Positions 1 to 64,000 of a stretch of 64,000 nucleotides of DNA are shown in pieces (the stretch's first letter is position 1; the number at the start of each line of letters is the position of its first letter). The DNA comes from Haloprofundus salinisoli (GTDB lineage: Archaea; Halobacteriota; Halobacteria; Halobacteriales; Haloferacaceae): the NCBI RefSeq assembly GCF_020097815.1, contig NZ_CP083663.1:1-64000 (forward strand). Reading direction: 5' to 3'. The notes under the pieces are model-generated. The model had not been told where the DNA came from. It saw nothing but the letters and a program-made list of their open reading frames with translations, and ran no database searches. Position numbers and translations under genes: made by a program.

Positions 1-147
1 GAACCGTTCAATCTCACCGTCGACGAAGGAGGTGCGTTCTGGTTTGTGAGATCCTCCCCACCGTGGACAGTAGTCCCGCCGCACGTACCTGATGCCGTGG
101 ACGCGGTCGACGGGGACGTGACGGGTCCGCTCTCCGGTGTGCGGTAG
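1..147 (-). other. Left-edge segment, possible end of a gene cut by the window
   Basis: The minus strand is open through the left edge. One frame reads Arg-, His- and Val-rich with text such as RHVPVDRVHGIRYV and ends in GEIERF at the edge. A plus-strand frame is also open to a TAG at 145-147. I see no start codon that settles the matter and cannot assign a family, so this may be the truncated start of a leftward gene or plain intergenic DNA. Confidence 0.25.
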
Positions 148-191
148 TCTCCTATCGGAACAAGTAACGCCACTCCGTCCCTCCCCAGCGC

Positions 192-1259
192 ATGGAACTC
201 CCGCCGTTCGAGTTGGAGCGATGGCTCGACGAGTACGAACCGCAAGCGGACCTGATGCTCGCCGAGAGCGGCGTCCGAAGCCTCCCGGCCGACCGTTTCG
301 ACCTCGACGTCGGCGAACTCGGCTACGTCATCCCGACCGATGGCGACCCGCGGTTCCGAGCCCAAATCGCCGAGCGGTACGGCCGAAGCGCCGACGAAGT
401 CGTGCTCACCTGCGGCACCCAGGAGGCGGACTACCTGACGTTCATGGCGCTTCTGGACGCGGGCGACCACGCCGTCGTCGTCTCGCCGACGTACCAGTCG
501 CTGAAAAGCGTCCCCGAGGCCATCGGGTCGGTGACCGAAGTTCGGACCGAACCGCCGAACTGGGACCTCTCCGTCGACGCCGTCGCCGACGCGATTCGGC
601 CGGAGACGCGCGTCGTCGTCCTGACGAACCCGAGCAATCCGACCGGCAAGTACCTCGGGCCCGAGACGATGGAAGCGCTGTACGACCTCGCGGCCGACAA
701 CGACGCCTACCTGCTCGTCGACGAGGTGTACCGGATGCTCGCCGACGACCCCCATCCGCCGGCCGCGGCGCTCGGTCCGCGGGCGATCTCGACCGCCGGC
801 GTCTCGAAATCCTACGGCCTCGCTGGTGCGCGAGTCGGGTGGACCGTTGCCGAACCCGAACTCGCCGACGCGGTCCGAAAGTGGAAGGATTACACGACCA
901 TCTCGCCGCCGATGCTCGGCCAGCACATAGCAAAGCAGGCGCTCGGCGAACGGGAAGCCGGGATTCTACGCGAGAACCGCGACCACGCGAGGGAGAACCG
1001 CGACCGGGTCGCGGCGTTCGTCGACGAGTACGACCTGGAGTGGTTCGAACCGGTCGGCGTCAACGCGTTCCCGACGGTTCCGGAGGGGTTCGATTCGGGG
1101 AACGCGTTCTGTCGGTCCGTCTTCAAAGCCGAGAGCGTCGTCCTCGCGCCGGGGGAGGTGTTCGGCTACCCCGACAGATTCCGCCTCGGATTCGGCCTGC
1201 ACACCACCGAGTTAGAGGAGGGTCTCGAACGCGTCGGTCGGCACGTCGAGAACGTCTGA
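192..1259 (+). CDS. PLP-dependent aminotransferase, class I/II
   Basis: A fold-type I aminotransferase of 355 aa, somewhat shorter than the usual 370-400 aa. NPSNPTG at 146-152, the DEVY motif at 177-180 that holds the pyridine-nitrogen Asp, and the SKSYGLAG motif with Schiff-base Lys 206 are all present. The following RVGW at 214-217 is also typical of the family. The substrate cannot be read from the sequence; relatives act on aspartate, aromatic or branched-chain amino acids. The ATG at 192 gives a normal N-terminus. It converges on surE and has no obvious operon partner. Confidence 0.88.
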   Translation: MELPPFELERWLDEYEPQADLMLAESGVRSLPADRFDLDVGELGYVIPTDGDPRFRAQIAERYGRSADEVVLTCGTQEADYLTFMALLDAGDHAVVVSPTYQSLKSVPEAIGSVTEVRTEPPNWDLSVDAVADAIRPETRVVVLTNPSNPTGKYLGPETMEALYDLAADNDAYLLVDEVYRMLADDPHPPAAALGPRAISTAGVSKSYGLAGARVGWTVAEPELADAVRKWKDYTTISPPMLGQHIAKQALGEREAGILRENRDHARENRDRVAAFVDEYDLEWFEPVGVNAFPTVPEGFDSGNAFCRSVFKAESVVLAPGEVFGYPDRFRLGFGLHTTELEEGLERVGRHVENV

Positions 1260-1316
1260 GACGAAACCCCGTAGTCGTCGTGTCGAGCCACTGCTTTCGA
1301 GTCGTCCCGAGGAGCG

Positions 1317-2105
1317 TTACCGCCTGTACGACGCCGCCAACCCGTCGAGCGACTCGTGACGCTCAGTCGTGTGCGGCGCGGTCAGCGGCGAGACGCTAAC
1401 CGTCCCGTCGACGATGGCGCGGCGGTCGGTGCCGTCGGGGTCCGGGATGTCGTCGTTCCGCATCCGGGTCCAGACGCGGTCGGTGAGGGTGACGTGGCCG
1501 TTCTCGCTGTCGTGGTCGGCGGTCATCTCGTACATCGTCGACGGGCGGGTGACCTGCATCGGCGCGGGGTCCTCGCCCGGCAGCGGTGCGTTGACGTTCA
1601 GATACTCGGCCCGCTCGAAGACGCCCGCGTCGGGCGCGTTCTCGACGAGATACGTTGTGGCGTCGGTCGCTTCCCGAAAGTCCTCGGGGTCGGTCGCGGC
1701 CTCCTCCCACGACAGTTCGCCCGCGGGGATGTACAGCGAGACGGCGATGGCCGGCACGCTGAAGAAGGCGGCCTCGACGGCGGCGCTGACGGTTCCGGAA
1801 CGACCGAGAACGTACGCGCCGAGGTTCGCGCCCTTGTTGCAGCCGGCGACGACCATGTCGGCGTTCGGGCAGAGCGATCCGAGGCCGACGACGGTGCAGT
1901 CGGCGGGCGTCCCCTCGATGACGTAGCCCAGTTCGTGTTCGGTCACGTCGACGCGGTGGGACAGTTTCCGACCGACGGCGCTCTGGTCGTCGGCGGGAGC
2001 GACGGCCGTGACGTCGGCCACCGTCGAGAGCGCGTCGTACAGCGCGACGAACCCGACGCTCTCGATGCCGTCGTCGTTCGTCAAGAGGATGCGAGGCCTA
2101 TCCAT
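1317..2105 (-). CDS. surE: 5'/3'-nucleotidase SurE
   Basis: Metal-dependent survival protein E, which removes phosphate from nucleoside 5'- or 3'-monophosphates. The N-terminal TNDDG at residues 9-13 supplies the metal-binding acidic pair, and GCNKGANLG and GRSGTVSAA further on are hallmark SurE segments. The ATG at 2105 (MDRPRILLTNDDG) is preferred to one three codons upstream, because SurE proteins begin within a few residues of the first beta strand. The protein is 262 aa, the normal length. It is transcribed toward the aminotransferase and away from the coiled-coil gene at 2226. Confidence 0.93.
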   Translation of the reverse strand: MDRPRILLTNDDGIESVGFVALYDALSTVADVTAVAPADDQSAVGRKLSHRVDVTEHELGYVIEGTPADCTVVGLGSLCPNADMVVAGCNKGANLGAYVLGRSGTVSAAVEAAFFSVPAIAVSLYIPAGELSWEEAATDPEDFREATDATTYLVENAPDAGVFERAEYLNVNAPLPGEDPAPMQVTRPSTMYEMTADHDSENGHVTLTDRVWTRMRNDDIPDPDGTDRRAIVDGTVSVSPLTAPHTTERHESLDGLAASYRR

Positions 2106-2225
2106 GCCGAACACTCACGCGGCGGTCCAAAAAGCCCTCCGCTCGTCGTTATCGGCGTCGGCGAGGGGGGCGGAGCGCCGACGCGAGTCGGAACGCACAC
2201 AAAGCAGCGGACGTATGGACCCCCT

Positions 2226-2600
2226 ATGGGACTCGGAAGTACGGCACGAACGCTACAGAAGGTCGCCGACATGGGCGAGGACGTGTACAAACGGCTCAAC
2301 GAGGTCCGCGAGCAGGTGAAAGCCACGCAGGACACCGTCGCCGAGACGAAGGCTCGCGTCGCCAGTCTCGAAACCGAAGTCGCCGAGCAGCGCGCGATTC
2401 TCGAAGCCATCGCCGAACAGCAGGGCGTCGACGTGGACTCGGTGACCGCCGAGGCGCACATCGCCGAAGCCGAACGCATCGCAAACGCCGAGGCGGAACA
2501 GGACAGCGAAGAGACGACGGACTCCGACGAGACGGCAGTCCCCGAAGACGACGGCGCGTCCGCCCAGGAGAACGGCGCGACCACCACCGATAACGCGTAA
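2226..2600 (+). CDS. Coiled-coil protein, DUF5798-like
   Basis: A 124-aa acidic protein. Residues about 8-75 form a heptad-rich coiled coil (KRLNEVREQVKATQDTVAET and onward). The C-terminal 45 residues are a disordered Glu/Asp/Ser/Thr tail. This resembles the haloarchaea-specific DUF5798 family, whose function is unknown. The ATG at 2226 is chosen because the much longer open frame upstream lies antisense to surE and has no family character. It stands alone between surE and the cysteine synthase gene. Confidence 0.75.
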   Translation: MGLGSTARTLQKVADMGEDVYKRLNEVREQVKATQDTVAETKARVASLETEVAEQRAILEAIAEQQGVDVDSVTAEAHIAEAERIANAEAEQDSEETTDSDETAVPEDDGASAQENGATTTDNA

Positions 2601-2717
2601 CGCTGTCCGAAGGCGCCAGTACGTGCGGGGTTGCCACTCCGCGCGCCGACGTACCGCCGCACCGACGCGCCGTGAGCGATAACAACACTAAGGTTCGGGG
2701 GCAACTTTTGCCAGCGC

Positions 2718-3698
2718 ATGACGAACCACGCCGCTCCGCTCGATTCGGTGCTGGAGGCCATCGGCAAGACGCCGCTGGTCTCGGTCCACGCGGCCCCCGA
2801 GGAGGTGCCCGTCTACGCCAAGCTGGAGTCGTTCAACCCCGGCGCGAGCGTCAAAGACCGCATCGGCAAGTTCATGCTCGAACGGATGCTCGAACGCGGC
2901 GACGTCTCCCCCGGCGGGACCGTCGTCGAACCGACGGCGGGCAACACCGGCATCGGCATCGCCGTCGCCGCGAGGCAACTGGACCTGACCGCCGTCTTCG
3001 TCGTCCCCGAGCGATTCAGCGTCGAGAAGCAGCAGTTGATGCGCGCGCTCGGCGCGGAGGTCGTCAACACGCCGAGCGAGGACGGGATGGGTCGCGCCAT
3101 CGAACGCGCTCGTGAACTCGCCGAGGAACTCGACGACGCCGTCGTCCCCCAGCAGTTCTCGAACCCCCTCAACGCCGAAGCGCACTACGAGACGACGGGT
3201 CCCGAGGTGTACGACGCCCTCGACGACGAAGTCGGCGCTATCGTCGCCGGGTGCGGCACCGCGGGGACGCTCATGGGGATGGCCCGCTACGGTCGCGAGC
3301 TTCATCCCGACACCTACGTCGTCGCCGTCGAACCGCAGGGGTCGCTCTACCGGACGTTCAAAGGAAAAGACGCCGAGGAGGGCGAGTACAAAACCGAGGG
3401 AATCGGCACGCACGACCCGAGTACGAACGAACTGTTCGACCCGGAACTCGTCGACGACGTCGTCGCCGTCGCCGACCGCGACACCCACGCCGAGATGCAG
3501 CGGCTCGCCGCCGAGGAGGGTCACCTCGTCGCCTCCAGCAGCGCCGCCAACAGTCTTGTCGCGCGCGACGTGGCCGAAGGAATCCAGTCGGGCGAAATCG
3601 ACGCGCCGTACGACTCCGTGGTGACGGTTTTCCCCGATTCGAGCGAACGCTACCTCTCGAAGGGCGTCTACGGGTCGTTCGAGGAGTGGGAAGGGTAG
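2718..3698 (+). CDS. cysK: Cysteine synthase family PLP enzyme
   Basis: Fold-type II PLP enzyme of 326 aa that joins O-acetylserine (or O-phosphoserine) with sulfide to make cysteine. NPGASVKDR carries Schiff-base Lys 46, PTAGNTG at 72-78 is the substrate-binding asparagine loop, and GCGTAGT is the phosphate-binding loop. The conserved SS at the start of SSSAAN is also present. The family includes cystathionine beta-synthase-like members, so CysK versus CBS is not fully settled, but there is no CBS-domain tail. It is monocistronic and converges on a small minus-strand gene 7 bp away. Confidence 0.88.
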   Translation: MTNHAAPLDSVLEAIGKTPLVSVHAAPEEVPVYAKLESFNPGASVKDRIGKFMLERMLERGDVSPGGTVVEPTAGNTGIGIAVAARQLDLTAVFVVPERFSVEKQQLMRALGAEVVNTPSEDGMGRAIERARELAEELDDAVVPQQFSNPLNAEAHYETTGPEVYDALDDEVGAIVAGCGTAGTLMGMARYGRELHPDTYVVAVEPQGSLYRTFKGKDAEEGEYKTEGIGTHDPSTNELFDPELVDDVVAVADRDTHAEMQRLAAEEGHLVASSSAANSLVARDVAEGIQSGEIDAPYDSVVTVFPDSSERYLSKGVYGSFEEWEG

Positions 3699-3705
3699 TG
3701 CAACA

Positions 3706-4005
3706 TCAGTCGACGTGCGTCGCGTCCCGATAGACGCCGTCGGCCCACCCGCGGAGGATGTCGCGGACCGCTTCGAGATCGCTCGAGTCGTCCGCCGGGC
3801 GCTCGGTGACGACGGTCCACCCGTCCTCGGGGTCGTAGCCGAGTCCGTACAGCGTCTCGTTTCGCTGGAGTGCGAGCAGCCTGACTCCTGGTTCCTGGGC
3901 GACGAGCGCCATCGGGGCCGCTTCGGTGATGGCGTCGCTCCCGCGGAGCGCTCGGAGTTCGGCGTCGGTCAGCGCTCGGTCGGGCAGCGACTCGAACGGT
4001 CTCAT
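3706..4005 (-). CDS. Small haloarchaeal protein of unknown function
   Basis: A 99-aa protein beginning MRPFESLPDRALTDAELRAL. It has a short helical start and a beta-rich middle (LLALQRNETLYGLGYD, then GWTVVTER). I recognise no domain. Codon use and acidity match the neighbours, and it sits 70 bp downstream of the CoA-binding protein gene on the same strand, so it may be co-transcribed with it. An ATG five codons upstream is possible but gives a less natural start. Confidence 0.6.
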   Translation of the reverse strand: MRPFESLPDRALTDAELRALRGSDAITEAAPMALVAQEPGVRLLALQRNETLYGLGYDPEDGWTVVTERPADDSSDLEAVRDILRGWADGVYRDATHVD

Positions 4006-4075
4006 ACTGAGCGATAGCACCGGCGAGAAAAAGAGCGCGGTGGTCCCGTCTCCGTCGTCCGTTCTCGGGCCGAAC

Positions 4076-4498
4076 TCACGGCACCAGTCTGCCGTGTTCG
4101 ACCATCATGCAGTGGTCCTGCGTAATTTCGAGTCCCGCCTCTTCGGCGCGGGCAGCCGCCTCGTCGTCGCTGATGTCGAGCTGCAGCCAGACGGCTTTCA
4201 CGTCGCCGCGTTCCTCCTTGCGGGCGATGACGTCGTCGACGATGCCCGCGACCTCCTCGCTCGGGCGGAACACGTCGACGAGGTCGATCTCCTCTTCGAC
4301 GTCGGCCAGCGAGTCGTACGCCTCCCGGCCGAGAATCTCGTCGGCGTAGGGGTTGACCGGAATCACGTCGTAGCCGTGGTCCTGGAGGTACGCCGGAATG
4401 TCGTGGGCGTCCTTCCCGGGCGTCGACGAACACCCGACGACCGCGACGGTGTCGTGTTCGAGCAGCCTTCGCAGTCCCTCGTCGTCGCTGATGGGCAT
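4076..4498 (-). CDS. CoA-binding (YccU-type) protein
   Basis: A single Rossmann-fold CoA-binding domain of 140 aa, like bacterial YccU. The N-terminal VAVVGCSSTPGKDAHDIP is the nucleotide-binding turn, followed by VIPVNPYADEILG and, near the end, GLEITQDHCMMVEH, both standard for the family. The domain resembles the CoA-binding part of succinyl-CoA synthetase alpha subunit, but the stand-alone protein has no catalytic domain and its role is unknown. It lies between a KaiC-like ATPase gene (57 bp upstream) and a small unknown gene, probably in the same transcription unit. Confidence 0.9.
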   Translation of the reverse strand: MPISDDEGLRRLLEHDTVAVVGCSSTPGKDAHDIPAYLQDHGYDVIPVNPYADEILGREAYDSLADVEEEIDLVDVFRPSEEVAGIVDDVIARKEERGDVKAVWLQLDISDDEAAARAEEAGLEITQDHCMMVEHGRLVP

Positions 4499-4555
4499 AG
4501 ATAAGATGGTTACCGCCCTGCGAGCAAAAGCTTTGACACGGAGGGGAACGCCGGT

Positions 4556-5158
4556 TTAGAGGCGAATCGTCGGCGGTGCGTCCTCGTCGGTGATGACGAT
4601 GCCGTCGAACAGCTGCTTGAGCGTGTTCAGCGTCCGGTCGTCGTGGACCGTCGAGTCGATGCAGAACAGCCCCAGACCGTCGACGCTCTGAATCCGCCCG
4701 GTGAAGACGTGCAGAAAGCGAAAGACGGTCTGGAGGTTCGAGTACATCAAAAGCGTCGACAGCGAGTGGACGCCGATGCGGTTTCGCTCGACGCGCTGGT
4801 CGGCGTAGAACGTCTGGAGGAACTCGGAGAGTTTGATACCGATACCCGTCATGTCGACGGGCGAGGATGTGTACTTCACCCGGTTGTCGTCTCGGGCGTC
4901 GCCGACGCCGCGCTGTCGGGTGACGCAGTCGACGACGGCGACGGGTCGGTCCTGATAGACGGTCCGGTCGCCGAAGTCGTCGAGGACGCGCGTGGCGCTG
5001 TCTTTGGTGGTCACGAAGATGCTTCCGTCGCCGCCGTCGGCACCGGCGGCGAGGATGTCCAGCGTGAGCGCACGTTTGCCGGTGAGCGGCGGCCCCGTCA
5101 CCAACAGGTTCGTCCCCGGGTCGACGGCTTCGTCGAGCGCCGGCGAGAGGTCATACAT
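4556..5158 (-). CDS. KaiC/RadA-like RecA-fold ATPase (HTR-like)
   Basis: A 200-aa P-loop protein. A Walker A-like segment GPPLTGKRAL lies at about 21-30, followed by IFVTTKDSATRVLDDF, typical of the single-domain KaiC/RadA-like haloarchaeal proteins often annotated 'HTR-like'. PVAVVDCVTRQ and RIGVHSLSTLLMYSN give the Walker B strand and the following helix. It is too short to be a full RadA or KaiC. The role is unknown; members are thought to be signalling or regulatory ATPases. It lies 137 bp downstream of the prenyltransferase gene. Confidence 0.75.
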   Translation of the reverse strand: MYDLSPALDEAVDPGTNLLVTGPPLTGKRALTLDILAAGADGGDGSIFVTTKDSATRVLDDFGDRTVYQDRPVAVVDCVTRQRGVGDARDDNRVKYTSSPVDMTGIGIKLSEFLQTFYADQRVERNRIGVHSLSTLLMYSNLQTVFRFLHVFTGRIQSVDGLGLFCIDSTVHDDRTLNTLKQLFDGIVITDEDAPPTIRL

Positions 5159-5295
5159 CCGCGCCGCTCACCACCGAACGTTCGGGTCGGAGATCGCTGT
5201 CGGCGCGGCGCAACACCTCACCCGGTGTCATAGGATGGTGAGACCATATAGTGTACCGATATTATTCTTTTTGATTGGAACCATCCCGCGTCGAC

Positions 5296-6147
5296 TCACA
5301 GCAGCGCCCCCGTCGCTCGTCCGGCGATGAAGGCACCAGCAGCCAGAAACATGCCGAGTTTCAGCCGCCGCTGTCCGACGCTGGGGTCGCGAAACGACTG
5401 GAGCGCGGCCCCGAGCATGAGCGCGTCGGCCGGGACCACGAGCACGATGTAGACGAGTCCGAGCGTCCCGTAGACGTACGGGACCGGACTGGCCAAGATT
5501 GCGAGCGCCATCGCCGCGACGCCGACCCACAGCGCCCGCCGCTCGCCGACGACGATGGGAAGCGTCCGAAGCCCCTGCTTTCGGTCGCCGTCGATATCCT
5601 CGACGTCTTTGACGACTTCGCGGGTGAACGTCGCAACGGCGGCGAGCAGAAACAGCACGACAGCGTCGGAGACCCATCCGACGGACGCCGCGCCGAACAG
5701 GAACGTGCTGCCGGTGAGGTACGCGACGACGGCGTTGCCGACGCCCGGGAGCCCCTTGAACAGTTTCGTGTACGCGACGAGCGCCAAGAGGTTCGTCACC
5801 GCGATGGCGATGGCGACGACCGGGAGCGCGGCGGCGGCGACGACCGCGGCCAGAAACAGCAGGAGGCTGAACGCGAGCGCGCCGCGCGGCGACACTGCTC
5901 CGCGCGGAATCGCTCGATCTGGGCGATTGATGCGGTCGATCTCGCGGTCGAAGTAGTCGTTGACCGCGTTGCCCGCGGCAGTCGCGCAGGCCGTCGCCGC
6001 AACCGCCGCCACCGCCTCTCGCTGCCCGCCGAGTAACGCGTCCGGGGCGGCGACGAACACGCCGGTCGCCGTCAGCAACGCGGCCGCGATGGTGTTGCCC
6101 GGTCGGGTGAGGTCGAGCAAACCCCGGAAACGCTCGCCGAGAGACAT
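5296..6147 (-). CDS. UbiA prenyltransferase, digeranylgeranylglyceryl phosphate synthase-like
   Basis: An integral membrane prenyltransferase of 283 aa. The first Asp-rich motif NDYFDREID at 63-71 is followed by INRPDRAIPRG, and the second, DVEDIDGDRK at 181-190, is also intact. About eight hydrophobic helices fill the rest. The NRPDRAIPRG form is typical of the archaeal enzyme that adds the second geranylgeranyl chain to geranylgeranylglyceryl phosphate in ether-lipid synthesis. The ATG at 6147 is preferred to an upstream one because the protein then begins just before the first helix. It is divergent from the tRNA-Arg gene. Confidence 0.87.
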   Translation of the reverse strand: MSLGERFRGLLDLTRPGNTIAAALLTATGVFVAAPDALLGGQREAVAAVAATACATAAGNAVNDYFDREIDRINRPDRAIPRGAVSPRGALAFSLLLFLAAVVAAAALPVVAIAIAVTNLLALVAYTKLFKGLPGVGNAVVAYLTGSTFLFGAASVGWVSDAVVLFLLAAVATFTREVVKDVEDIDGDRKQGLRTLPIVVGERRALWVGVAAMALAILASPVPYVYGTLGLVYIVLVVPADALMLGAALQSFRDPSVGQRRLKLGMFLAAGAFIAGRATGALL

Positions 6148-6210
6148 AGCAAGCACTGTTACACCGGCGCTGATAAATCGCGCGGAGTGAGCGCGACGGC
6201 AAACCACGGC

Positions 6211-6217
6211 ATTTAAA
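6211..6217 (+). promoter_or_regulatory. TATA-like box of tRNA-Arg
   Basis: An ATTTAAA box sits about 28 bp upstream of the tRNA 5' end, the usual spacing for an archaeal promoter. Confidence 0.55.
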
Positions 6218-6244
6218 CACTCCGCCGCATTCGAGTAGAGTGAA

Positions 6245-6319
6245 GGGCGCTTAGCTCAGTCTGGACAGAGTGCTTGGCTTCGGACCAAGTTGCCGTGGGT
6301 TCAAATCCTGCAGCGCCCA
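6245..6319 (+). tRNA. tRNA-Arg (anticodon UCG)
   Basis: A 75-nt cloverleaf. The acceptor stem GGGCGCT pairs perfectly with AGCGCCC at 6312-6318, with discriminator A at 6319. The anticodon stem CTTGG/CCAAG encloses loop CTTCGGA, giving anticodon TCG, which reads Arg codon CGA. The T-arm GTGGG-TTCAAAT-CCTGC closes with two G-U wobbles. CCA is not encoded. Its 3' end is repeated downstream at 7980 and, more degraded, near 9754, so it served as an integration site. Confidence 0.95.
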
Positions 6320-6343
6320 TACATTTGTGCGATGATAATCGCC
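6307..6343 (+). repeat. Direct repeat copy 1 (att-like), overlapping the tRNA 3' end
   Basis: This 37-bp segment begins in the T-arm of tRNA-Arg and runs 24 bp past the gene. It matches 7980-8016 at 31 of 37 positions without gaps, including an unbroken 16-bp core spanning the acceptor 3' strand and flank. It is a candidate attL of an old tRNA-targeted insertion. Confidence 0.75.
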
Positions 6344-6553
6344 CGAAAGCGTAGGTATTACCGGTGGAACGGGCATACTTTTGCTTTCGTTCGATGGGAG
6401 ATTGGGCGAGTGGGTGTCACCGGGATTCGCGTACGTCCAAACTGGTATCTACGGAGAAAATCAATCGCCGATTGACGGGCAATCATCTCTTCTGCCAGCG
6501 AAACTGCTTCAATCCAGTTTCGCAGTCAGCGCTCACTCACCCGGAATGGATGC
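6344..6553. other. Non-coding start of the island
   Basis: No convincing gene. The G+C content is visibly lower than in the flanking core. Blocks such as GATTCGCGTACG near 6424 and the tract around 6395 loosely match the DNA just after the second tRNA-end copy (about 8017-8110), so the duplication extends, much decayed, beyond the 37-bp core. Confidence 0.5.
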
Positions 6554-7195
6554 TCAAGTGTCAGCGTCTGCTGTTGCATCGTCACCGGCCAGTTCTGCGA
6601 CGAGGACGCCCACCTGATCGTGCACGCGCTCAACCGCCGTCAGCACGAATCCGGCGTCGGTGAGTGCGTCCACGAGCATGCCGACGGTTGCTGCGTCAAC
6701 CCCGTGGCCGAACAATGGTTCCTCGGGGTCAGACGAGTTGAAGAACATCGCGTCGCCAAGGACGAATCGGCGCGGGCCGAGACTGGCGATGGCCTCGGTG
6801 GCCTCGCGTTTTTCCTCGTCGGTCAGGTGGTGGAAGGCGAAGTTCGACACGACGACGTCTATCTCTCCGTCGTACTGCGGGTCGCGGAACTCGCCATAGC
6901 CGAATTCAACGTTCTCGATACCGTTGTCAGCGGCTTTCGACCGCGCATGCTCCAGCATTCCTTCGCTGATGTCGCGCCCGACGACGCACTCAGCATTCTC
7001 TGCGAGTGCGAGCGCAATCAGGCCCGTGCCTGTTCCGAGATCGAGTACCACGTCGTCGGGGCGAGGGTCGGCGTGGTCGATGACGAGTGAGGCGCACGCA
7101 TTGTAGATCGGCTTCTCTTCGCTGTCGTGTTTGTCGTCGTAGTGACTGGCTATCTGTGAGAACCGATCGGCGAGATCTTGAAGGGGTTCGTCCAT
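6554..7195 (-). CDS. Class I SAM-dependent methyltransferase
   Basis: A 213-aa Rossmann-fold methyltransferase. Motif I VVLDLGTGTGLIALAL at about 50-65 binds AdoMet. VVGRDISEGMLEHAR supplies the ribose-binding acidic residue. VVSNFAFHHLTDEEK is motif IV, of the kind seen in UbiE-like small-molecule methyltransferases. The ATG at 7195 is chosen; a GTG three codons upstream is also possible. The substrate is unknown. It is the last gene of the first island segment, 88 bp downstream of the VOC gene on the same strand, so the two may be co-transcribed. Confidence 0.85.
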   Translation of the reverse strand: MDEPLQDLADRFSQIASHYDDKHDSEEKPIYNACASLVIDHADPRPDDVVLDLGTGTGLIALALAENAECVVGRDISEGMLEHARSKAADNGIENVEFGYGEFRDPQYDGEIDVVVSNFAFHHLTDEEKREATEAIASLGPRRFVLGDAMFFNSSDPEEPLFGHGVDAATVGMLVDALTDAGFVLTAVERVHDQVGVLVAELAGDDATADADT

Positions 7196-7283
7196 TATCG
7201 CCACCCACCTTCGAAATTTTTCTTGGACAGTTCCATATTCACGGTCGTGCCGACTGCGTATCCATCGGCGAAGGCCGGTTCGG

Positions 7284-7727
7284 TTAGGAGGAGTCGAGCT
7301 GTTGGGTGAGTTCGACGATCAGCCCCTCCGGACCGCGGACATAGCAGAGCCGGTAGATGTCCTCGTAATCACGGACTTCGCCGACTGTGTCAAAGCCTTT
7401 GCTTCGTAGTCCATCAACGATCGTATCGAGGCCATTGACCTCAATGGCGATGTGACGGAAGCCCATCCGGTTCGCAGGAAAGTGGTGTGCGCCCTCATCG
7501 TCGATCGGCGCGTGGTACTTGACGAGTTCGAGCCTGCCACTGCCGTCCGGCGCTCGTACCATCACCACCTCCGCCCGGACGCCGTCGAGTCCGTTGATCT
7601 TATCGACCGTCTCGCCCTCGACCGACGCCCCGCCCTCGCGCTCGAATCCGAGGTCGAGAAAGAACGCGGCCACGGCGTCGAGATCATCGACGACAACACC
7701 CACATGATCGAAACGTAGCCTTTCCAT
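7284..7727 (-). CDS. VOC-family protein (glyoxalase / methylmalonyl-CoA epimerase-like)
   Basis: A 147-aa vicinal-oxygen-chelate protein of two beta-alpha-beta-beta-beta modules. The first begins LRFDHVGVVVDDLDA with a metal-type His, and the second begins FRHIAIEVNGLDTIVDGL. The C-terminal LCYVRGPEGLIVELTQQL holds the last metal Glu. The overall form resembles lactoylglutathione lyases and epimerases, but the substrate is unknown. The start at 7727 (MERLRF) is preferred to one three codons upstream. It lies in the tRNA-linked island upstream of the methyltransferase gene. Confidence 0.85.
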   Translation of the reverse strand: MERLRFDHVGVVVDDLDAVAAFFLDLGFEREGGASVEGETVDKINGLDGVRAEVVMVRAPDGSGRLELVKYHAPIDDEGAHHFPANRMGFRHIAIEVNGLDTIVDGLRSKGFDTVGEVRDYEDIYRLCYVRGPEGLIVELTQQLDSS

Positions 7728-7736
7728 CTCATGCAC

Positions 7737-8217
7737 TCTAGACGTTCGACTCTATTGAACCAACCTGCTACTGAAACGCTGAAGTTGCGAGGACGACCGG
7801 GTCGGGAGTAATCCGTTTTCGGCGGTTGATTGGAGGAAACCCCAACGATATCTACACGTCCTGTATCTTGCACAGGTGAGTAGAAGCATCAACTCCCTGT
7901 CTGAAACAACAGTTTTGAGACGGTCGAATTCGGCCGCCTCACGTCTGAAAGGTCGATTCGTTCGATAGTCGAACCGGAGCCTGTAGCGCCCATACATTTG
8001 CGCAGCGATAGTCGCCAGATAGCGCAGTAATTGTCGCACAAACAGGTAAACGTCTGCGTTCGTCCGATTATCGAACGACAGGAGGTTTCCACCGGCGTTC
8101 GCGTATTTTCTGGCAGTACTGCTAGAGATCGATATCCGCTCCGGTCACTGTGTCACCCATACAGAGCAATTGTCGAATGATTACGAGAGGGTATGCAAAC
8201 GGTTCCGTCGCATCCAT
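7737..8217. other. Gene-free spacer holding the second tRNA-end repeat
   Basis: No reading frame here looks protein-like; the longest, on the minus strand at 7752-8039, runs across the repeat and has no domain. The stretch includes the tRNA-end copy at 7980-8016 and, after it, decayed similarity to the DNA downstream of the tRNA. It reads as a junction between two inserted segments. Confidence 0.6.
7980..8016 (+). repeat. Direct repeat copy 2 (att-like), partial tRNA-Arg 3' end
   Basis: Matches 6307-6343 at 31 of 37 bases with no gaps. The exact 16-base core covers the tRNA acceptor 3' strand, the discriminator and the flank. No tRNA body precedes it. It is a candidate attR of the first inserted segment or attL of a second one. 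Confidence 0.75.
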
Positions 8218-8637
8218 TTATTGCAAATCACCATCTGCAGATATCGGTTCGAGGTCGTGACGCTCGGTCCAGACACCGAGATACCAGAAGACCGGCGCAA
8301 GTTCTTCCGCTTTCTCCGTGGCAGTGTACTCCACACGGGGTGGAATCTCGTTGTACGCTTTCCGAGTTAACAATCCAACTGCGGTGAGTTCCTGAAGCCG
8401 ATTTGACAGCGTATTCGGCGCGATATCCACTGCTTCCTCTAAATCGCTGAATCTGAATGGCCCGTCTCCAGTTGCGAACTGGTGGAGGATCACGATGGTG
8501 TGTTTCTTCCCCAACAGGTTAAGAAGCGCAGACATCGTTTGAGTGTCTCTCTCTGCTCGTTCAGATTTTGGCGGTCTCGCTATCTCATTGGAGAGAATCG
8601 TCTCGATGAACTCTTCCGCATAGGGTGGTTCGACCAT
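8218..8637 (-). CDS. HxlR-family winged-helix regulator
   Basis: A 139-aa HxlR-type transcription factor. After a 30-residue leader, the winged helix runs from LLGKKHTIVILHQF through FRFSDLEEAVDIAPNTLSNR (recognition helix) to LTAVGLLTRKAY and the wing with RVEYTATEKAEEL, all standard for the family. HxlR proteins often sense redox or reactive electrophiles through a Cys, but this one has no Cys, so that mechanism is unlikely. It is divergent from the DUF6069-like membrane gene, with inverted repeats between the two promoters, which points to control of that gene and itself. Confidence 0.88.
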   Translation of the reverse strand: MVEPPYAEEFIETILSNEIARPPKSERAERDTQTMSALLNLLGKKHTIVILHQFATGDGPFRFSDLEEAVDIAPNTLSNRLQELTAVGLLTRKAYNEIPPRVEYTATEKAEELAPVFWYLGVWTERHDLEPISADGDLQ

Positions 8638-8765
8638 AGGAAGGCTCTACCTTCTGAAGTCATATAGCTTGTTTCTTCATAGGTAGTGAGTAGCTACACA
8701 GGAGTGGTGTTACTCCATAACTCCTAACTTTGTAGTATATTACTTCAGGAGATGTATTGTTGAAT
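8638..8765. promoter_or_regulatory. Divergent promoter region with inverted repeats
   Basis: A CATATA element at 8661-8666 faces the HxlR gene and a TATATTA element at 8736-8742 faces the membrane gene, each about 25 bp from its start codon, which suggests leaderless transcripts. Between them lies GGAGT-6 bp-ACTCC (8701-8705 / 8712-8716), and a second ACTCC half at 8720-8724. These are likely binding sites for the HxlR protein. Confidence 0.55.
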
Positions 8766-9224
8766 ATGGCAACCAAGAATGCCACGACCAGAGCTGAAAC
8801 GAACGAGTTCGTCGGCGTGTTCCGACTCGTAAAATTCGGAATTGCCGCGTTACTCGCCGTGAGCATCGTGAATGTACTCGTACTGTTCATCGGAGTAGCG
8901 ATGGTTGACTTCCCGGCTGAATTCGTCGGGGGACCATTCGGACCGCTTGCGGTGGGTCCAGTGGTCATTAATTCGGCCGTAGCCGCCCTCGGGGCGACCC
9001 TCGTGTACGGCGTGGTCACGCGCTACGCAGCCCGGCCGAACCGGACGTTCACCGTCATCGCAGGTGCGATACTGATTCTCTCATTTGCGATGTTCCTCGC
9101 ACCCGACCTGGCCGGCGCGCCGCCGAGGGTCTTCGCTACACTCGCGGTGATGCACGTGACCGCCGCAGTCACCATCGTGGGTGTCTTGACCCGTGCGACG
9201 ACCCAAAAGGAGATGTCCCGATAA
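8766..9224 (+). CDS. Four-helix membrane protein, DUF6069-like
   Basis: A 152-aa protein with four hydrophobic segments at about residues 22-46, 62-85, 95-115 and 122-143 and short loops. It has the general shape of DUF6069 proteins, whose function is unknown and which often sit beside HxlR or TetR regulators. The ATG at 8766 fits the TATA-like box 24 bp upstream better than the TTG codons before it. The divergent HxlR gene probably controls it. Its stop codon is followed almost at once by the remnant of a GH15 gene. Confidence 0.72.
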   Translation: MATKNATTRAETNEFVGVFRLVKFGIAALLAVSIVNVLVLFIGVAMVDFPAEFVGGPFGPLAVGPVVINSAVAALGATLVYGVVTRYAARPNRTFTVIAGAILILSFAMFLAPDLAGAPPRVFATLAVMHVTAAVTIVGVLTRATTQKEMSR

Positions 9225-9237
9225 ATGCTCACGGATA

Positions 9238-9655
9238 CGGTCTCCCCGCGGAACGGCGTGCTCTATCCCCTCTAATTTCCGACCGATGCCGTCGTGCTCG
9301 GGTTCCTCCCACCTGAGGACGAGCGCATTCAAGCGACGATCGACAGTATCATGGACGAGCTCTTGACTGACGAAGGGCTTGTACACCGATCGCGCGGGCC
9401 CGATACCCGCTCGGAAGGCCCAGTACGTTTCTCCTCTGTTCGTTCTGACTCGTAGATGCGCTCGTGCTCGCCGATCGTGTCGAAGAAGCCCGTGACGTGT
9501 TCACGAACGTCCTCGACCACGTCGATTCCCCATATCTGCTGTCGGAGCGTATCGACCCTCGAACCGGAGAGTTCTACGGAAACTTTCCGCAGGCGTTTAG
9601 CCATATCGGACTCGTGAACAGCGCGATCTACCTTCGACGTGCCTCCGACGGCGAC
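9238..9655 (+). pseudogene. GH15 glucoamylase/trehalase remnant (C-terminal part)
   Basis: Broken reading frame of a glycoside hydrolase family 15 enzyme. From 9289 the frame reads TDAVVLGFLPPEDERIQATI and on to DELLTDEGLVHRS. Near 9428 the frame shifts. The new frame reads FLLCSF, a TGA where the family has Trp, then LVDALVLADRVEEARDVF, and finally DPRTGEFYGNFPQAFSHIGL, the signature end of GH15. An earlier in-frame TAA lies at about 9273-9276. The N-terminal two thirds, with the catalytic acids, is missing. The gene has one frameshift and two stops and cannot be functional. Confidence 0.82.
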
Positions 9656-9753
9656 TCCTTAGTACACGACCCGCTCGGTGAAGACAAATTACGACCTCTC
9701 TTCCGAACGTCATTTCGCGTCGAGTGGGCGGAGCGAACGAGGCGTAAAAGGTT

Positions 9754-9776
9754 GGGATTCAAATTCTGTAGCCCAT
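9754..9776 (+). repeat. Degenerate third copy of a tRNA T-arm/3' end
   Basis: The segment GGGATTCAAATTCTGTAGCCCAT parallels the tRNA-Arg GGGTTCAAATCCTGCAGCGCCCAT with one inserted base, two missing bases and two substitutions. No acceptor 5' strand or anticodon arm is recognisable upstream. It probably marks the right edge of the island. Confidence 0.5.
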
Positions 9777-9907
9777 TTTTATGCGGCGAACTGAGGAGGA
9801 CAAGGACACACGGCGAAGGATGGAGATCTCGAATCCGATCTACTTCAGATCGTCGCCCGTCTCTCTGAAGGAGTCGCACACCGAGCGATGGTCCTATCGA
9901 ACTCGCT

Positions 9908-10141
9908 TCAGTAGCGCGTCCGGAGGAGATACTCCCCCAGGACGACGACCGAAAACACAAGCAGCGTGACCGAGACGCCCCACAGCGTCGGGGACTGCAG
10001 CTGGTTGACGAGCAGTTCGTAGCCGGCGTACCCCGCGAGAAGCGTGCCGAGAAGCCACAGCGTCGCGCCGACGTAGGGCGCGTCGACGGGACGAAAGCCG
10101 GACGCCGCGGCGAGCGTCTCCGTCGGGTCGGAGGTGGTCAT
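9908..10141 (-). CDS. Small two-helix membrane protein
   Basis: A 77-aa protein beginning MTTSDPTETLAAASGFRPVD, with two transmembrane segments at about 25-43 and 53-71 and a short basic C-terminus (LLRTRY). The ATG at 10141 is chosen; the longer open frame upstream is Arg-rich and not protein-like. No family recognised. It is the first gene beyond the proposed island edge and is divergent from another small membrane protein gene at 10290. Confidence 0.6.
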   Translation of the reverse strand: MTTSDPTETLAAASGFRPVDAPYVGATLWLLGTLLAGYAGYELLVNQLQSPTLWGVSVTLLVFSVVVLGEYLLRTRY

Positions 10142-10289
10142 CCGTCGTTTCCGACTCCGAGGGTGTCGCTGTAGCTTTTTCGATAGCCGACGGTCGTCTT
10201 CACCGGGTGACACTACAGTGACGCTGACCCTTCGTTAAGTTGCCCATACTATTGCCCTTCCGGGGCTTTCACCGACTGGGGAACACAAC

Positions 10290-10655
10290 ATGCCCCAGGC
10301 ACGAAATAGCGGAGACGGACGAAACAACGCTCGTCAGTCCGGCACCGCCAACAACCAAGCAAACGCCGATGAAACGGCCGATGCTCACGCGTCAGCGACT
10401 GCGGAACGACGGACGGAGCGTCCGGGCGCGCTCGAACGCATGTCGTCGTGGTTCGCGGAGGCGGCGCTCCGAAGCGGCCTCGCGATTATCGGCTTCGCGC
10501 TGCTGCTGTTCGCGCTCGGACAGGCGGTCGGGTTCGACCTCTTGGGGGTCGTGGCCGACGCCTTGACGTCGCAGACCGGTCAGTGGCTCCTCGTTGCCCT
10601 GTTCGCGGTGTTCATCATCGCGGCTTCGGCGCAGCGCGGACTCCCGAACCGGTAG
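10290..10655 (+). CDS. Small membrane protein with hydrophilic N-terminal tail
   Basis: A 121-aa protein. The first 50 residues are Asn-, Gln-, Ala- and Arg-rich and look disordered. Two hydrophobic helices follow, at about 60-80 and 96-113, and it ends in GLPNR. No domain recognised. Composition and codon use match the core genome. It may pair with the small membrane protein encoded divergently at 9908-10141, but nothing in the sequence proves this. Confidence 0.6.
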   Translation: MPQARNSGDGRNNARQSGTANNQANADETADAHASATAERRTERPGALERMSSWFAEAALRSGLAIIGFALLLFALGQAVGFDLLGVVADALTSQTGQWLLVALFAVFIIAASAQRGLPNR

Positions 10656-10842
10656 TACTCCCTATTTCGGCTTTTTATGCGGCGAGACGACAGACGAGAG
10701 TTCGTCGATTCGGATACTCCGACGACTAACTCGGCTCCCCGACCTTACGACTGAGAGCGCCACCAGCGAGCGCGAGGTAGGGAGAGAGACGAGACGCGCT
10801 CGAACGGAAGTAAGGGGAAGGGAGTACGAAGAGAGCGAGCGT
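10656..10842. other. Gene-free spacer
   Basis: 187 bp with no credible gene. It starts with a CTTTTTATG tract just after the membrane-protein gene, which may act as a T-rich terminator, and ends at the stop codon of the convergent TRAP permease gene. Confidence 0.4.
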
Positions 10843-12957
10843 TTACTCGCGGTCCGTCTGTCCGGTCTTCGGTGCCGAGCGTCCGGAGAGTCCGAACACC
10901 GAACGAGCCGTCGCGATGGGTTTCGGCCGGCCGACGCTCGACTGGACGACGTACATCGCGATGGCGACGCCGACAGCCGTGAACTGCACGATTCGCGAGG
11001 GGTGAAGCATCGCGAGCACGCCGGTCGTGAAGAACGCGATGCGTGCGCCGAAGGTGATGGGTCGACCGAACGCGAATCGGTAGTTGATACCGTGGATGAT
11101 CGCTACCGCGCCGAGCAGCGCAAGCGCTCCCGACGTGAGCGAGAGCAAGTCGAACTCCGAGGAGACTATCTCGGGATGGTAGACGAAGACGAACGGGAGG
11201 ACGAACAGCGGCGCGGATATCTTGATGGCCTCCACGCAGCTCTTCCAGAAGTCACCGCCGGCGATACCGCAGGCCACCGCGACGCAGGTCGCGATAGGCG
11301 GCGTGAGGCCCGCGAGGATGGCCGCGTAGAAGACGAAGAAGTGACTCGCGAGTTCGGGGAGGAAGAACTGGTTGATGAGCGTCGGCGCGATGAGGAGCGC
11401 GACGATGGTGTAGGACGCCGTCGTCGGCATTCCCAGCCCGAGGACGATACAGATGATCATCGCGAGGATGGCAGCCACGAACAGCACGCCGCCCGAGAGG
11501 TCCATCAGCGTCAGCGAGATGGCCGTTGGGACGCCCGTCGTGGTGAGGATGTCGACGACGCCGTTGATGGCTGCGAGGATGATGGTCACCGGCGCGAGGA
11601 CGATGACACCTTCGCGCGCGCCGTTGAGCGTCTCCCAGGCGACGCGCTTCGTCGCCGCTCCGGCCGTCTCGTCGCTCGTACCGGCAGCGGCCTGGAGGAC
11701 GGGGATGAGTACCCCCGTGATCAGCATCGAGGTGGCCGTCCATAGCGCCGCGGTCATCACCGTCACCTGGACGATGCCCAGGAGGTAGATGAGGACGGCC
11801 AGCGGCACGCCGTACTTCACGACCTCGGTGAGGAACTCGGCGCGCGGCATCGGTTCGGAGATGAGCCGCTCGGGGTCAGTGCTGTCCAGTTGCGGAACGG
11901 AGACGTAGTGGACCGCGACGAAGATGGTCACGCAGAGGATGACCGCCGGAATCAGCCCGGCGACGATGACGTCCGCGTAGGTGATGCCCGTGATGAGCGA
12001 GGCCATGATGAACGCGCCCGCGCCCATCACCGGCGGGAGCACCTGTCCGGCGGTCGAAGCGACCGCTTCGATGGCCCCGGCCGTCTCGGGTTTCATCCCG
12101 TTGCGCTTCATCAGCGGGATGGTGAACGATCCGGTCATGCCGGCGTTTGCGGTCTGGCTGCCGTTGACGGAGCCGATGACCGCACTCGACAGCACCGCCG
12201 TCTGTGCGATGCCGGAGTCGATGTACCGCGCCGAGCGGAACGCCAGGCGCATGATGAGGTCGAACGCGCCATACGCCTTCAAGAAGCCCGCGTACAGGAG
12301 GAACAGCGCGATCCACGCCGCGACGAGGCGGGTGAGGAAGCCGAAGAAGCCGTCGACGCTGATGACGACCGTCCGGAGGATGCGTTCGATTCCGAGTCCG
12401 CCGTGTTCGAGCGGTCCGGGCGCGTACATGCCGAAGTAGCCGTAGGCGAAGCCGGCGAGGACGACGATGAGGAACGTCTGACCGAACGCCCGCCACGTGA
12501 GGTAGATGATGACGATGCTGAACGCGGCCGCCATGACGTACTCGTTGGGCAGGGCGCGTCCGGCACGGTCGATAGCGACCGCCTGATAGTTGACGGCGAG
12601 GTAGCTACAGGTCGCGGCGACGACGACAGCCGAGAGAGACAGCGGTATCGTGTCGACGAGATTCTCGCGGCTGAACGCCCGCTTCAGATCCGCGAAGAGC
12701 TGTCCTCGGCCCCCACCGGCCAGCGACATCAGTTCCGTGAAGATGAACAGTTCGAGGATGCCGCCGAGGAAAACTACGCCGTACTGACCGCGGGGTATCA
12801 TCTGCGTGTAGGCGTACCAGATGACGAGTCCCCAGAAGAAGACCGAAAACAGGATCAGAAGATTCCGCATCGACACCGGTTCGGCGTCGCCCGGCTGCTC
12901 TTGGTCGATCCCCTCTGTGACCTCTGTCTCGCCGTCACCGACGTTCGCTTGGCTCAT
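10843..12957 (-). CDS. TRAP transporter permease, fused 4TM/12TM subunits
   Basis: A 704-aa integral membrane protein that joins the small (DctQ-like) and large (DctM-like) TRAP subunits, the form typical of TAXI-type TRAP systems. The large-subunit hallmarks are visible in GSVNGSQTANAGMTGSFTIP, QVLPPVMGAGAFIMA and GLGMPTTASYTI. It imports a substrate, usually an organic acid, with the ion gradient as energy source. The TAXI binding-protein gene lies 107 bp upstream on the same strand, so the two form a complete transporter. It ends the catabolic block, which fits uptake of the substrate for that pathway. Confidence 0.92.
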   Translation of the reverse strand: MSQANVGDGETEVTEGIDQEQPGDAEPVSMRNLLILFSVFFWGLVIWYAYTQMIPRGQYGVVFLGGILELFIFTELMSLAGGGRGQLFADLKRAFSRENLVDTIPLSLSAVVVAATCSYLAVNYQAVAIDRAGRALPNEYVMAAAFSIVIIYLTWRAFGQTFLIVVLAGFAYGYFGMYAPGPLEHGGLGIERILRTVVISVDGFFGFLTRLVAAWIALFLLYAGFLKAYGAFDLIMRLAFRSARYIDSGIAQTAVLSSAVIGSVNGSQTANAGMTGSFTIPLMKRNGMKPETAGAIEAVASTAGQVLPPVMGAGAFIMASLITGITYADVIVAGLIPAVILCVTIFVAVHYVSVPQLDSTDPERLISEPMPRAEFLTEVVKYGVPLAVLIYLLGIVQVTVMTAALWTATSMLITGVLIPVLQAAAGTSDETAGAATKRVAWETLNGAREGVIVLAPVTIILAAINGVVDILTTTGVPTAISLTLMDLSGGVLFVAAILAMIICIVLGLGMPTTASYTIVALLIAPTLINQFFLPELASHFFVFYAAILAGLTPPIATCVAVACGIAGGDFWKSCVEAIKISAPLFVLPFVFVYHPEIVSSEFDLLSLTSGALALLGAVAIIHGINYRFAFGRPITFGARIAFFTTGVLAMLHPSRIVQFTAVGVAIAMYVVQSSVGRPKPIATARSVFGLSGRSAPKTGQTDRE

Positions 12958-13064
12958 CTGTCCTCACCGCCGGTGTGTTCGCGTCGTCCGATGCACCGCC
13001 GCTGGTCGCCTCGACTGTCTATGTGCATTGTTCGTGAGGTATCCAAAAACGCGCTCTTACAAAG

Positions 13065-14162
13065 CTATTCGTTGGTCTCGCCGCGCGTCCACTCGTCGTT
13101 CCAGACGTCGTTTTCCTCCCAGTAGTCGGCGACGCCGGGGTGGATTTCGAGGTCCGGAATGACCGCCTGCGTCATCGACTCGACGCCGGAGTGGTCGAGC
13201 GCCGTCGGGTCGGCCTGCTGGATGGCCTGCCAGTGTTCGCTGGAGAGGCGGGCGACCTCCTTGGTCGCCTCCGCCGGAACGTCGGGGCCGAACGCCCACT
13301 GGCCGGCGAGCGCCCACGAGGTGACCTGGTCGGTCACTCGCGTCACGTCCTGCTCCCAGCCGTACGGCTCGAACTCGGTGAGGAGCGCGCCGGGGGTGTC
13401 TTCGATGGTCTGTCGGAAGTTGTCGTCGACCTCGATGGCGTAGAGTTCGCCGTTGCTCCGCACGTCGACCTCCTGGACCCAACTCGAGAGCTCCTTCCCG
13501 TTGGCGCCGTAGATACAGAGCGCGTCGGCTCTGCCCTCTTCGACGGCACCGGCGATGTCGCTGGTGTCGAGGTTGAGGATGTCGTTCGGCTCCCAGAGCC
13601 CCGCCTTGCGGATAATCTCCTCGGTCAGCAGGCGCGTCCCGAAGCCGGGTTGGATGGGGTAGATGGTGTAGCCGCCGTCGGCGAGGTCGGCCGTCGACTC
13701 GATGCCCGACCCCTCCATAGCCACCCAGTAGATTTCGAGGCTGGTGAAGATGAACCCCTGCATCGGCATGCTGTCGACGGGGTCTTCGGCGAATGGTCCA
13801 TTGTCGTTCATCGCCTTCGACAGCGAGTTGTTGTCGACGCCGATGCTCGAGAGGTTCCCGCTGTCGAACTCGTAGAGGTTCGCCGTCCACCCGTCGGTCA
13901 CCTGCACGGAGATGTCGAGGATATCGCTGTGCTGACTCGCCGCCCGCGCCAGCGCTTGCCCGGCCTGCTGCGTCGAACTGCCTGAGGACGTTCCGCCGAT
14001 GACGATCTCGTAGTTTCCCCCGTCGCCGCCGCCGCTGCCGTTACCGCCGCCACCGCCGCCACCGCCGCCACCAGAATCCGAACATCCGGCGAGACCGATT
14101 ACGCCGAGGGTCGTCGCTCCCTTCAGTACGTCACGTCTATCGATACGCTGGTCGTCAGTCAT
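13065..14162 (-). CDS. TAXI-family TRAP solute-binding lipoprotein
   Basis: A 365-aa extracytoplasmic binding protein. The N-terminus has a twin-arginine motif (DRRDVLKG), a hydrophobic stretch and a lipobox LAGC, so it is probably exported folded by Tat and lipid-anchored. A poly-Gly linker of about 25 residues follows the Cys, as in many haloarchaeal lipoproteins. The mature part begins YEIVIGGTSSGSSTQQAGQA, the TAXI signature start. The ATG at 14162 is chosen because it puts RR near residue 10. It supplies the fused permease encoded downstream. The ligand is unknown. Confidence 0.92.
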   Translation of the reverse strand: MTDDQRIDRRDVLKGATTLGVIGLAGCSDSGGGGGGGGGGNGSGGGDGGNYEIVIGGTSSGSSTQQAGQALARAASQHSDILDISVQVTDGWTANLYEFDSGNLSSIGVDNNSLSKAMNDNGPFAEDPVDSMPMQGFIFTSLEIYWVAMEGSGIESTADLADGGYTIYPIQPGFGTRLLTEEIIRKAGLWEPNDILNLDTSDIAGAVEEGRADALCIYGANGKELSSWVQEVDVRSNGELYAIEVDDNFRQTIEDTPGALLTEFEPYGWEQDVTRVTDQVTSWALAGQWAFGPDVPAEATKEVARLSSEHWQAIQQADPTALDHSGVESMTQAVIPDLEIHPGVADYWEENDVWNDEWTRGETNE

Positions 14163-14183
14163 GCGGACGTTAATTGTCTTTCC

Positions 14184-14193
14184 TTTATTTAAC
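14184..14193 (-). promoter_or_regulatory. TATA-like box of the TRAP operon
   Basis: On the minus strand a TTAAATAAAG element sits about 25 bp before the ATG of the TAXI gene, consistent with a separate, nearly leaderless promoter for the transporter genes. Confidence 0.55.
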
Positions 14194-14273
14194 TTTGATG
14201 CCATCGTCATATTCTTCGACGGTTTCACGCCGTCAATGGCACCGATTTCCTCGTTTGCGAGTGAACGAAGGAG

Positions 14274-15719
14274 TCAGTCGAGCCACTCGTTCGCGGCGTC
14301 GGCGTCGAAGGGAACGTGGCCGTCGCGTTCGAACGCCCGGTCGCGGTACGCTCGAAGGCGCTCGCGGAAGTCGGGGTGAGCGACCTGGATGAGCGCGTCC
14401 ATCCGTTCGGCCGGACTCGCGCCGCGGAGGTCCGCAACGCCGTACTCGGTGACGACGACAGAGTGGTCGTGTTCGGTGTGGTCGACGTGCGACACGGTCG
14501 GGACGATTCGGGAGATGTCGCCGCCGGCGGCCGTCGACGGGAGCGCGATGATGCCGAGTCGACAGTTGCGGTTGAAGTCGCCGCCGCCGCCGATGCCGTT
14601 GACGATCCGCGTGCCGCCGATGTGCGTGGCGTTGGCGTTTCCGTAGAGGTCGACGTCCACCGCGCTGTTGACGCCGACGACGCCGAACTGCTCGATGAGC
14701 GCCGGGTTGTTCGAGACGTCCGCCGGACGCAGCACCACGTCGTCGGCGTAGCGGTCGATCTCCTCGAACAGCCGCTCTTGGCCCTCCAGCGACAGCGCGA
14801 GCGACGTCGCGCTCGCCCCCGAGAGCAGCCCCTCGTCGAGCGCGTCAAGGAGGCCGTCCTGGAACACCTCGCCGAAGTAGACGACCTCGCGGTCGCCGAA
14901 GTCGATGCCTGAGAGCTCGCCCATCAGGGCGTTGCCGAGACTCCCGACGCCGAACTGGAGGTGGACGGCCTCCGCGAGCGTCGGGTCGTGCTCCAGTTCC
15001 GCCTCCAGGAACGCGCCGAGTTCGTCGGCGATGGCGAGGTCCGCCTCGGTGGGGTCGCGGAACTCGTAGGGGTCGTCCGCTCGGTCGGTCTCGACGACCG
15101 CGACGAGCTTTTCGGGGTCGAACTCGACGCGCGCCGACCCGACGCGCTCGGTCGGCTCCGACACCGGAATCGGGTCACGGTTCGGCGGGAGGTCTCGCTG
15201 ATAGACGTCGTGGACGCGTTCGAGCGCCCGCGGCTGTGCGCCGTTGACCTCGACTATCAAGCGATCTGCGGCCGCGACGAACGACGGCGTGTGGCCGATG
15301 GAGGTCGACGGAATCAGCCAGTCCTCACCGACGGCGACGGCTTCGATGACGGCCGCGTCGGGGTGGCCGAGGTGGCCGAGGCGGACCTCGTCGCCGAGGC
15401 GGGAGATGTGGCGGTCGTGGAACTCGACGCGCCGCTCGTTGATGGCCTCGCGGGAGGCGCGCCGCGTCTGAAACGGGTAGCGGCGCGCGAGTTTGCCCGC
15501 CTCGATGAGTACGTCGTCGACCTCGCCGCCGACGCCGCCGCCGGAGACGACCGTCAGTGACATCTCGCGGTCGGCCTCGGCCGCCGCGACGAGGACGCGC
15601 TTGGGGTACCCTACGCCGCCGAAGCCGCTGACGAGCACCGTATCGTCGCCGCCGATGTGCTCGGCGGCGGCTTCGGCCGAGACGACCGGGAGGCCGTCGG
15701 CGATGCGGTCACCGGTCAT
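14274..15719 (-). CDS. Succinyl-CoA-type acyl-CoA transferase (acetyl-CoA hydrolase/Cat1 family)
   Basis: A 481-aa CoA-transferase of the family that includes succinyl-CoA:acetate CoA-transferase, Cat1 and RipA-like enzymes. The N-terminal SGFGGVGYPKRVL is the CoA-loop region. YFGEVFQDGLLDAL carries the Glu that forms the glutamyl-CoA thioester. DVDLYGNANATHIGGTRIVN and GIGGGGDFNRN are diagnostic for the family. It would activate a carboxylic acid by moving CoA from succinyl-CoA or acetyl-CoA. It overlaps the upstream MaoC gene by 4 bp, so the two are translationally coupled. The acceptor acid is unknown. Confidence 0.88.
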   Translation of the reverse strand: MTGDRIADGLPVVSAEAAAEHIGGDDTVLVSGFGGVGYPKRVLVAAAEADREMSLTVVSGGGVGGEVDDVLIEAGKLARRYPFQTRRASREAINERRVEFHDRHISRLGDEVRLGHLGHPDAAVIEAVAVGEDWLIPSTSIGHTPSFVAAADRLIVEVNGAQPRALERVHDVYQRDLPPNRDPIPVSEPTERVGSARVEFDPEKLVAVVETDRADDPYEFRDPTEADLAIADELGAFLEAELEHDPTLAEAVHLQFGVGSLGNALMGELSGIDFGDREVVYFGEVFQDGLLDALDEGLLSGASATSLALSLEGQERLFEEIDRYADDVVLRPADVSNNPALIEQFGVVGVNSAVDVDLYGNANATHIGGTRIVNGIGGGGDFNRNCRLGIIALPSTAAGGDISRIVPTVSHVDHTEHDHSVVVTEYGVADLRGASPAERMDALIQVAHPDFRERLRAYRDRAFERDGHVPFDADAANEWLD

Positions 15720-16384
15720 TCGTCGGTCGACCCGGCGGGGCTATCGCCGCGTTCGCCGCTCTCAGGTTGCGTGCCGATTCCTTCGGGCCACCCCGGCGGC
15801 TGCGCCGCGGTCGGCTGGGCGTACTCGCGCTTCAACACCATCGGCGTGCGCTCCATCGACAGCACCTTCGTGCCGTCCTGATTGTACGCCCGCAGTTCCG
15901 TGGTGACGATGCCGACGTGGTCCCGGGAGGAGCTCTCGCGCTTCTCCAGCACCTCGCTCTCGGCGAAGATAGTGTCGCCGTGGTAGACGGGCGCGTGGTG
16001 GCGGATTCGGTCGTAGCCGAGGTTCGCGGTGGCGTTGACGGAGACGTCGATGACGCTCATCCCGACGGCGAGCGCGATGACGAACGTCCCGTCGACGAGG
16101 CGCTCACCGAACTCTGTCTCGGCGGCGTACGCCTCGTTGAAGTGCATCGGATTGAGATTCATCGTGACGTTCGTCATCCAGACGTTGTCCGTCTCGGTGA
16201 CGGTGCGGCCGAACGGGTGTTTGTACACGTCGCCGATGGTGAAATCTTCGTAGTAGCGCCCCTGCCAACCCTCGACGAGGCGCGTGTCGGTCGATGCGTT
16301 CTCGTCGGTTCCGCCGTCGGTTGCCGGCGTGAGGTCGGTCGTCGGCGTCGGTTCCTGCGTCGAATCGGTGAGTTCGTCTGTCAT
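15716..16384 (-). CDS. MaoC-family hydratase, itaconyl/mesaconyl-CoA hydratase-like
   Basis: A 222-aa single hot-dog MaoC protein with disordered N- and C-terminal tails. The core begins GWQGRYYEDFTIGDVYKHPF and continues with TETDNVWMTNVTMNLNPMHF, which contains the hydratase Asp/Asn and His. AVYHGDT-type APVYHGDTIFAESEV and ESSSRDHVGIVTTEL follow. This order resembles itaconyl-CoA hydratase (RipB/Ich) and mesaconyl-CoA hydratase more than FAS-type dehydratases. It lies 30 bp downstream of the acyl-CoA dehydrogenase gene and overlaps the CoA-transferase gene by 4 bp. The assignment to a C5 branched substrate is my inference. Confidence 0.8.
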   Translation of the reverse strand: MTDELTDSTQEPTPTTDLTPATDGGTDENASTDTRLVEGWQGRYYEDFTIGDVYKHPFGRTVTETDNVWMTNVTMNLNPMHFNEAYAAETEFGERLVDGTFVIALAVGMSVIDVSVNATANLGYDRIRHHAPVYHGDTIFAESEVLEKRESSSRDHVGIVTTELRAYNQDGTKVLSMERTPMVLKREYAQPTAAQPPGWPEGIGTQPESGERGDSPAGSTDE

Positions 16385-16414
16385 TGGTTGGTTTCGGTGT
16401 GTTCGCTGTCGCTC

Positions 16415-17620
16415 TCAGTACGACCGGGGGAGCTCGAGCACGTTCTCCCCGAGATAGTTCAGCGCGAGCTCCTGCGTGATGGGGACGAGGCGGGTGAGCC
16501 GCGCCTCCCGGAAGTAGCGCTCGACATCGTACTCGCGGGCGACGCCGCGGCCCCCGTGGGCCTGGACGGCGGCGTCGGCGGCGTCGAACGCCGCCTCCGC
16601 GGCGAGATACTTCGCCGTGTTCGCCCACGCGCCGACGGCTTTGCGGTCCTCGTCGCCGGTGTGCGTCGCCGCGTCGAAAGTGAACTGCTTTGCGGCCTGC
16701 ACGCGGGCGAAGGCGGCCGCCAGCGGGTGTTGGACGCCCTGGTTCTGCCCGACGGGGCGGCCGAACACCTCGCGGTCGCCGGCGTAGGCGACGCCCTTCT
16801 CGAGGGCGAGTTCGCCGAGGCCCACCGCCTCCGCAGCGATGACGAGTCGTTCCTCGTTGAGTCCGTCGAGGACGTGGTAGAAACCGCGGCCCTCCTCGCC
16901 GATGAGGTTCTCGGCCGGGATGCGGAGGTCGTCGTAGGTGACGCGGAAGGAGCTGACGACGCCGCTGACGGTCTTCTCTATCTCCTCTAAGAGGATGCTC
17001 CCCTCTTCGACGCCGCGTTCGATGTCGACGAGAAACAGCGAGACGCCCTGCGTCTTCTTCTCGACTTCGTCGCGCGGCGTCGTGCGGGCGGCGAGCACGA
17101 GATAGTCACTCACGTCGATGCGGGAGGTCCAGAGCTTCTCGCCGTTGACGACGTACTCGTCTCGGTCGCGGACGGCCTCGGTCGTCATCGCCGTCGAGTC
17201 CGACCCCGCCTCCGGTTCGGTGAGGCTGAAACACTGGATCCACGCGTCGCCGTCGGCGACGCGGGGCAGAAGCTCCTCCTTGAGGTCGTCGCTGCCGTAC
17301 TTGACGAGCGGCGCGGAGTTGTAGATGGCGGCGTGGACGCTCTGCGCGCCGCTGAAGCCCGCGCCGCTGGCGGCTATCTCGTGCATCATCGCCACGGCCT
17401 CCTCGGTTCCGTACCCCTTTCCGCCGTACGCCTCGGGGAGCAGGACGCCGAGCCAACCCTCGGCGGCGAGCGCGTCGACGAACTCGTAGGGATACTCCCC
17501 CTCCGCGTCGTATTCGCGCCAGTAAGCGTCGTCGAACCGGCTACAGACCTCCCGGACCTCGTCGCGAACGGCCCGCTGGGTCGGCGTGAGCGCCAGTTCG
17601 TTCGCGAAATAATTCACCAT
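16415..17620 (-). CDS. Acyl-CoA dehydrogenase family protein lacking the usual catalytic Glu
   Basis: A 401-aa flavoprotein with the full acyl-CoA dehydrogenase order: an N-terminal helical domain starting near LTPTQRAVRDEVREVC, a mid-domain with FSLTEPEAGSDSTAM and WTSRIDVSDYLVLAAR, and a C-terminal helical bundle with QAHGGRGVAREYDVERYFRE. Where the common enzymes read IYEGTSE, this one reads LVPITQE, so the standard base is replaced by Pro. It may use another Glu, as isovaleryl-CoA dehydrogenase does, or have another reaction. The ATG at 17620 follows a TATA-like box. It leads a three-gene unit with the MaoC and CoA-transferase genes. Confidence 0.85.
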   Translation of the reverse strand: MVNYFANELALTPTQRAVRDEVREVCSRFDDAYWREYDAEGEYPYEFVDALAAEGWLGVLLPEAYGGKGYGTEEAVAMMHEIAASGAGFSGAQSVHAAIYNSAPLVKYGSDDLKEELLPRVADGDAWIQCFSLTEPEAGSDSTAMTTEAVRDRDEYVVNGEKLWTSRIDVSDYLVLAARTTPRDEVEKKTQGVSLFLVDIERGVEEGSILLEEIEKTVSGVVSSFRVTYDDLRIPAENLIGEEGRGFYHVLDGLNEERLVIAAEAVGLGELALEKGVAYAGDREVFGRPVGQNQGVQHPLAAAFARVQAAKQFTFDAATHTGDEDRKAVGAWANTAKYLAAEAAFDAADAAVQAHGGRGVAREYDVERYFREARLTRLVPITQELALNYLGENVLELPRSY

Positions 17621-17644
17621 CGTTCGTGTGTGTAACTGAACCGG

Positions 17645-17654
17645 GTATAAATAT
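17645..17654 (-). promoter_or_regulatory. TATA-like box of the acyl-CoA dehydrogenase operon
   Basis: An ATATTTATAC element on the minus strand lies about 28 bp before the ATG at 17620. It indicates that the dehydrogenase-MaoC-CoA-transferase genes have their own promoter, apart from the operon that starts at the stress-protein gene. Confidence 0.6.
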
Positions 17655-17745
17655 GCGGATGGGATACATTCTCTGCCACTTCTCAACTCCCGGAGACGAC
17701 GGCGTCTCCGCACCGTCGCCGAACGCGGCCGAGAGAACCCGCCGC

Positions 17746-19254
17746 TTACCCGCTCAGCGCGCGCAGCGCCTCGTACGGCGCGTCGCCGTCCCGTCCTAAC
17801 CTGCGGCACGCGTCGAGCGCCGCCGCCGCGACGTCGGGGTCGCAGCCGGCCGCGGCCGCGAGCTCTTCGAACTTCCGCGCGACGGCCTCCTCGGAGAGCG
17901 GGCGCTCGGGTTCGCCACGGGCGTGTTCGACGAAGCGCTCGTGCGTTCCCGACTCGGTTTCCACTTCGACGCCCGCGGCCCACGTCTTGGGGAACCGCGA
18001 CCGCGTGCGGTCGGTCGTCGTCACCGCCGTCGCGTCCATCAGCCGGCGGAGCTCGCGGTCGTCGAGTCGGCCCTGCGCGTCCAGAAACGCCGATAGCCCC
18101 GCGTCCGCCTCCGAGAGCGCGAGTGCGGCGGCGAACGGCATACTGAACTGGCAGTCGACGAAGTTCGACGGCCGCCGCTTGGCGTCGATGGGGTCGCCGG
18201 TGAGCGTCACGCCCGACGCCGGGAGGTCGACGCGCACGGCGGTCACGTCCGCGGGGTCGACCTCATCCGTCAGCTCCAACAGGCCGTCGATCGCGGCGTG
18301 CGTGTACCGACAGCAGGGGTACGGCTTCAGCGCCGTCTCGAGGAGCGCGCGGCCCGGGTCGACGTCGACGAGATGTTCCGATTCCGGGTTCTCGGTGTAC
18401 CCGGCGAAGAAACCGTGGTCGCCCTCGATGGGCGCGGCCGCGCCGCGGAATCCGCTCGCGGCGAGCTCGGCGGCGACGACGGCCCGCGAGGCGGCGAGGC
18501 CGGGGTGAAGCCGCTTGTTCCACGCGCCGTTTGCGAGGAACTGCAGCGACCCGGCGGTCTGACTCCCGTTGACGCCGAACGCCGCCGCGAGTTCGTCACG
18601 CGAGAGGCCGCGGAGCCGACCCGCCGCGGCCGTCGCGCCGAACGTCCCGCAGGTCGCCGTGATGTGGAAACCGCGTCCGTAGTGGGCGTCGGGGTTGACG
18701 GCCCGCCCGAGCGCGCAGGCGACGTCGTAGCCGACGACGATGGCCGTCGCCAGTTCCGCTCCGCCCGCACCCTCGGCCTCCCCGACGGCTAACGCGGCCG
18801 CGATGACCGGCGCGCCGGGATGGAGCGAGGACGCCCGGTGGGTGTCGTCGAAGTCGAGGCTGTGGGCGTACGTTCCGTTGGCGAGCGCGGCGCGGTCGGG
18901 GGCGATGCGCGCTCCCGACGAGAAGTCGGTCGAGAGACCGCCGCCGTCGGGAGCTTCGCCGCCGGTTCCGGCGGTTCCAGCGGTTCCGGCGGTTCCAGCG
19001 GTTCCGGCGGTTCCGTCGCCTTCGACCGCTCGCCGACCACCGGCGAGCGCCTCGACGGCCGCCGAGACGCTCTCCGAGGACTCCGCCAGCGCCGCACCGC
19101 CGACGACGAGGCCCGTCCAGTCGGCGAGATGCTTCCCGACGGCCGCCCGAACCTCGTTGGAGAGGTCGCCGAACTCCGTGGTCAGTGCGTGCTCCGCGAG
19201 CCGTTCGGCGGCGGTTCCGGCGGTCTCTCCACCCTCGGCTCCGTCGGCGCTCAC
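17746..19254 (-). CDS. MmgE/PrpD-family protein
   Basis: A 502-aa member of the family that holds 2-methylcitrate dehydratase and cis-aconitate decarboxylase. Family segments include AHSLDFDDTHRASSLHPGAP, with its conserved Asp and His, FHITATCGTFGATAAAGRL and LKPYPCCRYTHAAID. A Gly-Thr-Ala repeat of about 18 residues interrupts the N-terminal part, encoded by a tandem 9-bp DNA repeat. The GTG at 19254 forms a GTGA overlap with the SDR stop codon and is preferred to a GTG seven codons upstream. Members isomerise, dehydrate or decarboxylate tricarboxylic acids; which applies here is not known. Confidence 0.85.
   Translation of the reverse strand: MSADGAEGGETAGTAAERLAEHALTTEFGDLSNEVRAAVGKHLADWTGLVVGGAALAESSESVSAAVEALAGGRRAVEGDGTAGTAGTAGTAGTAGTGGEAPDGGGLSTDFSSGARIAPDRAALANGTYAHSLDFDDTHRASSLHPGAPVIAAALAVGEAEGAGGAELATAIVVGYDVACALGRAVNPDAHYGRGFHITATCGTFGATAAAGRLRGLSRDELAAAFGVNGSQTAGSLQFLANGAWNKRLHPGLAASRAVVAAELAASGFRGAAAPIEGDHGFFAGYTENPESEHLVDVDPGRALLETALKPYPCCRYTHAAIDGLLELTDEVDPADVTAVRVDLPASGVTLTGDPIDAKRRPSNFVDCQFSMPFAAALALSEADAGLSAFLDAQGRLDDRELRRLMDATAVTTTDRTRSRFPKTWAAGVEVETESGTHERFVEHARGEPERPLSEEAVARKFEELAAAAGCDPDVAAAALDACRRLGRDGDAPYEALRALSG
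18964..19017. repeat. Tandem 9-bp repeat, six units
   Basis: Six consecutive units of GGTTCCRGC (the last is GGTTCCGTC), with GGC and AGC units alternating to give an 18-bp higher-order period. They lie in frame in the MmgE/PrpD gene and encode a (Gly-Thr-Ala)n run. Unit gain or loss would keep the frame. Confidence 0.85.
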
Positions 19255-20060
19255 GGCGACATCCCCCCGAGCCACCCGCCGTCGAGCGCGAGCGTCTCAC
19301 CCGTGATATAACCGGCGGCGGGCGACGCGAGGAAGGCGACGGCCCGCCCGAAAGACGGGGGGTCGCCGAGTTCCCCGACCGGGAGTTCGGCCGCACGGCG
19401 CTCGCGGGCCGCCGCGACCGAGATGTTCTCCCTTTCGGCGAGCAGACGAATCTTCTCCTCCAGTCTATCGGTGACGATGCCGCGGGGACAGACGCAGTTC
19501 ACGCGGACGCCCTCGGGTCCATACTCGTCCGCGAGGCTCTTCGAGAGCGCGTAGATACCCGGTCGGAACGCCGCCTGTAAGACGTCGCCCGGGAGCGGTT
19601 CGGCGGCGGTCGCGGAGACGACGTTGACGACCGACCCGCCGTCGCCCTCGACCAGATGGGGGAGCGCGGCGCGGAGCGCGACGACGGTGCTCCGGAGGAC
19701 GCGCTCGTAGGTGCGGTCGAGCGTCTCCACGTCGGTCTCCTCGATGGACTGGACGGGCGGGCCGCCGTGGTTCGTCACGAGCACGTCGAGGCCGCCGAAC
19801 GCGTCGACGGCGGCGTCGACCGTCTCCTCGATGGCCGCCGGGTCCGCGAGGTCGCAGGTGAGAGTTTCTACCGCCCCGGCGTCGCCGCCGGCCGCATCGA
19901 CGAGATGGTCGCGGGCGTCGGCGAGATTGTCCGGGTCGCGTGAGGCGACCGCGACCCGCGCCCCCTCCCGGACGAGCTCCGTGGCTGCGGCGCGTCCGAG
20001 CCCCTTGCTCGCGGCGAACAGCAGCGCGCGTCGGCCATCGAGTTCGAGGTCCACGGTCAC
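19251..20060 (-). CDS. SDR-family oxidoreductase without the standard YxxxK
   Basis: A 269-aa short-chain dehydrogenase. The NAD(P)-binding turn is FAASKGLGRA, and NHGG stands for the usual NNAG motif. The Ser of the catalytic set is in VVNVVSATA, but where YxxxK is expected the sequence runs VLQAAFRPGIYALSKSL, so the standard Tyr and Lys are shifted or lost. The C-terminal VNCVCPRGIVTDRL and GETLALDGGW are typical of the 3-oxoacyl-ACP reductase-like group, in which such Tyr-less variants exist. It overlaps the stress-protein gene by 4 bp and the MmgE/PrpD gene by 4 bp. Confidence 0.87.
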   Translation of the reverse strand: MTVDLELDGRRALLFAASKGLGRAAATELVREGARVAVASRDPDNLADARDHLVDAAGGDAGAVETLTCDLADPAAIEETVDAAVDAFGGLDVLVTNHGGPPVQSIEETDVETLDRTYERVLRSTVVALRAALPHLVEGDGGSVVNVVSATAAEPLPGDVLQAAFRPGIYALSKSLADEYGPEGVRVNCVCPRGIVTDRLEEKIRLLAERENISVAAARERRAAELPVGELGDPPSFGRAVAFLASPAAGYITGETLALDGGWLGGMSP

Positions 20061-20491
20061 TTCGCGACGAAGACCGGTCGGTCCCCGTCGAGGATGACGC
20101 CCTGGGTGACGCTGCCGAACACCGCCTTGCCGACCGGGCTCCGCGTCCGAGCAGCGACGAGTATCGCGTCCGCGTCGAGTTCGGCGGCGGCGTCGAGAAT
20201 CGACGGGACGGGGTCGCCCCGCGCCGTCGCCGAGTCGGTCGGGACATCGAGCGCTTCGAGTTCGGAGACGGCGCGGCCGACCGTCTCGGGGACGCCCTGC
20301 AGTGACTCGATATCCTCGTTGATGGCGTCGATAATCGAGCGACCGGCCTCGTCCGCCGGAACATCTATCTCCTCGTGGACGTACAGCACCGTCACCGCGA
20401 GTTCGTCGCGTCCGGGGAGGTCTCCGAGCGTCCGCAGCTGTGCGTCGAGTCGGCCGTCGTCGCCGTCGACCGCCATGAGAACGCGGTACAT
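20057..20491 (-). CDS. UspA-type universal stress protein
   Basis: A 144-aa single UspA domain. It starts YRVLMAVDGDD, the first beta strand with the ATP-site Asp. ADAILVAARTRSPVGKAVFG near the C-terminus is the Gly-rich nucleotide-binding loop of the ATP-binding type, followed by VTQGVILDGDRPVFVAK. It is the first gene of a tightly overlapping unit with the SDR and MmgE/PrpD genes. A perfect palindrome lies between its start codon and its TATA-like box. Co-transcription with catabolic genes suggests a stress- or energy-linked role, but the target is unknown. Confidence 0.9.
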   Translation of the reverse strand: MYRVLMAVDGDDGRLDAQLRTLGDLPGRDELAVTVLYVHEEIDVPADEAGRSIIDAINEDIESLQGVPETVGRAVSELEALDVPTDSATARGDPVPSILDAAAELDADAILVAARTRSPVGKAVFGSVTQGVILDGDRPVFVAK

Positions 20492-20497
20492 GACTCT

Positions 20498-20515
20498 CGA
20501 ATCGTAAACGATTCG
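20498..20515. promoter_or_regulatory. Perfect 8-2-8 palindrome, likely operator
   Basis: CGAATCGT-AA-ACGATTCG, with both arms exact. It lies 7 bp upstream of the stress-protein ATG and next to the TATA-like box, so a protein bound here would cover the transcription start. No regulator gene is adjacent; the nearest in the window is the distant HxlR gene. Confidence 0.7.
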
Positions 20516-20525
20516 TTATTAACTA
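20516..20525 (-). promoter_or_regulatory. TATA-like box of the stress-protein operon
   Basis: TAGTTAATAA on the minus strand, about 25-30 bp before the ATG at 20491 and touching the palindrome, consistent with a leaderless or short-leader transcript. Confidence 0.6.
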
Positions 20526-20588
20526 TTCGCCCGCGGCGGGAGTGGCAGCGACGCTAACGCTTATGCGACCGACGCGAGACCCTCGGAC

Positions 20589-20966
20589 GTGTCGAACGAC
20601 GTTATTCACACGGCGCTTTGGGTCTCCGACATCGACGAGACGCTCGATTTTTACGTCGACGGCCTCGGTCTCGAACGCAACTGGGAGTTCACGAGCAACG
20701 GCGTTCGGAACGTCTACGTCGGCGGCGAGCACGGCGAGTTCCAGTTCAAGTACGACCCCGAGGGCGACGGCCAGACCGGCCCCGGTGGCGGCTTCGACCA
20801 CCTCGCCGTCGGCGTCGACAGCACCGACGAGACGTTCGAGCGCCTCGTCGACCACAGCGACCCGCCGGTCGTGACCGACCCGACGACGATGACCGACATC
20901 GACCGCCGCGTCGCCTTCGTCGAAGACCCCGACGGCTACGTCGTCGAACTCGTCGAGCGGGTCTGA
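20589..20966 (+). CDS. VOC-family protein (glyoxalase-like)
   Basis: A 125-aa two-module VOC protein. The first module begins DVIHTALWVSDIDETLDFY, with a metal His and the following helix, and includes VYVGGEHGEFQFKYD. The second has GGFDHLAVGVDSTDETFERL and ends FVEDPDGYVVELVERV, with the last metal Glu. It is close to lactoylglutathione lyase in form, though the substrate in haloarchaea, which lack glutathione, is uncertain. The start is a GTG at 20589. It is divergent from the stress-protein operon and converges on the tautomerase gene. Confidence 0.87.
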   Translation: MSNDVIHTALWVSDIDETLDFYVDGLGLERNWEFTSNGVRNVYVGGEHGEFQFKYDPEGDGQTGPGGGFDHLAVGVDSTDETFERLVDHSDPPVVTDPTTMTDIDRRVAFVEDPDGYVVELVERV

Positions 20967-20991
20967 ACGGCGGATACGCCGTTTCCCCTCG

Positions 20992-21375
20992 TTACCGTTC
21001 TTCTTCGGGCGGCCACTCGCCGCCGACGCGGTCGGCACCCATCAGGTCGTGCCCCTCGTGTTCGGTGAAGGCGACCTTCACGTTCGGGCGCGGAACGTCC
21101 CACGCGACTTCGAGCCAGTTGACGACCGCGAGCGCGAACGTCCGGCGGCGCTTGAACGACCGTCCGCGTCGGATATCCGCGTTTAACGTCGCTATCGGTC
21201 CGTCGACCGCGCGGCCGAGCGACATCGCCGTCGGCGGGTGCTCTCTGACGACGACGGCGACGTGGCCGGCGGTCGTGGCCATTTCTTCCGTGTACAGTTC
21301 CGTCAGCGACGCCGTGCAGGCGCGCCGCTCGTCGGCAGTCGGTTCGTAGGTGGTGTCGAGTGCGAGAGTCGGCGT
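20992..21375 (-). CDS. Pro-1 tautomerase-like protein, apparently with an ACG start codon
   Basis: The frame upstream of the first ATG (21282) stays clearly homologous to 4-oxalocrotonate tautomerase-like proteins: PTLALDTTYEPTADERRACT begins at Pro codon 21370-21372, and later segments are GHVAVVVREH and KVAFTEHEGHDL. The family uses the N-terminal Pro exposed after Met removal as base. The codon before this Pro is ACG at 21373-21375, not ATG, and no ATG, GTG or TTG lies between it and the MFS stop codon. Either ACG initiates, or the true start is lost and a shortened product starts at 21282. It follows the MFS gene by 57 bp. Confidence 0.75.
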   Translation of the reverse strand, partial: TPTLALDTTYEPTADERRACTASLTELYTEEMATTAGHVAVVVREHPPTAMSLGRAVDGPIATLNADIRRGRSFKRRRTFALAVVNWLEVAWDVPRPNVKVAFTEHEGHDLMGADRVGGEWPPEEER

Positions 21376-21432
21376 CGGCCGTCTGTCACGCGCGACCGAG
21401 ATAGCGTTTGCCGCGACCGGAGGCGGGGGGAC

Positions 21433-22623
21433 TCAATCGGCGGCGGCGACGACGTCCGCCGGCGGTTCGGCCCGGATGACCTGCGCGACGAACACGGTCG
21501 CCACGAGTGCGAGCGCCGCGAGCATGAGCCAGCTCACCCGGTAGCCGAACGTATCGGCGAGATAGCCGAACACCGGCGGCGCGACGAGCGCACCCGAGGT
21601 GAGCGCCAACTGGCCGCCGCCGGTCGCGCCGCCCATCTCCTCGGCGGAGACGACCGTCGCCATACAGGAGTAGTAGACGCCGGTGAAGCCGAGCACGAAG
21701 AAACCGAGGACGACGAACGCCACCGCCGCAGCGGCCGTCGTGTCGACGAAGGCGACGACGCAGAACAGTGCGGCGCTCGCCACCGTCTGGACGAGCAGGA
21801 TCTTGGCGATGCGTCGCCGGGGGTCGCCCGAGAGCGCGTCGCTCAGCCACCCGGTGACGACCCGTCCGGCGCTGCCCGAGACCTGTAACGCCGCGAGAAC
21901 GAGACCGCCGACGGCGACGGACGCCCCGATGGACTCCTCGACGTAGAGAATCGTGTACCCGGTCGTCGTGAACAGCCCCGCGCCGAGAAACGCACCCGCG
22001 ATAGTGAGCGAGCGGTACGGTCGGTTGCGGAGCAGCCGCCGGAAACTCGGGAACTCGGCGTCGCCGCCGGTGTCGGCACCGCGGTAGGCGACCCAGAAGA
22101 ACGCGGCGACGACGAGCCCGCTCGTCGCGGCGACGTAGAAGCCGGCCTCCCAGAAGAGCACGCCCGCGATACCCGTGACGAGCAGGGCGCTGGCCCCGCT
22201 GCCGGCCGTCACGCCGACCTGCTTGACGCCGACGGCGAGGTTCTGTCGTCCGGTCGGGACGCTGTCGAATATCGCCTTGTTCGTCCCCGGCATCGCCGTC
22301 CCGTACAGCGAGCCGAGCAGGAACGCACCGACGAGCAGCGTCGCGTACGACCACGCGCCGGCGACGAGCACCGCCCCCACCGAGAGGCCGAGGAGGCCGA
22401 CGGTGAGCGTCCGGCGTTCGCCGAAGCGGTCGGTGAGCGCGCCCAGCGGGAGCAGAAACACCGCGTAGCCGAGCGTCAGCGACGTCACGACGAGGCCGAC
22501 GGCCGTCCCCGAGAGTCCGAACTGGTCGCGGAAGAACGGCGTCGCCGCGAAGACGGCGTAGTAACAGACGCTCGCGGCGAGTTGCCAGACGAAGATGAGC
22601 GAGACGACGCGGCGGACGTTCAT
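21433..22623 (-). CDS. MFS transporter
   Basis: A 396-aa major facilitator protein with 12 predicted helices. The loop between helices 2 and 3, PLGALTDRFGERRTL, carries the A-motif, and a related VTGWLSDALSGDPRRRI lies at the matching point of the second half. The form is that of organic-anion or drug transporters; the substrate is not evident. It lies 103 bp downstream of the AIR-synthase-family gene and 57 bp upstream of the tautomerase gene, so it may move a compound that the tautomerase handles. Confidence 0.87.
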   Translation of the reverse strand: MNVRRVVSLIFVWQLAASVCYYAVFAATPFFRDQFGLSGTAVGLVVTSLTLGYAVFLLPLGALTDRFGERRTLTVGLLGLSVGAVLVAGAWSYATLLVGAFLLGSLYGTAMPGTNKAIFDSVPTGRQNLAVGVKQVGVTAGSGASALLVTGIAGVLFWEAGFYVAATSGLVVAAFFWVAYRGADTGGDAEFPSFRRLLRNRPYRSLTIAGAFLGAGLFTTTGYTILYVEESIGASVAVGGLVLAALQVSGSAGRVVTGWLSDALSGDPRRRIAKILLVQTVASAALFCVVAFVDTTAAAAVAFVVLGFFVLGFTGVYYSCMATVVSAEEMGGATGGGQLALTSGALVAPPVFGYLADTFGYRVSWLMLAALALVATVFVAQVIRAEPPADVVAAAD

Positions 22624-22726
22624 TCCGTTTTCGGCGATTCATCGGCGCGGTATAACGATGGGTGTCGCGGCAACCTCGGCGGCGGCGGCGCATCTCCGGT
22701 CCCGTCGACGCCTCGCCGGTCCCAGT

Positions 22727-23752
22727 TCAGTCGGCGTCCCCTTCGGCGAACGCCTCGTACACCGCCCACGAGGGGTCGACGCGCGGGTGTTCGACGCGGT
22801 CGCCGTCGAGGTAGACGCCCTCGCCCGCCGACACCGTTCCGGCGACGCCGACAGGCGTCCCCCGCGTTTCGAGCGCCGAAACGACGCCGTCGACGGCGGA
22901 CTCCGAGACGGTCACGACGAGCGTCCCCGAACTCGTCGCGTGCCACGGCTCCACGTCGAGATACTCGCAGGTCTCGGCGACACCGGGTCGCAGCGGAACC
23001 GCGTCGCGCTCGACGTCGATGCGGACGCCCGCGCTCCCGGCGACTTCGCACAGCGCACCCTGTAGTCCGCCCTCCGTCGCGTCGTGCATCGCGGTTACGC
23101 CGCCCGCGTCGGCCGCGTCGACGATAGCACGCGTGTCGCGCACCGTCCGCGTCTCGTCGAGTCTCGCCCGCGCCTCGTCGAGCGTCGTTTCCGGAAGTTG
23201 CATCCGGTCGCCGAACAGCGTCGTGAGCAGCCCCGTCGCCTCGACGGCCGGCCCCTTCGTCACGAGGACTGTGTCGCCGGGTCGTGCGCCGTCGGGGCGA
23301 ACCACGTCATCGTGGTCGCCGACCGCCAGCGCCATCGCCGCGCCGACCCAGGGAAACGAACACCCCGTGTAGCGGGCGGTGTGGCCGGTGACGATGCTGA
23401 TTCCCAGCTCTTCGGCCTCGTCGTCGATGGCCGTCCAGAGCTCGGCGAACTCTCGGTCGGACATCTCCGGCGGCAGCGAGAAACTGACGGCGAGGTGCGA
23501 CGGCGCGAGTCCCGACACCGCGACGTCAGAGAGGACGATGTGGAGTGCGAACCGGCCGGCGCGGTCGAAACCGAGGTCGGGGAGGACCGAGACGGGGTCG
23601 GTGGCGAGGACGACGGCGGTACCGTCGACGTCGAGCATCCCGAAGTCGACGCCGTGTTTGGGGCCGAGCGCCACGTCGTCGCGGGCCGCGCCGAGTCGAG
23701 GATGCAGGAACTCGTCGAAGAAGTCGGGGTCGATCTTCCCGAGGTCGGACAT
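22727..23752 (-). CDS. AIR synthase-family protein (HypE/ThiL-like)
   Basis: A 341-aa ATP-binding protein of the PurM/HypE/SelD/ThiL superfamily. The N-terminal domain has DVALGPKHGVDFGMLDV and LATDPVSVLPDLG in place of the usual DGV motif, then HIVLSDVAVSGLAPSHLAV. The C-terminal domain has TAMHDATEGGLQGALCEVA, a typical HypE-like loop. It lacks the C-terminal Cys that HypE uses for nitrile synthesis. Function is unknown; stand-alone archaeal members are common. The ATG at 23752 is chosen; one three codons upstream is possible. Confidence 0.83.
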   Translation of the reverse strand: MSDLGKIDPDFFDEFLHPRLGAARDDVALGPKHGVDFGMLDVDGTAVVLATDPVSVLPDLGFDRAGRFALHIVLSDVAVSGLAPSHLAVSFSLPPEMSDREFAELWTAIDDEAEELGISIVTGHTARYTGCSFPWVGAAMALAVGDHDDVVRPDGARPGDTVLVTKGPAVEATGLLTTLFGDRMQLPETTLDEARARLDETRTVRDTRAIVDAADAGGVTAMHDATEGGLQGALCEVAGSAGVRIDVERDAVPLRPGVAETCEYLDVEPWHATSSGTLVVTVSESAVDGVVSALETRGTPVGVAGTVSAGEGVYLDGDRVEHPRVDPSWAVYEAFAEGDAD

Positions 23753-23822
23753 ACCGGGCATGCGGACGCGGCGAGTAAAACGGTGCCGTCCTTTCCCTGT
23801 CCCGCGTTCCGCTTCGCCCACT

Positions 23823-23830
23823 TCTATATC
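23823..23830 (+). promoter_or_regulatory. TATA-like box of kynureninase
   Basis: TCTATATC lies 22-29 bp upstream of the ATG at 23852, the right spacing for a leaderless haloarchaeal transcript. Confidence 0.6.
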
Positions 23831-23851
23831 GGCCGCCGCGCAGTCTCGCGT

Positions 23852-25129
23852 ATGAGCGACTTCCCACCCCGCGAGGCCGCCCGCGAGTTCGACCGCGACG
23901 ACCCCCTCTCACAGTTCGCCGACCGCTTCGAGATATCCGACGGCCACTACATGGACGGCAACTCGCTCGGCCCGCTCTCCGAGGACGCCGAAGCCACCCT
24001 CGAACGCGTCGTCGACGAGTGGCGCGAACTCGGGATTCGCGGGTGGACCGACGCCGACGAACCGTGGTTCTCCTACGCCGAGCGACTCGGCTCGATGACC
24101 GCGCCGCTCGTCGGAGCAGAGACGGAGGAAGTCGTCGTCGCCAACTCGACCACCGTCAATATCCACACGCTCGTCGGCACCTTCCTGGACGCCGTCGACT
24201 CGCCGACGGTACTGGTCGACGACCTCGACTTCCCGACCGACCACTACGCGATTCGCGCTCAACTGCGCCAGCGGGGTTACGACCCCGACGAGCACCTCGT
24301 CGCCGTCGAGAGCCGAGACGGCCGAACCATCGAGGAAGACGACGTCGTCGTCGCGATGGACGCCTGCGACCCGGATGTCGTCTTCCTGCCGTCGGTGCTC
24401 TACCGCAGCGGCCAACTGCTCGACGTCGAGCGAATCACCGAGGAGGCTCACGACCGCGGTATCCTCGCGGGCTTCGACCTCGCGCACTCGGTCGGCGCCG
24501 TCGACCACGACCTCTCGGGCGTCGGCGTCGATTTTGCAGTTTGGTGCGGCTACAAGTACCTGAACGGCGGTCCCGGCGCTATCGCGGGGCTGTACGTCAA
24601 CCGCGACCATTTCGGTGAGACGCCCGCGCTCGCCGGGTGGTGGGGCCACGACAAGGAGACGCAGTTCGACATGAACCTCGCGTTCACGCCCGCCGAAGAC
24701 GCCGGCGCGTGGCAGATCGGGACGGTGCCGATGCTCAGCGCCGCGCCGCTGGAAGGCTCGCTTCGGATGTTCGAGGAAGCCGGTATCGAGGCCGTCCGTG
24801 AGAAATCCGTCTCACTGACGAGCTATCTCGTCAAACTCGTTGACGCGCTCTCCGAGGCGGGGTACGACTGCGAGGTCGGGACGCCCCGAGACGCCGACCG
24901 CCGCGGCGGCCACGTTGCGGTCGAACACCCCGAAGCCTATCGGGTGAGCCTCGCGCTCAAGGAACGAGACATCGTCGTCGACTACCGCCCGCCGAACGTC
25001 GTCCGCGTCTGCCCTGCGCCGCTGTACACCAGCCACGAGGACGTCTGGGAGGTCGTCGACGAACTCCGAGCGATTCTGGACGAAGCGACGTACGAGCAGT
25101 TCGACCGGCAGGACGGCGGCGTGACGTAA
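23852..25129 (+). CDS. kynU: Kynureninase
   Basis: A 425-aa fold-type I PLP enzyme that hydrolyses kynurenine to anthranilate and alanine in tryptophan breakdown. Diagnostic parts are ISDGHYMDGNSLGPLSEDAE near residue 30, ANSTTVNIHTLVGTFLDA, FDLAHSVGAVDHDLSGVGVD and WCGYKYLNGGPGAIAGLYVN, which contains the Schiff-base Lys. GWWGHD and the later MLSAAPLEGSLRMFEEAGIE are also typical. The ATG at 23852 is set by the TATA-like box upstream; the longer open frame is antisense to the AIR-synthase-family gene. No other kynurenine-pathway gene is in the window. Confidence 0.93.
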   Translation: MSDFPPREAAREFDRDDPLSQFADRFEISDGHYMDGNSLGPLSEDAEATLERVVDEWRELGIRGWTDADEPWFSYAERLGSMTAPLVGAETEEVVVANSTTVNIHTLVGTFLDAVDSPTVLVDDLDFPTDHYAIRAQLRQRGYDPDEHLVAVESRDGRTIEEDDVVVAMDACDPDVVFLPSVLYRSGQLLDVERITEEAHDRGILAGFDLAHSVGAVDHDLSGVGVDFAVWCGYKYLNGGPGAIAGLYVNRDHFGETPALAGWWGHDKETQFDMNLAFTPAEDAGAWQIGTVPMLSAAPLEGSLRMFEEAGIEAVREKSVSLTSYLVKLVDALSEAGYDCEVGTPRDADRRGGHVAVEHPEAYRVSLALKERDIVVDYRPPNVVRVCPAPLYTSHEDVWEVVDELRAILDEATYEQFDRQDGGVT

Positions 25130-25253
25130 CCCTGTTCGTCGAACCGGTCTCGAATGTGTGAGCGTCGGCTATCGCTACCACCAATCGAGCGCCTCGTTGT
25201 GTTCGGTGAGATAGACGGGTGAATCGTATCGGCTCCGGCGCTTCGCCCCCGGA

Positions 25254-25868
25254 TCAGAACGTCGCTTCCGGAATCGACGGATACAGCGACCGAATCTTCT
25301 CGTGCGGTTGGTACACCCCGACGGTGGCGTTCTTCGTCGATGCGGTCATGTCCGCGAGGTGGACGAGTTGCTGTAGCGGCGTCTCCGGTTCGGGGCCGTC
25401 GTACCACGGTCCCATGTGCCGCTCGACGGCGTCGGCGACGCGCGGGTCCAAGTCCGTCTCGGTGCGGAGCCAGTCGGCCGCCCGTACGTCGTGGTCGCGA
25501 TCGGCGTGGTCACCTTGCTCGTACGTCTCGCCGTACTTCTTTATGTCGTGAAGCAAACAGGCGACCCGACCGAGCTCCCGTTCGAAGTCGCTGACGAGTC
25601 CCTGTTCGAGATACGAGTCGACCAGGCGCTCGAACGCCGCGAACACCATCTTCGTGTGAATCCAGAGGCCGCGTTCGCCGCAGCAGTAGAGGTTGTGGTG
25701 GGCGTAGCTCGACGCGGCGGGCGCGGTCCAGAAGTAGTCCTCGTGTCCCTCGAAGAAGGCGACGGCGGCCTCGCGCATCAGCTCGGTGTCGTCGACGAGC
25801 GCGAGTTCCGGCAGTCGTTCGCAGACCGCGGTGAACGCGTTCTCCTCGAATCGAATCGTCTCGGCCAT
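25254..25868 (-). CDS. HD-domain protein
   Basis: A 204-aa helical protein with an HD-type metal site: WIHTKMVFAAFERLVDSYL supplies an early His, ACLLHDIKKYGETYE the HD pair, and DHDVRAADWL and VADAVERHMGPWYD later metal residues. It belongs to the broad HD phosphohydrolase group, and its substrate cannot be told. It is convergent with the kynureninase gene and divergent from the BtpA-like gene, with no apparent operon partner. Confidence 0.8.
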   Translation of the reverse strand: MAETIRFEENAFTAVCERLPELALVDDTELMREAAVAFFEGHEDYFWTAPAASSYAHHNLYCCGERGLWIHTKMVFAAFERLVDSYLEQGLVSDFERELGRVACLLHDIKKYGETYEQGDHADRDHDVRAADWLRTETDLDPRVADAVERHMGPWYDGPEPETPLQQLVHLADMTASTKNATVGVYQPHEKIRSLYPSIPEATF

Positions 25869-25966
25869 CGACCAGTCGTCTCTCGAAGCGCGAATTATAC
25901 GCGTCGGTTCGGAGCGGCCTCAGTCGAACTCGCCGCCTCTTTGGGGCCACCCCGCGAGCGACGCGT

Positions 25967-26767
25967 ATGAACGACTTCCTCGCGCTCGACGCGCCGATAA
26001 TCGGGATGCTCCACCTCCCGGCGCTCCCCGGAGCGCCCGGGTTCGCAGGCGACCGCGACGAACTCCGAGCGCACGTGAGAGCCGACGCGGCGGCGCTCGA
26101 ATCCGGCGGCGTCGACGCTGTGATGGTGGAGAACTTCGGCGACGCGCCCTTCTACCCCGACGACGTGCCGAAACACACCGTCGCGTCGATGACGGCGCTC
26201 GTCGGCGCAGTCTCCGAGGCGGTGTCCGTCCCCGTCGGCGTCAACGTCCTCAGAAACGACGCGGCGGCGGCGCTGTCGGTGGCGGCCGCGACCGGTGCCT
26301 CGTTCGTCCGCGTGAACGTCCACACGGGCGCGCGGGTGACAGACCAGGGCGTCGTCACTGGCCGAGCGTACGAGACGATGCGTCTCCGCGAGCGGCTCGA
26401 CGCCGACGTGGCCGTCCTCGCCGACGTTGACGTCAAACACTCCGCGCCGGTGACGCCGAGAGAGACCGGCGAAGTCGTCGCCGAGACGCTCGAACGCGGC
26501 CTCGCGGACGGCGTCGTCGTCTCCGGTGTCGGCACCGGTGAAGCAGTCGACCGCGACCGACTCCGCGAAGTGGTCACTCACCGCGACGAACTCGGTCTCG
26601 ACGCGCCGGTCGTCGTCGGCAGCGGGACGACCGTCGAGAGCGTGGCCGACCTGCTCGCCGTCGCCGACGGGGTCATCGTCGGGACGGCGCTCAAATCGGG
26701 CGGGGAGACGACGAACCCGGTGGACGAACAGCGGGTTCGAGAACTGGTCGAGGCAGCCGAGTCGTGA
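25967..26767 (+). CDS. BtpA/SgcQ-family TIM-barrel protein
   Basis: A 266-aa barrel protein of the BtpA family. It begins PIIGMLHLPALPGAPGF, the family signature, followed by AVMVENFGDAPFYPD, VPVGVNVLRNDAAAALSVA and SFVRVNVHTGARVTDQG. The C-terminal VVVGSGTTVESVADLLAVAD and GVIVGTALKSGGETTNPVD form the phosphate-binding end of the barrel. The cyanobacterial founder affects photosystem I build-up, and other members are linked to sugar or nucleoside breakdown; the archaeal role is unknown. Confidence 0.88.
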   Translation: MNDFLALDAPIIGMLHLPALPGAPGFAGDRDELRAHVRADAAALESGGVDAVMVENFGDAPFYPDDVPKHTVASMTALVGAVSEAVSVPVGVNVLRNDAAAALSVAAATGASFVRVNVHTGARVTDQGVVTGRAYETMRLRERLDADVAVLADVDVKHSAPVTPRETGEVVAETLERGLADGVVVSGVGTGEAVDRDRLREVVTHRDELGLDAPVVVGSGTTVESVADLLAVADGVIVGTALKSGGETTNPVDEQRVRELVEAAES

Positions 26768-26934
26768 CTCGACGCTTCGACCAAGCGGGCTGACAGGCGG
26801 CCGGTTCGAGGGGTCGACGACCCGCCGACGGGCGGCCGCACACCCGCTCTCCGCCGGCGGTCGAGAGTCACGTCACCCGACGAAGTGGTCCCGGCATCGG
26901 TTATGAACCTTCGCCGCCCGCGGCGACCTCCGTT
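26768..26934. other. Gene-free spacer between convergent genes
   Basis: 167 bp of GC-rich DNA with no gene or strong repeat. It separates the convergent BtpA-like and flavoprotein genes. Confidence 0.4.
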
Positions 26935-28074
26935 CTACTCGTTCAGTTCCGCTTCGACTAGTTCGGTCGCTTTCTCGACCGCCTTCACCGAACTCAGATA
27001 GCCCGCTCCGACGGTCGTCTTCATCGCCTTCGCCGCCGCCCCGGTGACGACTGTCGGCCCGACCTGCGCCACCGCACCGTCGCCGACGGAGACGATCCAC
27101 CCCGGCACCTCGAAGCGGTACGGTTTCAGTCGCGGGGCGAAGTCGGTGCCGTCGCCGTCGAGTTCACGAGTCACGAGTCGTTCGAGGTTTCGAGCGACGG
27201 TTCCGGCCTCTCGAATCGCCGCGGAGGCGCTGGCGGGGACGGACTCGCCATCGGCGTCGACGGCGCGGGCGGCGTCGCCGACGACGAACGTTCTCTCGGA
27301 GAGTCGGAGGTCGTTGCGGACGAGTGGACGCTCGCCGCCCATCGCGTCCGCGCCGCGGATGCCGCCCGTCCAGACGAACAGGTCGTACGGAAGGGTTCCT
27401 TCGGCGAGTTCGATGCTGTCGGCCTCGGCACGCTGAACCGGCGTGTTCGTCCGTATCTCCACATCGCGGGCGGCGAGTTCGTCGTGGACCGCCTGCTGGA
27501 AGTTCTCGGGGAAGGCGGGCGTAACGCTGTCGAACTGTTCGAGCAGAACGACGTCGACGCGGTCGGAGGCGTTGCGTTCGCGTGCGAGGGCGGCGAGTTC
27601 GCCCGCCGTCTGTACTCCCGACAGTCCCGCCCCGCCGACGACGGCGGTGCCGCCGGACTCGCAGACGTCGAGAAACTGCGTGCGAATCGCCTCGGCGTGG
27701 TGAACGCGTTTCAGTGGCAGCGCGTGCGCTTCGACTCCCGGCAGGTCGTGGAAGTTAGTCTCCGACCCGAGACAGATCGCTCCGAAGTCGTAGTCGAGTT
27801 CCGTCCCGTCGGCGAGTTCGGCGAATCCCGCGTCGGCGTCGACGCGCTCGACGCGTTCGGTGACTAGCTCGGCGCGGTCGAGGGCGTCGCGCAGTGGAAG
27901 GGTGAGAGCGTCGGTGACGCTGGGACGGCGAATCACGCGGTGAACTTCGTGTTGGACCAGGTGTGTCGGCGACTCGTCGACGACGACGATGTCGACGGCA
28001 GGAGGGAGGCGACGTTCGAGACGCTGCGCGAGGACGAGGCCTGCGTAACCGGCACCGAGTACAGCCACTCTCAT
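26935..28074 (-). CDS. NADH dehydrogenase-like FAD oxidoreductase (NDH-2 type)
   Basis: A 379-aa flavoprotein. The N-terminal RVAVLGAGYAGLVLAQRLER binds FAD. A second GxGxxG-like turn, TAVVGGAGLSGVQTAGELA, binds NAD(P)H. FVVGDAARAVD is the FAD-ribityl Asp motif. The order matches type II NADH dehydrogenases and sulfide:quinone reductase relatives, but the paired Cys of SQR are absent. It probably passes electrons from NADH to quinone at the membrane face, without pumping protons. It is divergent from the 44-aa zinc-ribbon gene at 28213. Confidence 0.85.
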   Translation of the reverse strand: MRVAVLGAGYAGLVLAQRLERRLPPAVDIVVVDESPTHLVQHEVHRVIRRPSVTDALTLPLRDALDRAELVTERVERVDADAGFAELADGTELDYDFGAICLGSETNFHDLPGVEAHALPLKRVHHAEAIRTQFLDVCESGGTAVVGGAGLSGVQTAGELAALARERNASDRVDVVLLEQFDSVTPAFPENFQQAVHDELAARDVEIRTNTPVQRAEADSIELAEGTLPYDLFVWTGGIRGADAMGGERPLVRNDLRLSERTFVVGDAARAVDADGESVPASASAAIREAGTVARNLERLVTRELDGDGTDFAPRLKPYRFEVPGWIVSVGDGAVAQVGPTVVTGAAAKAMKTTVGAGYLSSVKAVEKATELVEAELNE

Positions 28075-28212
28075 ACCCGGCGGTTAGAACCACGGAGCAA
28101 AGAGGATGTGGGCCGTGCCGGTCGTCGGTGATTCGTCCGAATTAACCGGCGTACTGTTGCAATCTCTCCCCCTTATCGTCGTATGTGACCTCATCAGAGG
28201 TGGTGTAACACC

Positions 28213-28347
28213 ATGGCCGACCGACAGTTCACGCACGTCTGTAGACACTGCGGTGTTGTGATGGCGACTACGTCACAGACGCCGCCGCGGCAGTGTATCG
28301 TCTGTGAGGACTCGAACTTCTCGATGCTCGCTGCAGCGACGATGTAA
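28213..28347 (+). CDS. 44-aa CxxC zinc-ribbon protein
   Basis: A very small ORF that encodes MADRQFTHVCRHCGVVMATT, then a short linker and CIVCEDSNFSMLAAATM. Two CxxC pairs 19-20 residues apart make a single zinc ribbon. Such one-domain proteins of 40-60 aa are abundant in haloarchaea and some act in stress response or regulation. It has no assigned family here. A second protein of the same length and Cys pattern is encoded 260 bp downstream. Confidence 0.6.
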   Translation: MADRQFTHVCRHCGVVMATTSQTPPRQCIVCEDSNFSMLAAATM

Positions 28348-28607
28348 CGGTAGTACCGACCGACTCGCACGCAGTTCACGCTCTGATCTCCTCCGCCTGC
28401 CCCCGAATTTTTCGCGGAGATAGCAGTCTCTCCTGAGACTCTGTCCCATGCTCCGACTCTTCGGAATCGGTGATTCGTCGAGGAGTCTACGGCGCTCGCT
28501 GCGTAACGACGGTTTTCGGCTCTAATTCGACCGTTTTCTACAGCAGTACCGGACAGTCGTTTTCCCGAACCAACTGTTATTTCGCACTCGTCACGGTAGC
28601 CTGAGAC
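28348..28607. other. Spacer between two small zinc-ribbon genes
   Basis: 260 bp with no coding frame I trust. The minus-strand frame that crosses it also runs through both zinc-ribbon genes and has no domain. It probably contains the promoter of the second small gene (an AT-rich patch at about 28573-28583). Confidence 0.4.
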
Positions 28608-28742
28608 ATGATCGTTCGATGCGCCGAGTGCAAGAACCGTTTCGAGGTACCCGAGTACGTTCGCGCCGACGTCCAGTGTCCCAAATGCAATCACTACTTC
28701 CGGCCCGGTCGGTTGACGAATCGGCGCGAGCGGTTCGTCTGA
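28608..28742 (+). CDS. 44-aa CxxC zinc-ribbon protein, second
   Basis: Encodes MIVRCAECKNRFEVPEYVRA followed by DVQCPKCNHYFRPGRL and a basic tail NRRERFV. The pairs CAEC and CPKC form one zinc ribbon, similar to the MJ0042-type finger-tip domain. The Arg-rich end could bind nucleic acid. Length equals that of the gene at 28213, though the two sequences are otherwise unlike, so they are either distant paralogues or a chance pair. A T-run at 28810 may end its transcript. Confidence 0.65.
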   Translation: MIVRCAECKNRFEVPEYVRADVQCPKCNHYFRPGRLTNRRERFV

Positions 28743-28809
28743 TAGTCGCCTCGAACCGACGGATCGGCCTTCGTCCGCCCCTATTGCACTCTCGCACGCC
28801 TCTCGCGTC

Positions 28810-28815
28810 TTTTTT
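28810..28815 (+). terminator. T-rich tract after the zinc-ribbon gene
   Basis: Six T residues 68 bp after the stop codon, in otherwise GC-rich DNA. Archaeal transcripts commonly end in such tracts. Confidence 0.3.
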
Positions 28816-28870
28816 CTGACTCCGTTTTAGGTTCGTTCGCACACCTGCGACACGCCTCAGTCGAGCGAGT

Positions 28871-29842
28871 TCAGAACAACGCGTCTGCTTCGGGGAGAAT
28901 CTCGGCGGGGCCGCCGACTTCCCACACCATCGTCTCGACGCCGCAGTCGGAAATCGCCCGTTCGACCTCGTCGACGTAGTCGGCTTTCGTGTTCACGTAG
29001 ACGCTCGCGCCGGTATCCGTCGAGAAGTACACCGGAACATCGTCCTCGCGGAGTTCGCGGACGGCGTTGAAGATGGCGATGGTCTCCGGTTGCCAGTACA
29101 CCCACCCCGACGGACCCGTCATCGTCGTCGCCGTCAGCGACAGCGAGTCGTGTTCGGCGAGTTCGAAGGTGCGGTCGAAGTCGGCGCTGCGAAGCGCGTC
29201 GCGCATCTCCGCAATCTGGCCGTGGATGTGCGCCATCCGCGCCTGGAACATGTGGCTTTCGGCGGCCTCTTCGTGGGCCTGTTCGGTCTCCTTGTAGGCC
29301 GGCACGAGCCCCGCGACGATTCGGAGGTCGCCTTCCAACTCCGTTTCGATGCGCCGGGAGAGGCAGTCCTCGTCGTTCAGCCCCGTGTAGAGTTGGGAGA
29401 ACGCGCCCGTGACGGCGCGGGCCGCCGATGAGGACCCGCGACGGGCGATCGTCGAGATCTCGGGGCGCGTCAGGTCCAGCCCCGCGGCCTCCGACAGCGC
29501 CATCGCCGCGGCGGCGAAACCGGAGGAAGAGGAGCCGAAGCCCACGTTCGAGGGGAAGTTGTTCTCGCTCTCGAAGCGGACGGCGTGGTCGACGTCGGCC
29601 AGCTCGCGGACGTGGTCGACGACGGCCTGGATGCGCTCGGCACCGCGGCCCTCGACTTCCTCGCCGTCGATGAGAAACACGTCCTCGTCGGCGGCGGAGT
29701 CGAACTCGACGGTCGTCGTCGTGTTCGAGGGCGCGGTACAGACGCTGATGCTGTCGTGGTACGGGAGTCGAAGTTCCGGGTCGCGCATCCCGTGGTACTT
29801 CACGAGGCCCTGAATCGGGTGTGCTCGTGCGGTGGCTTTCAT
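28871..29842 (-). CDS. mvaD: Mevalonate-pathway decarboxylase (phosphomevalonate/diphosphomevalonate decarboxylase)
   Basis: A 323-aa GHMP-superfamily enzyme. It begins TARAHPIQGLVKYHGMRD, the decarboxylase N-terminus, and has the ATP loop NNFPSNVGFGSSSSGFAAAA. RRGSSSAARAVTGAFSQL and the later FSTDTGASVYVNTK, with the catalytic Asp, follow. In haloarchaea such proteins act on mevalonate 5-phosphate to give isopentenyl phosphate; the sequence alone does not settle mono- versus diphosphate. It provides C5 units for lipids and carotenoids. The phytoene/squalene synthase gene lies 73 bp upstream on the same strand, so the isoprenoid genes are clustered. Confidence 0.88.
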   Translation of the reverse strand: MKATARAHPIQGLVKYHGMRDPELRLPYHDSISVCTAPSNTTTTVEFDSAADEDVFLIDGEEVEGRGAERIQAVVDHVRELADVDHAVRFESENNFPSNVGFGSSSSGFAAAAMALSEAAGLDLTRPEISTIARRGSSSAARAVTGAFSQLYTGLNDEDCLSRRIETELEGDLRIVAGLVPAYKETEQAHEEAAESHMFQARMAHIHGQIAEMRDALRSADFDRTFELAEHDSLSLTATTMTGPSGWVYWQPETIAIFNAVRELREDDVPVYFSTDTGASVYVNTKADYVDEVERAISDCGVETMVWEVGGPAEILPEADALF

Positions 29843-29864
29843 GCCAGAAGGCGTGCGCGACTCC

Positions 29865-29876
29865 GGGTTAAATATC
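29865..29876 (-). promoter_or_regulatory. TATA-like box of mvaD
   Basis: GATATTTAACCC on the minus strand lies about 25 bp upstream of the ATG at 29842. Confidence 0.5.
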
Positions 29877-29915
29877 CCGGAAGTCGACTGCGTTCGGCGG
29901 ACGCGGTTCCGACGT

Positions 29916-30992
29916 TCAGTCCGCTTGGCGGGCGACGCGGTGGTACGGCGAGCGAGAGATGGCCTCGCGGAGTTCCGCCAGCGATTCGCGTCCGCCGCTG
30001 GTCATCGCGCCGACGACGGCGAACACCTCCTGTCGGGACACCTTCACGCCGCGGCCGGTGAGCGCGTCCTCGGGGTTCGCCGACAGTTCGCGGAGCGTAC
30101 CGACGGCGAGGAGGAACGGAATCGCCCACGCGGCGAGCGTGTTGCCGTCGGTCGTCGGGACCGTCTCCAGATACGTCTGCGCGTCGTCGAGGTACGTCCG
30201 GGCGTGGGAGGCAGTTCGGCGGACGACGTTCGTCGCGCCCGCTTTGTTCGCCGGGTCGACGACCTCGTCCTGCGGGACGCCCTCATTTTCGAGCCACTCC
30301 GCTGGGAGATAGACGTTGTTCTCCTCGGTATAATCGTCGTAGACATCCTTGGAGATGTTGACCAGTTGGAGGAGGAGGCCGAACTCCTCGGCGGTGTTGT
30401 AGAGGCGTTTGCGGCGCTCGGAGTCGATGTCGCCGCGGGTGACGAGGTTGGTGATGAGGGTGCCGACGGTGCCGGCGGCGTAGTAGCAGTACTCTTCGAG
30501 TTCCTCGCGCGACTGGATGCGGAGCCCGTCCGTATCGGCGTAGCGTTCGACGAACATCGCCATCCCCTGGACGAGTTCGCGGGCCGGCGGCGTCACCGCC
30601 TCCCGAACGTCGGCGGGTAGGGATTCGAACGTGCGGAAGACGCGCGGCGACTCGGCGACGACCTCCCAGTCGTCGGTTCGAGCCTCGGCCGCGGGCACCC
30701 AGGGTTCGACCGCCTCGGTGAACTGTTCGATGGTCGTCTCGTCGTCCGGGTCGAGCGCCGCGTCGTACAGACGGAGCAAGCGGGCTTGCTCGTCGGCGGG
30801 GATGTGCTCGGCGTCTTCGACGGTGTCGGCGATACGGCAGACGAGGTAGCCGAGACAGATGTACGATGACATCGGCTCGTCGAGGACGCGCACGGTAAGT
30901 GCGAACGTCCGCGAGACGCCTTGGACGGCGTCGTGGCACCACTGCAAGTCTGCGTCGTTCCCGGGGGGGCGGGCATCTGCGTCTTCAGGCAT
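29916..30992 (-). CDS. crtB: Phytoene/squalene synthase
   Basis: A 358-aa head-to-head prenyl synthase. The first Asp-rich motif YLVCRIADTVEDAEHI sits near residue 50, and the second is around QLVNISKDVYDDY. YCYYAAGTVGTLITNLVT lies between, as in phytoene synthases. It condenses two C20 or C15 diphosphates to phytoene or squalene, the entry to C50 carotenoids or squalene of haloarchaea. The ATG at 30992 follows a minus-strand TATA-like box (31021-31030). Confidence 0.9.
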   Translation of the reverse strand: MPEDADARPPGNDADLQWCHDAVQGVSRTFALTVRVLDEPMSSYICLGYLVCRIADTVEDAEHIPADEQARLLRLYDAALDPDDETTIEQFTEAVEPWVPAAEARTDDWEVVAESPRVFRTFESLPADVREAVTPPARELVQGMAMFVERYADTDGLRIQSREELEEYCYYAAGTVGTLITNLVTRGDIDSERRKRLYNTAEEFGLLLQLVNISKDVYDDYTEENNVYLPAEWLENEGVPQDEVVDPANKAGATNVVRRTASHARTYLDDAQTYLETVPTTDGNTLAAWAIPFLLAVGTLRELSANPEDALTGRGVKVSRQEVFAVVGAMTSGGRESLAELREAISRSPYHRVARQAD

Positions 30993-31020
30993 CCGGAGTA
31001 TCCCAGCTTACGGAAGGAGA

Positions 31021-31030
31021 CATAAAAAGC
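31021..31030 (-). promoter_or_regulatory. TATA-like box of crtB
   Basis: GCTTTTTATG on the minus strand, 29-38 bp before the ATG at 30992. Confidence 0.5.
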
Positions 31031-31111
31031 CTCGTGGCACTTCCGTCAAATGTGAACAGCTCACACCCTGCACCCGGAAAACCTAAACGGTCGACAGTGA
31101 AAAACCGCAGC

Positions 31112-32254
31112 ATGGACTTCCAGCTCTCCGCGGAGCAGAAGCAGATTCGGGATATGGTCGCGGAGTTCGTCGACGAGGAGATTCGGCCCGTCGCCGCCGA
31201 TATCGACGAGACCGACGAGTTCCCCGCCGACCTCGTCTCCGAGATGGCCGACCTCGGTCTGATGGGGATGCCGTTCCCCGAGAAGTACGGCGGTGCGGGT
31301 CTGGACTACCACTCCTACGCTATCGGTCTCGAGGAGATCTCCCGCGGCAGCGGCGGACTGGGCACCGTCGTCGCCGCCCACACCAGCCTCGCGGGCAACA
31401 TGGTGTACGCCTTCGGAAACGAGGACCAGAAACGGGAGTACCTCACGCCGTTGAACACGGGCGAGAACATCGGCGCGTTCGCGCTCTCGGAGGCGGGCGC
31501 GGGCAGTGACGTCCCCTCGATGACGACGACGGCCGAGAAAGACGGCGACGAGTACGTCGTCAACGGCGGCAAGCTCTGGATCTCGAACGGCTCGGTCGCC
31601 GACACGGTTACCCTCTTTGCGAAAACTGACCTCGACGCCGGAAAAAAGGGCATTAGCTCCTTCGTCGTCCGCCCCGAGGAGGACGACGGCTTCGTCGTGG
31701 AGGGCACCGAGCACAAACTCGGCGACAAGGGCTGTCCCACCGCCGAACTCCGCTTCGACGACATGCGCATCCCCGAGGACCGCCTGCTCGGCGAGGAGGG
31801 CGACGGCTTCGTCCACGCGCTGAAGACGCTCAACGGCGGGCGCATCACCATCGCCGCGCGCTCCATCGGCATCGCCTGCGCCGCCCGCGACGACGCGCTG
31901 CAGTACGCCCAGGAACGCGAACAGTTCGACCAGCCCATCTCCGGCTTCCAGTCCATCCAGCACAAACTGGCCGACATGGACACGAAGATTCAGGCCGCGA
32001 AACTGCTGATGCACCGAGCGGCGGACAAGAAGATGCGCGGCGAGAACTTCATCAAGGAGGCCGCGCAGGCCAAGTTGTACGCCAGTGAAATCAGCCGCGA
32101 GGTGGCGAACGAGGGTATCCAAATCCACGGCGGCTACGGCTACACGAAGGATTTCGCCGCCGAGCGCTACTACCGCGACGCGAAACTGAACGAGATATAC
32201 GAAGGAACCAGCGAGATTCTGCGCAACACCATCGCCGCGCAGTTACTCGATTGA
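31112..32254 (+). CDS. Acyl-CoA dehydrogenase
   Basis: A 380-aa flavoprotein with the classic short/medium-chain plan. It begins MDFQLSAEQKQIRDMVAEFV and carries FALSEAGAGSDVPSMTTTAE and LWISNGSVADTVTLFAKT at the FAD and substrate sites. QIHGGYGYTKDFAAERYYRD leads to NEIYEGTSEILRN, with the catalytic Glu. It oxidises acyl-CoA to enoyl-CoA and passes electrons to ETF. No other beta-oxidation genes adjoin it. It differs from the paralogue at 16415, which lacks the Glu. The ATG at 31112 is preferred to an upstream frame antisense to crtB's promoter. Confidence 0.93.
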   Translation: MDFQLSAEQKQIRDMVAEFVDEEIRPVAADIDETDEFPADLVSEMADLGLMGMPFPEKYGGAGLDYHSYAIGLEEISRGSGGLGTVVAAHTSLAGNMVYAFGNEDQKREYLTPLNTGENIGAFALSEAGAGSDVPSMTTTAEKDGDEYVVNGGKLWISNGSVADTVTLFAKTDLDAGKKGISSFVVRPEEDDGFVVEGTEHKLGDKGCPTAELRFDDMRIPEDRLLGEEGDGFVHALKTLNGGRITIAARSIGIACAARDDALQYAQEREQFDQPISGFQSIQHKLADMDTKIQAAKLLMHRAADKKMRGENFIKEAAQAKLYASEISREVANEGIQIHGGYGYTKDFAAERYYRDAKLNEIYEGTSEILRNTIAAQLLD

Positions 32255-32518
32255 GTACGGAAAACCGGGCGTGGCGGTCACCTTTTGCGGCCCGCTTTGG
32301 GGTCCGAGCGCCGCGTGTTCTCCCGATGGGGCGCTCTCGGTGCCGATGCGGAGTGTTTTTCGACTCCCGACGCGGAGAATAACGACGTAAACCGACAATC
32401 TGTCGCCCGCGAGTTTCTGAATAACCTCTGACAATACTTTTCCACGTCTCCGAAGTAGCTGACCTAGCGCACGCCGACAGACGACGACGGTCGGCCGCAG
32501 ATTCCGGAGACAGAGACC
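32255..32518. other. Spacer upstream of nuoB
   Basis: 264 bp with no gene. An imperfect hairpin with a T5 loop around 32350-32368 (GGAGTGTTTTTCGACTCC) may end the acyl-CoA dehydrogenase transcript. The nuoB promoter should lie in the last 100 bp, but no clear TATA box stands out. Confidence 0.4.
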
Positions 32519-33211
32519 ATGGCACACGAGAGCTCGCCGACGGAGACGGAGCTACAGGATATCCACGAGACCACCCGCAAGACGCGTCAACACGACAGAT
32601 ACAACTCGAAGCTCCGGGAGGCGTTCGGTTCGTCGCCGTTCATCCTCACGAAGTTCGATAAGTTCATGAACTGGGTCCGGGGGTCGTCGATGTTCATGCT
32701 GCAGTTCGGTATCGCCTGCTGCAGCATCGAGATGATGCACACGTACGCAATCAAACACGACCTCGATCGCTTCGGCGCGGGCGTCCCGCGTGCCTCGCCG
32801 CGGCAAGCCGACGTTATCATCGTCCCTGGGACCATCGTCTCGAAGTTCGCCCCGCGGATGAAGCGCGTCTACGACCAGATGCCCGAGCCGAAGTTCGTCG
32901 TCGGCATGGGCAACTGTACCGCCTCCGGAGGTCCGTTTCAGGAGGGGTACAACGTCATCAAGGGCGCAGAGGAGGTCATCCCCGTCGACATCCAGATTCC
33001 CGGCTGTCCGCCGCGCCCCGAGGCGCTCATCTACGGCGTCGCCAAACTCCAAGAGCGCATCGCCAACGGCGAGTCCGCGCCCGTCGTCGTCAAGCCGTAC
33101 GAACTCGAACGGTTCGGCGACCTCGAACGCGACGAGGTCGTCGACCAACTCGCCGAGGAGATAGACACCGACGACCTCGTCATGCGCTATAACTGGGCCG
33201 ATTCGCCGTGA
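32519..33211 (+). CDS. nuoB: NADH-quinone oxidoreductase subunit B
   Basis: A 230-aa NuoB/PSST homologue, which holds iron-sulfur cluster N2 next to the quinone site. The cluster ligands are all present: Cys 67 and Cys 68 in GIACCSIEM, Cys 133 in GNCTASGG and Cys 163 in PGCPPRPE. A 40-residue acidic N-terminal tail is as in other haloarchaea. Its stop overlaps the GTG start of a cytochrome oxidase gene by 4 bp rather than being followed by nuoCD, and no nuoA or other complex I gene lies nearby. Confidence 0.94.
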   Translation: MAHESSPTETELQDIHETTRKTRQHDRYNSKLREAFGSSPFILTKFDKFMNWVRGSSMFMLQFGIACCSIEMMHTYAIKHDLDRFGAGVPRASPRQADVIIVPGTIVSKFAPRMKRVYDQMPEPKFVVGMGNCTASGGPFQEGYNVIKGAEEVIPVDIQIPGCPPRPEALIYGVAKLQERIANGESAPVVVKPYELERFGDLERDEVVDQLAEEIDTDDLVMRYNWADSP

Positions 33212-35007
33212 CTGCCGACCCGTCCGTCGCCGTCCCGGCCCAACTCGGCGTCAGCGCGCAGTTGGTCCTGACGGTGCTGATGGGGCTGTTCCTCCTCGGC
33301 GTCGCCCTCTGGCTGACGCGCGTCGAAAGCTGGCGGCACACCGTTCCGCTCGGCGTCGGCGGCACTGCCGTCGAGCGGGAGGAGTCCGTCAGTGAGGAGA
33401 AACCGGGCGGACTGGTGCGGTGGCTGACGACGGTCGACCACAAGGACATCGGCATCCTCTATGGCGTGTTCTCGACGGTCGCGCTGTTCTTCGCGGGGAC
33501 GGCGGTGATGCTCATGCGGGCGGAGCTTTTCACCCCGGACGAGACGCTCCTCCAGCCCGCGCTCTACAACGGACTGCTGACGAGCCACGGACTCACGATG
33601 CTGTTTCTCGTCGCGACGCCCGGCATCGCGGCGTTCGCGAACTACTTCATCCCGCTGGTCATCGGCGCGGACGACATGGCGTTCCCGCGTATCAACGCCA
33701 TCGCCTTCTGGCTGCTGCCGCCGTCGGCGCTGTTCATCTGGAGCGGCGTGTTGCTCGTCCCCTTCGGATTCGACCCGGCGCAGACGGGGTGGACGCTCTA
33801 TCCTCCGCTCTCTATCACCGAGTCGGCGATGAGCATCAACCTGCTACTGTTGGGACTTCACCTCTCGGGGGTTTCCACGACGATGGGCGCGATCAACTTC
33901 ATCGCGACCATCTTCACCGAACGCGCCGAGGAGGTGACGTGGGCGAACCTCGACATCTTCTCGTGGACCGTCCTCACGCAGTCGGGGCTCATCCTCTTCG
34001 CATTTCCCGTGCTCGGGAGCGCGTTGTTGATGCTGCTGTTCGACCGGAACTTCGGCACGACGTTCTTCGCGGGCGAGGGCGGCGGCCCCATCCTCTGGCA
34101 GCACCTCTTTTGGTTCTTCGGTCACCCCGAGGTGTACATCATCGTCCTGCCGCCGATGGGTATCGTTAGCTACGTCCTCCCGCGCTTCGCGGGTCGCCGG
34201 CTGTTCGGCTTCAAGTTCGTCGTCTACTCGACGCTGGCGATCGGCGTGCTCTCGTTCGGCGTCTGGGCGCACCACATGTTCGCGACCGGAATGGACCCGC
34301 GACTGCGCTCCTCGTTCATGGCGGTTTCGCTCGCTATCGCCATCCCTAGCGCGGTCAAGACGTTCAACTGGATCACGACGATGTGGAACGGCAACCTGCG
34401 GTTGACGACGCCGATGCTGTTCTGCATTGGCTTCGTCTCGAACTTCATCATCGGCGGCGTGACGGGCGTCTTCCTCGCCTCCATCCCCGTCGACCTCGTA
34501 CTGCACGACACCCACTACGTCGTCGGCCACTTCCACTACATCGTCGCGGGCGCGATTCTCTTCGCGTTAATGGCCGGGACCTACTACTGGTTCCCGCTCG
34601 TCACGGGGCGGATGTACCAGCGTCGACTCGGTAAGTGGCACTTCTGGCTGTCGATGGTCGGGGTCAACGTGACGTTCTTCGCACTCATCCTCCTCGGCTA
34701 CGGCGGCATGCCGCGCCGCTACGCGACCTATCTCCCGCAGTTCGCCACGCTCAATCAGGCGGCGACGTTGGGGGCGTTTCTGCTCGGATTCGGCCAGCTA
34801 ATCTGGCTGTGGAACATGGTGCAGTCGGCCTACGAAGGGGCGCACGCGGGCGACGACCCGTGGGACATCGAGAATCAAGGCCTCTTCACGAAGGAGTGGC
34901 ACTGGCGGCGCGAGCGCAGGCGCTCGACCATCGCGGACGGCGGTGAGGGAGCGACCGACACCGACGACGTCGGGCGACCCGAGCGGTCGGAAACCCGCGG
35001 CGACTGA
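33208..35007 (+). CDS. Cytochrome c oxidase subunit I (heme-copper oxidase, type A)
   Basis: A 599-aa heme-copper oxidase subunit I. His 127 (TSHGLTM) and His 443 ligate the low-spin heme. His 306 and Tyr 310 of GHPEVY with His 355/His 356 form CuB and the His-Tyr cross-link. His 441 binds the active heme. Asp 156 (GADDMAF), Glu 308 and Lys 384 are the D- and K-channel residues, so it should pump protons. An extra N-terminal helix of about 25 residues precedes the usual VDHKDIG start. GTG at 33208 overlaps nuoB (GTGA). No subunit II or III gene is nearby. Confidence 0.93.
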   Translation: MTADPSVAVPAQLGVSAQLVLTVLMGLFLLGVALWLTRVESWRHTVPLGVGGTAVEREESVSEEKPGGLVRWLTTVDHKDIGILYGVFSTVALFFAGTAVMLMRAELFTPDETLLQPALYNGLLTSHGLTMLFLVATPGIAAFANYFIPLVIGADDMAFPRINAIAFWLLPPSALFIWSGVLLVPFGFDPAQTGWTLYPPLSITESAMSINLLLLGLHLSGVSTTMGAINFIATIFTERAEEVTWANLDIFSWTVLTQSGLILFAFPVLGSALLMLLFDRNFGTTFFAGEGGGPILWQHLFWFFGHPEVYIIVLPPMGIVSYVLPRFAGRRLFGFKFVVYSTLAIGVLSFGVWAHHMFATGMDPRLRSSFMAVSLAIAIPSAVKTFNWITTMWNGNLRLTTPMLFCIGFVSNFIIGGVTGVFLASIPVDLVLHDTHYVVGHFHYIVAGAILFALMAGTYYWFPLVTGRMYQRRLGKWHFWLSMVGVNVTFFALILLGYGGMPRRYATYLPQFATLNQAATLGAFLLGFGQLIWLWNMVQSAYEGAHAGDDPWDIENQGLFTKEWHWRRERRRSTIADGGEGATDTDDVGRPERSETRGD

Positions 35008-35289
35008 GAGGCGGGCCCACCGAGAGACAGGTCGACAGAGTCGTCGGGCGAGGGTGACCTCGATGCGCGTCGAACGCGGCCGACCGGTACCTTTCGGAGA
35101 CTATCCTGTCAAATGGAAACAATTCTTATAGACGGTCGTTACGAACTCCGACGTAGGATTACGACGACCCGTCGAGCGTCCCGTCGCTCTCACAGGGCGG
35201 CGTAGATGAGTCGTCGACCACCGGGGCAACCTAATGACAGCAACCTATTCGACGACCGACCGAACCAGTAGAGCGCGAGGCGGTACGCG
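35008..35289. other. Spacer between cox1 and nuoCD
   Basis: 282 bp with no gene. An AT-rich patch CAATTCTTATA at about 35121-35131 could be a promoter element, which would give nuoCD its own transcript with a leader of about 130 nt. Confidence 0.45.
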
Positions 35290-36972
35290 ATGAGCCTCGA
35301 AGAGTCCGGGCCGGAGGAGACGACCCCCGCCGTCGAGCAGACGCGGGAGGAAGCGCTCGCCGACCTGCTCGGCGACCTGGTCGTCGGTCGCGACGACCAC
35401 AAGAACGCTCCGGCGTTCGTCATCCGAGCGGACAAAGTACAGGAGACGCTCTCGCTCTTGAAGAACGAGGCGGGGTTCGACCATCTCTCGCTCCTGTCGG
35501 CGCAGGAGTACGTCGACCGGTACGAGTCGATATACCACATGAAGAGGTACGCCGACCCGACCGACGAGGTCAGCATCGTCGTACCCACGCCCAAGGACAA
35601 TCCCGTCAGCCAATCCGCCGAGCCAGTGTTCCGGACGGCGGACTGGCACGAGCGCGAGTCGTACGACCTCGTCGGCATCGAGTACGAGGGCCACCCCGAC
35701 CTCCGTCGCATCTATCTACCGGAGACGTGGCAGGGCCACCCGCTGTCGCTTAACTACGACCAGGACCGGCCTCAGATCGTCACGCTGCGCGAGAACATGA
35801 ACCCGCTCCAGGAGGACCGCCGAATCCCCGGCGAGGACGACCAAGACACCGACACGATGCTGCTCAACATCGGGCCGCATCACCCGGCCACCCACGGGGT
35901 GCTCCACCTCAACTGCATCCTCGACGGCGAGCAGGTCGCACACGTCGACCCCGACATCGGCTACCTGCACCGCTGCGAGGAGCAGATGTGTCAGAACGGC
36001 ACCTACCGCTACCAGATAATCCCGTACGCGGACCGCTGGGACTACACGGCGAACATCCCGAACGAGTGGGCCGTCGCGCGGGCCATCGAGCACCTCGCAG
36101 ACATCGACGTGCCCGAGTACGCGGACATCCTCCGGACGATGTCGGTCGAACTCGGGCGGATGCTCGGCCACTTCCTCGCCGTCGGGACGTTCGCGCTCGA
36201 CGTCTACGGCGACTTCACGGCCATCTTCATGTACGCCGTCCGCGACCGCGAGAAGGTCCAGAACATCATGGAGGACCTCACGGGCCAGCGGATGATGTTC
36301 TACTATTTCCGTCTCGGCGGCGTGGTCTGGGACCTCCCCGAACCCCGAGACGAGTTCTTCGAGAAAGTCAGAGATTTCCTCGAAGAGCTGCCGCCGACGC
36401 TCGAAGAGTACCACGACCTCATCACCGGTAACGAGATCCTCCAGTCGCGGACCGTCGACGTCGGCGTCCTCCCGCCGGAGGTCGCGAAAGACTACGGCGT
36501 CACCGGTCCCGTCGCCCGCGCCTCGGGTATCGACTACGACCTTCGACGCGACGACCCCTACGGCTACTATCCGGAACTGGATTGGAACGTCTGCGTCGAG
36601 GACGGCTGCGACAACTACGCGCGGATGCTCGTCCGACTGCGCGAGGTCGAGGAGTCGGCGAAGATCGTCGGGCAGTGCATCGACATCCTCGAAGACTGGC
36701 CCGAAGACGAGCGGAACATCCAGTCGAACGTACCGCGGACGCTGCGCCCGGAGGACGGCACCGAGACGTACAAAGCGGTCGAGGCGGCGAAGGGCGAGAT
36801 GGGCATCTACATCCGCGCCGACGGCACCGACTCGCCCGCGCGATTCAAGATTCGCAGCCCCTGCTTCAACAACCTCCACTCGCTGCCGGAGATGGCCAAC
36901 GGCGAGTACGTTCCCGACCTCATCGCGGCGCTCGGCAGTCTCGACATCGTCCTCGGGTCGGTCGACCGCTAA
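35290..36972 (+). CDS. nuoCD: Fused NADH-quinone oxidoreductase subunits C and D
   Basis: A 560-aa fusion. Residues about 20-170 are NuoC (30-kDa) with HLSLLSAQEYVDRYESIYHM and YDLVGIEYEGHPDLRRIYLP. From about residue 190 it is NuoD (49-kDa), marked by IGPHHPATHGVLHL, DPDIGYLHRCEEQM and LGRMLGHFLAVGTFALD, and ends SLPEMANGEYVPDLIAALGS as in quinone-site subunits. The fusion is normal for haloarchaea. With NuoB it forms the quinone-reducing core of complex I. The genes for membrane subunits H, J-N, and for I, are absent from this neighbourhood. Confidence 0.94.
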   Translation: MSLEESGPEETTPAVEQTREEALADLLGDLVVGRDDHKNAPAFVIRADKVQETLSLLKNEAGFDHLSLLSAQEYVDRYESIYHMKRYADPTDEVSIVVPTPKDNPVSQSAEPVFRTADWHERESYDLVGIEYEGHPDLRRIYLPETWQGHPLSLNYDQDRPQIVTLRENMNPLQEDRRIPGEDDQDTDTMLLNIGPHHPATHGVLHLNCILDGEQVAHVDPDIGYLHRCEEQMCQNGTYRYQIIPYADRWDYTANIPNEWAVARAIEHLADIDVPEYADILRTMSVELGRMLGHFLAVGTFALDVYGDFTAIFMYAVRDREKVQNIMEDLTGQRMMFYYFRLGGVVWDLPEPRDEFFEKVRDFLEELPPTLEEYHDLITGNEILQSRTVDVGVLPPEVAKDYGVTGPVARASGIDYDLRRDDPYGYYPELDWNVCVEDGCDNYARMLVRLREVEESAKIVGQCIDILEDWPEDERNIQSNVPRTLRPEDGTETYKAVEAAKGEMGIYIRADGTDSPARFKIRSPCFNNLHSLPEMANGEYVPDLIAALGSLDIVLGSVDR

Positions 36973-36998
36973 AGAGAGCCGCGGCGAAGTCGGGGCGT

Positions 36999-37913
36999 TC
37001 AGTCGTCGGTGCTGGCCATGATTCGGTCCAGCCCTTCGATGTCGAGAGAGCCCGTGAGGTTGCGGTTCGGGAACGGGATGTTGATTCCCTCGGCGTCGAA
37101 CCGCTGTTTGACTGCCGTGACGTACTCGCCGCGCGTCTTCACGAAGTCCGAGCGACTCGGCTGTGAGATCCAGATGCGCGATTTGAGCACGACTGCGGAG
37201 TCGCCGAGTTCCGTCAGCCGTACCGACGGTTCGGGGTCGGCGAGGATGTCGTTGCGTTTCTCGGCTTCTTCGAGGATGATGTTCGTCGCTTTCTCGACGT
37301 CGTCATCGTAACCGATGCCGAACGGCACCTGCAGGCGGAGTTTGCTCTTCGCGACGGGGTTTTTGATGACGCCGTCGGTGAGGTGCGAGTTCGGCACCGT
37401 CAGCAGTTCGTTGTCGAACGTTCGGACGCGCGTGACGCGGAAACTGATGTCCTCGACGATGCCGGAGTTGCCGTCCCACTCGATCCAGTCGCCGATGCGG
37501 AACGGTTTGTCGGTGAAGATGAACACGCCCGCGACGAAGTTGGCGATGACGTCCTGCATCGCGAAACCGATGGCGAGCGTCGCCGCCGCACCGATCGTCG
37601 CCAGCGCGGTGAGGATGTTCCCGAACCCGGCGGCCGCGAATGCGACGCCGACGGCGACGAAGAGTATGACGACGCCGAGCAGTTTCCGCAGCGGTTTCTG
37701 GGCGTGCGCCTCCAGGCCTCGATTGTCGAGAAGTCGACCGGTGACCGGCAGGAGGAGCAATCGACCGACGAGGAACACTGCGACGAAGACGACGAGGAAG
37801 GTGGTCGCGGAATCGACGGCGTTGGCGTATGTAACGCTCTCCTCGAGACCGAACGTGTTGACGAGGAACCTCGCGAGAGGTCCTCTCGGCTCCGTCTGCA
37901 GCAGGAGGCTCAT
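36999..37913 (-). CDS. MscS-type mechanosensitive channel
   Basis: A 304-aa small-conductance channel. Three or more N-terminal helices are followed by the pore helix region LTALATIGAAATLAIGFAMQ, rich in Gly and Ala. QDVIANFVAGVFIFTDKPFRIGD then enters the beta domain, with FRVTRVRTFDNELLTVPNSHL, the MscS signature. A C-terminal alpha-beta domain follows. It releases solutes on hypo-osmotic shock. Its ATG shares one base with the stop of the YhbY gene, so the two are coupled. Confidence 0.92.
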   Translation of the reverse strand: MSLLLQTEPRGPLARFLVNTFGLEESVTYANAVDSATTFLVVFVAVFLVGRLLLLPVTGRLLDNRGLEAHAQKPLRKLLGVVILFVAVGVAFAAAGFGNILTALATIGAAATLAIGFAMQDVIANFVAGVFIFTDKPFRIGDWIEWDGNSGIVEDISFRVTRVRTFDNELLTVPNSHLTDGVIKNPVAKSKLRLQVPFGIGYDDDVEKATNIILEEAEKRNDILADPEPSVRLTELGDSAVVLKSRIWISQPSRSDFVKTRGEYVTAVKQRFDAEGINIPFPNRNLTGSLDIEGLDRIMASTDD

Positions 37914-38158
37914 CAGTGGAAGACCGCCGTGTTACCGCGCGTCTCCACCAGTTCTGCGTTCACCGCCTCGGCGAGTTCGTCGGCGAGTTCTTCCGTCGAG
38001 CTACCGCCGCGGGCCGCCCGGAGGAACTTCACCTTCACCAGTTTTCGCTCGTCGAGTTGGTCGCGCAGCTCCTCTGTCACCGCGGCGATACCGCTCTTGC
38101 CGACCCAGACCGTCACGTCGAGGTCGTGGGCCTCTTTGCGTAACTCGTTGTCTACCAT
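37913..38158 (-). CDS. YhbY/CRS1-YhbY RNA-binding protein
   Basis: An 81-aa single CRM domain. LRKEAHDLDVTVWVGKSGIA holds the GxxG-type RNA loop, followed by LVKVKFLRAARGGSSTEELA and ELVETRGNTAVFH. Such proteins bind precursors of the large ribosomal subunit. It lies 86 bp downstream of the RNase P component 4 gene and overlaps mscS by one base, making an RNA-related unit with the channel gene at its end, an arrangement often seen in haloarchaea. Confidence 0.9.
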   Translation of the reverse strand: MVDNELRKEAHDLDVTVWVGKSGIAAVTEELRDQLDERKLVKVKFLRAARGGSSTEELADELAEAVNAELVETRGNTAVFH

Positions 38159-38244
38159 CTGTCCCGTCGTAGCGACGCGGGAGGTTTCAACCTTTAGTTA
38201 CCGACCGGCGTTACCGGTCGCTCGGAAGACGCCGAACAGTTCAC

Positions 38245-38526
38245 TCAGGTGCGGTACGGGTACCGGCCGATCTGGCCGCAGTCGCAGCGAATCACCACGT
38301 GTCCGTTTTGGAGCCGAACGCGGGCGTTGACGCCCGCAACGAGGTACGCGTCGCAGGTGTCGCAGGAGAAGCGTTTGAACTCGCGGGGGAGGCCGCAGCG
38401 GTTCCGCTCGGAGAGCCGGCGAGCGAGGCGGACGTACTCGCGGGAGCGGTCGAACTCGCGTTCCCTGGTCGCTTCGCGGGCGAGTTCGTGTAACCGCGCG
38501 ATGCGCTCCTCGGCGATGCTCGGCAT
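38245..38526 (-). CDS. rnp4: RNase P protein component 4 (Rpp21-like)
   Basis: A 93-aa protein. An N-terminal pair of helices (EERIARLHELAREATREREF, then SREYVRLARRLSERNRC) leads into a zinc ribbon with Cys 55 and Cys 58 (CDTC) and Cys 81 and Cys 83 (CDC). This is the archaeal Rpp21/Rnp4 plan; with Rnp1 it helps the RNA subunit mature tRNA 5' ends. The ATG at 38526 is chosen over one 19 codons upstream, because the extension is not conserved-looking. Confidence 0.87.
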   Translation of the reverse strand: MPSIAEERIARLHELAREATREREFDRSREYVRLARRLSERNRCGLPREFKRFSCDTCDAYLVAGVNARVRLQNGHVVIRCDCGQIGRYPYRT

Positions 38527-38803
38527 TCGTCCTGTACTGGGTCGGGGTTTTCTGATAGATGTTCCGAAGCGCTTCCGATTCACTTCGACTCGTTGTCTGG
38601 GAGGGAGAGTTTGACTGCACGACGTCGTTGAACGACTGTGGACACCTCGAAATCACCACCCGATGGTGGTCCGTCCGGCAACCGAAGGTCGGGCTTTCGA
38701 GGCGTTCTCCGGCGTGAAGAAGTTCCGAGCTATCCCCCTCGTCTATCATCGAACGGCCCAAAGCCGCCACACTAAAAGTCGTCCCCTGCGAACCGACAGA
38801 ATC

Positions 38804-39862
38804 GTGCGCGTCCTCAACTACCTCGAACTCGCCTCGCAACTCCACCGAAGCGGCATCGGGACCTCGACGGACCACCAGCGGGCCGCCCTCGAAGGGACCG
38901 ACGTCGAGGTGGTCACCTCGCCGTGGCGCGGCGGGTCGCCGACTCGCATCCCGCTCAGCGCGCTCCGCGGGCGCAACCCCGTCGTCGAGTTCGACGTCGC
39001 TCACTGTAACCTCATCGGGCCGGGGAGCCTCGCGGTCGCCCGGCACGCCAAACACTACGAGAAACCGCTCGTCCTCCACAGCCACGTCACGAGCGAGGAC
39101 TTCGCCGAGAGCTTCCGCGGGTCGAACCTCGCCGCGAAGCCCCTTCGACGATATCTCCGGTGGTTCTACTCGCAGGCGGACCTCGTGCTCTGTCCCAGCC
39201 AATACACGAAGGAACTCCTCGAATCGTACCCGGTCGACGCTCCCATCCGGTCGATATCGAACGGCGTCGACGTCGCGTCGCTCGACGGGTTCGAGGGGTT
39301 CCGCGAGGAGTACCGCGAGCGCTTCGACCTCGACGGCCTCGTCGTCTTCACCGTCGGCAACGTCTTCGAGCGCAAGGGACTGACGACGTTCTGTGAACTC
39401 GCCGAGGAGACCGAGTACGAGTTCGCGTGGTTCGGTCCCTACGACTCCGGGCCGCAGGCGTCGAAGGAAGTACGATACTGGACCGAGAACCCCCCGGAGA
39501 ACGTCACCTTCACCGGGTGGGTCGACGACAAGCGCGGCGCGTTCGGCGCGGGCGACGTCTACCTCTTCCCGACGAAAAACGAGAATCAGGGCATCGCCGT
39601 CCTCGAAGCGATGGCCTGCGGGAAGGCGGTCGTCCTCCGCGACATCCCCGTCTTCGAGGAGTTCTACGCCCACGGCCACGACTGCCTGAAGTGTTCGACG
39701 CGCGCGGAGTTCCGCCGCGCGCTCGACCTCTTGGCGCGCGACCCCGACCTCCGAGAGCGACTCGGCGAGAACGCGAGAGAGACCGCGGCCGAGCACAGCC
39801 TGGAGCGCGTCGGCGAGGAACTGGTCGAAGCGTACGAAGACGTCTCGGCCGGGCGGGTTTGA
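38804..39862 (+). CDS. Glycosyltransferase family 4 (GT-B)
   Basis: A 352-aa GT-B fold protein. From a GTG at 38804 it reads RVLNYLELASQLHRSGIGTS, which is the natural N-terminal glycosyltransferase strand; the upstream frame is not protein-like. SNGVDVASLDGFEGF and VFTVGNVFERKGLTTFCEL open the second domain, and NQGIAVLEAMACGKAVVLRD holds the EX7E-type donor-site Glu. It probably adds a sugar from a nucleotide donor to a lipid or glycan. It lies 73 bp before another GT4 gene, and the pair may act in one pathway. Confidence 0.87.
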   Translation: MRVLNYLELASQLHRSGIGTSTDHQRAALEGTDVEVVTSPWRGGSPTRIPLSALRGRNPVVEFDVAHCNLIGPGSLAVARHAKHYEKPLVLHSHVTSEDFAESFRGSNLAAKPLRRYLRWFYSQADLVLCPSQYTKELLESYPVDAPIRSISNGVDVASLDGFEGFREEYRERFDLDGLVVFTVGNVFERKGLTTFCELAEETEYEFAWFGPYDSGPQASKEVRYWTENPPENVTFTGWVDDKRGAFGAGDVYLFPTKNENQGIAVLEAMACGKAVVLRDIPVFEEFYAHGHDCLKCSTRAEFRRALDLLARDPDLRERLGENARETAAEHSLERVGEELVEAYEDVSAGRV

Positions 39863-39935
39863 GCGTCGCCGAAGCGGTCCCGACCGACGGTGAAAGTCAC
39901 AACGACTTAACCCCGAGTCTCCGAATCACGTGACA

Positions 39936-41048
39936 ATGCACTCGGTCGTCGCGTTCACCGACACCTACCTTCCCACGGTCAACGGCGTCACCTACACCGT
40001 CGAGTCGTGGCGCGACCGCTGGCGGGCCCGCGGCGGTCGGATGGACGTCGTCTATCCCGACTCGAACGACTACGACCCCGAAGACGGCGAGTACCCCATC
40101 CGCAGCCTCCCGTTTCCGTTCTACGATGGGTTCCGGTTCGGCCTGCCGCGCGTCCCACGGACGGTGCGCGACGTCGACATCGTCCACGCGCACACGCCGT
40201 TCGCGCTCGGTCTCGGCGGCCTCCGTCTCGCTCGTAGGGAAGACCTCCCGTTTGTCGTCTCCTATCACACGCCGAGCAGCGAGTACGCCTCGTACCTCAC
40301 CTCGCGCGAGCGGTTCGAATCGGGTATCGAACGCCTCTCGGAGTCGTACGAACGGTGGTTCCTCGGCCACGCGGCGGCCGTCGCCGTCCCGAGCGAAGCG
40401 ACCAAGCGCGACCTGCGGCGTCGTATCGGCGACGACGTACCCATCCGCGTCGTTCCAAACGGCGTCGACGTCGACCGGTTTCGTCCCGTCGACGCGACGG
40501 CGTTCCGCGAGCGCCACGGCCTCACAGATTCAGAAACGCTCGTCGGCTACACGGGTCGCCACGGTCACGAGAAACGTCTCAGCGACATCGTCGACGCCGT
40601 CGACGGACTCGACGCGACCGTCGTCTTCGGCGGCGACGGCCCCGCGCGCGAACACCTCGAAGCCAAAGCGCGAAAACGCGGCATCGACGCCCGGTTCCTC
40701 GGCTTTCTCGACCGGGAGGAACTCCCGGCCTTCTACAGTTCGCTCGACGCGTTTCTCTTCCCGAGTCCGGTCGAAACCCAGGGGCTGGTCGCGCTCGAAG
40801 CCAATGCCTGCGGGACGCCCGTCGTCGGCGTCGACTGCGGCGCGCTCTCGGACACTATCGAGGAGGGCGTCACCGGCTACCACTACGACCTCGGCGACAC
40901 CGCGGGCTTCCGGGCGGCTATCGAGCGGACGTTCGCCGAGGCCGACGAACTCAAACGACGGTGTCTCGACCGCCGGGAGTCGATGAGCGTCGAACACGCC
41001 GTCGACCGACTCGCAGAGATGTACGACGCGATCTCGGCGGAGGCGTAG
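39936..41048 (+). CDS. Glycosyltransferase family 4 (GT-B)
   Basis: A 370-aa GT4 protein of the kind related to alpha-mannosyl and sulfoquinovosyl transferases. SVVAFTDTYLPTVNGVTYTV is the standard acceptor-domain start, HAHTPFALGLGGLRLAR follows, and VVPNGVDVDRFRPVDATAF opens the donor domain. SPVETQGLVALEANACGTPV holds the two Glu of the EX7E motif. The ATG at 39936 is chosen over a GTG two codons upstream. It follows the other GT4 gene on the same strand, probably in one unit. Confidence 0.89.
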   Translation: MHSVVAFTDTYLPTVNGVTYTVESWRDRWRARGGRMDVVYPDSNDYDPEDGEYPIRSLPFPFYDGFRFGLPRVPRTVRDVDIVHAHTPFALGLGGLRLARREDLPFVVSYHTPSSEYASYLTSRERFESGIERLSESYERWFLGHAAAVAVPSEATKRDLRRRIGDDVPIRVVPNGVDVDRFRPVDATAFRERHGLTDSETLVGYTGRHGHEKRLSDIVDAVDGLDATVVFGGDGPAREHLEAKARKRGIDARFLGFLDREELPAFYSSLDAFLFPSPVETQGLVALEANACGTPVVGVDCGALSDTIEEGVTGYHYDLGDTAGFRAAIERTFAEADELKRRCLDRRESMSVEHAVDRLAEMYDAISAEA

Positions 41049-41069
41049 CGAGAAAAGTCGGCGGTCGAC

Positions 41070-41528
41070 TTACCGGTCTTCGAGCGCGTCGGCGATGCGC
41101 TGGAGCTGTCGGGTCTGGTCGCGGACTTCGTCGCGGAGCTGTCGGACCTCGCGGACGAGCGCCTCGTTGTCGTTGCGGCTCTCCTCGGGTCGGCCGCCGG
41201 GGCCGCCCGCGCCCGGTCCGCCGCCCATGCCGCCGGGACCGCCGCCGCCCATCATGCCGCTCATCATCTGCGCGAACGGGTTGCCGCCGCCCATGCCGCC
41301 GGGGCCACCGGGGCCGCCACCGCCGCCCATCATCTCGGCCATCGGGTCCTCGCCCTCCTCGCCGCGCTCCTCTCGCTCCTTCGCGCGCCGCTCTCGAATC
41401 TCCTCGACGCGCTCGCGGAACGATTTTTCTTCCCCCTCTCCGTCGCCGGAGTCGGCGTCGATGTTCTCCTCGGCTTCGACGTCTACGTCCTCGGACTCTG
41501 TCGGCTCGTCGGGTTCGTCTTCTGGCAT
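41070..41528 (-). CDS. Gly/Met-rich low-complexity protein
   Basis: A 152-aa protein in three parts. Residues 1-35 are an acidic tail. About 36-60 is a charged helix (SFRERVEEIRERRAKEREER). About 66-112 is a Gly-, Pro- and Met-rich run with MMGGGGGPGG-type repeats. The C-terminal 35 residues form a coiled coil (EALVREVRQLRDEVRDQTRQ). No family recognised. The start at 41528 is preferred to one 13 codons upstream. The coiled coil suggests self-association and the Gly/Met run a flexible or phase-separating linker; both are inference. Confidence 0.65.
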   Translation of the reverse strand: MPEDEPDEPTESEDVDVEAEENIDADSGDGEGEEKSFRERVEEIRERRAKEREERGEEGEDPMAEMMGGGGGPGGPGGMGGGNPFAQMMSGMMGGGGPGGMGGGPGAGGPGGRPEESRNDNEALVREVRQLRDEVRDQTRQLQRIADALEDR

Positions 41529-41854
41529 GGGTCGCCGTTCGCACGCCACGCCGAAAAGCGTTGGCACTCAGGCGACGGAGTGCCGGCGTCTGGCGATTTC
41601 GACGGACCAAGAGAAGCGCTCGGCTCGAGTACGCCCGCCGCGAGTAGACCCCCGACGCCCGCTCCGACTACCACCGCACGTTCACCCCACTCGGACACTT
41701 GACCGCTGCCGTACCGCGGAACCGTTGCCAAAGTCGGAGTCGTCACTCCCTCTCGAAGTGAGTTTGCGCAGTGAGATGGTAGATTTCACCACCCAACACC
41801 TCGGTGGGACGTACTCGAAGACCGTCCAATTCGCCTCTCGGGCTGGCTCACAAC

Positions 41855-42640
41855 TCACCCGAACGCGCCGAGGCTCGACTGGAGATTCCGGTCGCTCTCG
41901 CCCTCGCGGAGCTCGTAGCCGACGAGGTCGCGCATGTCGACAGCGTAGGTCGTACCCGCGTTGTCGAGGACGAGCAGTCGACCTTTCGTGCCGATGACGC
42001 GCCCGGCGGCGAGGGTCTCCCCCACCGGTTGGGTGTCGAGGCCGAACCCGTAGTCGAATTCGAAGGTGTCGAGCGGGTCGAACTCGGCGAGCAGCGCCTC
42101 CCACCTCTCGGAGTCGACTCTCCGGTGGAGACCCGCCCGCTTCGTCGGCACGCGCACCCGGTCGGTTAGGTCGCGCGCGAGTTCCGATTCGATTTCGCGG
42201 GCGATGCGGCCGTTCTCGACGGTTCGGAGGTGAGCGGCCCTGTCGGCACCCTGCTCTCGAAGGCGGGTGTCGAGTCGCCACTCCTTCGTGACGCCGACTT
42301 TGAACACGTCGGGCGCGAACGCCGCGAGGTAGATGGCGTGGTCGTCGAAGCAGTCCATCTCGTCTTTGAGACAGGTGCCCGTACAGCGCGCGCAGACCCA
42401 CGTGCTCCGGTGGTACTCGCAGTACGGCGCGTCGTCGTTCCCGCAGGCGTGGTGCCCCTCATCGGCGACGGTCCCGGCGCAGTGGCGCTCCCCGAGTCGG
42501 TACGTGAGTTCGTCGCCGGCGTCGAGCGAGAGGTACTCGACGTCGGTCGGGTCCGTCGGTGTCCCATCGCCGAGTTTCGTCCCGTCGCTCGGCGCGAGGT
42601 AGAGTCCTCCATCGAGCGAATCGTAGCCGACGACTTGCAC
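41855..42640 (-). CDS. DUF2797-family protein
   Basis: A 261-aa protein with two zinc-binding-like parts: a His/Cys cluster (HCAGTVADEGHHACGNDDAP, CEYHRSTWVCARCTGTCLKD) followed by AIYLAAFAPDVFKVGVTKEW, which resembles a GIY-YIG-type start, and a C-terminal beta domain. This order matches DUF2797, of unknown function. A GTG at 42640 gives MQVVGYDSLDGGLYL as start; the frame runs on upstream but that part is Arg-rich and not conserved in character. It is divergent from the first subtilase gene. Confidence 0.75.
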   Translation of the reverse strand: MQVVGYDSLDGGLYLAPSDGTKLGDGTPTDPTDVEYLSLDAGDELTYRLGERHCAGTVADEGHHACGNDDAPYCEYHRSTWVCARCTGTCLKDEMDCFDDHAIYLAAFAPDVFKVGVTKEWRLDTRLREQGADRAAHLRTVENGRIAREIESELARDLTDRVRVPTKRAGLHRRVDSERWEALLAEFDPLDTFEFDYGFGLDTQPVGETLAAGRVIGTKGRLLVLDNAGTTYAVDMRDLVGYELREGESDRNLQSSLGAFG

Positions 42641-42831
42641 GGGTACCGGTATCAGTTCCGACGGTAAAAGCGTCTCTTTCGGCGACGTGCGCCGTCGTCG
42701 CGCGACACGTTCTCGAACCGTCCCCCTACCTCCCGAGCCGGACTGTTCGACACCGACGAGAGAACGACCGTCACGACTGTCGCGTCGGTCGAAATTAGAG
42801 ATAAGCGACAGTGGTCCGAACCATCCGAAGA

Positions 42832-44040
42832 ATGTCGAGACAGTCAGCAGCGACACGCAGAGGGGTGTTGCGGGCAGTTGGTGGGGGTGCGACGACCGGA
42901 CTCGCAGCGGGGAGCGTTCGGGAGGGGGACGGAAACGCCGGTGACACCGTCGAGGTGAACGTCGGACTCGATGCGACCGCCGAAGGTGCCGGTTTCGACG
43001 TCGTTCGCCGAGCCGCGACCCGAGTCGTTCGGCCGTTCGCGTTCGACGCGCTGACGGTCGAACTCCCGCGAGAGGCCGTGGCGACGCTTCGGCGACGCCC
43101 CGAGATCCGGTACGTCGAGGTCAACGGGACGATGCGGACGTACCAACAGTCGACTTCCCAGGCGGTTCCGCACGGTATCTCCCGTATCGGCGCGCAACTC
43201 GCCAGCGAGGCGGGAATCACGGGCGACGGCGTCGACGTCGCTATCGTCGACTCCGGCGTCGACTCCGACCATCCGGACCTCCGCGGGAATCTCGGGGAGG
43301 GACGGGCGTTCGTCAACTGTCGGGGTCGGCCGCGACTCTGCCGAGTCACCGGCAACGGGAACGCCTGTAAGACCGACTGGGACGACGACGACAACCACGG
43401 GACGCACTGCGCGGGCGTCGTCGGGGCCGTCGACAACGACGAAGGGGTCGTCGGCGTCGCCCCCGAGACGACGTTACACGCGGTGAAAGTCATCTACTGC
43501 GCCGGTGTCGGTCTCGTCTCGGACATCGCCGCCGGTATCGAGCACGTCGCCGACCGGGGGTGGGCCGTCGCGAGTCTGAGTTTCGGGTCGCAACGCCCGA
43601 CGAACCTCATCCGCGACGCCTGTCGGTACGCTGCCGAGGAAGGGGTGCTGCTGGTCGCCGCCGCCGGCAACGGCCGCGCGCGGCCGAACACGGTAGGGTT
43701 TCCGGCGACGCTGCCGACGGTGTTGGCCGTGAGCGCCGTCGACCGTAACGGCGAGTTCGCCGCCTTCTCGTCGACGGGACCGCGCATCGATATCGCCGCC
43801 CCCGGCACGAACGTCCGGTCGACGGTCCCGGGCGGGTACAGGACGTACTCGGGGACGTCGATGGCGTGCCCGCACGTCGCCGGGGCCGCGGCGCTACTCG
43901 TCTCGACCGGTCTCTCGACGACGGAGGCCCGGGAGCGACTCGTCGGAACCGCCGACGACCTCGGTCTCGGACGGGCGAAACAGGGTGCCGGCCTGCTGAA
44001 CGTCGCGGCCGCGCTAGGTCTCGGCGACGACACCGACTGA
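42832..44040 (+). CDS. Secreted subtilisin-like serine protease (S8), first of two
   Basis: A 402-aa subtilase. The N-terminus TRRGVLRAVGGG is a twin-arginine signal. Residues about 35-110 are an inhibitor-I9-like propeptide (VEVNVGL to EIRYVEVNG). The catalytic set is Asp 140 (AIVDSGVDSDHPDL), His 189 (NHGTHCAG), oxyanion Asn 280 (AAAGNG) and Ser 343 (GTSMACPH). Compared with its neighbour it has an extra Cys-containing insertion at about 163-183. It ends without the C-terminal beta domain of halolysins. It is 112 bp upstream of a paralogue on the same strand. Confidence 0.93.
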   Translation: MSRQSAATRRGVLRAVGGGATTGLAAGSVREGDGNAGDTVEVNVGLDATAEGAGFDVVRRAATRVVRPFAFDALTVELPREAVATLRRRPEIRYVEVNGTMRTYQQSTSQAVPHGISRIGAQLASEAGITGDGVDVAIVDSGVDSDHPDLRGNLGEGRAFVNCRGRPRLCRVTGNGNACKTDWDDDDNHGTHCAGVVGAVDNDEGVVGVAPETTLHAVKVIYCAGVGLVSDIAAGIEHVADRGWAVASLSFGSQRPTNLIRDACRYAAEEGVLLVAAAGNGRARPNTVGFPATLPTVLAVSAVDRNGEFAAFSSTGPRIDIAAPGTNVRSTVPGGYRTYSGTSMACPHVAGAAALLVSTGLSTTEARERLVGTADDLGLGRAKQGAGLLNVAAALGLGDDTD

Positions 44041-44118
44041 TATCTTCTCCCTCATATTCGACTGTATCTTTCCGTATCAGGACAGTAATTTATCGGCAAC
44101 ATAATTCAATTCCTAAAG

Positions 44119-44130
44119 ATATAAAATAGA
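44119..44130 (+). promoter_or_regulatory. TATA-like box of the second subtilase gene
   Basis: GATATAAAATAG lies 23-34 bp upstream of the ATG at 44153 in an AT-rich spacer, so the second gene can be transcribed on its own. Confidence 0.65.
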
Positions 44131-44152
44131 TTAATACCTCTAGCTGGCTGCA

Positions 44153-45307
44153 ATGCCAGATGATACCACGGGGGTAACTCGACGGAACGTGCTGAAGACG
44201 ACGGGCGTAACGGTCAGCGTCGGCGGGCTCAGCGGACTCGCAACGGCGAAAGGCAACGACAATCTCGTCGAAGTGAACGTCGGCTATCGAGGAAAGAGCG
44301 GCAGACGAGCGGCCGAGAGCGCCGCATCTTCGGTCGTCCGCCGCTTCAACTTCGACGCGATGACCATCCGCGTCGACGAGCACGCGGTGAAGGGCCTGCA
44401 GAACCGCGGCGACGTTCGCTACGTCGAGACGAACGGTCAGATGCACGCGTTCGCGCAGTCGACGCCGTACGGAATCGACCGCGTCGACGCGGAGGTCGCG
44501 CACGCGAACGGCGAGACCGGCGCGGGTGCGGACATCGCTATCCTCGACTCCGGTATCGACTCCGACCACCCCGACCTGCAGGCGAACCTCGGCGACGGCA
44601 AGGCGTTCGTCTCGGCGAGAGGCCCGTACGCCGAACCGTGGGACGACGACAACGACCACGGCACCCATTGCGCCGGGACGGCCGACGCCGTCGACAACGA
44701 CGAGGGCGTCGTCGGCGTCAGCACGGAGGCGACGCTGCACGCGGTGAAGGTGCTCGACAAGCGCGGCAGCGGCTCGTTCTCCGACATCGCAGCGGGTATC
44801 GAGTACACCGCCGACCAGGGCTGGGACATCGCCAGCATGAGCCTCGGCGCGTCCAGCGGGTCGCAGACGGTCAAGGACGCCTGTACGTACGGCTACGACA
44901 ACGGCGTGTTGCTCGTCGCCGCGGCGGGCAACTCCGGCCCCTGCAGCGACTGTGTCGGCTACCCCGCCGCCTACGAGGAGGTCATCGCCGTGAGCGCCAC
45001 CGACAGCGGCGACCAGTTGGCGAGTTTCTCCTCGACCGGTCCGGAGGTCGAGATCGCCGCGCCCGGCGTCGACGTCGAGTCGACGGTCCCCGGCGGCGGC
45101 TACGACGTGTTCTCCGGCACCTCGATGGCGTGCCCGCACGTCGCCGGAGCTGGCGCACAGTTGATGGCCAACGGCTACACGAACGCCGAAGCCCGCGACC
45201 GGCTCACCTCGACGGCCGAGGACGTCGGCCTCGCGTCGAACGAGCAGGGCGCGGGACTGCTCGACGTCGCGGCGGCGCTCGGCCTCGACTCCTCCGACGA
45301 CCTGTAA
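44153..45307 (+). CDS. Secreted subtilisin-like serine protease (S8), second of two
   Basis: A 384-aa subtilase with a TRRNVLKTTG twin-arginine signal and an I9-like propeptide (VEVNVGY to DVRYVETNG). Catalytic residues are Asp 132, His 169, Asn 260 and Ser 323. Two Cys in GPCSDC (263-267) could form a disulfide. It is clearly a paralogue of the gene before it, sharing long identical-type runs such as VDNDEGVVGV and SDIAAGIE. The surface is acidic as expected for activity in high salt. It is 48 bp upstream of a BsuPI-like inhibitor gene. Confidence 0.94.
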   Translation: MPDDTTGVTRRNVLKTTGVTVSVGGLSGLATAKGNDNLVEVNVGYRGKSGRRAAESAASSVVRRFNFDAMTIRVDEHAVKGLQNRGDVRYVETNGQMHAFAQSTPYGIDRVDAEVAHANGETGAGADIAILDSGIDSDHPDLQANLGDGKAFVSARGPYAEPWDDDNDHGTHCAGTADAVDNDEGVVGVSTEATLHAVKVLDKRGSGSFSDIAAGIEYTADQGWDIASMSLGASSGSQTVKDACTYGYDNGVLLVAAAGNSGPCSDCVGYPAAYEEVIAVSATDSGDQLASFSSTGPEVEIAAPGVDVESTVPGGGYDVFSGTSMACPHVAGAGAQLMANGYTNAEARDRLTSTAEDVGLASNEQGAGLLDVAAALGLDSSDDL

Positions 45308-45355
45308 CCCCCGGAAGACCCGGAGAGTTATTCCCCGCTTTTCCGTACCCAACGT

Positions 45356-45691
45356 ATGCTCACAGCAACGCTCACCGCGACGCCGCAAGAGGAGTACGTC
45401 GAGTTCGAACTGACCGTCGAGAATCGCGGAGACGAGCGCGTCACGCTCTCGTTCCGCGACGCCCGACGGGCGGAGTTCGTCGTGACGGACGCCGACGGCG
45501 ACAGCGAGGTGTGGCGCTGGAGCGACGGCCGCATGTTCGCGCAGATGCTCGGCAGCGAGACGCTCGACCCGGGCGAGTCGATGACGTTCGAGGGCGTCTG
45601 GGACGACCCGGAGCCGGGCGAGTACGCCGTCGTCGGCGAACTGGCGGCCGCCGACGCGGGGGCGGAGGCGGAGACGGCGTTGTCGGTGTAA
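45356..45691 (+). CDS. BsuPI-like proteinase-inhibitor domain protein
   Basis: A 111-aa all-beta protein without a signal peptide. EYVEFELTVENRGDERVTLS followed by FRDARRAEFVVTDADGDSEV, VWRWSDGRMFAQML and TLDPGESMTFEGVWD gives the Ig-like pattern of the Bacillus intracellular proteinase inhibitor family. In Bacillus the namesake inhibits an intracellular subtilisin. Here it lies 48 bp after two subtilase genes, so a role as cytoplasmic safeguard against the unexported enzymes is plausible. That link is my inference; the domain also occurs in unrelated settings. Confidence 0.78.
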   Translation: MLTATLTATPQEEYVEFELTVENRGDERVTLSFRDARRAEFVVTDADGDSEVWRWSDGRMFAQMLGSETLDPGESMTFEGVWDDPEPGEYAVVGELAAADAGAEAETALSV

Positions 45692-45877
45692 CTCCCGCTC
45701 CCCTCCGCGCCTCTTCCCGTCTCCCGCTCGCTTCTCACCGCCTGCTTCCTTCAAGTGCCGGTGTCGGAAACGACGGTCCGGGGGCTCTGCGCCCGTCGTG
45801 ACCTTCCAGATGCCACGGGAGACGCGACGGGGGGTGACCACCTCTATCTTCAACTGGCCTCGAAACGTGTTATATAT
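45692..45877. other. Spacer before the Lrp-type gene
   Basis: 186 bp, GC-rich, with no gene. It ends in GTTATATAT right at the ATG of the regulator gene, so a TATA box there would drive transcription from inside the gene rather than for this start. Confidence 0.4.
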
Positions 45878-46363
45878 ATGAACGCTGAACTCGACGGGCT
45901 CGACCGACAAATCCTCCACCTACTCCAGGTCGACGCCCGCGGCAAGAGCGATACGAGTATCGCCGCCGAGACCGGCGTGACGAGTACCACCGTCGCCAAT
46001 CGAATCCAGAAGCTCGAAGAGCGAAAGATCATCCGTGGTTACCACCCCGATATCGACTACGAAGCGGCGGGCTATCCGCTCGTCGTCTTCTTCGTCTGCA
46101 CGGCCCCCATCGCCGAACGGTCGAAGGTGGCCGAATCGATACTCGGAATGCTCGGGATCGTGAGCGTCAGAGAGATCATGGCCGGTAACGAGAATCTCCA
46201 CATCCAGGCCGTCGCCGACTCGACCGCCCGAATCGAGTCGATGATAGAGCAACTCACCGACCGCGGCGTCGAAATCGGTCAGAGTTACCTCGTCGCCCGC
46301 GAGCTCGTCCAACCGTGGGACCACTTCCATCCCGAGGGACTCGAGGAGGAGGACGTTTCCTGA
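45878..46363 (+). CDS. Lrp/AsnC-family regulator
   Basis: A 161-aa regulator. LDGLDRQILHLLQVDARGKS, then SIAAETGVTSTTVANRIQKL, is the N-terminal helix-turn-helix, and IIRGYHPDIDYEAAGYPLVV leads to the RAM ligand-binding domain, which includes VREIMAGNENLHIQAVAD. The ATG at 45878 is chosen because the 41 upstream codons have no Lrp character. Lrp proteins sense amino acids or act as local regulators. Its position after the protease genes fits control by peptide or amino-acid supply, but nothing proves it. Confidence 0.88.
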   Translation: MNAELDGLDRQILHLLQVDARGKSDTSIAAETGVTSTTVANRIQKLEERKIIRGYHPDIDYEAAGYPLVVFFVCTAPIAERSKVAESILGMLGIVSVREIMAGNENLHIQAVADSTARIESMIEQLTDRGVEIGQSYLVARELVQPWDHFHPEGLEEEDVS

Positions 46364-46562
46364 ACCGGCGACCACGCCGACGAGAGCTGATCTCTCAGCG
46401 TCAAAATGTAAATTAAATTATACTATTTCCCCGATACCTCATATATACACTATTATAAATATTCGAAATTTAAGCCGACCGGCAGCGGCCTCTGGATATT
46501 TTAAAGAGTATAGATATCTGTGAAAAAAGATATTAGGTGTCCCGAAGCGTGGAGACGGGACG
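46364..46562. promoter_or_regulatory. AT-rich spacer with several TATA-like elements
   Basis: 199 bp of markedly AT-rich DNA amid 65%-type GC. Elements such as CATATATACACTATTATAAATATTC's inner TATTATAAAT at about 46451-46461 and TATTTTAAAG at 46496-46505 look like strong promoters for the gene at 46563. The composition contrast is among the sharpest in the window. Confidence 0.5.
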
Positions 46563-46904
46563 ATGAGCTCGCTCGATACGCAGAAACTGAACACGATATT
46601 CGAGCTGTTGGAGAACCCGCGCCGTCGGTACGTGCTGTACTCGTTGCGGCGGAACGCCGCCTCGATGGAACTGGACTCACTCGCCGAGCGGGTCGCCGAG
46701 TTGGAGGCGAGCGACGCAAGTGCGAGAGCCGACGACGACCACGTGCGAACCGTCCGGGTGGCGTTGCATCACGTCCATCTCGCGAAACTCGCCGACGCGG
46801 GCGTCGTCAGCCACGAACCGGGCCGGGAGACGGTCGAGCTTGCCGAAACCGAGGGATTCGATCGGTTTCTCGACCAAGCGGTACGTGTCGACTGTCCGAT
46901 GTAA
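46563..46904 (+). CDS. DUF7344-like winged-helix protein
   Basis: A 113-aa haloarchaeal regulator-like protein. KLNTIFELLENPRRRYVLYS opens a winged helix, followed by MELDSLAERVAELEASDA, RVALHHVHLAKLADAGVVSH and ETVELAETEGFDRFLDQAV. This is the common haloarchaeal ArsR-like plan (DUF7344). It probably binds DNA, but the target is unknown. The AT-rich region upstream gives it several possible promoters. It converges on the epimerase gene. Confidence 0.78.
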   Translation: MSSLDTQKLNTIFELLENPRRRYVLYSLRRNAASMELDSLAERVAELEASDASARADDDHVRTVRVALHHVHLAKLADAGVVSHEPGRETVELAETEGFDRFLDQAVRVDCPM

Positions 46905-46996
46905 CCTCCTCTCCGACATCGGCGATAACGCATCCGTGCGGTGGGTTCGTTCGACGGGCCGCCCGAGAGGCGTCTGAAACCAAAACCGAGTAGCCG

Positions 46997-47944
46997 TTAT
47001 CGTGACGCGCGTTCGGCGCGGAGTTCCTCGTACAGTTCGGCCGCCGCGCGTTCGACCGCCTCGTCGCTGGACGTCGACGGTTCGTAGCCGAGCGCGGAGA
47101 GTTTCTCGATGGAGAGGCGCATCTTCGGCACGTCGCCCTTCCACCCGCGCTCGCCGCCGGTGTACTCGTACTCGGGGTCGAGACCCATCACGTCGGCGAC
47201 GATGTCGGCGATGCGGTTGACCGAGGTGGTCGTCCGCGTCCCCAGGTTGTAGGTGTTCATCGACCTGTCGGCGTTCTCGACGACGTGGCAGATGGCGTCG
47301 ACGCAGTCCTCGACGTACAGGTACGACTTCTCCTGGCGGCCGTCACCGAGGATGGTGAGCGTCTCGGGGTCGTCGAGCAGTTTCTCGATGAAGTCGGGAA
47401 TGACGTTGCCGCGCTGCTTTGGACCGACGATGTTGGCGAAGCGAAACACCCACGCCGTGAAGTCGTACGAGTACGCGTACGTCGACATCAGCGCCTCGTC
47501 GGCGAGTTTGCTCGCGCCGTAGGCGCTGATGGGTTCGATGGGGGCGTAGTCCTCGGGCGTCGGCCGCGGGGCCTCGCCGTAGATAGTGGAAGAGGAGGTG
47601 AACGCGACGTTGTCGACGCCGACCTCGTCCATCCGTTCGAGGACGTTGTACGTCATCTCCGTGTTCTCCTCGAACAGTTTTCGGGGGTCCTCGTAGTTCG
47701 TGTCCGTGTACGCCGCGAGGTGGAAGACGATATCGACATCGTCGGTGATTACCTCGGCTACGTCTGCGGGTTCGCGCATGTCCGCGCGGGTGAACTCGAC
47801 GCTGTCGGGGACGCGCGACTCGGTTCCTTTCGAGAGGTCGTCGGCGACGACCACGTCGTTCTCCGTCGACAGCTTCGCTGCGAGATGCGACCCGACGAGA
47901 CCCGCTCCGCCGGTGACCACGACTCGCTTGTCTACGAGATTCAT
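46997..47944 (-). CDS. NAD-dependent nucleotide-sugar epimerase/dehydratase
   Basis: A 315-aa extended SDR. RVVVTGGAGLVGSHLAAKLS binds NAD. SSSTIYGEAPRPTPEDY supplies the catalytic Ser/Thr, and SAYGASKLADEALMS the YxxxK pair. IVGPKQRGNVIPDFIEKLLD and FSYLYVEDCVDA-like YLYVEDCVDAICHVVEN are sugar-nucleotide features. It is closest in form to UDP-glucose 4-epimerases and related dehydratases; which sugar is unknown. It may feed glycan synthesis, as do the GT4 genes 7 kb away, although they are not linked in an operon. Confidence 0.9.
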   Translation of the reverse strand: MNLVDKRVVVTGGAGLVGSHLAAKLSTENDVVVADDLSKGTESRVPDSVEFTRADMREPADVAEVITDDVDIVFHLAAYTDTNYEDPRKLFEENTEMTYNVLERMDEVGVDNVAFTSSSTIYGEAPRPTPEDYAPIEPISAYGASKLADEALMSTYAYSYDFTAWVFRFANIVGPKQRGNVIPDFIEKLLDDPETLTILGDGRQEKSYLYVEDCVDAICHVVENADRSMNTYNLGTRTTTSVNRIADIVADVMGLDPEYEYTGGERGWKGDVPKMRLSIEKLSALGYEPSTSSDEAVERAAAELYEELRAERASR

Positions 47945-48077
47945 GCCCCAATTTCCGCCGACGGCAGTAAGTCGATTGTGGTCGCTCGCGCGCTGCGAGA
48001 GTCAGTTCGCGGCGGCGCGACTTCGTCCCTCGCCGAGTTCCGAAACCCCCTAACCGACGGCTCGCCTCGGACAGCGC

Positions 48078-48614
48078 ATGCAAGGCGAATCCGAAGTCGT
48101 CGTCCTGCGACTCGGCCATAGACCGGGCCGGGACGACCGGATGACGACGCACATCGGGTTGACGGCGCGGGCGCTCGGCGCGGACCGCGCGCTCCTCGTC
48201 GGCGACGCGAATCAGTCGGAGGCGACGGTGCGAGACATCACGACGAGATTCGGCGGCCCGTTCGATGTCGAAGTCGTCGACTCCTACCGCGACACCATCC
48301 GCGACTGGGAGGGGACCGTGGCGCACCTGACGATGTACGGCGAGCGCGTCCAAGACGTGGAGGGAGACATCAGAGACGCACACGCCGATGGGCCGCTGCT
48401 CGTCGTCGTCGGCGCGGAGAAGGTGCCGTTCGAGGTGTACGACTATGCGGACTTCAACGTCGGCGTGACGAACCAACCACACTCGGAGGTGGCCGCGTTG
48501 GCGGTGTTCCTCGACCGCCTGTTCGAGGGCCGCGAACTCGAGCGCGGGTGGGAGGACGCCGAGCGCGAGGTAGTTCCGATGGAGACGGGCAAGCGCGTCG
48601 AAGAGGTAAAGTGA
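48078..48614 (+). CDS. trm56: tRNA (cytidine(56)-2'-O)-methyltransferase
   Basis: A 178-aa SPOUT-type enzyme that 2'-O-methylates C56 in the T-loop of archaeal tRNAs. It begins VVVLRLGHRPGRDDRMTTHI, the Trm56 signature, followed by IGLTARALGADRALLVGD. LLVVVGAEKVPFEVYDYADF and NVGVTNQPHSEVAALAVFLD form the knotted AdoMet site. Length and order are normal. It is divergent from the epimerase gene. Confidence 0.92.
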   Translation: MQGESEVVVLRLGHRPGRDDRMTTHIGLTARALGADRALLVGDANQSEATVRDITTRFGGPFDVEVVDSYRDTIRDWEGTVAHLTMYGERVQDVEGDIRDAHADGPLLVVVGAEKVPFEVYDYADFNVGVTNQPHSEVAALAVFLDRLFEGRELERGWEDAEREVVPMETGKRVEEVK

Positions 48615-48832
48615 GAAACGGCGGTCGCTCGGAGCGACCGGGTCCGAACGAGATGGCGAACAGCCGGCGCTGAGAGACTCCGCGGCGGTGCGCCGGACAC
48701 CCGCCTCGACCGACCGCGGACGGTGGTTAGCTCACAGCGTCGAGTCGTCCCGTTTTCGGACAAGAAGCTACGTCCGCTCGCGCTCCGACAGCGACAGACC
48801 AGACGACCCCGCTCGACGCCGTTATCCGGTGC

Positions 48833-48839
48833 TTTTAAA
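48833..48839 (+). promoter_or_regulatory. TATA-like box of tfe
   Basis: TTTTAAA lies 27-33 bp before the ATG at 48866, at the expected distance for a leaderless transcript. Confidence 0.6.
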
Positions 48840-48865
48840 CGATTCTGCGACAGAGTACTGTGATA

Positions 48866-49390
48866 ATGGCTTTTGAGGACCTGCTGGGAGACCCTGTCAT
48901 TCAGAAGTACCTCCACGAGCTGGTCGGTCCGACGGGGATGCCCGTCGCCGCCGCGCCGCCGGACGGCGAGGTCACCGACGAGGAGCTCGCCGAGGAGCTC
49001 GGTCTCGAACTCAACGACGTTCGTCGCGCGCTTTTCATCCTCTACGAGAACGACCTCGCGACGTACCGCCGCGTCCGCGACGAGGACTCGGGGTGGCTCA
49101 CCTACCTCTGGACGTTCGAGTACGACAACATCCCCGAGAACCTCGAAGAGGAGATGCACCGCCTGCTCGACGCGCTCGAAGAGCGCCAGGAGTACGAACG
49201 AGCCCACGAGTTCTACCTCTGTGAGGTCTGCTCGATTCGCTTCGAGTTCGGCGAGGCGATGGACTTCGGCTTCGAGTGCCCCGAGTGCGGGTCGCCGCTG
49301 GAGTCGATGGAGAACAACCGCCTCGTCGACGCGATGAACCGGCGAATCGACGAACTCCGCGAGGAACTGAACGCCGACGTGACCGGCTGA
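48866..49390 (+). CDS. tfe: Transcription factor E
   Basis: A 174-aa archaeal TFE (TFIIE-alpha homologue), which helps RNA polymerase open promoters. The N-terminal winged helix covers FEDLLGDPVIQKYLHELVGP to RRALFILYENDLATYRRVRD. The zinc ribbon has CEVCSIRF and CPECGSPL. The ATG at 48866 is preferred to a GTG two codons upstream. The stop codon overlaps the next ATG by one base (TGATG), so it is coupled to the DUF2110 gene, an arrangement known from haloarchaea. Confidence 0.95.
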   Translation: MAFEDLLGDPVIQKYLHELVGPTGMPVAAAPPDGEVTDEELAEELGLELNDVRRALFILYENDLATYRRVRDEDSGWLTYLWTFEYDNIPENLEEEMHRLLDALEERQEYERAHEFYLCEVCSIRFEFGEAMDFGFECPECGSPLESMENNRLVDAMNRRIDELREELNADVTG

Positions 49391-50064
49391 TGGTCGTTCT
49401 CGCAACCAAATGCTACGTCGAGGGTGACGCCCGCGAGCGGACGCTCGACAGCCTCCGGTCGCTCGTCGCAAACGAGATCGGCTCGCTCGACGTCGAGTTC
49501 ACCGTCGGCGTCCGCCACGACGAGTTCGTCGCCGTCACCGTCGAGGGCGACGACGAGGTCGTCGCGCGCAACGCGCTGCGCGAGGAATGGGGCGAGATCC
49601 CGACGCATCTCGACGCTGGAGAGACGTACATCGGTACGCTCGAATCGTGGGACGACGACGGGTTCGTCCTCGACGTCGGCGAGGAGATTCGCATCCCCAC
49701 CGACCGGATCGGTCTCGGACGGGGCCGACCCGACCAGATACGCGAGCGATTCGGACTCGTCCAGCACCAGCGCCTCAAGTTCGTCTACGGCGGCGACGAC
49801 GAACCGTCGCGGCTCGCCGACGAGACGCGAGACCAGTTGTACGACTGGCGGCGCGGGGCGGGCCGCGTCAACGTCAACAGCGCCACCCGCGGCGAGGTTC
49901 GCGCGACGGTGAACCGCGCCGGCCACGCCAACGACATCGTCACCGTCGAGCGACTCGGCCTCCTCGAACAGAGCATCATCTGCGCGGAGGGGACCGACCC
50001 GCCGGGCCTTTTGGCCAGCATCGGGTCGTATCTTCCGTCGGAACTGCGCTGTGTCATCCCATGA
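49390..50064 (+). CDS. DUF2110-family protein
   Basis: A 224-aa protein of unknown function that follows tfe. VVLATKCYVEGDARERTLDS opens it. The C-terminal YLPSELRCVIP is typical. ETYIGTLESWDDDGFVLDVG resembles an S1-like beta strand set, so RNA binding is possible. The start at 49390 is set by the TGATG junction with tfe, and its own stop overlaps the following lipoprotein gene by 4 bp. Tight coupling to TFE in many haloarchaea hints at a role in transcription or translation. Confidence 0.87.
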   Translation: MVVLATKCYVEGDARERTLDSLRSLVANEIGSLDVEFTVGVRHDEFVAVTVEGDDEVVARNALREEWGEIPTHLDAGETYIGTLESWDDDGFVLDVGEEIRIPTDRIGLGRGRPDQIRERFGLVQHQRLKFVYGGDDEPSRLADETRDQLYDWRRGAGRVNVNSATRGEVRATVNRAGHANDIVTVERLGLLEQSIICAEGTDPPGLLASIGSYLPSELRCVIP

Positions 50065-50855
50065 ACCGTCGACTGCTTCTGGCTTTGGCTGCCCTCGTCT
50101 TACTCGTCGCCACCTCGGGGTGTCTCGGCTTCTTCGGCGACGACGAGATTCCGCCCGACCGCCTCGACGGCAACGTCACCGGCGAGTACAACTGGGACGC
50201 CGACGCCGACGTCTCCATCAACGTCTCCGAGCGGGCGACGTACCAGGCGGTGTACCGCTTCGAGGGCGAGGAACTGAGCCTCTATCGAAGCGACGGCCTC
50301 GGCACGGAGAACCCCCTCCACGTCGAGGCGGTTCGCTACCGCTACCCGAACGGGACCGTCATCAACGGGACGACGCTCATCGAACGCGGTGGCACCATCG
50401 AAGAACAGCGGGACGCCGTCCTCGTCGAACCGCCGGCGGACGCACCCGACGGCCAAGCGGGTCAGTTAGCGTTCACGGGCCAGAGCACGCCGAAGCATTT
50501 CTCGCTACCGACGTTCGTCAAGGGTTCGTACGAAATCGTCCTTCCGGAGGACCGTCGCGTCGACGTGCCGCTACTCAGCAGTACGAGACCGAACCCCGAC
50601 CGAGAGAGCGTCGAGGACGGCCGCGTCCACCTCTACTGGGACGACGTCCAGCGTGACGCGATCTCGGTCCGGTTCTACCTCGAACGCGACCTCTACATCT
50701 TCGGCGGCATCCTCGGCGTCTCCGCGCTCGTCGCACTCGTGGGCGGCCTCTACTACCGCCGGCGCATTACCGAGCTCCGGCGACAGCGGGAGGAACTCGG
50801 ACTCGACGTCGACACGTCCGACGACAGCGGGCGGCGGCGGCCGCCGGGGATGTGA
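50061..50855 (+). CDS. DUF5803-like lipoprotein with C-terminal membrane helix
   Basis: A 264-aa protein with signal MNRRLLLALAALVLLVATSG and lipobox Cys (SGCLG). A beta-rich extracellular part runs to about residue 210 (YQAVYRFEGEELSLYRSDGL). A second membrane helix (IFGGILGVSALVALVGGLYY) and a basic cytoplasmic tail RRRITELRRQREEL follow. This double-anchored plan matches DUF5803 of haloarchaea. The ATG at 50061 overlaps the DUF2110 stop (ATGA). Its function is unknown, and its coupling to tfe is odd for a surface protein. Confidence 0.82.
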   Translation: MNRRLLLALAALVLLVATSGCLGFFGDDEIPPDRLDGNVTGEYNWDADADVSINVSERATYQAVYRFEGEELSLYRSDGLGTENPLHVEAVRYRYPNGTVINGTTLIERGGTIEEQRDAVLVEPPADAPDGQAGQLAFTGQSTPKHFSLPTFVKGSYEIVLPEDRRVDVPLLSSTRPNPDRESVEDGRVHLYWDDVQRDAISVRFYLERDLYIFGGILGVSALVALVGGLYYRRRITELRRQREELGLDVDTSDDSGRRRPPGM

Positions 50856-50976
50856 CACCGTCAACCCGGCACTCGCATCGACGTCGATGCCGACGTTGAC
50901 GTCGACGGATTCGATCTAACGGCAGTTCGTCGGGGAGAACGCGGGACTTTTCGACACGCCGCTCCTCTTTCGAGCG

Positions 50977-51669
50977 ATGCGAATCGCAATCGTCAGCGTC
51001 GGCGACGAACTGCTCGTCGGCGACACGGTGAACACGAACGCGGCGTGGCTGGGCGAACGACTCGACGCGCGCGGCGCGACGGTCGAACGCGTGACGACGG
51101 TGCCGGACCGCCTCGCCGACATCGCACAGGTCGTCAACGAGTCGCTGGCCGCCTCCGACGCGGTCATCGTCACCGGCGGTCTCGGGCCGACGCACGACGA
51201 CGTGACGATGGAGGGCGTCGCGGCGGCGGTCGGCAAGTCGCTGGAACCGCACGCCGAGGCGTCGGCGTGGTTCGCCGACCGCGGCGGTTACGCGGCCGAT
51301 GACGGCGAACCGCGGACGGTCGAACTCCCGTCCGGTGCGCGCTTTCTCCCGAACGACGAGGGCGTCGCGCCGGGTGCCGTCGTCGAGTCGGTGTACGTGT
51401 TGCCGGGCGTCCCCGCGGAGATGAAGGCGATGTTCGAACGGGTCGAGAGCGAGTTCACGGGAACCGAGACGTACGTCGAGCACGTGCTCGTCGACGAACC
51501 AGAGAGTGCGCTCGCCGACAGACTGGTCGACCTGCAGCGTCGTTTCGACGTCACCGTCGGGAGCTATCCGGGCGACGGCGTCCGCGTGAAGATCAGCGCC
51601 ACCGACCCGGAGACGGCGAGCGAAGCGGCCGGGTGGCTCCGCGAACACGCTACCGTCGTCGACGACTGA
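50977..51669 (+). CDS. CinA-like molybdopterin-binding-fold protein
   Basis: A 230-aa MoaB/MogA-fold protein like the N-terminal domain of CinA. AIVSVGDELLVGDTVNTNAA is the classic start, ASDAVIVTGGLGPTHDDVTM the ligand loop, and YVLPGVPAEMKAMFERVES the third conserved segment. It lacks the nicotinamide-nucleotide amidase domain of full CinA. Archaeal forms may act as ADP-ribose pyrophosphatase-like enzymes, but the sequence does not show which reaction. It is monocistronic. Confidence 0.9.
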   Translation: MRIAIVSVGDELLVGDTVNTNAAWLGERLDARGATVERVTTVPDRLADIAQVVNESLAASDAVIVTGGLGPTHDDVTMEGVAAAVGKSLEPHAEASAWFADRGGYAADDGEPRTVELPSGARFLPNDEGVAPGAVVESVYVLPGVPAEMKAMFERVESEFTGTETYVEHVLVDEPESALADRLVDLQRRFDVTVGSYPGDGVRVKISATDPETASEAAGWLREHATVVDD

Positions 51670-51693
51670 GTCGCAGTCGCGCTCGGGGCCGAC

Positions 51694-51804
51694 TCAGCGG
51701 TAGAGGTAGAGCAACCAGCCGACGGTGATGAGCAGGCTCAACAGGAGGACGACGCCGCCGGTTTCGGCGGCCGGAAGCGACTGTTCCGACGCGAGTACGT
51801 ACAT
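51694..51804 (-). CDS. 36-aa single-helix membrane peptide
   Basis: Encodes MYVLASEQSLPAAETGGVVL followed by LLSLLITVGWLLYLYR. It has one transmembrane helix of about 18 residues and a short basic end. Many haloarchaea carry such peptides in this size range. No family recognised. The frame is open upstream, but the extra part is not protein-like. Convergent with the CinA-like gene. Confidence 0.5.
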   Translation of the reverse strand: MYVLASEQSLPAAETGGVVLLLSLLITVGWLLYLYR

Positions 51805-51979
51805 GAGCGATACGTTATCAGGCACGCCGTTTAACTGTTGACGGTTCGCACTCACGGCCATCACACGACACCGCCGTCGCCGAATCGAAGTCGCGGATGC
51901 GAACTCAGGAGCGAGTCGGTCTATCGAACCACAGGAGACATGGGAAAGTTGAACTACGTCGCTGCGGTGGATTACCGCA

Positions 51980-52252
51980 ATGGATGACCGCGCGGCGTCG
52001 CTGTCAGAAATGGCCGTGAGTGCCGCCTCGTGGGACCAATCGATGCCACCCAGCACGGCCGCCGCGGTAGCCGTCGCCGAAGCGAAAGGCATCGACCCCT
52101 GCGAGATGCAACAGCTCTACCAGGTCGTCGACCCGGACGCCCTCGACGCGCTGTTCGTCAGACAGTCGATGTCGTCCGTCGCGTTCGAGCTCTCGGGGTA
52201 CGAGGTGCTCGTCACGAGCGGCGGCAACGTGTTCGTCTTCGAGGACAGTTAG
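51980..52252 (+). CDS. HalOD1 output-domain protein
   Basis: A 90-aa single HalOD1 domain. MPPSTAAAVAVAEAKGIDPC forms the first helices, followed by LYQVVDPDALDALFVRQ and the beta end VAFELSGYEVLVTSGGNVFV. HalOD1 is a haloarchaea-only domain proposed as an output module of signalling systems; stand-alone copies are common. The target is unknown. Confidence 0.85.
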   Translation: MDDRAASLSEMAVSAASWDQSMPPSTAAAVAVAEAKGIDPCEMQQLYQVVDPDALDALFVRQSMSSVAFELSGYEVLVTSGGNVFVFEDS

Positions 52253-52368
52253 GAACCCATCGATAAGGGAGCCGGTAGCGGTCTGCCCGGTCAGTTTCGT
52301 TCACGACACCGACGCTTCCGACTCGTCGATTCGGCGTGTTTTTGCCGTCGGCGCCGTAGCCTTCGAGT

Positions 52369-53433
52369 ATGCGAATCGGCGTCGTCGTCAACCCAATCGC
52401 CGGGATGGGCGGACGGGTCGGACTGAAAGGGACGGACGGAAAAGTCGCGGAGGCGAGAGCGCGGGGTGCGGAACCGCGCGCCCCGGAGCGAGCACGCCGC
52501 GCGCTGACCGAACTCCGCGAGCGCGTCCCCGACGCGGAACTCGTCGTCTACGGCGGCGAGATGGGCGAAGACACCGCCCGTGCGGTCGGCTTCGACCCCG
52601 AAATCGTCGGCGCGCCGAGCGGCGAGGAGACGACGGCCGACGACACGCGGCGCGCCGTCGAGGCGTTCGTCGACGCCGGCGTCGACCTCGTGTTCTTCGT
52701 CGGCGGCGACGGCACCGCCGCCGACGTCGCCGAGGCGCTCGCCGACCGAGAACCCGAGACGCCGATGCTGGGCGTCCCCGCGGGCGTCAAAGTGTACTCG
52801 TCGGTGTTCGCCGTCTCCCCGGAGGACGCCGCCGGCATCGTCGCCTCCTTCGAGCGAACCGAACGCCGCGAGGTGATGGACATCGACGAGGACGAGTACC
52901 GCGAGGGAGAGGTCCACCCCGAGCTCCGCGCCGTCGCGACCGTCCCCGTCGCCGACGACCTCCAGTCCTCGAAGCAGTTGGGCGGCGGCACCGTCGAAGC
53001 CCTGGCCGAGGGCGTCGCCGACGACGTGGAACCCGGCGTCAACTACGTGCTCGGTCCCGGCTCCACCGTCGGCGCGGTGAAGGAGGCGCTGGGCTTCGAG
53101 GGGTCGCCCATCGGCGTCGACGTGTGGCGAGACGGGAACGCGCTCGTCCGCGACGCCAGCGAGTCGGAGATTCTCGACGTCCTCGGCGACGAGAACGTCA
53201 TCGTCGTCTCGCCAATCGGAGGACAGGGGTTCGTCTTCGGCCGCGGCAACCCCCAGCTATCGCCCGCGGTCGTCCGACGCTGTTCGGTCGAGGTCGTCGC
53301 CTCGCGCTCGAAACTCGACGAACTCTCGGTGCTCCGCGTCGACACCGACGACCCCGAACTCGACGCGGAGTTGCGGGGATGGACGAAGGTCCGCGTCGGC
53401 CGATTCGAACGCCGGATGATGAAAGTCGTCTGA
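52369..53433 (+). CDS. ATP-NAD kinase family protein (AcoX-like)
   Basis: A 354-aa protein. RIGVVVNPIAGMGGRVGLKG opens the N-terminal domain, and VFFVGGDGTAADVAEALADR holds the GGDGT ATP site. NYVLGPGSTVGAVKEALGFE and VSPIGGQGFVFGRGNPQLSP form the C-terminal beta domain. The plan is that of PF20143-type ATP-NAD kinase relatives (AcoX), longer than the housekeeping NAD kinase. Phosphorylation of NAD is likely but not shown. Monocistronic. Confidence 0.87.
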   Translation: MRIGVVVNPIAGMGGRVGLKGTDGKVAEARARGAEPRAPERARRALTELRERVPDAELVVYGGEMGEDTARAVGFDPEIVGAPSGEETTADDTRRAVEAFVDAGVDLVFFVGGDGTAADVAEALADREPETPMLGVPAGVKVYSSVFAVSPEDAAGIVASFERTERREVMDIDEDEYREGEVHPELRAVATVPVADDLQSSKQLGGGTVEALAEGVADDVEPGVNYVLGPGSTVGAVKEALGFEGSPIGVDVWRDGNALVRDASESEILDVLGDENVIVVSPIGGQGFVFGRGNPQLSPAVVRRCSVEVVASRSKLDELSVLRVDTDDPELDAELRGWTKVRVGRFERRMMKVV

Positions 53434-53562
53434 GCGTCACCGCTCCTTCGAGTCGACTCCCGCCGCTCGTTTCGGTTCACCCTCGACGCTCGCGTCGCTC
53501 ACGTTCTCGAAACGACCTCGTCGCTCGCCGTGGTAGCGGTCGAACTCCCCCGATTTATGATG

Positions 53563-53609
53563 TATTATATCTCTACAGTGAAGATTAAGGTCATTGGAGG
53601 GATACTCCA
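53563..53609 (+). promoter_or_regulatory. Promoter and hairpin-linked Shine-Dalgarno of the PhoU-like gene
   Basis: A TATTATA box at 53563-53569 is followed by a leader of about 25 nt. In the leader, TGGAG-GGATA-CTCCA (53595-53609) is an exact 5-bp hairpin whose 5' arm contains the Shine-Dalgarno GGAGG. The ATG at 53614 begins 4 nt after it. Folding would hide the ribosome site. Confidence 0.5.
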
Positions 53610-53613
53610 TGCC

Positions 53614-54645
53614 ATGGAGACGCGGAAAGTCCAGCGACTCGGTCCCTCGACGCTGGCGATGACGCTCCCGGCGGAGTGGGCGAAAGAACACGGTGTGAAC
53701 AAAGGCGACGAAGTGTCGATTCGGATGGGCGGCAAGGGAACGCTCACCGTGTTGCCTGAGTCGGCGTCGACGGAGGATTCGGAGGCGATCATCCACGCCG
53801 ACAACCTCGACGCGGACGGCCTCGAACGCGCCATCGTCGCCCAGTACGTGCTCGGGCGGCGCGTGATTCACGTCGAGAAAGCGGAGGGCGCACTCGACAG
53901 CGAACAGATCAACGCCGTCTACAAAGCCGAAACGCAGCTGATGGGCCTCGGCGTCATCGAGGAGACCCCCGAGCGAATCGCCATCCGGTGTTCGGTCGAC
54001 CCCGAGGATTTCACGCTCGACAACCTGCTCGAACGCCTCGAAAACACCGGGAGCACGATGCGCGGCGAGGCGGTGAAGGCGCTGGCACACGGCAACCCGG
54101 ACCTCGCACAGCGGGCGCTCAACCGCGAACGACAGGCGAACAAGATTTTCGTCCTCCTGCTTCGCCTCATCTTCACCGCCTATCAGAACCCGAACCTCTG
54201 TCGCGCCGTCGGCCTCGAATCCGGCTTCCCGCTCATCGGCTACCGTTCGGTGGCGAAGAACCTCGAACTCACCGCCGACAACGCCGAAGACATCGCCGAA
54301 ATCGTCCTCAACACCGAAGGGCACACTATCGACGTGGACTCGGCGACGATGCGTCGCATCCGCGAGTTCACCGACCAGGTCGACGACATCACGGTCAAGG
54401 CGGTCCAGTCGGTCGTCGACCGCGACTACGACCTCACCATCGAGGTTCGAGAGCAGTTCCGCGAACTCACCGACCGAGAGCAGGACATCCTCTCGGAGAT
54501 TCCGGAGGTGTCGAACGAGGAGCTCCTTCGAATCCGCGAGGTGCTCGTCAGCCTCCAGCAGACGGCGCAGTACGCGATGCGAAACGCCGAGATCGCGGCG
54601 AACCTCGCACTCGACGAGGAGTCCGACCACGTCACGATTTCCTGA
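53614..54645 (+). CDS. AbrB-PhoU domain phosphate-uptake regulator
   Basis: A 343-aa protein. Residues 1-50 are a SpoVT/AbrB DNA-binding domain (VQRLGPSTLAMTLPAEWAKE, NKGDEVSIRM). About 110-215 and 220-325 are two PhoU three-helix repeats, with the typical REFTDQVDDITVKAVQSVVD and EEVREQ-like IEVREQFRELTDREQD. This AbrB-PhoU fusion is the archaeal form; it probably binds DNA and adjusts phosphate transport. No pst genes are adjacent. The ATG at 53614 has a Shine-Dalgarno held in a small hairpin. Confidence 0.9.
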   Translation: METRKVQRLGPSTLAMTLPAEWAKEHGVNKGDEVSIRMGGKGTLTVLPESASTEDSEAIIHADNLDADGLERAIVAQYVLGRRVIHVEKAEGALDSEQINAVYKAETQLMGLGVIEETPERIAIRCSVDPEDFTLDNLLERLENTGSTMRGEAVKALAHGNPDLAQRALNRERQANKIFVLLLRLIFTAYQNPNLCRAVGLESGFPLIGYRSVAKNLELTADNAEDIAEIVLNTEGHTIDVDSATMRRIREFTDQVDDITVKAVQSVVDRDYDLTIEVREQFRELTDREQDILSEIPEVSNEELLRIREVLVSLQQTAQYAMRNAEIAANLALDEESDHVTIS

Positions 54646-54746
54646 GACGCGAGCGAACACGAGGCCGGTTGTGTTCTCGCCGGCTTCGTCGGCCTCACCG
54701 ACCCCGATGTGACTGGCGACTCAGTCGGCCGTCGCGTCCACCTCGG

Positions 54747-55181
54747 TCAGCGCGTCGCCGCCGGCGCTTCCGGCGGTGTCTGAGTCGGACCGACCCGCTC
54801 TGCTGTCAGCGGGTTCCGTCGGGTGATCTGACAGTCGAAGGCGGGATGTTCGCCGAAGTGTCGAATCAGCATGTGACGGCGCGATCCGGTGATGCCGGTC
54901 CGACCGACGTCCTCGGCGGTGAACTCGCGGGGCAGGCGGTCGTACAGGCGTCGCAGCGCCTCGAAGCTCTCGAACACCTTCGCGTTTCCTGCCGACTCCG
55001 CACCGCGCCGGGAGACGACGTAACTGCCGTCCTCGCGGTACTCGCCCGCGGTGCGGAAGAACTCGCGTTTCTCCGTCAGCGCGGTCCCGATGTTGTCTTG
55101 CAGTTTCGCAGCGTCGGCTCTCGACAGTTCACACGTCCGGTCGCCGATGCGCAGCAGAATCGATTCGTCGTCGCTCGTCAC
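54747..55181 (-). CDS. Haloarchaeal protein of unknown function
   Basis: A 144-aa protein that starts at a GTG giving TSDDESILLRIGDRTCELSR, followed by KLQDNIGTALTEKREFFRTA and RLPREFTAEDVGRTGITGSR. The frame has protein-like codon use up to and somewhat past this GTG (FFSRDENAVS in the upstream frame), so the true start may lie further upstream. I do not recognise the family with confidence. The GTGA overlap with the stop codon of the LEA14-like gene supports the chosen start. Confidence 0.65.
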   Translation of the reverse strand: MTSDDESILLRIGDRTCELSRADAAKLQDNIGTALTEKREFFRTAGEYREDGSYVVSRRGAESAGNAKVFESFEALRRLYDRLPREFTAEDVGRTGITGSRRHMLIRHFGEHPAFDCQITRRNPLTAERVGPTQTPPEAPAATR

Positions 55182-56524
55182 CGAGACGGCGTTCTCATCG
55201 CGGGAGAAGAACTCGACCAGGAGAGTGGGTACTCCGTTGCATGTACCGGATACACGAACGGACGGGGTAAAAACGTTGTCGGCAGGAGCAGGTTTGGCGA
55301 GGCGACGGCGGACAGCGTATCCACGTCGTCGGCTCCGCCTGCCGGGAGCGTCTCGGTCGGTCGCGTCAGTGCGCCTGCCGACGCAGGTCGGTTCTCCGGC
55401 GACTGAGTTCCATCTCCGGTCGACCGGCTCTCGTGTTCCGTCGTCGAACTCCCGGCCGTGGGTTCGGTGTCTCCCCCCGCCGACTCCCCGCCGTTCGTTT
55501 GCCCGCTGTTCGTCTGCCCGACGTTCGTCTCGGTTCCGAACACGCTCGTTTCGATGGTCTGGGTGTACTGGACGTCCTGCAGGGGCAGGTCGAGTCTCAC
55601 GCCGGCGGGCAGTCGGACGACGGCGCGGAAGTCGATAGTGAGCGTCGTCACCTCGCCGCGGCGGACGTGCGTCACCCACCACTCGTCGAGACGGTCGTTT
55701 TCGATGACCGCCGTCGCCTCGATTCGTTGGGTCTGCTTCGGCCCGACGACGTACTCGCGGTTCGTCGACCCCCGTCCGACGCGGACGCCGTTCATGTGGA
55801 TGTCGTAGCCGAGTCGACTCACCGTCACCGGGACCGGTTTCGGATTGTAGACGACGAACGAGGTTCGAATCGGCGTCGCCGACTCGTTGGCGTCGCCCCA
55901 CTGTGCGCTCGTCTCGTTAACGTAGAGAATCGGGTCCGAAACCAGCGGTTGGTTCGCGTCGATGGCTCGGGTCTCCGTCGAGTTGAACGCCGAGACGATG
56001 TCGGTCTGGATCTCGCGCTCGACGGTCGGTCCCTCGAAGGTGGCTTCGACGCCCCGGTAACCGGCGTCTGCGTCGACCCGGAGCGTCGTTCGCTCGCCGT
56101 TTTCGACGTGGGTCACCCACCACTCGGAGATGCGCTCGTTTCGCATCTCCGTCCGGAACGAGAGCGTCGAGTTGCCGCGGCCGATACGGAGGCCGTTCTT
56201 GCGGTTCGAGGCCATCGGCACGTCGTTCATCCGCACGCCGTAGTCGATGGTCGCGCCGTCGATGCTGACGCCGAGCGGGTTCGGATTCCGGACGGTGACG
56301 TTCGTCTCGATGGTCGTGGTGTCGTTGTCGACGGCGACGATCCGATTGCTGATCTCGGTGACGCCGGGGGCCCCGACGAAGCCGAGTACGGAGGCGGCGA
56401 CGAGGGCGAGGGCCGCGGCAGCGAGCACGACGGCGACCCGGCCCGACCGACTCCGGAGCACGCTCGTCTTCGGCGTATCCGACGTATTCGACGCACTCGG
56501 CCCGTCTGCCGCCCTCGGGTCCAT
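55178..56524 (-). CDS. LEA14/WHy-domain membrane protein with unusual tail
   Basis: A 448-aa protein. An N-terminal membrane helix (VAVVLAAAALALVAASVLGF, about 30-50) anchors two WHy (LEA14-like) beta domains at about 58-170 and 195-320; each has EWWVTHV followed by TTLRVD- or TTLTID-type strands. After about residue 335 the chain becomes Gly/Thr/Ser-rich. From about 395 it is an unusual Pro- and Ser-rich text that runs over what looks like promoter DNA for the next gene. The normal family end is probably near residue 360. Possibly protects the cell surface in desiccation or salt stress. Confidence 0.8.
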   Translation of the reverse strand: MDPRAADGPSASNTSDTPKTSVLRSRSGRVAVVLAAAALALVAASVLGFVGAPGVTEISNRIVAVDNDTTTIETNVTVRNPNPLGVSIDGATIDYGVRMNDVPMASNRKNGLRIGRGNSTLSFRTEMRNERISEWWVTHVENGERTTLRVDADAGYRGVEATFEGPTVEREIQTDIVSAFNSTETRAIDANQPLVSDPILYVNETSAQWGDANESATPIRTSFVVYNPKPVPVTVSRLGYDIHMNGVRVGRGSTNREYVVGPKQTQRIEATAVIENDRLDEWWVTHVRRGEVTTLTIDFRAVVRLPAGVRLDLPLQDVQYTQTIETSVFGTETNVGQTNSGQTNGGESAGGDTEPTAGSSTTEHESRSTGDGTQSPENRPASAGALTRPTETLPAGGADDVDTLSAVASPNLLLPTTFLPRPFVYPVHATEYPLSWSSSSPAMRTPSR

Positions 56525-56632
56525 ACAGAGCCAGAGTCTGCGGGCTACTTAGTCGATACGGGTCGAAAACGGGGAGCGGCCGGCGGCGACGACTGTCGAA
56601 TAAACTAAGTGGACACCGCCGAACCGGGTGGT

Positions 56633-56818
56633 ATGGCAACGCAGACGACTCGTACGGACATGGGTATCGGTATCGCGATGTTGTTCTCGATGCTCACGCT
56701 CGTCGGCGCGGCGGTGATGCTCGCCGGACCCAATCAGTTTACGCAGGCGTGGGGGTTCGCCGGTGCGATGGTCGCCGCGTCGCTGGCCGTCGCCGCCGTA
56801 CACGTGTACTCTCACTAG
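56633..56818 (+). CDS. 61-aa two-helix membrane protein
   Basis: A small protein: a short polar start (MATQTTRTDMG), one helix at about 11-31 (IGIAMLFSMLTLVGAAVMLA), a turn with PNQF, and a second helix at 38-57. Such two-helix proteins are common in haloarchaea. I cannot assign a function. The ATG at 56633 is chosen over one eight codons upstream. Divergent from the LEA14-like gene. Confidence 0.7.
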   Translation: MATQTTRTDMGIGIAMLFSMLTLVGAAVMLAGPNQFTQAWGFAGAMVAASLAVAAVHVYSH

Positions 56819-56880
56819 CCGCGGGCCGCTCGTCCGACCAAGTAACCGTTAATATCATCAGACACGTAGGAGGAACGTCG

Positions 56881-57105
56881 ATGACCGAATACACCGACGA
56901 GGAACAGCGGATTATCGCCTACCTCCGGGAGAGCGTCACTCGCGGTGAGCGGTACTTCCGGGCGAAGAACATCGCCGAGGCGATCGGTCTCTCGGCGAAG
57001 CAGGTCGGCTCGCGCCTGCCCCGCCTCGCAGAGAAATCCGAAGACGTCGAGATCGAAAAGTGGGGACGCGCGCGCTCGACGACGTGGCGAGTCACCCGCA
57101 GTTAA
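56881..57105 (+). CDS. Small winged-helix protein, DUF7123-like
   Basis: A 74-aa protein that is one helix-turn-helix: DEEQRIIAYLRESVTRGERY, then FRAKNIAEAIGLSAKQVGSR, and a short wing IEKWGRARSTTWRV. It resembles the haloarchaeal DUF7123 family. It likely binds DNA. It is 37 bp upstream of the SRPBCC gene on the same strand. Confidence 0.78.
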   Translation: MTEYTDEEQRIIAYLRESVTRGERYFRAKNIAEAIGLSAKQVGSRLPRLAEKSEDVEIEKWGRARSTTWRVTRS

Positions 57106-57142
57106 TCCACGGATTTTTGCCCTCTCCGCCTGATATAACCCC

Positions 57143-57580
57143 ATGACTGTCAGGGTTACGCGAACCTTCGAGTTCGACCACCCCCCGGAAAACGTGTGGA
57201 CGTTCATCTCCGACCCCGAGAAACGCGCGGGTGCGATAAGCGTCGTGAAGAAGTACGACCTCCACCCGACCGACGACCGGAAGGCGACGTGGCACGTCGC
57301 GCTGCCCATCCCCCTCATCCGGTCGACGGTGCCCGTCGAAACCGAAGACGTCGCCCGCGACGCACCTCGATACGTGAAGTTCGTCGGTCGCTCGCGCGCA
57401 CTCCGCGTCACCGGCGAGCACACCGTCGAGGAGACCGAGACCGGCTCTCGCCTCGTCAACGAGTTCATCGTCGACGGGAGTCTGCCCGGCGTCGAGAGCT
57501 TCTTCAAGCGAAATCTCGACCGCGAACTCGACAACTTGGAACAGGCGCTGCGCCGCGAGCTCGCCGAATCGAAGCGCTGA
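57143..57580 (+). CDS. SRPBCC-fold protein
   Basis: A 145-aa START-like protein with the helix-grip order: VRVTRTFEFDHPPENVWTFI, ISDPEKRAGAISVVKKYDL, then TWHVALPIPLIRSTVPVETE and TGSRLVNEFIVDGSLPGVES, ending in a long helix (FKRNLDRELDNLEQALRREL). Such proteins bind hydrophobic ligands; the ligand is unknown. Three bases separate it from the nitrilase gene, so the two are translated together. Confidence 0.87.
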   Translation: MTVRVTRTFEFDHPPENVWTFISDPEKRAGAISVVKKYDLHPTDDRKATWHVALPIPLIRSTVPVETEDVARDAPRYVKFVGRSRALRVTGEHTVEETETGSRLVNEFIVDGSLPGVESFFKRNLDRELDNLEQALRRELAESKR

Positions 57581-57583
57581 CCG

Positions 57584-58390
57584 ATGCGTCTCACTCTCGC
57601 CCAACTCGAACAGGACGCCGGAAGCGTCGATGCGGCGCTCGACGCCGCCGAAGCAGCCGTCGAAGAGGCGGCCGCCGACGGCGCGGACCTCGTCGCGCTC
57701 CCAGAGCTGTTCGCCGTCGGCTACTTCGCCTTCGAGTCGTACGCTCGCGTCGCCGAAGGACTGGACGGACCGACGTTCGGTCGCCTCCGCGATATGGCGA
57801 CCGACCACGACGTGGGCCTGCTGGCCGGCAGTCACGTCGAAGACCTCGAAGCCAGCGCCGACGCCGGCTACGACGTGCCCGGCGATACCGGGCTGTCCAA
57901 CACGACGACGTTTTTCGACCGCGACGGATCGCTGCGGACGACGTACCGCAAACACCACCTGTTCGGCTACGAGTCCGCCGAGGCGCGCCTGCTCACGCCG
58001 GGGCAACGCCTGAAACCGTTCGAGTTCGACGGTTTCACCGTCGGCACCTGCACCTGCTACGACCTCCGCTTCCCGGAACTGACGCGCGAACTCGTCGACG
58101 AGGGCGTCACCCTCCTCTTGGTGCCGAGCGCGTGGCCGTACCCCCGCGTCGAGCACTGGCAGACGCTGACGAGAGCACGGGCCATCGAGAACCTCTGGTA
58201 CCTCGGCGCGATAAACGGCGTCGGCGCGTTCGAGTCGGCGACGTTGCTCGGCCGGTCGACGGTGTGCGACCCGTGGGGGACGCCGCTGGCCAGCGCGGGC
58301 GACCGCCCGGCGCACGTCACCGCCGACCTCGACCCCGACGAGGTGACGCGGGTCCGCGAGGAGTTCCCCGCGCTCGCCGACCGACGGTGA
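57584..58390 (+). CDS. Nitrilase-superfamily carbon-nitrogen hydrolase
   Basis: A 268-aa C-N hydrolase. The catalytic Glu is in DLVALPELFAVGYF, the Lys in TTYRKHHLFGYES, and the Cys in TCTCYDLRFPELTREL. SAWPYPRVEHWQTLTRARAI follows, as in omega-amidase/Nit2-like members. It probably hydrolyses an amide; the substrate is not evident. It is the last gene of a three-gene unit with the HTH and SRPBCC genes. Confidence 0.91.
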   Translation: MRLTLAQLEQDAGSVDAALDAAEAAVEEAAADGADLVALPELFAVGYFAFESYARVAEGLDGPTFGRLRDMATDHDVGLLAGSHVEDLEASADAGYDVPGDTGLSNTTTFFDRDGSLRTTYRKHHLFGYESAEARLLTPGQRLKPFEFDGFTVGTCTCYDLRFPELTRELVDEGVTLLLVPSAWPYPRVEHWQTLTRARAIENLWYLGAINGVGAFESATLLGRSTVCDPWGTPLASAGDRPAHVTADLDPDEVTRVREEFPALADRR

Positions 58391-58641
58391 CGCCGCCGCG
58401 GTCTGCGGTACCGTGAGAACCGCTGACGGCATCAGTTCTCCGTGTCGATGCCTTTATTGAGACGTGCTTCTTAGCCGAATTCGCCGACGATATCGACGCT
58501 TTTCTCGTCGACGACTCGGCACAAATCAACCGCCGCATCACGCTGCAGTGAGGGGTCCACTGTGGCCATCGCCGCACCGCTCCCCTGGCCCGGTGGGGGA
58601 GCGCTCCCGCCTCGCCTTCCGCCGTTCCTTCGACTACCGAC
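58391..58641. other. Gene-free spacer
   Basis: 251 bp between convergent genes. A reading frame on the plus strand around 58447-58548 reads ETCFLAEFADDIDAFLVDDS and ends at a TGA; it has the look of a broken gene end but I cannot match it to a family. Confidence 0.4.
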
Positions 58642-59718
58642 TCACGAGTACCGAATCTCGACGCGCTCGCCCGTTTTTGCGGCCTCGTACGCCGCCGTCG
58701 TCACCTGCACGTCCCGCAGTCCCTCCTCGCCGTCCGGGCCGATTTCCCCGTCCGTGAGCACCGCGTGCGCGAAGTAGTCGAACTCCTCGCGTATCTCGCT
58801 CGTCTCGGGGCCGTCGACTACCGCCCGTACGTCGTCTCTGTAGACGCTCACTCGGCGGGGGTCCTCCGTTCCGAACGCGGAGTCCGACAGTTCGACGTGG
58901 CCCTCTGTTCCCCGAATCGAGAGGTGACCCTCCGTGTGTCCGGAGAACCCGGCGGTGAACGACGCCGTGACGCCGTCGGGGAACTCCAGTTGGAACGCGA
59001 TCTGTTCGTCGACGTCGGCGAAGACGCCCTCGCCTCGCGTCGTCGCGGTGACCGCGACCGGGTCGGCGTCGACGAGGTAGCGAGCGGTGTTCAGCGGGTA
59101 GACGCCGACGTCCATCAGCGCGCCGCCGCCCGCAAGTTCGGCGTCGAGTCGCCACTGGTCGGGACCGCGACCGCCACCGAGCACGTCGAAGGCGAACCCG
59201 CCGTGGAGTTGGAGGGGTTCGCCGACGCCGCCCTCGCGGACGAACTCGCGTAGCCGACGGACCACGGGGTCAAACTGCATCCGGTAGGCGGTCATCAGCG
59301 GCACGTCCGCCTCCTCGCACGCCGTGACGGCGCGTTTCGCTCCGTCGACGGTCGCCGCCAGCGGCTTCTCGGAGAGCACCGCCTTCCCGTTCACCGCCGC
59401 CGTCTCGATGGCTTCGGGGTGGAGCGCGTTCGGGGTGACGACGTAGGCGGCGTCGTAGGCGTCGGTCGCCGCGCCGTCGTGGTACTCCTCGTAAGTGAGG
59501 ACGTGCTCGATACCGTGTTCGCTCGCGGCGTCCTCGGCGTTCTCTGGCGACCCCGTGACGAGCACCGTCGCCTCGGCGTAGTCGGCGTCTGCGATGGCGG
59601 GAAGGGCGGCCTTGCGGCCGAATCCGCCGACGCCGACGACGGCGAACCGGACGGTTCCGTCCGCGCCGGTGTCCCAGTCGCGCCGCGTCAACTCGTCGAA
59701 GTAATCGTGGACGTGCAT
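58642..59718 (-). CDS. Gfo/Idh/MocA-family oxidoreductase
   Basis: A 358-aa NAD(P)-dependent sugar dehydrogenase. FAVVGVGGFGRKAALPAIAD binds the cofactor, EKPLAATVDGAKRAVTACEE contains the EKP motif with the catalytic-type Lys, and AGGGALMDVGVYPLNTARYL is the active-site DxGxH-like loop, here with Tyr in place of His. The C-terminal domain is the usual beta sheet. Substrate unknown, probably a sugar or inositol. Monocistronic. Confidence 0.9.
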   Translation of the reverse strand: MHVHDYFDELTRRDWDTGADGTVRFAVVGVGGFGRKAALPAIADADYAEATVLVTGSPENAEDAASEHGIEHVLTYEEYHDGAATDAYDAAYVVTPNALHPEAIETAAVNGKAVLSEKPLAATVDGAKRAVTACEEADVPLMTAYRMQFDPVVRRLREFVREGGVGEPLQLHGGFAFDVLGGGRGPDQWRLDAELAGGGALMDVGVYPLNTARYLVDADPVAVTATTRGEGVFADVDEQIAFQLEFPDGVTASFTAGFSGHTEGHLSIRGTEGHVELSDSAFGTEDPRRVSVYRDDVRAVVDGPETSEIREEFDYFAHAVLTDGEIGPDGEEGLRDVQVTTAAYEAAKTGERVEIRYS

Positions 59719-59835
59719 ACGCCGCGTACGGCGGCCAAGACAAAAGTGATACTTCGATAATCGGTCGAACCCGGCTGTCGAGTCGGTGAAATCCGCTGCG
59801 GCGACGAGTCGGCGGGGGTCCAGAAATGGGCGGGG

Positions 59836-60480
59836 TCAGATGTCGGCACGAAGCAGGTTGTACGCCACGAGCAGCCACGCCGTCGCGTACGCGCCGACGA
59901 ACAGCAGGCCGCCGAAGAGACCGTTGAGGCCGTAGAAGATGGCACCCTGTGAGATGGAGGGACCGGTGCCGGCGAAGGCGACGCCGGCGAGGCGGAGTTC
60001 GGGCGCTTTCGCCCACCCGCTCACCAGCAGCGCGATGCCGAGCGGTAGCGACGCCCCGATGAAGCCGACGTTACCGACGAGGAAGCCGTAGGCGGCGTAC
60101 TGCGAGAGCGCCGTCATTCCCGCCACGTCGAACGCGAACTGTGCGCCGGCGCTGACGAGGCTGAGCACCATCCCGCCGCCGGTGCCGAGCACACCCAACC
60201 ACCAGTAGATGCCCCCCGCATCCTCGTGGTACAGTACGAACCCAACGAGCGCGACGAACAGCAGGAGGATGCCCGCGACGAGCGCGAGTTGGTCGGCGAG
60301 AAAGACGGTGTTCTGTACGTCGAAGACGACATCGCCACCGGCGGTCACGTCAGTGAGCGCCTGTCGGAGCAGACCCGCGGTGACGAGAAGCGTGCCGAGC
60401 AACGCTGCGACGCCTGAGACGCGCCGCGACGTTCGGTTCGACCGGCGGTTCTCCCTGTCTGAGATGGTAGTATTGGCCAC
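59836..60480 (-). CDS. Six-helix membrane protein of unknown function
   Basis: A 214-aa protein with a charged Arg-rich start (NRRSNRTSRR) and about six hydrophobic helices, including GVAALLGTLLVTAGLLRQAL, LALVAGILLLFVALVGFVLY and YAAYGFLVGNVGFIGASLPL. The general form recalls DUF998/DUF4386-type proteins, but I do not claim either. Stands alone between two minus-strand genes. Confidence 0.65.
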   Translation of the reverse strand: MANTTISDRENRRSNRTSRRVSGVAALLGTLLVTAGLLRQALTDVTAGGDVVFDVQNTVFLADQLALVAGILLLFVALVGFVLYHEDAGGIYWWLGVLGTGGGMVLSLVSAGAQFAFDVAGMTALSQYAAYGFLVGNVGFIGASLPLGIALLVSGWAKAPELRLAGVAFAGTGPSISQGAIFYGLNGLFGGLLFVGAYATAWLLVAYNLLRADI

Positions 60481-60703
60481 GGTGTATCAACCGAATCACT
60501 CGGTGGGGACTATCCGAGCGTTAGGCTGGAGGGACCATAAATCCGCGACCGATTCGCCGGTCGGACGCTCCCCTCCGCATTCAACGAGCGTCGAAAAGAG
60601 CGCGAGGAACCAGCAGAACTCCGCGTCGAGCGACCGACGAAAACCGCGGTCGCACCGGGTAGCGAACCGAGTCCGCGTTCTCACGGGCGCGCCGTCTCCG
60701 TCG

Positions 60704-62236
60704 CTACTCGTCTTTCGTCTTGATGTCCGCCGACAGCCCCTGCGCCATCTGGATGTCGTAGGAGTTGTTGAGCGTCCACGCGGTGCGCTCGGTGACGGCT
60801 TCGATGATCTCGCGGGCCGAGGGGTAGCCGTTGCCGGACTTCTTGACGCCGCCGAACGGGAGGTGGACCTCCGCGCCGATGCACGGGAGGTTCCCGTAGG
60901 CGAGGCCGACCTCCGCGTAGTCGCGGAAGTAGTTGATCTGGCGGTAGTCCTCGGAGATGATGGCCCCAGCGAGGCCGTACTCGGTGTCGTTTTGAATCTC
61001 GACGGCCTCCTCGATGTCGCCGTCGTACTTCAGGAGTGCGACGTGCGGGCCGAACACTTCCTCGTGCGTGCAGCGGAGGTCCTCGTAGGGGTCCGCCTCG
61101 TAGACGAACGGACCGATCCAGTTGCCCTCCTCGTGGCCGTCGGGAATCTCCGACTCGTCGAGTTCGGTGCGGTCGACGAGGACGTTGACGCCCTCTTCTT
61201 TCGCCAGCTCGTTGTACTTCGAGACCTTCTCTTTGTGTCCGGGCTCGATGAGCGGCCCCATGAACGTGTCCTCGCTCAGCGGGTCGCCGACGGCGACATC
61301 CTCGGCGATGTCGACGAAGCGCTCCTTGAACTCGTCGTAGACGTCGGCGTGGACGACGAGGCGTTCGGAGGAGACGCAGCGCTGGCCGGTCGTCTTGAAC
61401 GACGACATGACGGCGGAGTGAACGGCCGTGTCCATGTCCGCCTTCTCGGTGATGACGATGTTGTTCTTGCCGCCCATCTCGGCGGCGACGAGTTTACCGG
61501 GTTCGCCGCCGACCTTCGAGGCGATCTTCTGGCCGACTTCGGCGCTGCCCGTGAAGAGGACGGTGTCGACGCGGGAGTCCTCGACGATGGCGTTACCGGC
61601 GTCGCCGAAGCCCTGCACCATGTTGAACACGCCCTCGGGGATGCCGGCGTCTTCGAACATCTCGGCGATGATCTGGCCGCACCACGGCGTCTGCTCGGCG
61701 GGCTTCCAGACGACCGTGTTCCCCTCGACGAGCGCGACGGCCATGTGCCAAAACGGGATGGCCACGGGGAAGTTCCACGGCGTGATACAGCCGATGACGC
61801 CGCGCGGCTTGCGGCGCATGTAGGCGTCCTTGCTCGGAATCTCGGAGGGGACCACGTCGCCCTTGGGGTGGCGGGCGTCGCCGGCGGCCCACTCGATCAT
61901 GTGGTACGCCTCGATGACGTCGGCTTTCCCCTCTGAGATCTCCTTGCCGCACTCTTTCGTGACGATTTCGGCGAGTTCGTCGGTGCGCTCGCGGAGTTCG
62001 TGGTAGATGTCCCAGAGGTACTCCGCGCGGTCGATGTACGAGAGCGCGCGCCACTCCTCGAACGCCTCCTCGGCCTCGCCGAGCGCGCGGTCCACGTCCG
62101 CCTCGGTGCCGCGGCGGAACTCGCCGAGCGTCTCGCCCGTCGCCGGGTTCGTGCTCTCGAACGTCTCCGTTCCCTCGCCGTCGGTCCACTCTCCGGCGAT
62201 GTACTGCTGGTAGATGTCGCCCGTCTGTTGGCTCAT
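60704..62236 (-). CDS. Aldehyde dehydrogenase
   Basis: A 510-aa NAD(P)-dependent aldehyde dehydrogenase. GCITPWNFPVAIPFWHMAVA is the cofactor-side motif, FTGSAEVGQKIASKVGG the GxxxxG turn, and AAEMGGKNNIVITEKADMD carries the general-base Glu. KTTGQRCVSSERLVVH holds the nucleophile Cys. The length is normal for the class. The aldehyde is unknown; semialdehydes and glyceraldehyde are typical for relatives. A TATA-like box precedes it (62264-62272). Monocistronic. Confidence 0.94.
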   Translation of the reverse strand: MSQQTGDIYQQYIAGEWTDGEGTETFESTNPATGETLGEFRRGTEADVDRALGEAEEAFEEWRALSYIDRAEYLWDIYHELRERTDELAEIVTKECGKEISEGKADVIEAYHMIEWAAGDARHPKGDVVPSEIPSKDAYMRRKPRGVIGCITPWNFPVAIPFWHMAVALVEGNTVVWKPAEQTPWCGQIIAEMFEDAGIPEGVFNMVQGFGDAGNAIVEDSRVDTVLFTGSAEVGQKIASKVGGEPGKLVAAEMGGKNNIVITEKADMDTAVHSAVMSSFKTTGQRCVSSERLVVHADVYDEFKERFVDIAEDVAVGDPLSEDTFMGPLIEPGHKEKVSKYNELAKEEGVNVLVDRTELDESEIPDGHEEGNWIGPFVYEADPYEDLRCTHEEVFGPHVALLKYDGDIEEAVEIQNDTEYGLAGAIISEDYRQINYFRDYAEVGLAYGNLPCIGAEVHLPFGGVKKSGNGYPSAREIIEAVTERTAWTLNNSYDIQMAQGLSADIKTKDE

Positions 62237-62263
62237 ACTGTGACAAAATTTGCGAAGGGAGAA

Positions 62264-62272
62264 CGTAAAAAG
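62264..62272 (-). promoter_or_regulatory. TATA-like box of aldehyde dehydrogenase
   Basis: CTTTTTACG on the minus strand lies 28-36 bp before the ATG at 62236. Confidence 0.55.
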
Positions 62273-62396
62273 TCACCCGGTCACGGAAGGGGTCGCCGGG
62301 TCGTCTCCCCGCCGAGACGCCGACTGTCCGTTCGACGGACCGGTCGGTGACTGAACAGGCAGAGCCATCATACGTCTGGACGACGACTGCGTGCAT

Positions 62397-62828
62397 ATGG
62401 ACGAACACTCCATCGAAGACGCACCGGAGTCGCTGGACGAACCCGCACTGCGACGGATTCGGGCGGTAGCGACGTTCTTGGACGAATCAGTGGAGATTCC
62501 GGGAATCGGCTACCGGATCGGGGCAGACCCAATTCTCGGCGTGCTTCCGGTCGCCGGTGACCTCGTCTCGGCGGGCCTCTCGGTGTACATCGTCGCGGAG
62601 GCGGCGAACCTCGGCGTGCCGCTGACGACGCTCGTCCGGATGCTCGCCAACGTCGCCGTCGACACCGTCGTCGGCTCGGTGCCCGTCATCGGCACGCTGT
62701 TCGACGCCGTGTTCAAAGCGAACGTGAAGAACGTGAAGTTGGTCGAAGACCACCTCGAATCGGTGGCGGCGTCGGCGGACGACGGGTTCGAACGGGGACC
62801 GGTGAAGATCGAAATCGACGAGGAGTGA
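62397..62828 (+). CDS. DUF4112-family membrane protein
   Basis: A 143-aa protein. RIRAVATFLDESVEIPGIGY, then GADPILGVLPVAGDLVSAGL and VAVDTVVGSVPVIGTLFDAV are the DUF4112 hallmarks, with two to three hydrophobic helices. KANVKNVKLVEDHLES ends the domain. Function unknown. The ATG at 62397 is preferred to a GTG two codons upstream. Convergent with the kinase gene. Confidence 0.88.
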   Translation: MDEHSIEDAPESLDEPALRRIRAVATFLDESVEIPGIGYRIGADPILGVLPVAGDLVSAGLSVYIVAEAANLGVPLTTLVRMLANVAVDTVVGSVPVIGTLFDAVFKANVKNVKLVEDHLESVAASADDGFERGPVKIEIDEE

Positions 62829-62858
62829 CCCGAACGCGCCGCCGACGGCGACTCCCGA

Positions 62859-63656
62859 CTACGACGCGCGCTTCTCTATCTCGCCTTTGACCGCCGCGGC
62901 GTCGAAGTCGTGGTCGGGTCGGATGTTGACGAAGTCGAGAAACTCCAGCGCCGCGAGCACGTCTTCGGTCGAGTACGCCGAGAGCGCGGCGTCGACGGTC
63001 GTCGGCGCGCCGATGAGCGGCTCCAGCGCGGCCAGCCCGCAGGCGATGTCGTACGACCGGGCGTCGTCGCGGCCGTCCTCGCTGACGCTCGTCGCGTCGA
63101 TGAAGTAGAGCTCGCCGTCGAGGATGAGCACGTTCTCGCCGCGCAGGTCGCCGTGGGCGAGGCCGTTGTCGTGCAGCGTCTTCAGCGCCGCGAAGAGGTC
63201 CGGTGCGAGTGCGGCCTCCCGCTCGCGGTCTAACTCGTCGAGCGACCGGAACTCGGGGAGATACTCGAGGACGACGACGCCGAACCCGTCGATTTCGAGC
63301 GCTTCGACGGGCTCGGGCGCGTTGATGCCGATCTCGCGCATCCGTTTCGTCGCCTCCAGTTCGTGCTCGGCCATCTGGTAGGGGGTTCCGAAGTGCTCGA
63401 AGAAGCCTTCCGTGCCGCTGGAGAACGCGCCGAGGTTCCGACCCGTCGTGAAGATGGTGTGGACCAGCGAGTTCTGTTTGCTGATGACCTTGACGAACCA
63501 CTCGTCGTCCAACACGAACGGTGTCGACAGCCAGTTATCCGCGTCGAGGAAACGGACGTGAACCTCCTCTCGGCCGAGTCGCTCCGCGAGCGTGCGGACG
63601 ACCCCTTCGAGACGGCCCCAGTCGATTCGGCCGCGGACCAGACGGCGGAGTTCCAT
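62859..63656 (-). CDS. RIO-like protein kinase
   Basis: A 265-aa atypical kinase. Lys 56 (WFVKVIS) is the ATP Lys, HGDLRGENVLI gives catalytic Asp 170 and metal Asn 175, and Asp 187 is in YFIDATS, where most kinases have DFG or RIO kinases DFP. The N-terminal segment (RIDWGRLEGVVRTLAERL) is not a RIO winged helix. It may phosphorylate a protein or a small molecule. The ATG at 63656 is preferred to the frame upstream, which is not conserved-looking. A TTACTTATTG box lies upstream on the minus strand. Confidence 0.8.
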   Translation of the reverse strand: MELRRLVRGRIDWGRLEGVVRTLAERLGREEVHVRFLDADNWLSTPFVLDDEWFVKVISKQNSLVHTIFTTGRNLGAFSSGTEGFFEHFGTPYQMAEHELEATKRMREIGINAPEPVEALEIDGFGVVVLEYLPEFRSLDELDREREAALAPDLFAALKTLHDNGLAHGDLRGENVLILDGELYFIDATSVSEDGRDDARSYDIACGLAALEPLIGAPTTVDAALSAYSTEDVLAALEFLDFVNIRPDHDFDAAAVKGEIEKRAS

Positions 63657-63798
63657 CGATATGTGGGACGGGGGCGAGCGCAATAAGTAACGCCCCGAGG
63701 AGACGGCGACACGACAGCGGGGAGACAGTCTCGACAGCGAGTTCGAATTCATCACGGTCGTTCGCTGACTTTATCACTCGTCTCCTCGCACCCTGGGT

Positions 63799-64000
63799 AT
63801 GGACTTCGAACTCTCTGCGGAACACCGGATGATTCGCGACAGCGTCCGGGAGTTCTGCGAGGAGGAGATCGCCCCCATCGCACAGGAGGTCGAGAACGAA
63901 CACCGCTTCCCCGCGGAGGTGTTCGAGGAACTCGGCGAACTCGACATGATGGGCGTCCCCATCTCCGAGGAGTACGGCGGTCTCGGCGGCGACCAGTTGA
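63799..64000 (+). CDS. Acyl-CoA dehydrogenase, N-terminal part (cut by the window edge)
   Basis: The first 67 residues of an acyl-CoA dehydrogenase: MDFELSAEHRMIRDSVREFC, then IAPIAQEVENEHRFPAEVFE and PISEEYGGLGGDQL. The gene continues beyond 64000. It is the third acyl-CoA dehydrogenase in the window and is similar to the one at 31112 in this part. Whether it keeps the catalytic Glu cannot be seen. Confidence 0.88.
   Translation, partial: MDFELSAEHRMIRDSVREFCEEEIAPIAQEVENEHRFPAEVFEELGELDMMGVPISEEYGGLGGDQL

Follow-up and report, generated by a model that had tools for sequence, protein, structure and literature searches.

The eight genes at positions 10,843 to 20,491 of the window (the whole 64,000-nucleotide stretch of Haloprofundus salinisoli DNA analyzed here) probably form an operon for the catabolism of a branched C5 dicarboxylate. 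Methylsuccinate is the most likely substrate, and mesaconate and perhaps itaconate would enter the route midway. Judged from gene content, motifs, and neighborhoods, this is apparently a known pathway in variant form, the archaeal version of which is undescribed. The initial annotation proposed that a dicarboxylate is taken up, activated with CoA, and hydrated; for a branched C5 acid, this is well supported by the gene neighborhoods, the motif and tree position of the MaoC hydratase, and gene runs containing methylaspartate ammonia-lyase.

Organization of the gene block

Gene calls were based on open frames and Pfam/NCBIfam profile matches, which bear out all eight genes at the positions first assigned to them, every one on the minus strand. 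The block and its flank comprise the following:

10843..12957, minus strand: fused TRAP transporter permease, DctQM type (TRAP_fused TIGR02123, 383 bits, cut-off 320.65; Pfam DctM)
13065..14228, minus strand: TAXI-type solute-binding protein (Pfam NMT1_3 above cut-off; TRAP_TAXI TIGR02122, 59.7 bits, under cut-off 84.35)
14274..15719, minus strand: class I CoA-transferase, AarC/YgfH succinyl-CoA:acetate type (PDB ranking; YgfH, 489 bits, under cut-off 658.7)
15716..16384, minus strand: MaoC-fold hydratase, RipB/Ich - mesaconyl-CoA hydratase group (RipB_Ich, 182 bits, under cut-off 340; Pfam MC_hydratase above cut-off)
16415..17620, minus strand: acyl-CoA dehydrogenase, ACD (Pfam Acyl-CoA_dh domains above cut-off; helix G Glu)
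17746..19254 or 19275 (two possible starts), minus strand: MmgE/PrpD-family protein, type A (Pfam MmgE_PrpD N and C above cut-off)
19251..20060, minus strand: SDR oxidoreductase, accessory (Pfam adh_short_C2)
20057..20491, minus strand: universal stress protein, Usp (Pfam Usp)
20589..20966, plus strand: small VOC/glyoxalase-fold protein, divergent, possible accessory (Pfam Glyoxalase; conserved in the G144, G183, and G078 loci)
20992..21366, minus strand: tautomerase-like small ORF (start codon ACG in the window, ATG in G144)
21433..22623, minus strand: MFS transporter, possible accessory (Pfam MFS_1; in 11 of 42 loci)

A Pfam search with the tautomerase-like ORF gave no match. The exact gene order of the window is repeated in G144 and, minus one gene that is uncalled there, in G183; the conserved surroundings reach about 22.6 kb, with the VOC protein, the tautomerase-like ORF, and the MFS transporter common to both. 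Neighboring frames overlap at Usp/SDR, SDR/MmgE, and MaoC/CoA-transferase. The sole intergenic gap in the block longer than 110 bp, 125 bp ahead of the ACD gene, contains a TATA-like stretch, and the block may therefore be transcribed as two units.

MaoC hydratase and its neighborhoods

The itaconyl/mesaconyl-CoA hydratase character first ascribed to the MaoC protein is upheld by tree, motif, and PDB ranking alike. In the phylogeny, it falls with the itaconyl/mesaconyl-CoA hydratases and not among fatty-acid or polyhydroxyalkanoate hydratases, and its closest solved relatives are mesaconyl-CoA hydratases, which places it in the wider RipB/Ich - mesaconyl-CoA hydratase group. The alignment shows an Asn five residues ahead of the conserved His, as in mesaconyl-CoA hydratase, where PaaZ, 4ffu, and 1q6w carry Asp; this residue and the PDB scores (130 bits for 8hgn versus only 38 and 26 bits for PhaJ-type chains) led us to reject a PhaJ-type hydratase. 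The best-scoring NCBIfam model is RipB_Ich (NF038241), and the score below its curated equivalog cut-off counts against the C5-dicarboxylate reading. A MaoC homologue from a Thermus plasmid (L111), 58% identical to that of the window, reaches 219 bits with the same model and is encoded with TAXI-TRAP, CitE, a class I fumarase pair, ACD, and a CaiB CoA-transferase.

Fifty-five haloarchaeal loci, picked by MaoC score and including the window, were surveyed around the MaoC gene. Within about 10 kb of it, an ACD gene occurs in 37, a CoA-transferase gene in 42, an MmgE/PrpD gene in 28, and all three in 27; the association of ACD, MaoC, and CoA-transferase across haloarchaea is not chance, and an MmgE/PrpD gene usually accompanies these core genes. 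Eleven of the 55 loci have no partner gene nearby, which counts against the main reading. The MaoC marker is present in about 29% of the sampled genomes of the order.

Runs of GlmS, GlmE, methylaspartate ammonia-lyase, MaoC, and CoA-transferase genes are found in G112, G064, and G019, which represent three families. Because the ammonia-lyase and mutase of these runs exceed their NCBIfam equivalog cut-offs, mesaconate is the likely acid of that MaoC/CoA-transferase pair, and such operons provide a direct handle on the substrate. G112 also possesses the canonical ammonia-lyase and hydratase elsewhere in the genome, apart from its MaoC run. These runs might, although we hold this only tentatively, convert glutamate to acetyl-CoA and pyruvate over a CoA-dependent methylaspartate route that is separate from the methylaspartate cycle.

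CoA-transferase

The initial annotation described a succinyl-CoA-type CoA-transferase and likened it to RipA of Yersinia. The former stands, as an AarC/succinyl-CoA:acetate type; the RipA identity was rejected, since AarC/YgfH proteins are far closer (2g39, 362 bits; AarC 4eu3, 314 bits; RipA 4n8i, 88 bits). The EVFQDG motif aligns with the EV(L/I)QD motif of 2g39 and 2nvv. From its sequence, the enzyme is predicted to activate the dicarboxylate. The usual substrates of the AarC/YgfH family are acetate or propionate, which counts against the C5-dicarboxylate reading; should that reading hold here, AarC-type CoA-transferases would gain a new substrate class, a prospect that we consider possible but rather doubtful. 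Class I and class III CoA-transferases substitute for one another across the loci. A hydantoin racemase gene beside the CoA-transferase gene in four loci was considered as a stand-in for the epimerase and dropped; in L050 and L103 it adjoins hydantoinase-like genes.

Acyl-CoA dehydrogenase

The ACD has a Glu at the helix G position, similar to isovaleryl-CoA dehydrogenase (IVD). In all 45 haloarchaeal copies aligned, the NEER motif is present and the C-terminal Glu of GEGT/YEGT is lost, and in 3 of them Asp precedes the Glu. These features are consistent with the predicted methylsuccinyl-C4-CoA dehydrogenase. The IVD-like Glu would also suit the β-oxidation of short-chain or branched monocarboxylates such as isovalerate-like acids, in which the CoA-transferase, the ACD, an (R)-hydratase, and the SDR as 3-hydroxyacyl-CoA dehydrogenase would act in turn; the AarC-type transferase, the SDR gene in the block, and a Rhodococcus cluster that places an ACD of 50% identity beside SDR, thiolase, and HMG-CoA lyase fit this scheme as well. 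Given the Rhodococcus setting, the ACD by itself is not diagnostic of the pathway. We nevertheless regard monocarboxylate β-oxidation as quite improbable: the block of the window has no thiolase, the SDR gene, present in 7 of the 42 loci in the main MaoC group, is accessory, the MaoC protein carries the Asn of mesaconyl-CoA hydratase rather than Asp, and both the MmgE gene and the linkage to ammonia-lyase would be left unexplained.

MmgE/PrpD protein

Assignment to the MmgE/PrpD superfamily is confirmed by Pfam PF03972 and PF19305, both above cut-off, and by the structure model (pLDDT 89.9), whose best solved match is iminodisuccinate (IDS) epimerase (2hp3; Z-score = 47.6). The initial annotation named cis-aconitate decarboxylase and methylcitrate dehydratase as members of this family; the window protein resembles IDS epimerase more than cis-aconitate decarboxylase, clearly by sequence and by a small margin in fold. 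Cis-aconitate decarboxylase gives a Z-score of 46.1 (1.5 below the epimerase) and 64 bits in sequence versus 115 to 118 bits (115 bits for IDS epimerase), the window protein being nearer IDS epimerase and B. subtilis 'IRG1'; a dicarboxylate epimerase is therefore likelier than a decarboxylase or dehydratase, and this is the predicted function. To our knowledge, no CoA cluster is known for IDS epimerase. The seven active-site residues are retained in the window protein, with the same catalytic residues as IDS epimerase (PDB accession numbers 2HP0 and 2HP3), whereas overall identity is about 27% and the substrate is another.

A C5/C6 route with an entry acid other than methylsuccinate, either another 2-substituted succinate or itaconate derived from cis-aconitate or tricarballylate, in which the MmgE/PrpD protein would act as a decarboxylase or a dehydratase instead of an epimerase, appears unlikely. 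It would accord with the substituted 1,4-dicarboxylate substrate that MmgE/PrpD members have in common (PMC12290011), with the nearly equal fold score of cis-aconitate decarboxylase, and with a distant MaoC locus (L071) that adjoins an FAD dehydrogenase and a PrpF protein; however, itaconate needs no ACD, which is nevertheless near MaoC in most of the loci surveyed, the sequence match to cis-aconitate decarboxylase is the weaker one, and every type A and type B MmgE retains the epimerases' second catalytic Tyr.

The PA0881-type (S)-(R)-methylsuccinate isomerase pattern consists of His88, Glu91, His102, Tyr148, His152, Lys202, and Lys266 (PMC12290011). Compared with this published pattern, the window MmgE agrees in residue classes, although Asp replaces Glu91 and the Tyr-His spacing is 5 instead of 4. 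This departure counts against the methylsuccinate reading, and plain orthology with the characterized isomerase is unsupported. Types A and B swap for one another within a genus. Type A as the sole pathway marker was rejected, as most Bradyrhizobium-type homologues have none of the tested partners nearby.

Comparison with known systems

The five-gene methylsuccinate/itaconate cluster described in bacteria in 2025 includes an ACD that is methylsuccinyl-C4-CoA dehydrogenase and an MmgE/PrpD protein that is methylsuccinate isomerase (PMC12290011), and methylsuccinate chemistry was demonstrated for these same protein families (PMC12290011; PMC9875883). This ict-ich-ccl-mcd-msi cluster (Cupriavidus necator; Pseudomonas aeruginosa PA0878-PA0886) shares with the window the CoA-transferase, MaoC-type hydratase, ACD, MmgE/PrpD protein, and dedicated uptake; the lyase is missing from the block. 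Because the gene set matches this cluster, methylsuccinate fits better than itaconate alone; the ACD and MmgE genes favor methylsuccinate because they are the two additions found in the bacterial cluster for that acid (PMC12290011). In contrast to it, the block is archaeal, with a class I AarC-type rather than class III transferase, an MmgE of another subclade and residue pattern, and TAXI-TRAP uptake. Loci of Burkholderia (L043), Cupriavidus (L045 and L047), and Paraburkholderia (L044) were inspected as C. necator-type clusters and are not.

With the RipABC itaconate operon of Yersinia pestis, the block shares the class I CoA-transferase superfamily and RipB_Ich as the best model for MaoC; however, its transferase lies outside the RipA subgroup, the MaoC and a distant CitE score under the RipB and RipC cut-offs, and the ACD and MmgE genes are additional. 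The haloarchaeal methylaspartate cycle has mesaconyl-CoA chemistry and the hydratase superfamily in common with the block, whereas its Mct is class III and its Mch a 358-residue protein, both in a glutamate-derived C1-CoA route missing from the window's genome (PMC5592240). Profile searches of that genome gave no TIGR01502 match for methylaspartate ammonia-lyase and at best 90 bits for canonical mesaconyl-CoA hydratase (NF041625; cut-off 560), so the genome lies outside this cycle. A role of the MaoC protein in the cycle, for which its resemblance to mesaconyl-CoA hydratases and its position next to methylaspartate ammonia-lyase in three genomes would speak, is very unlikely; against it stand also the isocitrate lyase gene of the window's genome, which adjoins a gene of the CitE family, and the separate canonical pair of G112. 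The role of methylsuccinate in haloarchaea has been called doubtful (PMC5592240), which counts against the methylsuccinate reading.

Lyase and proposed pathway

As first noted, no CitE/RipC-like lyase gene lies within the block, which counts against the C5-dicarboxylate reading. The suggested genome search yielded a candidate CitE at C1:99.9 kb, 80 kb from the block (RipC_Ccl, 195 bits, below cut-off 375). Of 293 related genomes, 257 retain this CitE-like lyase. The haloarchaeon G187 has its own CitE beside MmgE-ACD-MaoC-CaiB (related cluster L074) and lacks the common CitE, which G250 of the same genus retains, with none in its block. MmgE relatives sit in five-gene sets with CitE in Clostridiales (L148) and SAR116 (L159 and L204), and CitE and MmgE are paired in Archaeoglobus (L146 and L147).

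In the proposed pathway, the acid would be imported by the TAXI binding protein and TRAP permease, with Usp modulating, and its stereoisomers interconverted by the MmgE/PrpD protein through a two-base (His/Tyr) enolate mechanism. The AarC-type transferase would move CoA from succinyl-CoA (or acetyl-CoA) to the C4 carboxyl, and the ACD would act on the β-branched thioester, like isovaleryl-CoA dehydrogenase, to give mesaconyl-C4-CoA. The MaoC protein would hydrate this to citramalyl-CoA, which a CitE-type lyase encoded elsewhere, possibly that at C1:99.9 kb, would cleave to pyruvate and acetyl-CoA. Such a conserved block would add an archaeal branch that can be tested and that differs in its CoA-transferase and epimerase; it would also hint that organisms of saline habitats truly feed on branched C5 dicarboxylates.

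Uptake and accessory proteins

The TAXI-TRAP transporter was correctly recognized at the outset: the permease exceeds its TIGR02123 cut-off, and the binding protein is Pfam-positive while under that of TIGR02122. A PDB search with the binding protein found no match and hence gave no hint of substrate; its N-terminus is lipoprotein-like (..GLAGCSD..). The SDR and stress protein of the initial annotation are likewise supported by their Pfam matches, the SDR having a presumed accessory role. Across the loci compared, the Usp gene travels with the TAXI/TRAP genes, and Usp is probably tied to the TRAP transporter. TeaD-TeaABC of Halomonas, a Usp-regulated TRAP transporter (PMC11574862), likewise has a Usp gene beside the transporter genes, whereas the window transporter is TAXI-type and fused, with another substrate.

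Gene organization and conservation of the block

All eight genes of the block lie on one strand, as the initial annotation had described; open reading frames and Pfam/NCBIfam assignments confirm them on the minus strand of a haloarchaeal chromosome, in a genome of 3.42 Mb distributed over three contigs. The features of the region (window coordinates) are as follows.

10843-20491, minus strand: in order from 20491, Usp, SDR, MmgE/PrpD protein (MmgE), acyl-CoA dehydrogenase (ACD), MaoC, class I CoA-transferase, TAXI binding protein, and fused TRAP permease
18959-19015: nine-base tandem repeat (6.3 copies) within the MmgE/PrpD gene
20589-20966, plus strand: VOC protein of 125 residues, conserved next to the block in three further genomes
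20992-21366, minus strand: tautomerase-like open reading frame
approximately 23.5-25.1 kb, plus strand: kynureninase-like gene (assigned by eye), on the opposite strand from the block and downstream of it

Several of the eight genes overlap. Upstream of the ACD gene is a gap of 125 bp that contains a TATA-like stretch, and the block may therefore be expressed as two transcripts. The tautomerase-like frame has ACG at the site of the ATG start in its ortholog in the congener G144, and no in-frame start was found upstream of this ACG; thus, it may be a recently formed pseudogene or be translated from a non-standard start codon.

Of the 293 genomes sampled from the order, 86 have a MaoC ortholog (approximately 71 to 92% identity), and in four more the only match is a distant copy (approximately 50% identity). 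In one locus (L071:6290-10092), a distant copy adjoins an FAD-dependent dehydrogenase and a PrpF (aconitate-isomerase-family) protein, neighbors that hint at a tricarboxylate branch. Approximately 60 neighborhoods were read, for which genes were called with a purpose-written gene finder and the proteins were clustered. Among 55 MaoC loci, which were picked by score and are not a random sample, the genes within approximately 10 kb of MaoC include ACD in 37, a CoA-transferase in 42, MmgE/PrpD in 28, and all three together in 27. The block also occurs on named plasmids, including those of Haloprofundus sp. MHR1, Haladaptatus caseinilyticus, Halobaculum magnesiiphilum, and Natrinema zhouii; the layout in G084, of the same genus as the window genome, is that of the MHR1 plasmid, and Natronosalvus halobius carries the block core without MmgE. 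The block is real and conserved, and it very probably encodes the C5 branched-dicarboxylate CoA pathway originally proposed.

Parts of the block are exchanged. Within the genus, MmgE is of type A in the window and G144 and of type B in G084 and G204, while ACD, MaoC, CoA-transferase, Usp, SDR, TAXI, and TRAP are unchanged. A class III (CaiB) CoA-transferase replaces the class I enzyme beside ACD-MaoC in some loci (L055, L101, and L106), and in G219 the block adjoins genes that by visual inspection resemble those of tripartite tricarboxylate transporters. That unrelated parts take each other's place at a single position suggests that they do the same job.

Of the TRAP transporter types, archaea have been found to possess TAXI alone, and it has been noted that Usp proteins accompany TRAP transporters (PMC11574862). 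Since the Usp gene also travels with TAXI/TRAP in the loci read, the annotated stress protein is indeed present, but its role is most likely in transport rather than stress.

Enzymes of the block

The itaconyl/mesaconyl-CoA hydratase character first ascribed to MaoC is supported: its top model is RipB_Ich (182 bits, below the cut-off of 340), and mesaconyl-CoA hydratases head its solved relatives. Comparison with characterized members groups it away from PaaZ, 4ffu, and 1q6w, which have Asp at a position occupied by Asn in the window protein. The CoA-transferase is of the succinyl-CoA type (AarC/YgfH), as annotated, but the suggested likeness to RipA of Yersinia was not borne out.

The helix-G motif N(E/D)ER of ACD contains Glu in all 45 haloarchaeal copies (NEER in 42), and the usual C-terminal Glu is absent from all 45. 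This helix-G position is that of the catalytic base of isovaleryl-CoA dehydrogenase. Methylsuccinyl-C4-CoA is isovaleryl-CoA with a carboxylate in place of one methyl group and, because of this resemblance, would be a good fit as the substrate.

MmgE retains the His, acid, His, Tyr, His, Lys, Lys set of PA0881, the (S)-(R)-methylsuccinate isomerase of Pseudomonas aeruginosa, but has Asp for Glu91 and a Tyr-His spacing of 5 instead of 4; the exact PA0881 pattern is present in Deinococcus, Rubrobacter, and Paraburkholderia proteins. The best fold match of the predicted model (pLDDT 89.9) is iminodisuccinate (IDS) epimerase (Z-score = 47.6, RMSD = 2.1 Å, 437 aligned residues), followed by cis-aconitate decarboxylase (Z-score = 46.1, RMSD = 2.2 Å, 434 aligned residues). 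IDS epimerase is the best match of PA0881 too (de Witt et al., PMC9875883), and type B MmgE is clearly nearest to it (217 versus 91 bits). The tandem repeat encodes a disordered insert (model residues 82 to 106, pLDDT <50).

A search of the genome for a CitE-like (candidate citramalyl-CoA) lyase found none in the block but a candidate elsewhere, among four HpcH/HpaI proteins. Its gene is flanked on both sides by glutamate dehydrogenase genes, with a second MaoC gene close by, in the stretch at 97.9-101 kb of the chromosome, and the protein scores 195 bits against RipC_Ccl (cut-off 375). This second, RipB-like MaoC gene is oriented divergently from the glutamate dehydrogenase-CitE-glutamate dehydrogenase genes (L086:7853-12113; chromosome approximately 97.9-102 kb), and MaoC and CitE would form a putative hydratase/lyase pair. 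The common CitE was found in 257 of 293 genomes. It is absent from G187, which has its own CitE within the block (L074), whereas the congener G250 has the common CitE and none in the block; this single instance fits the common CitE as the pathway lyase.

Identity of the acid

The strongest evidence on the acid comes from three genomes of three families (G112, G064, and G019; loci L078, L079, and L222), in which the genes for glutamate mutase S and E (GlmS, GlmE) and methylaspartate ammonia-lyase are followed directly by window-type MaoC and class I CoA-transferase genes; the G112 mutase and ammonia-lyase score above the NCBIfam equivalog cut-offs. Because this ammonia-lyase produces mesaconate, mesaconate is likely the substrate of the transferase/hydratase pair. 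G112 has a second ammonia-lyase adjoining a canonical mesaconyl-CoA hydratase, so its window-type pair probably lies outside the ordinary methylaspartate cycle, and the three operons possibly represent a CoA-dependent route from glutamate to mesaconate, beside or replacing that cycle. Profile searches of the window's genome found neither methylaspartate ammonia-lyase nor canonical mesaconyl-CoA hydratase.

For the block as a whole, methylsuccinate is the best single guess as the predicted acid. Work on Cupriavidus necator and P. aeruginosa established the MmgE/PrpD protein as an (S)-(R)-methylsuccinate isomerase and the ACD as a methylsuccinyl-C4-CoA dehydrogenase (Gonner et al., PMC12290011; de Witt et al., PMC9875883). 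The functional set of the window is the same, but its CoA-transferase is of another type and its MmgE of another subclade. The P. aeruginosa cluster also includes a 127-residue protein described as a 2-hydroxyparaconate lactonase, a possible counterpart of the 125-residue VOC protein. Methylsuccinate isomerases are reported to be almost confined to Pseudomonadota (96.2%; Gonner et al., PMC12290011), the role of methylsuccinate in haloarchaea has been called doubtful (PMC5592240), and no account of the block in archaea was found in the open-licence literature.

Bacterial and archaeal relatives

In a clostridium (L148) and in SAR116 (L159 and L204), relatives of type A MmgE belong to sets of five genes whose other members are CaiB, ACD, MaoC, and CitE; in Archaeoglobus (L146 and L147), such relatives adjoin CitE. 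Type A MmgE is not a pathway marker by itself, because none of these partners was seen near many Bradyrhizobium-type homologues. The Thermus thermophilus plasmid pAA2-2c (L111) encodes TRAP-TAXI, CitE, a class I fumarase pair, ACD, a CaiB transferase, and a MaoC with 58% identity to that of the window; class I fumarases are able to act as mesaconases (PMC4682846). This cluster looks unstudied and is a good thermostable system for assays of this chemistry.
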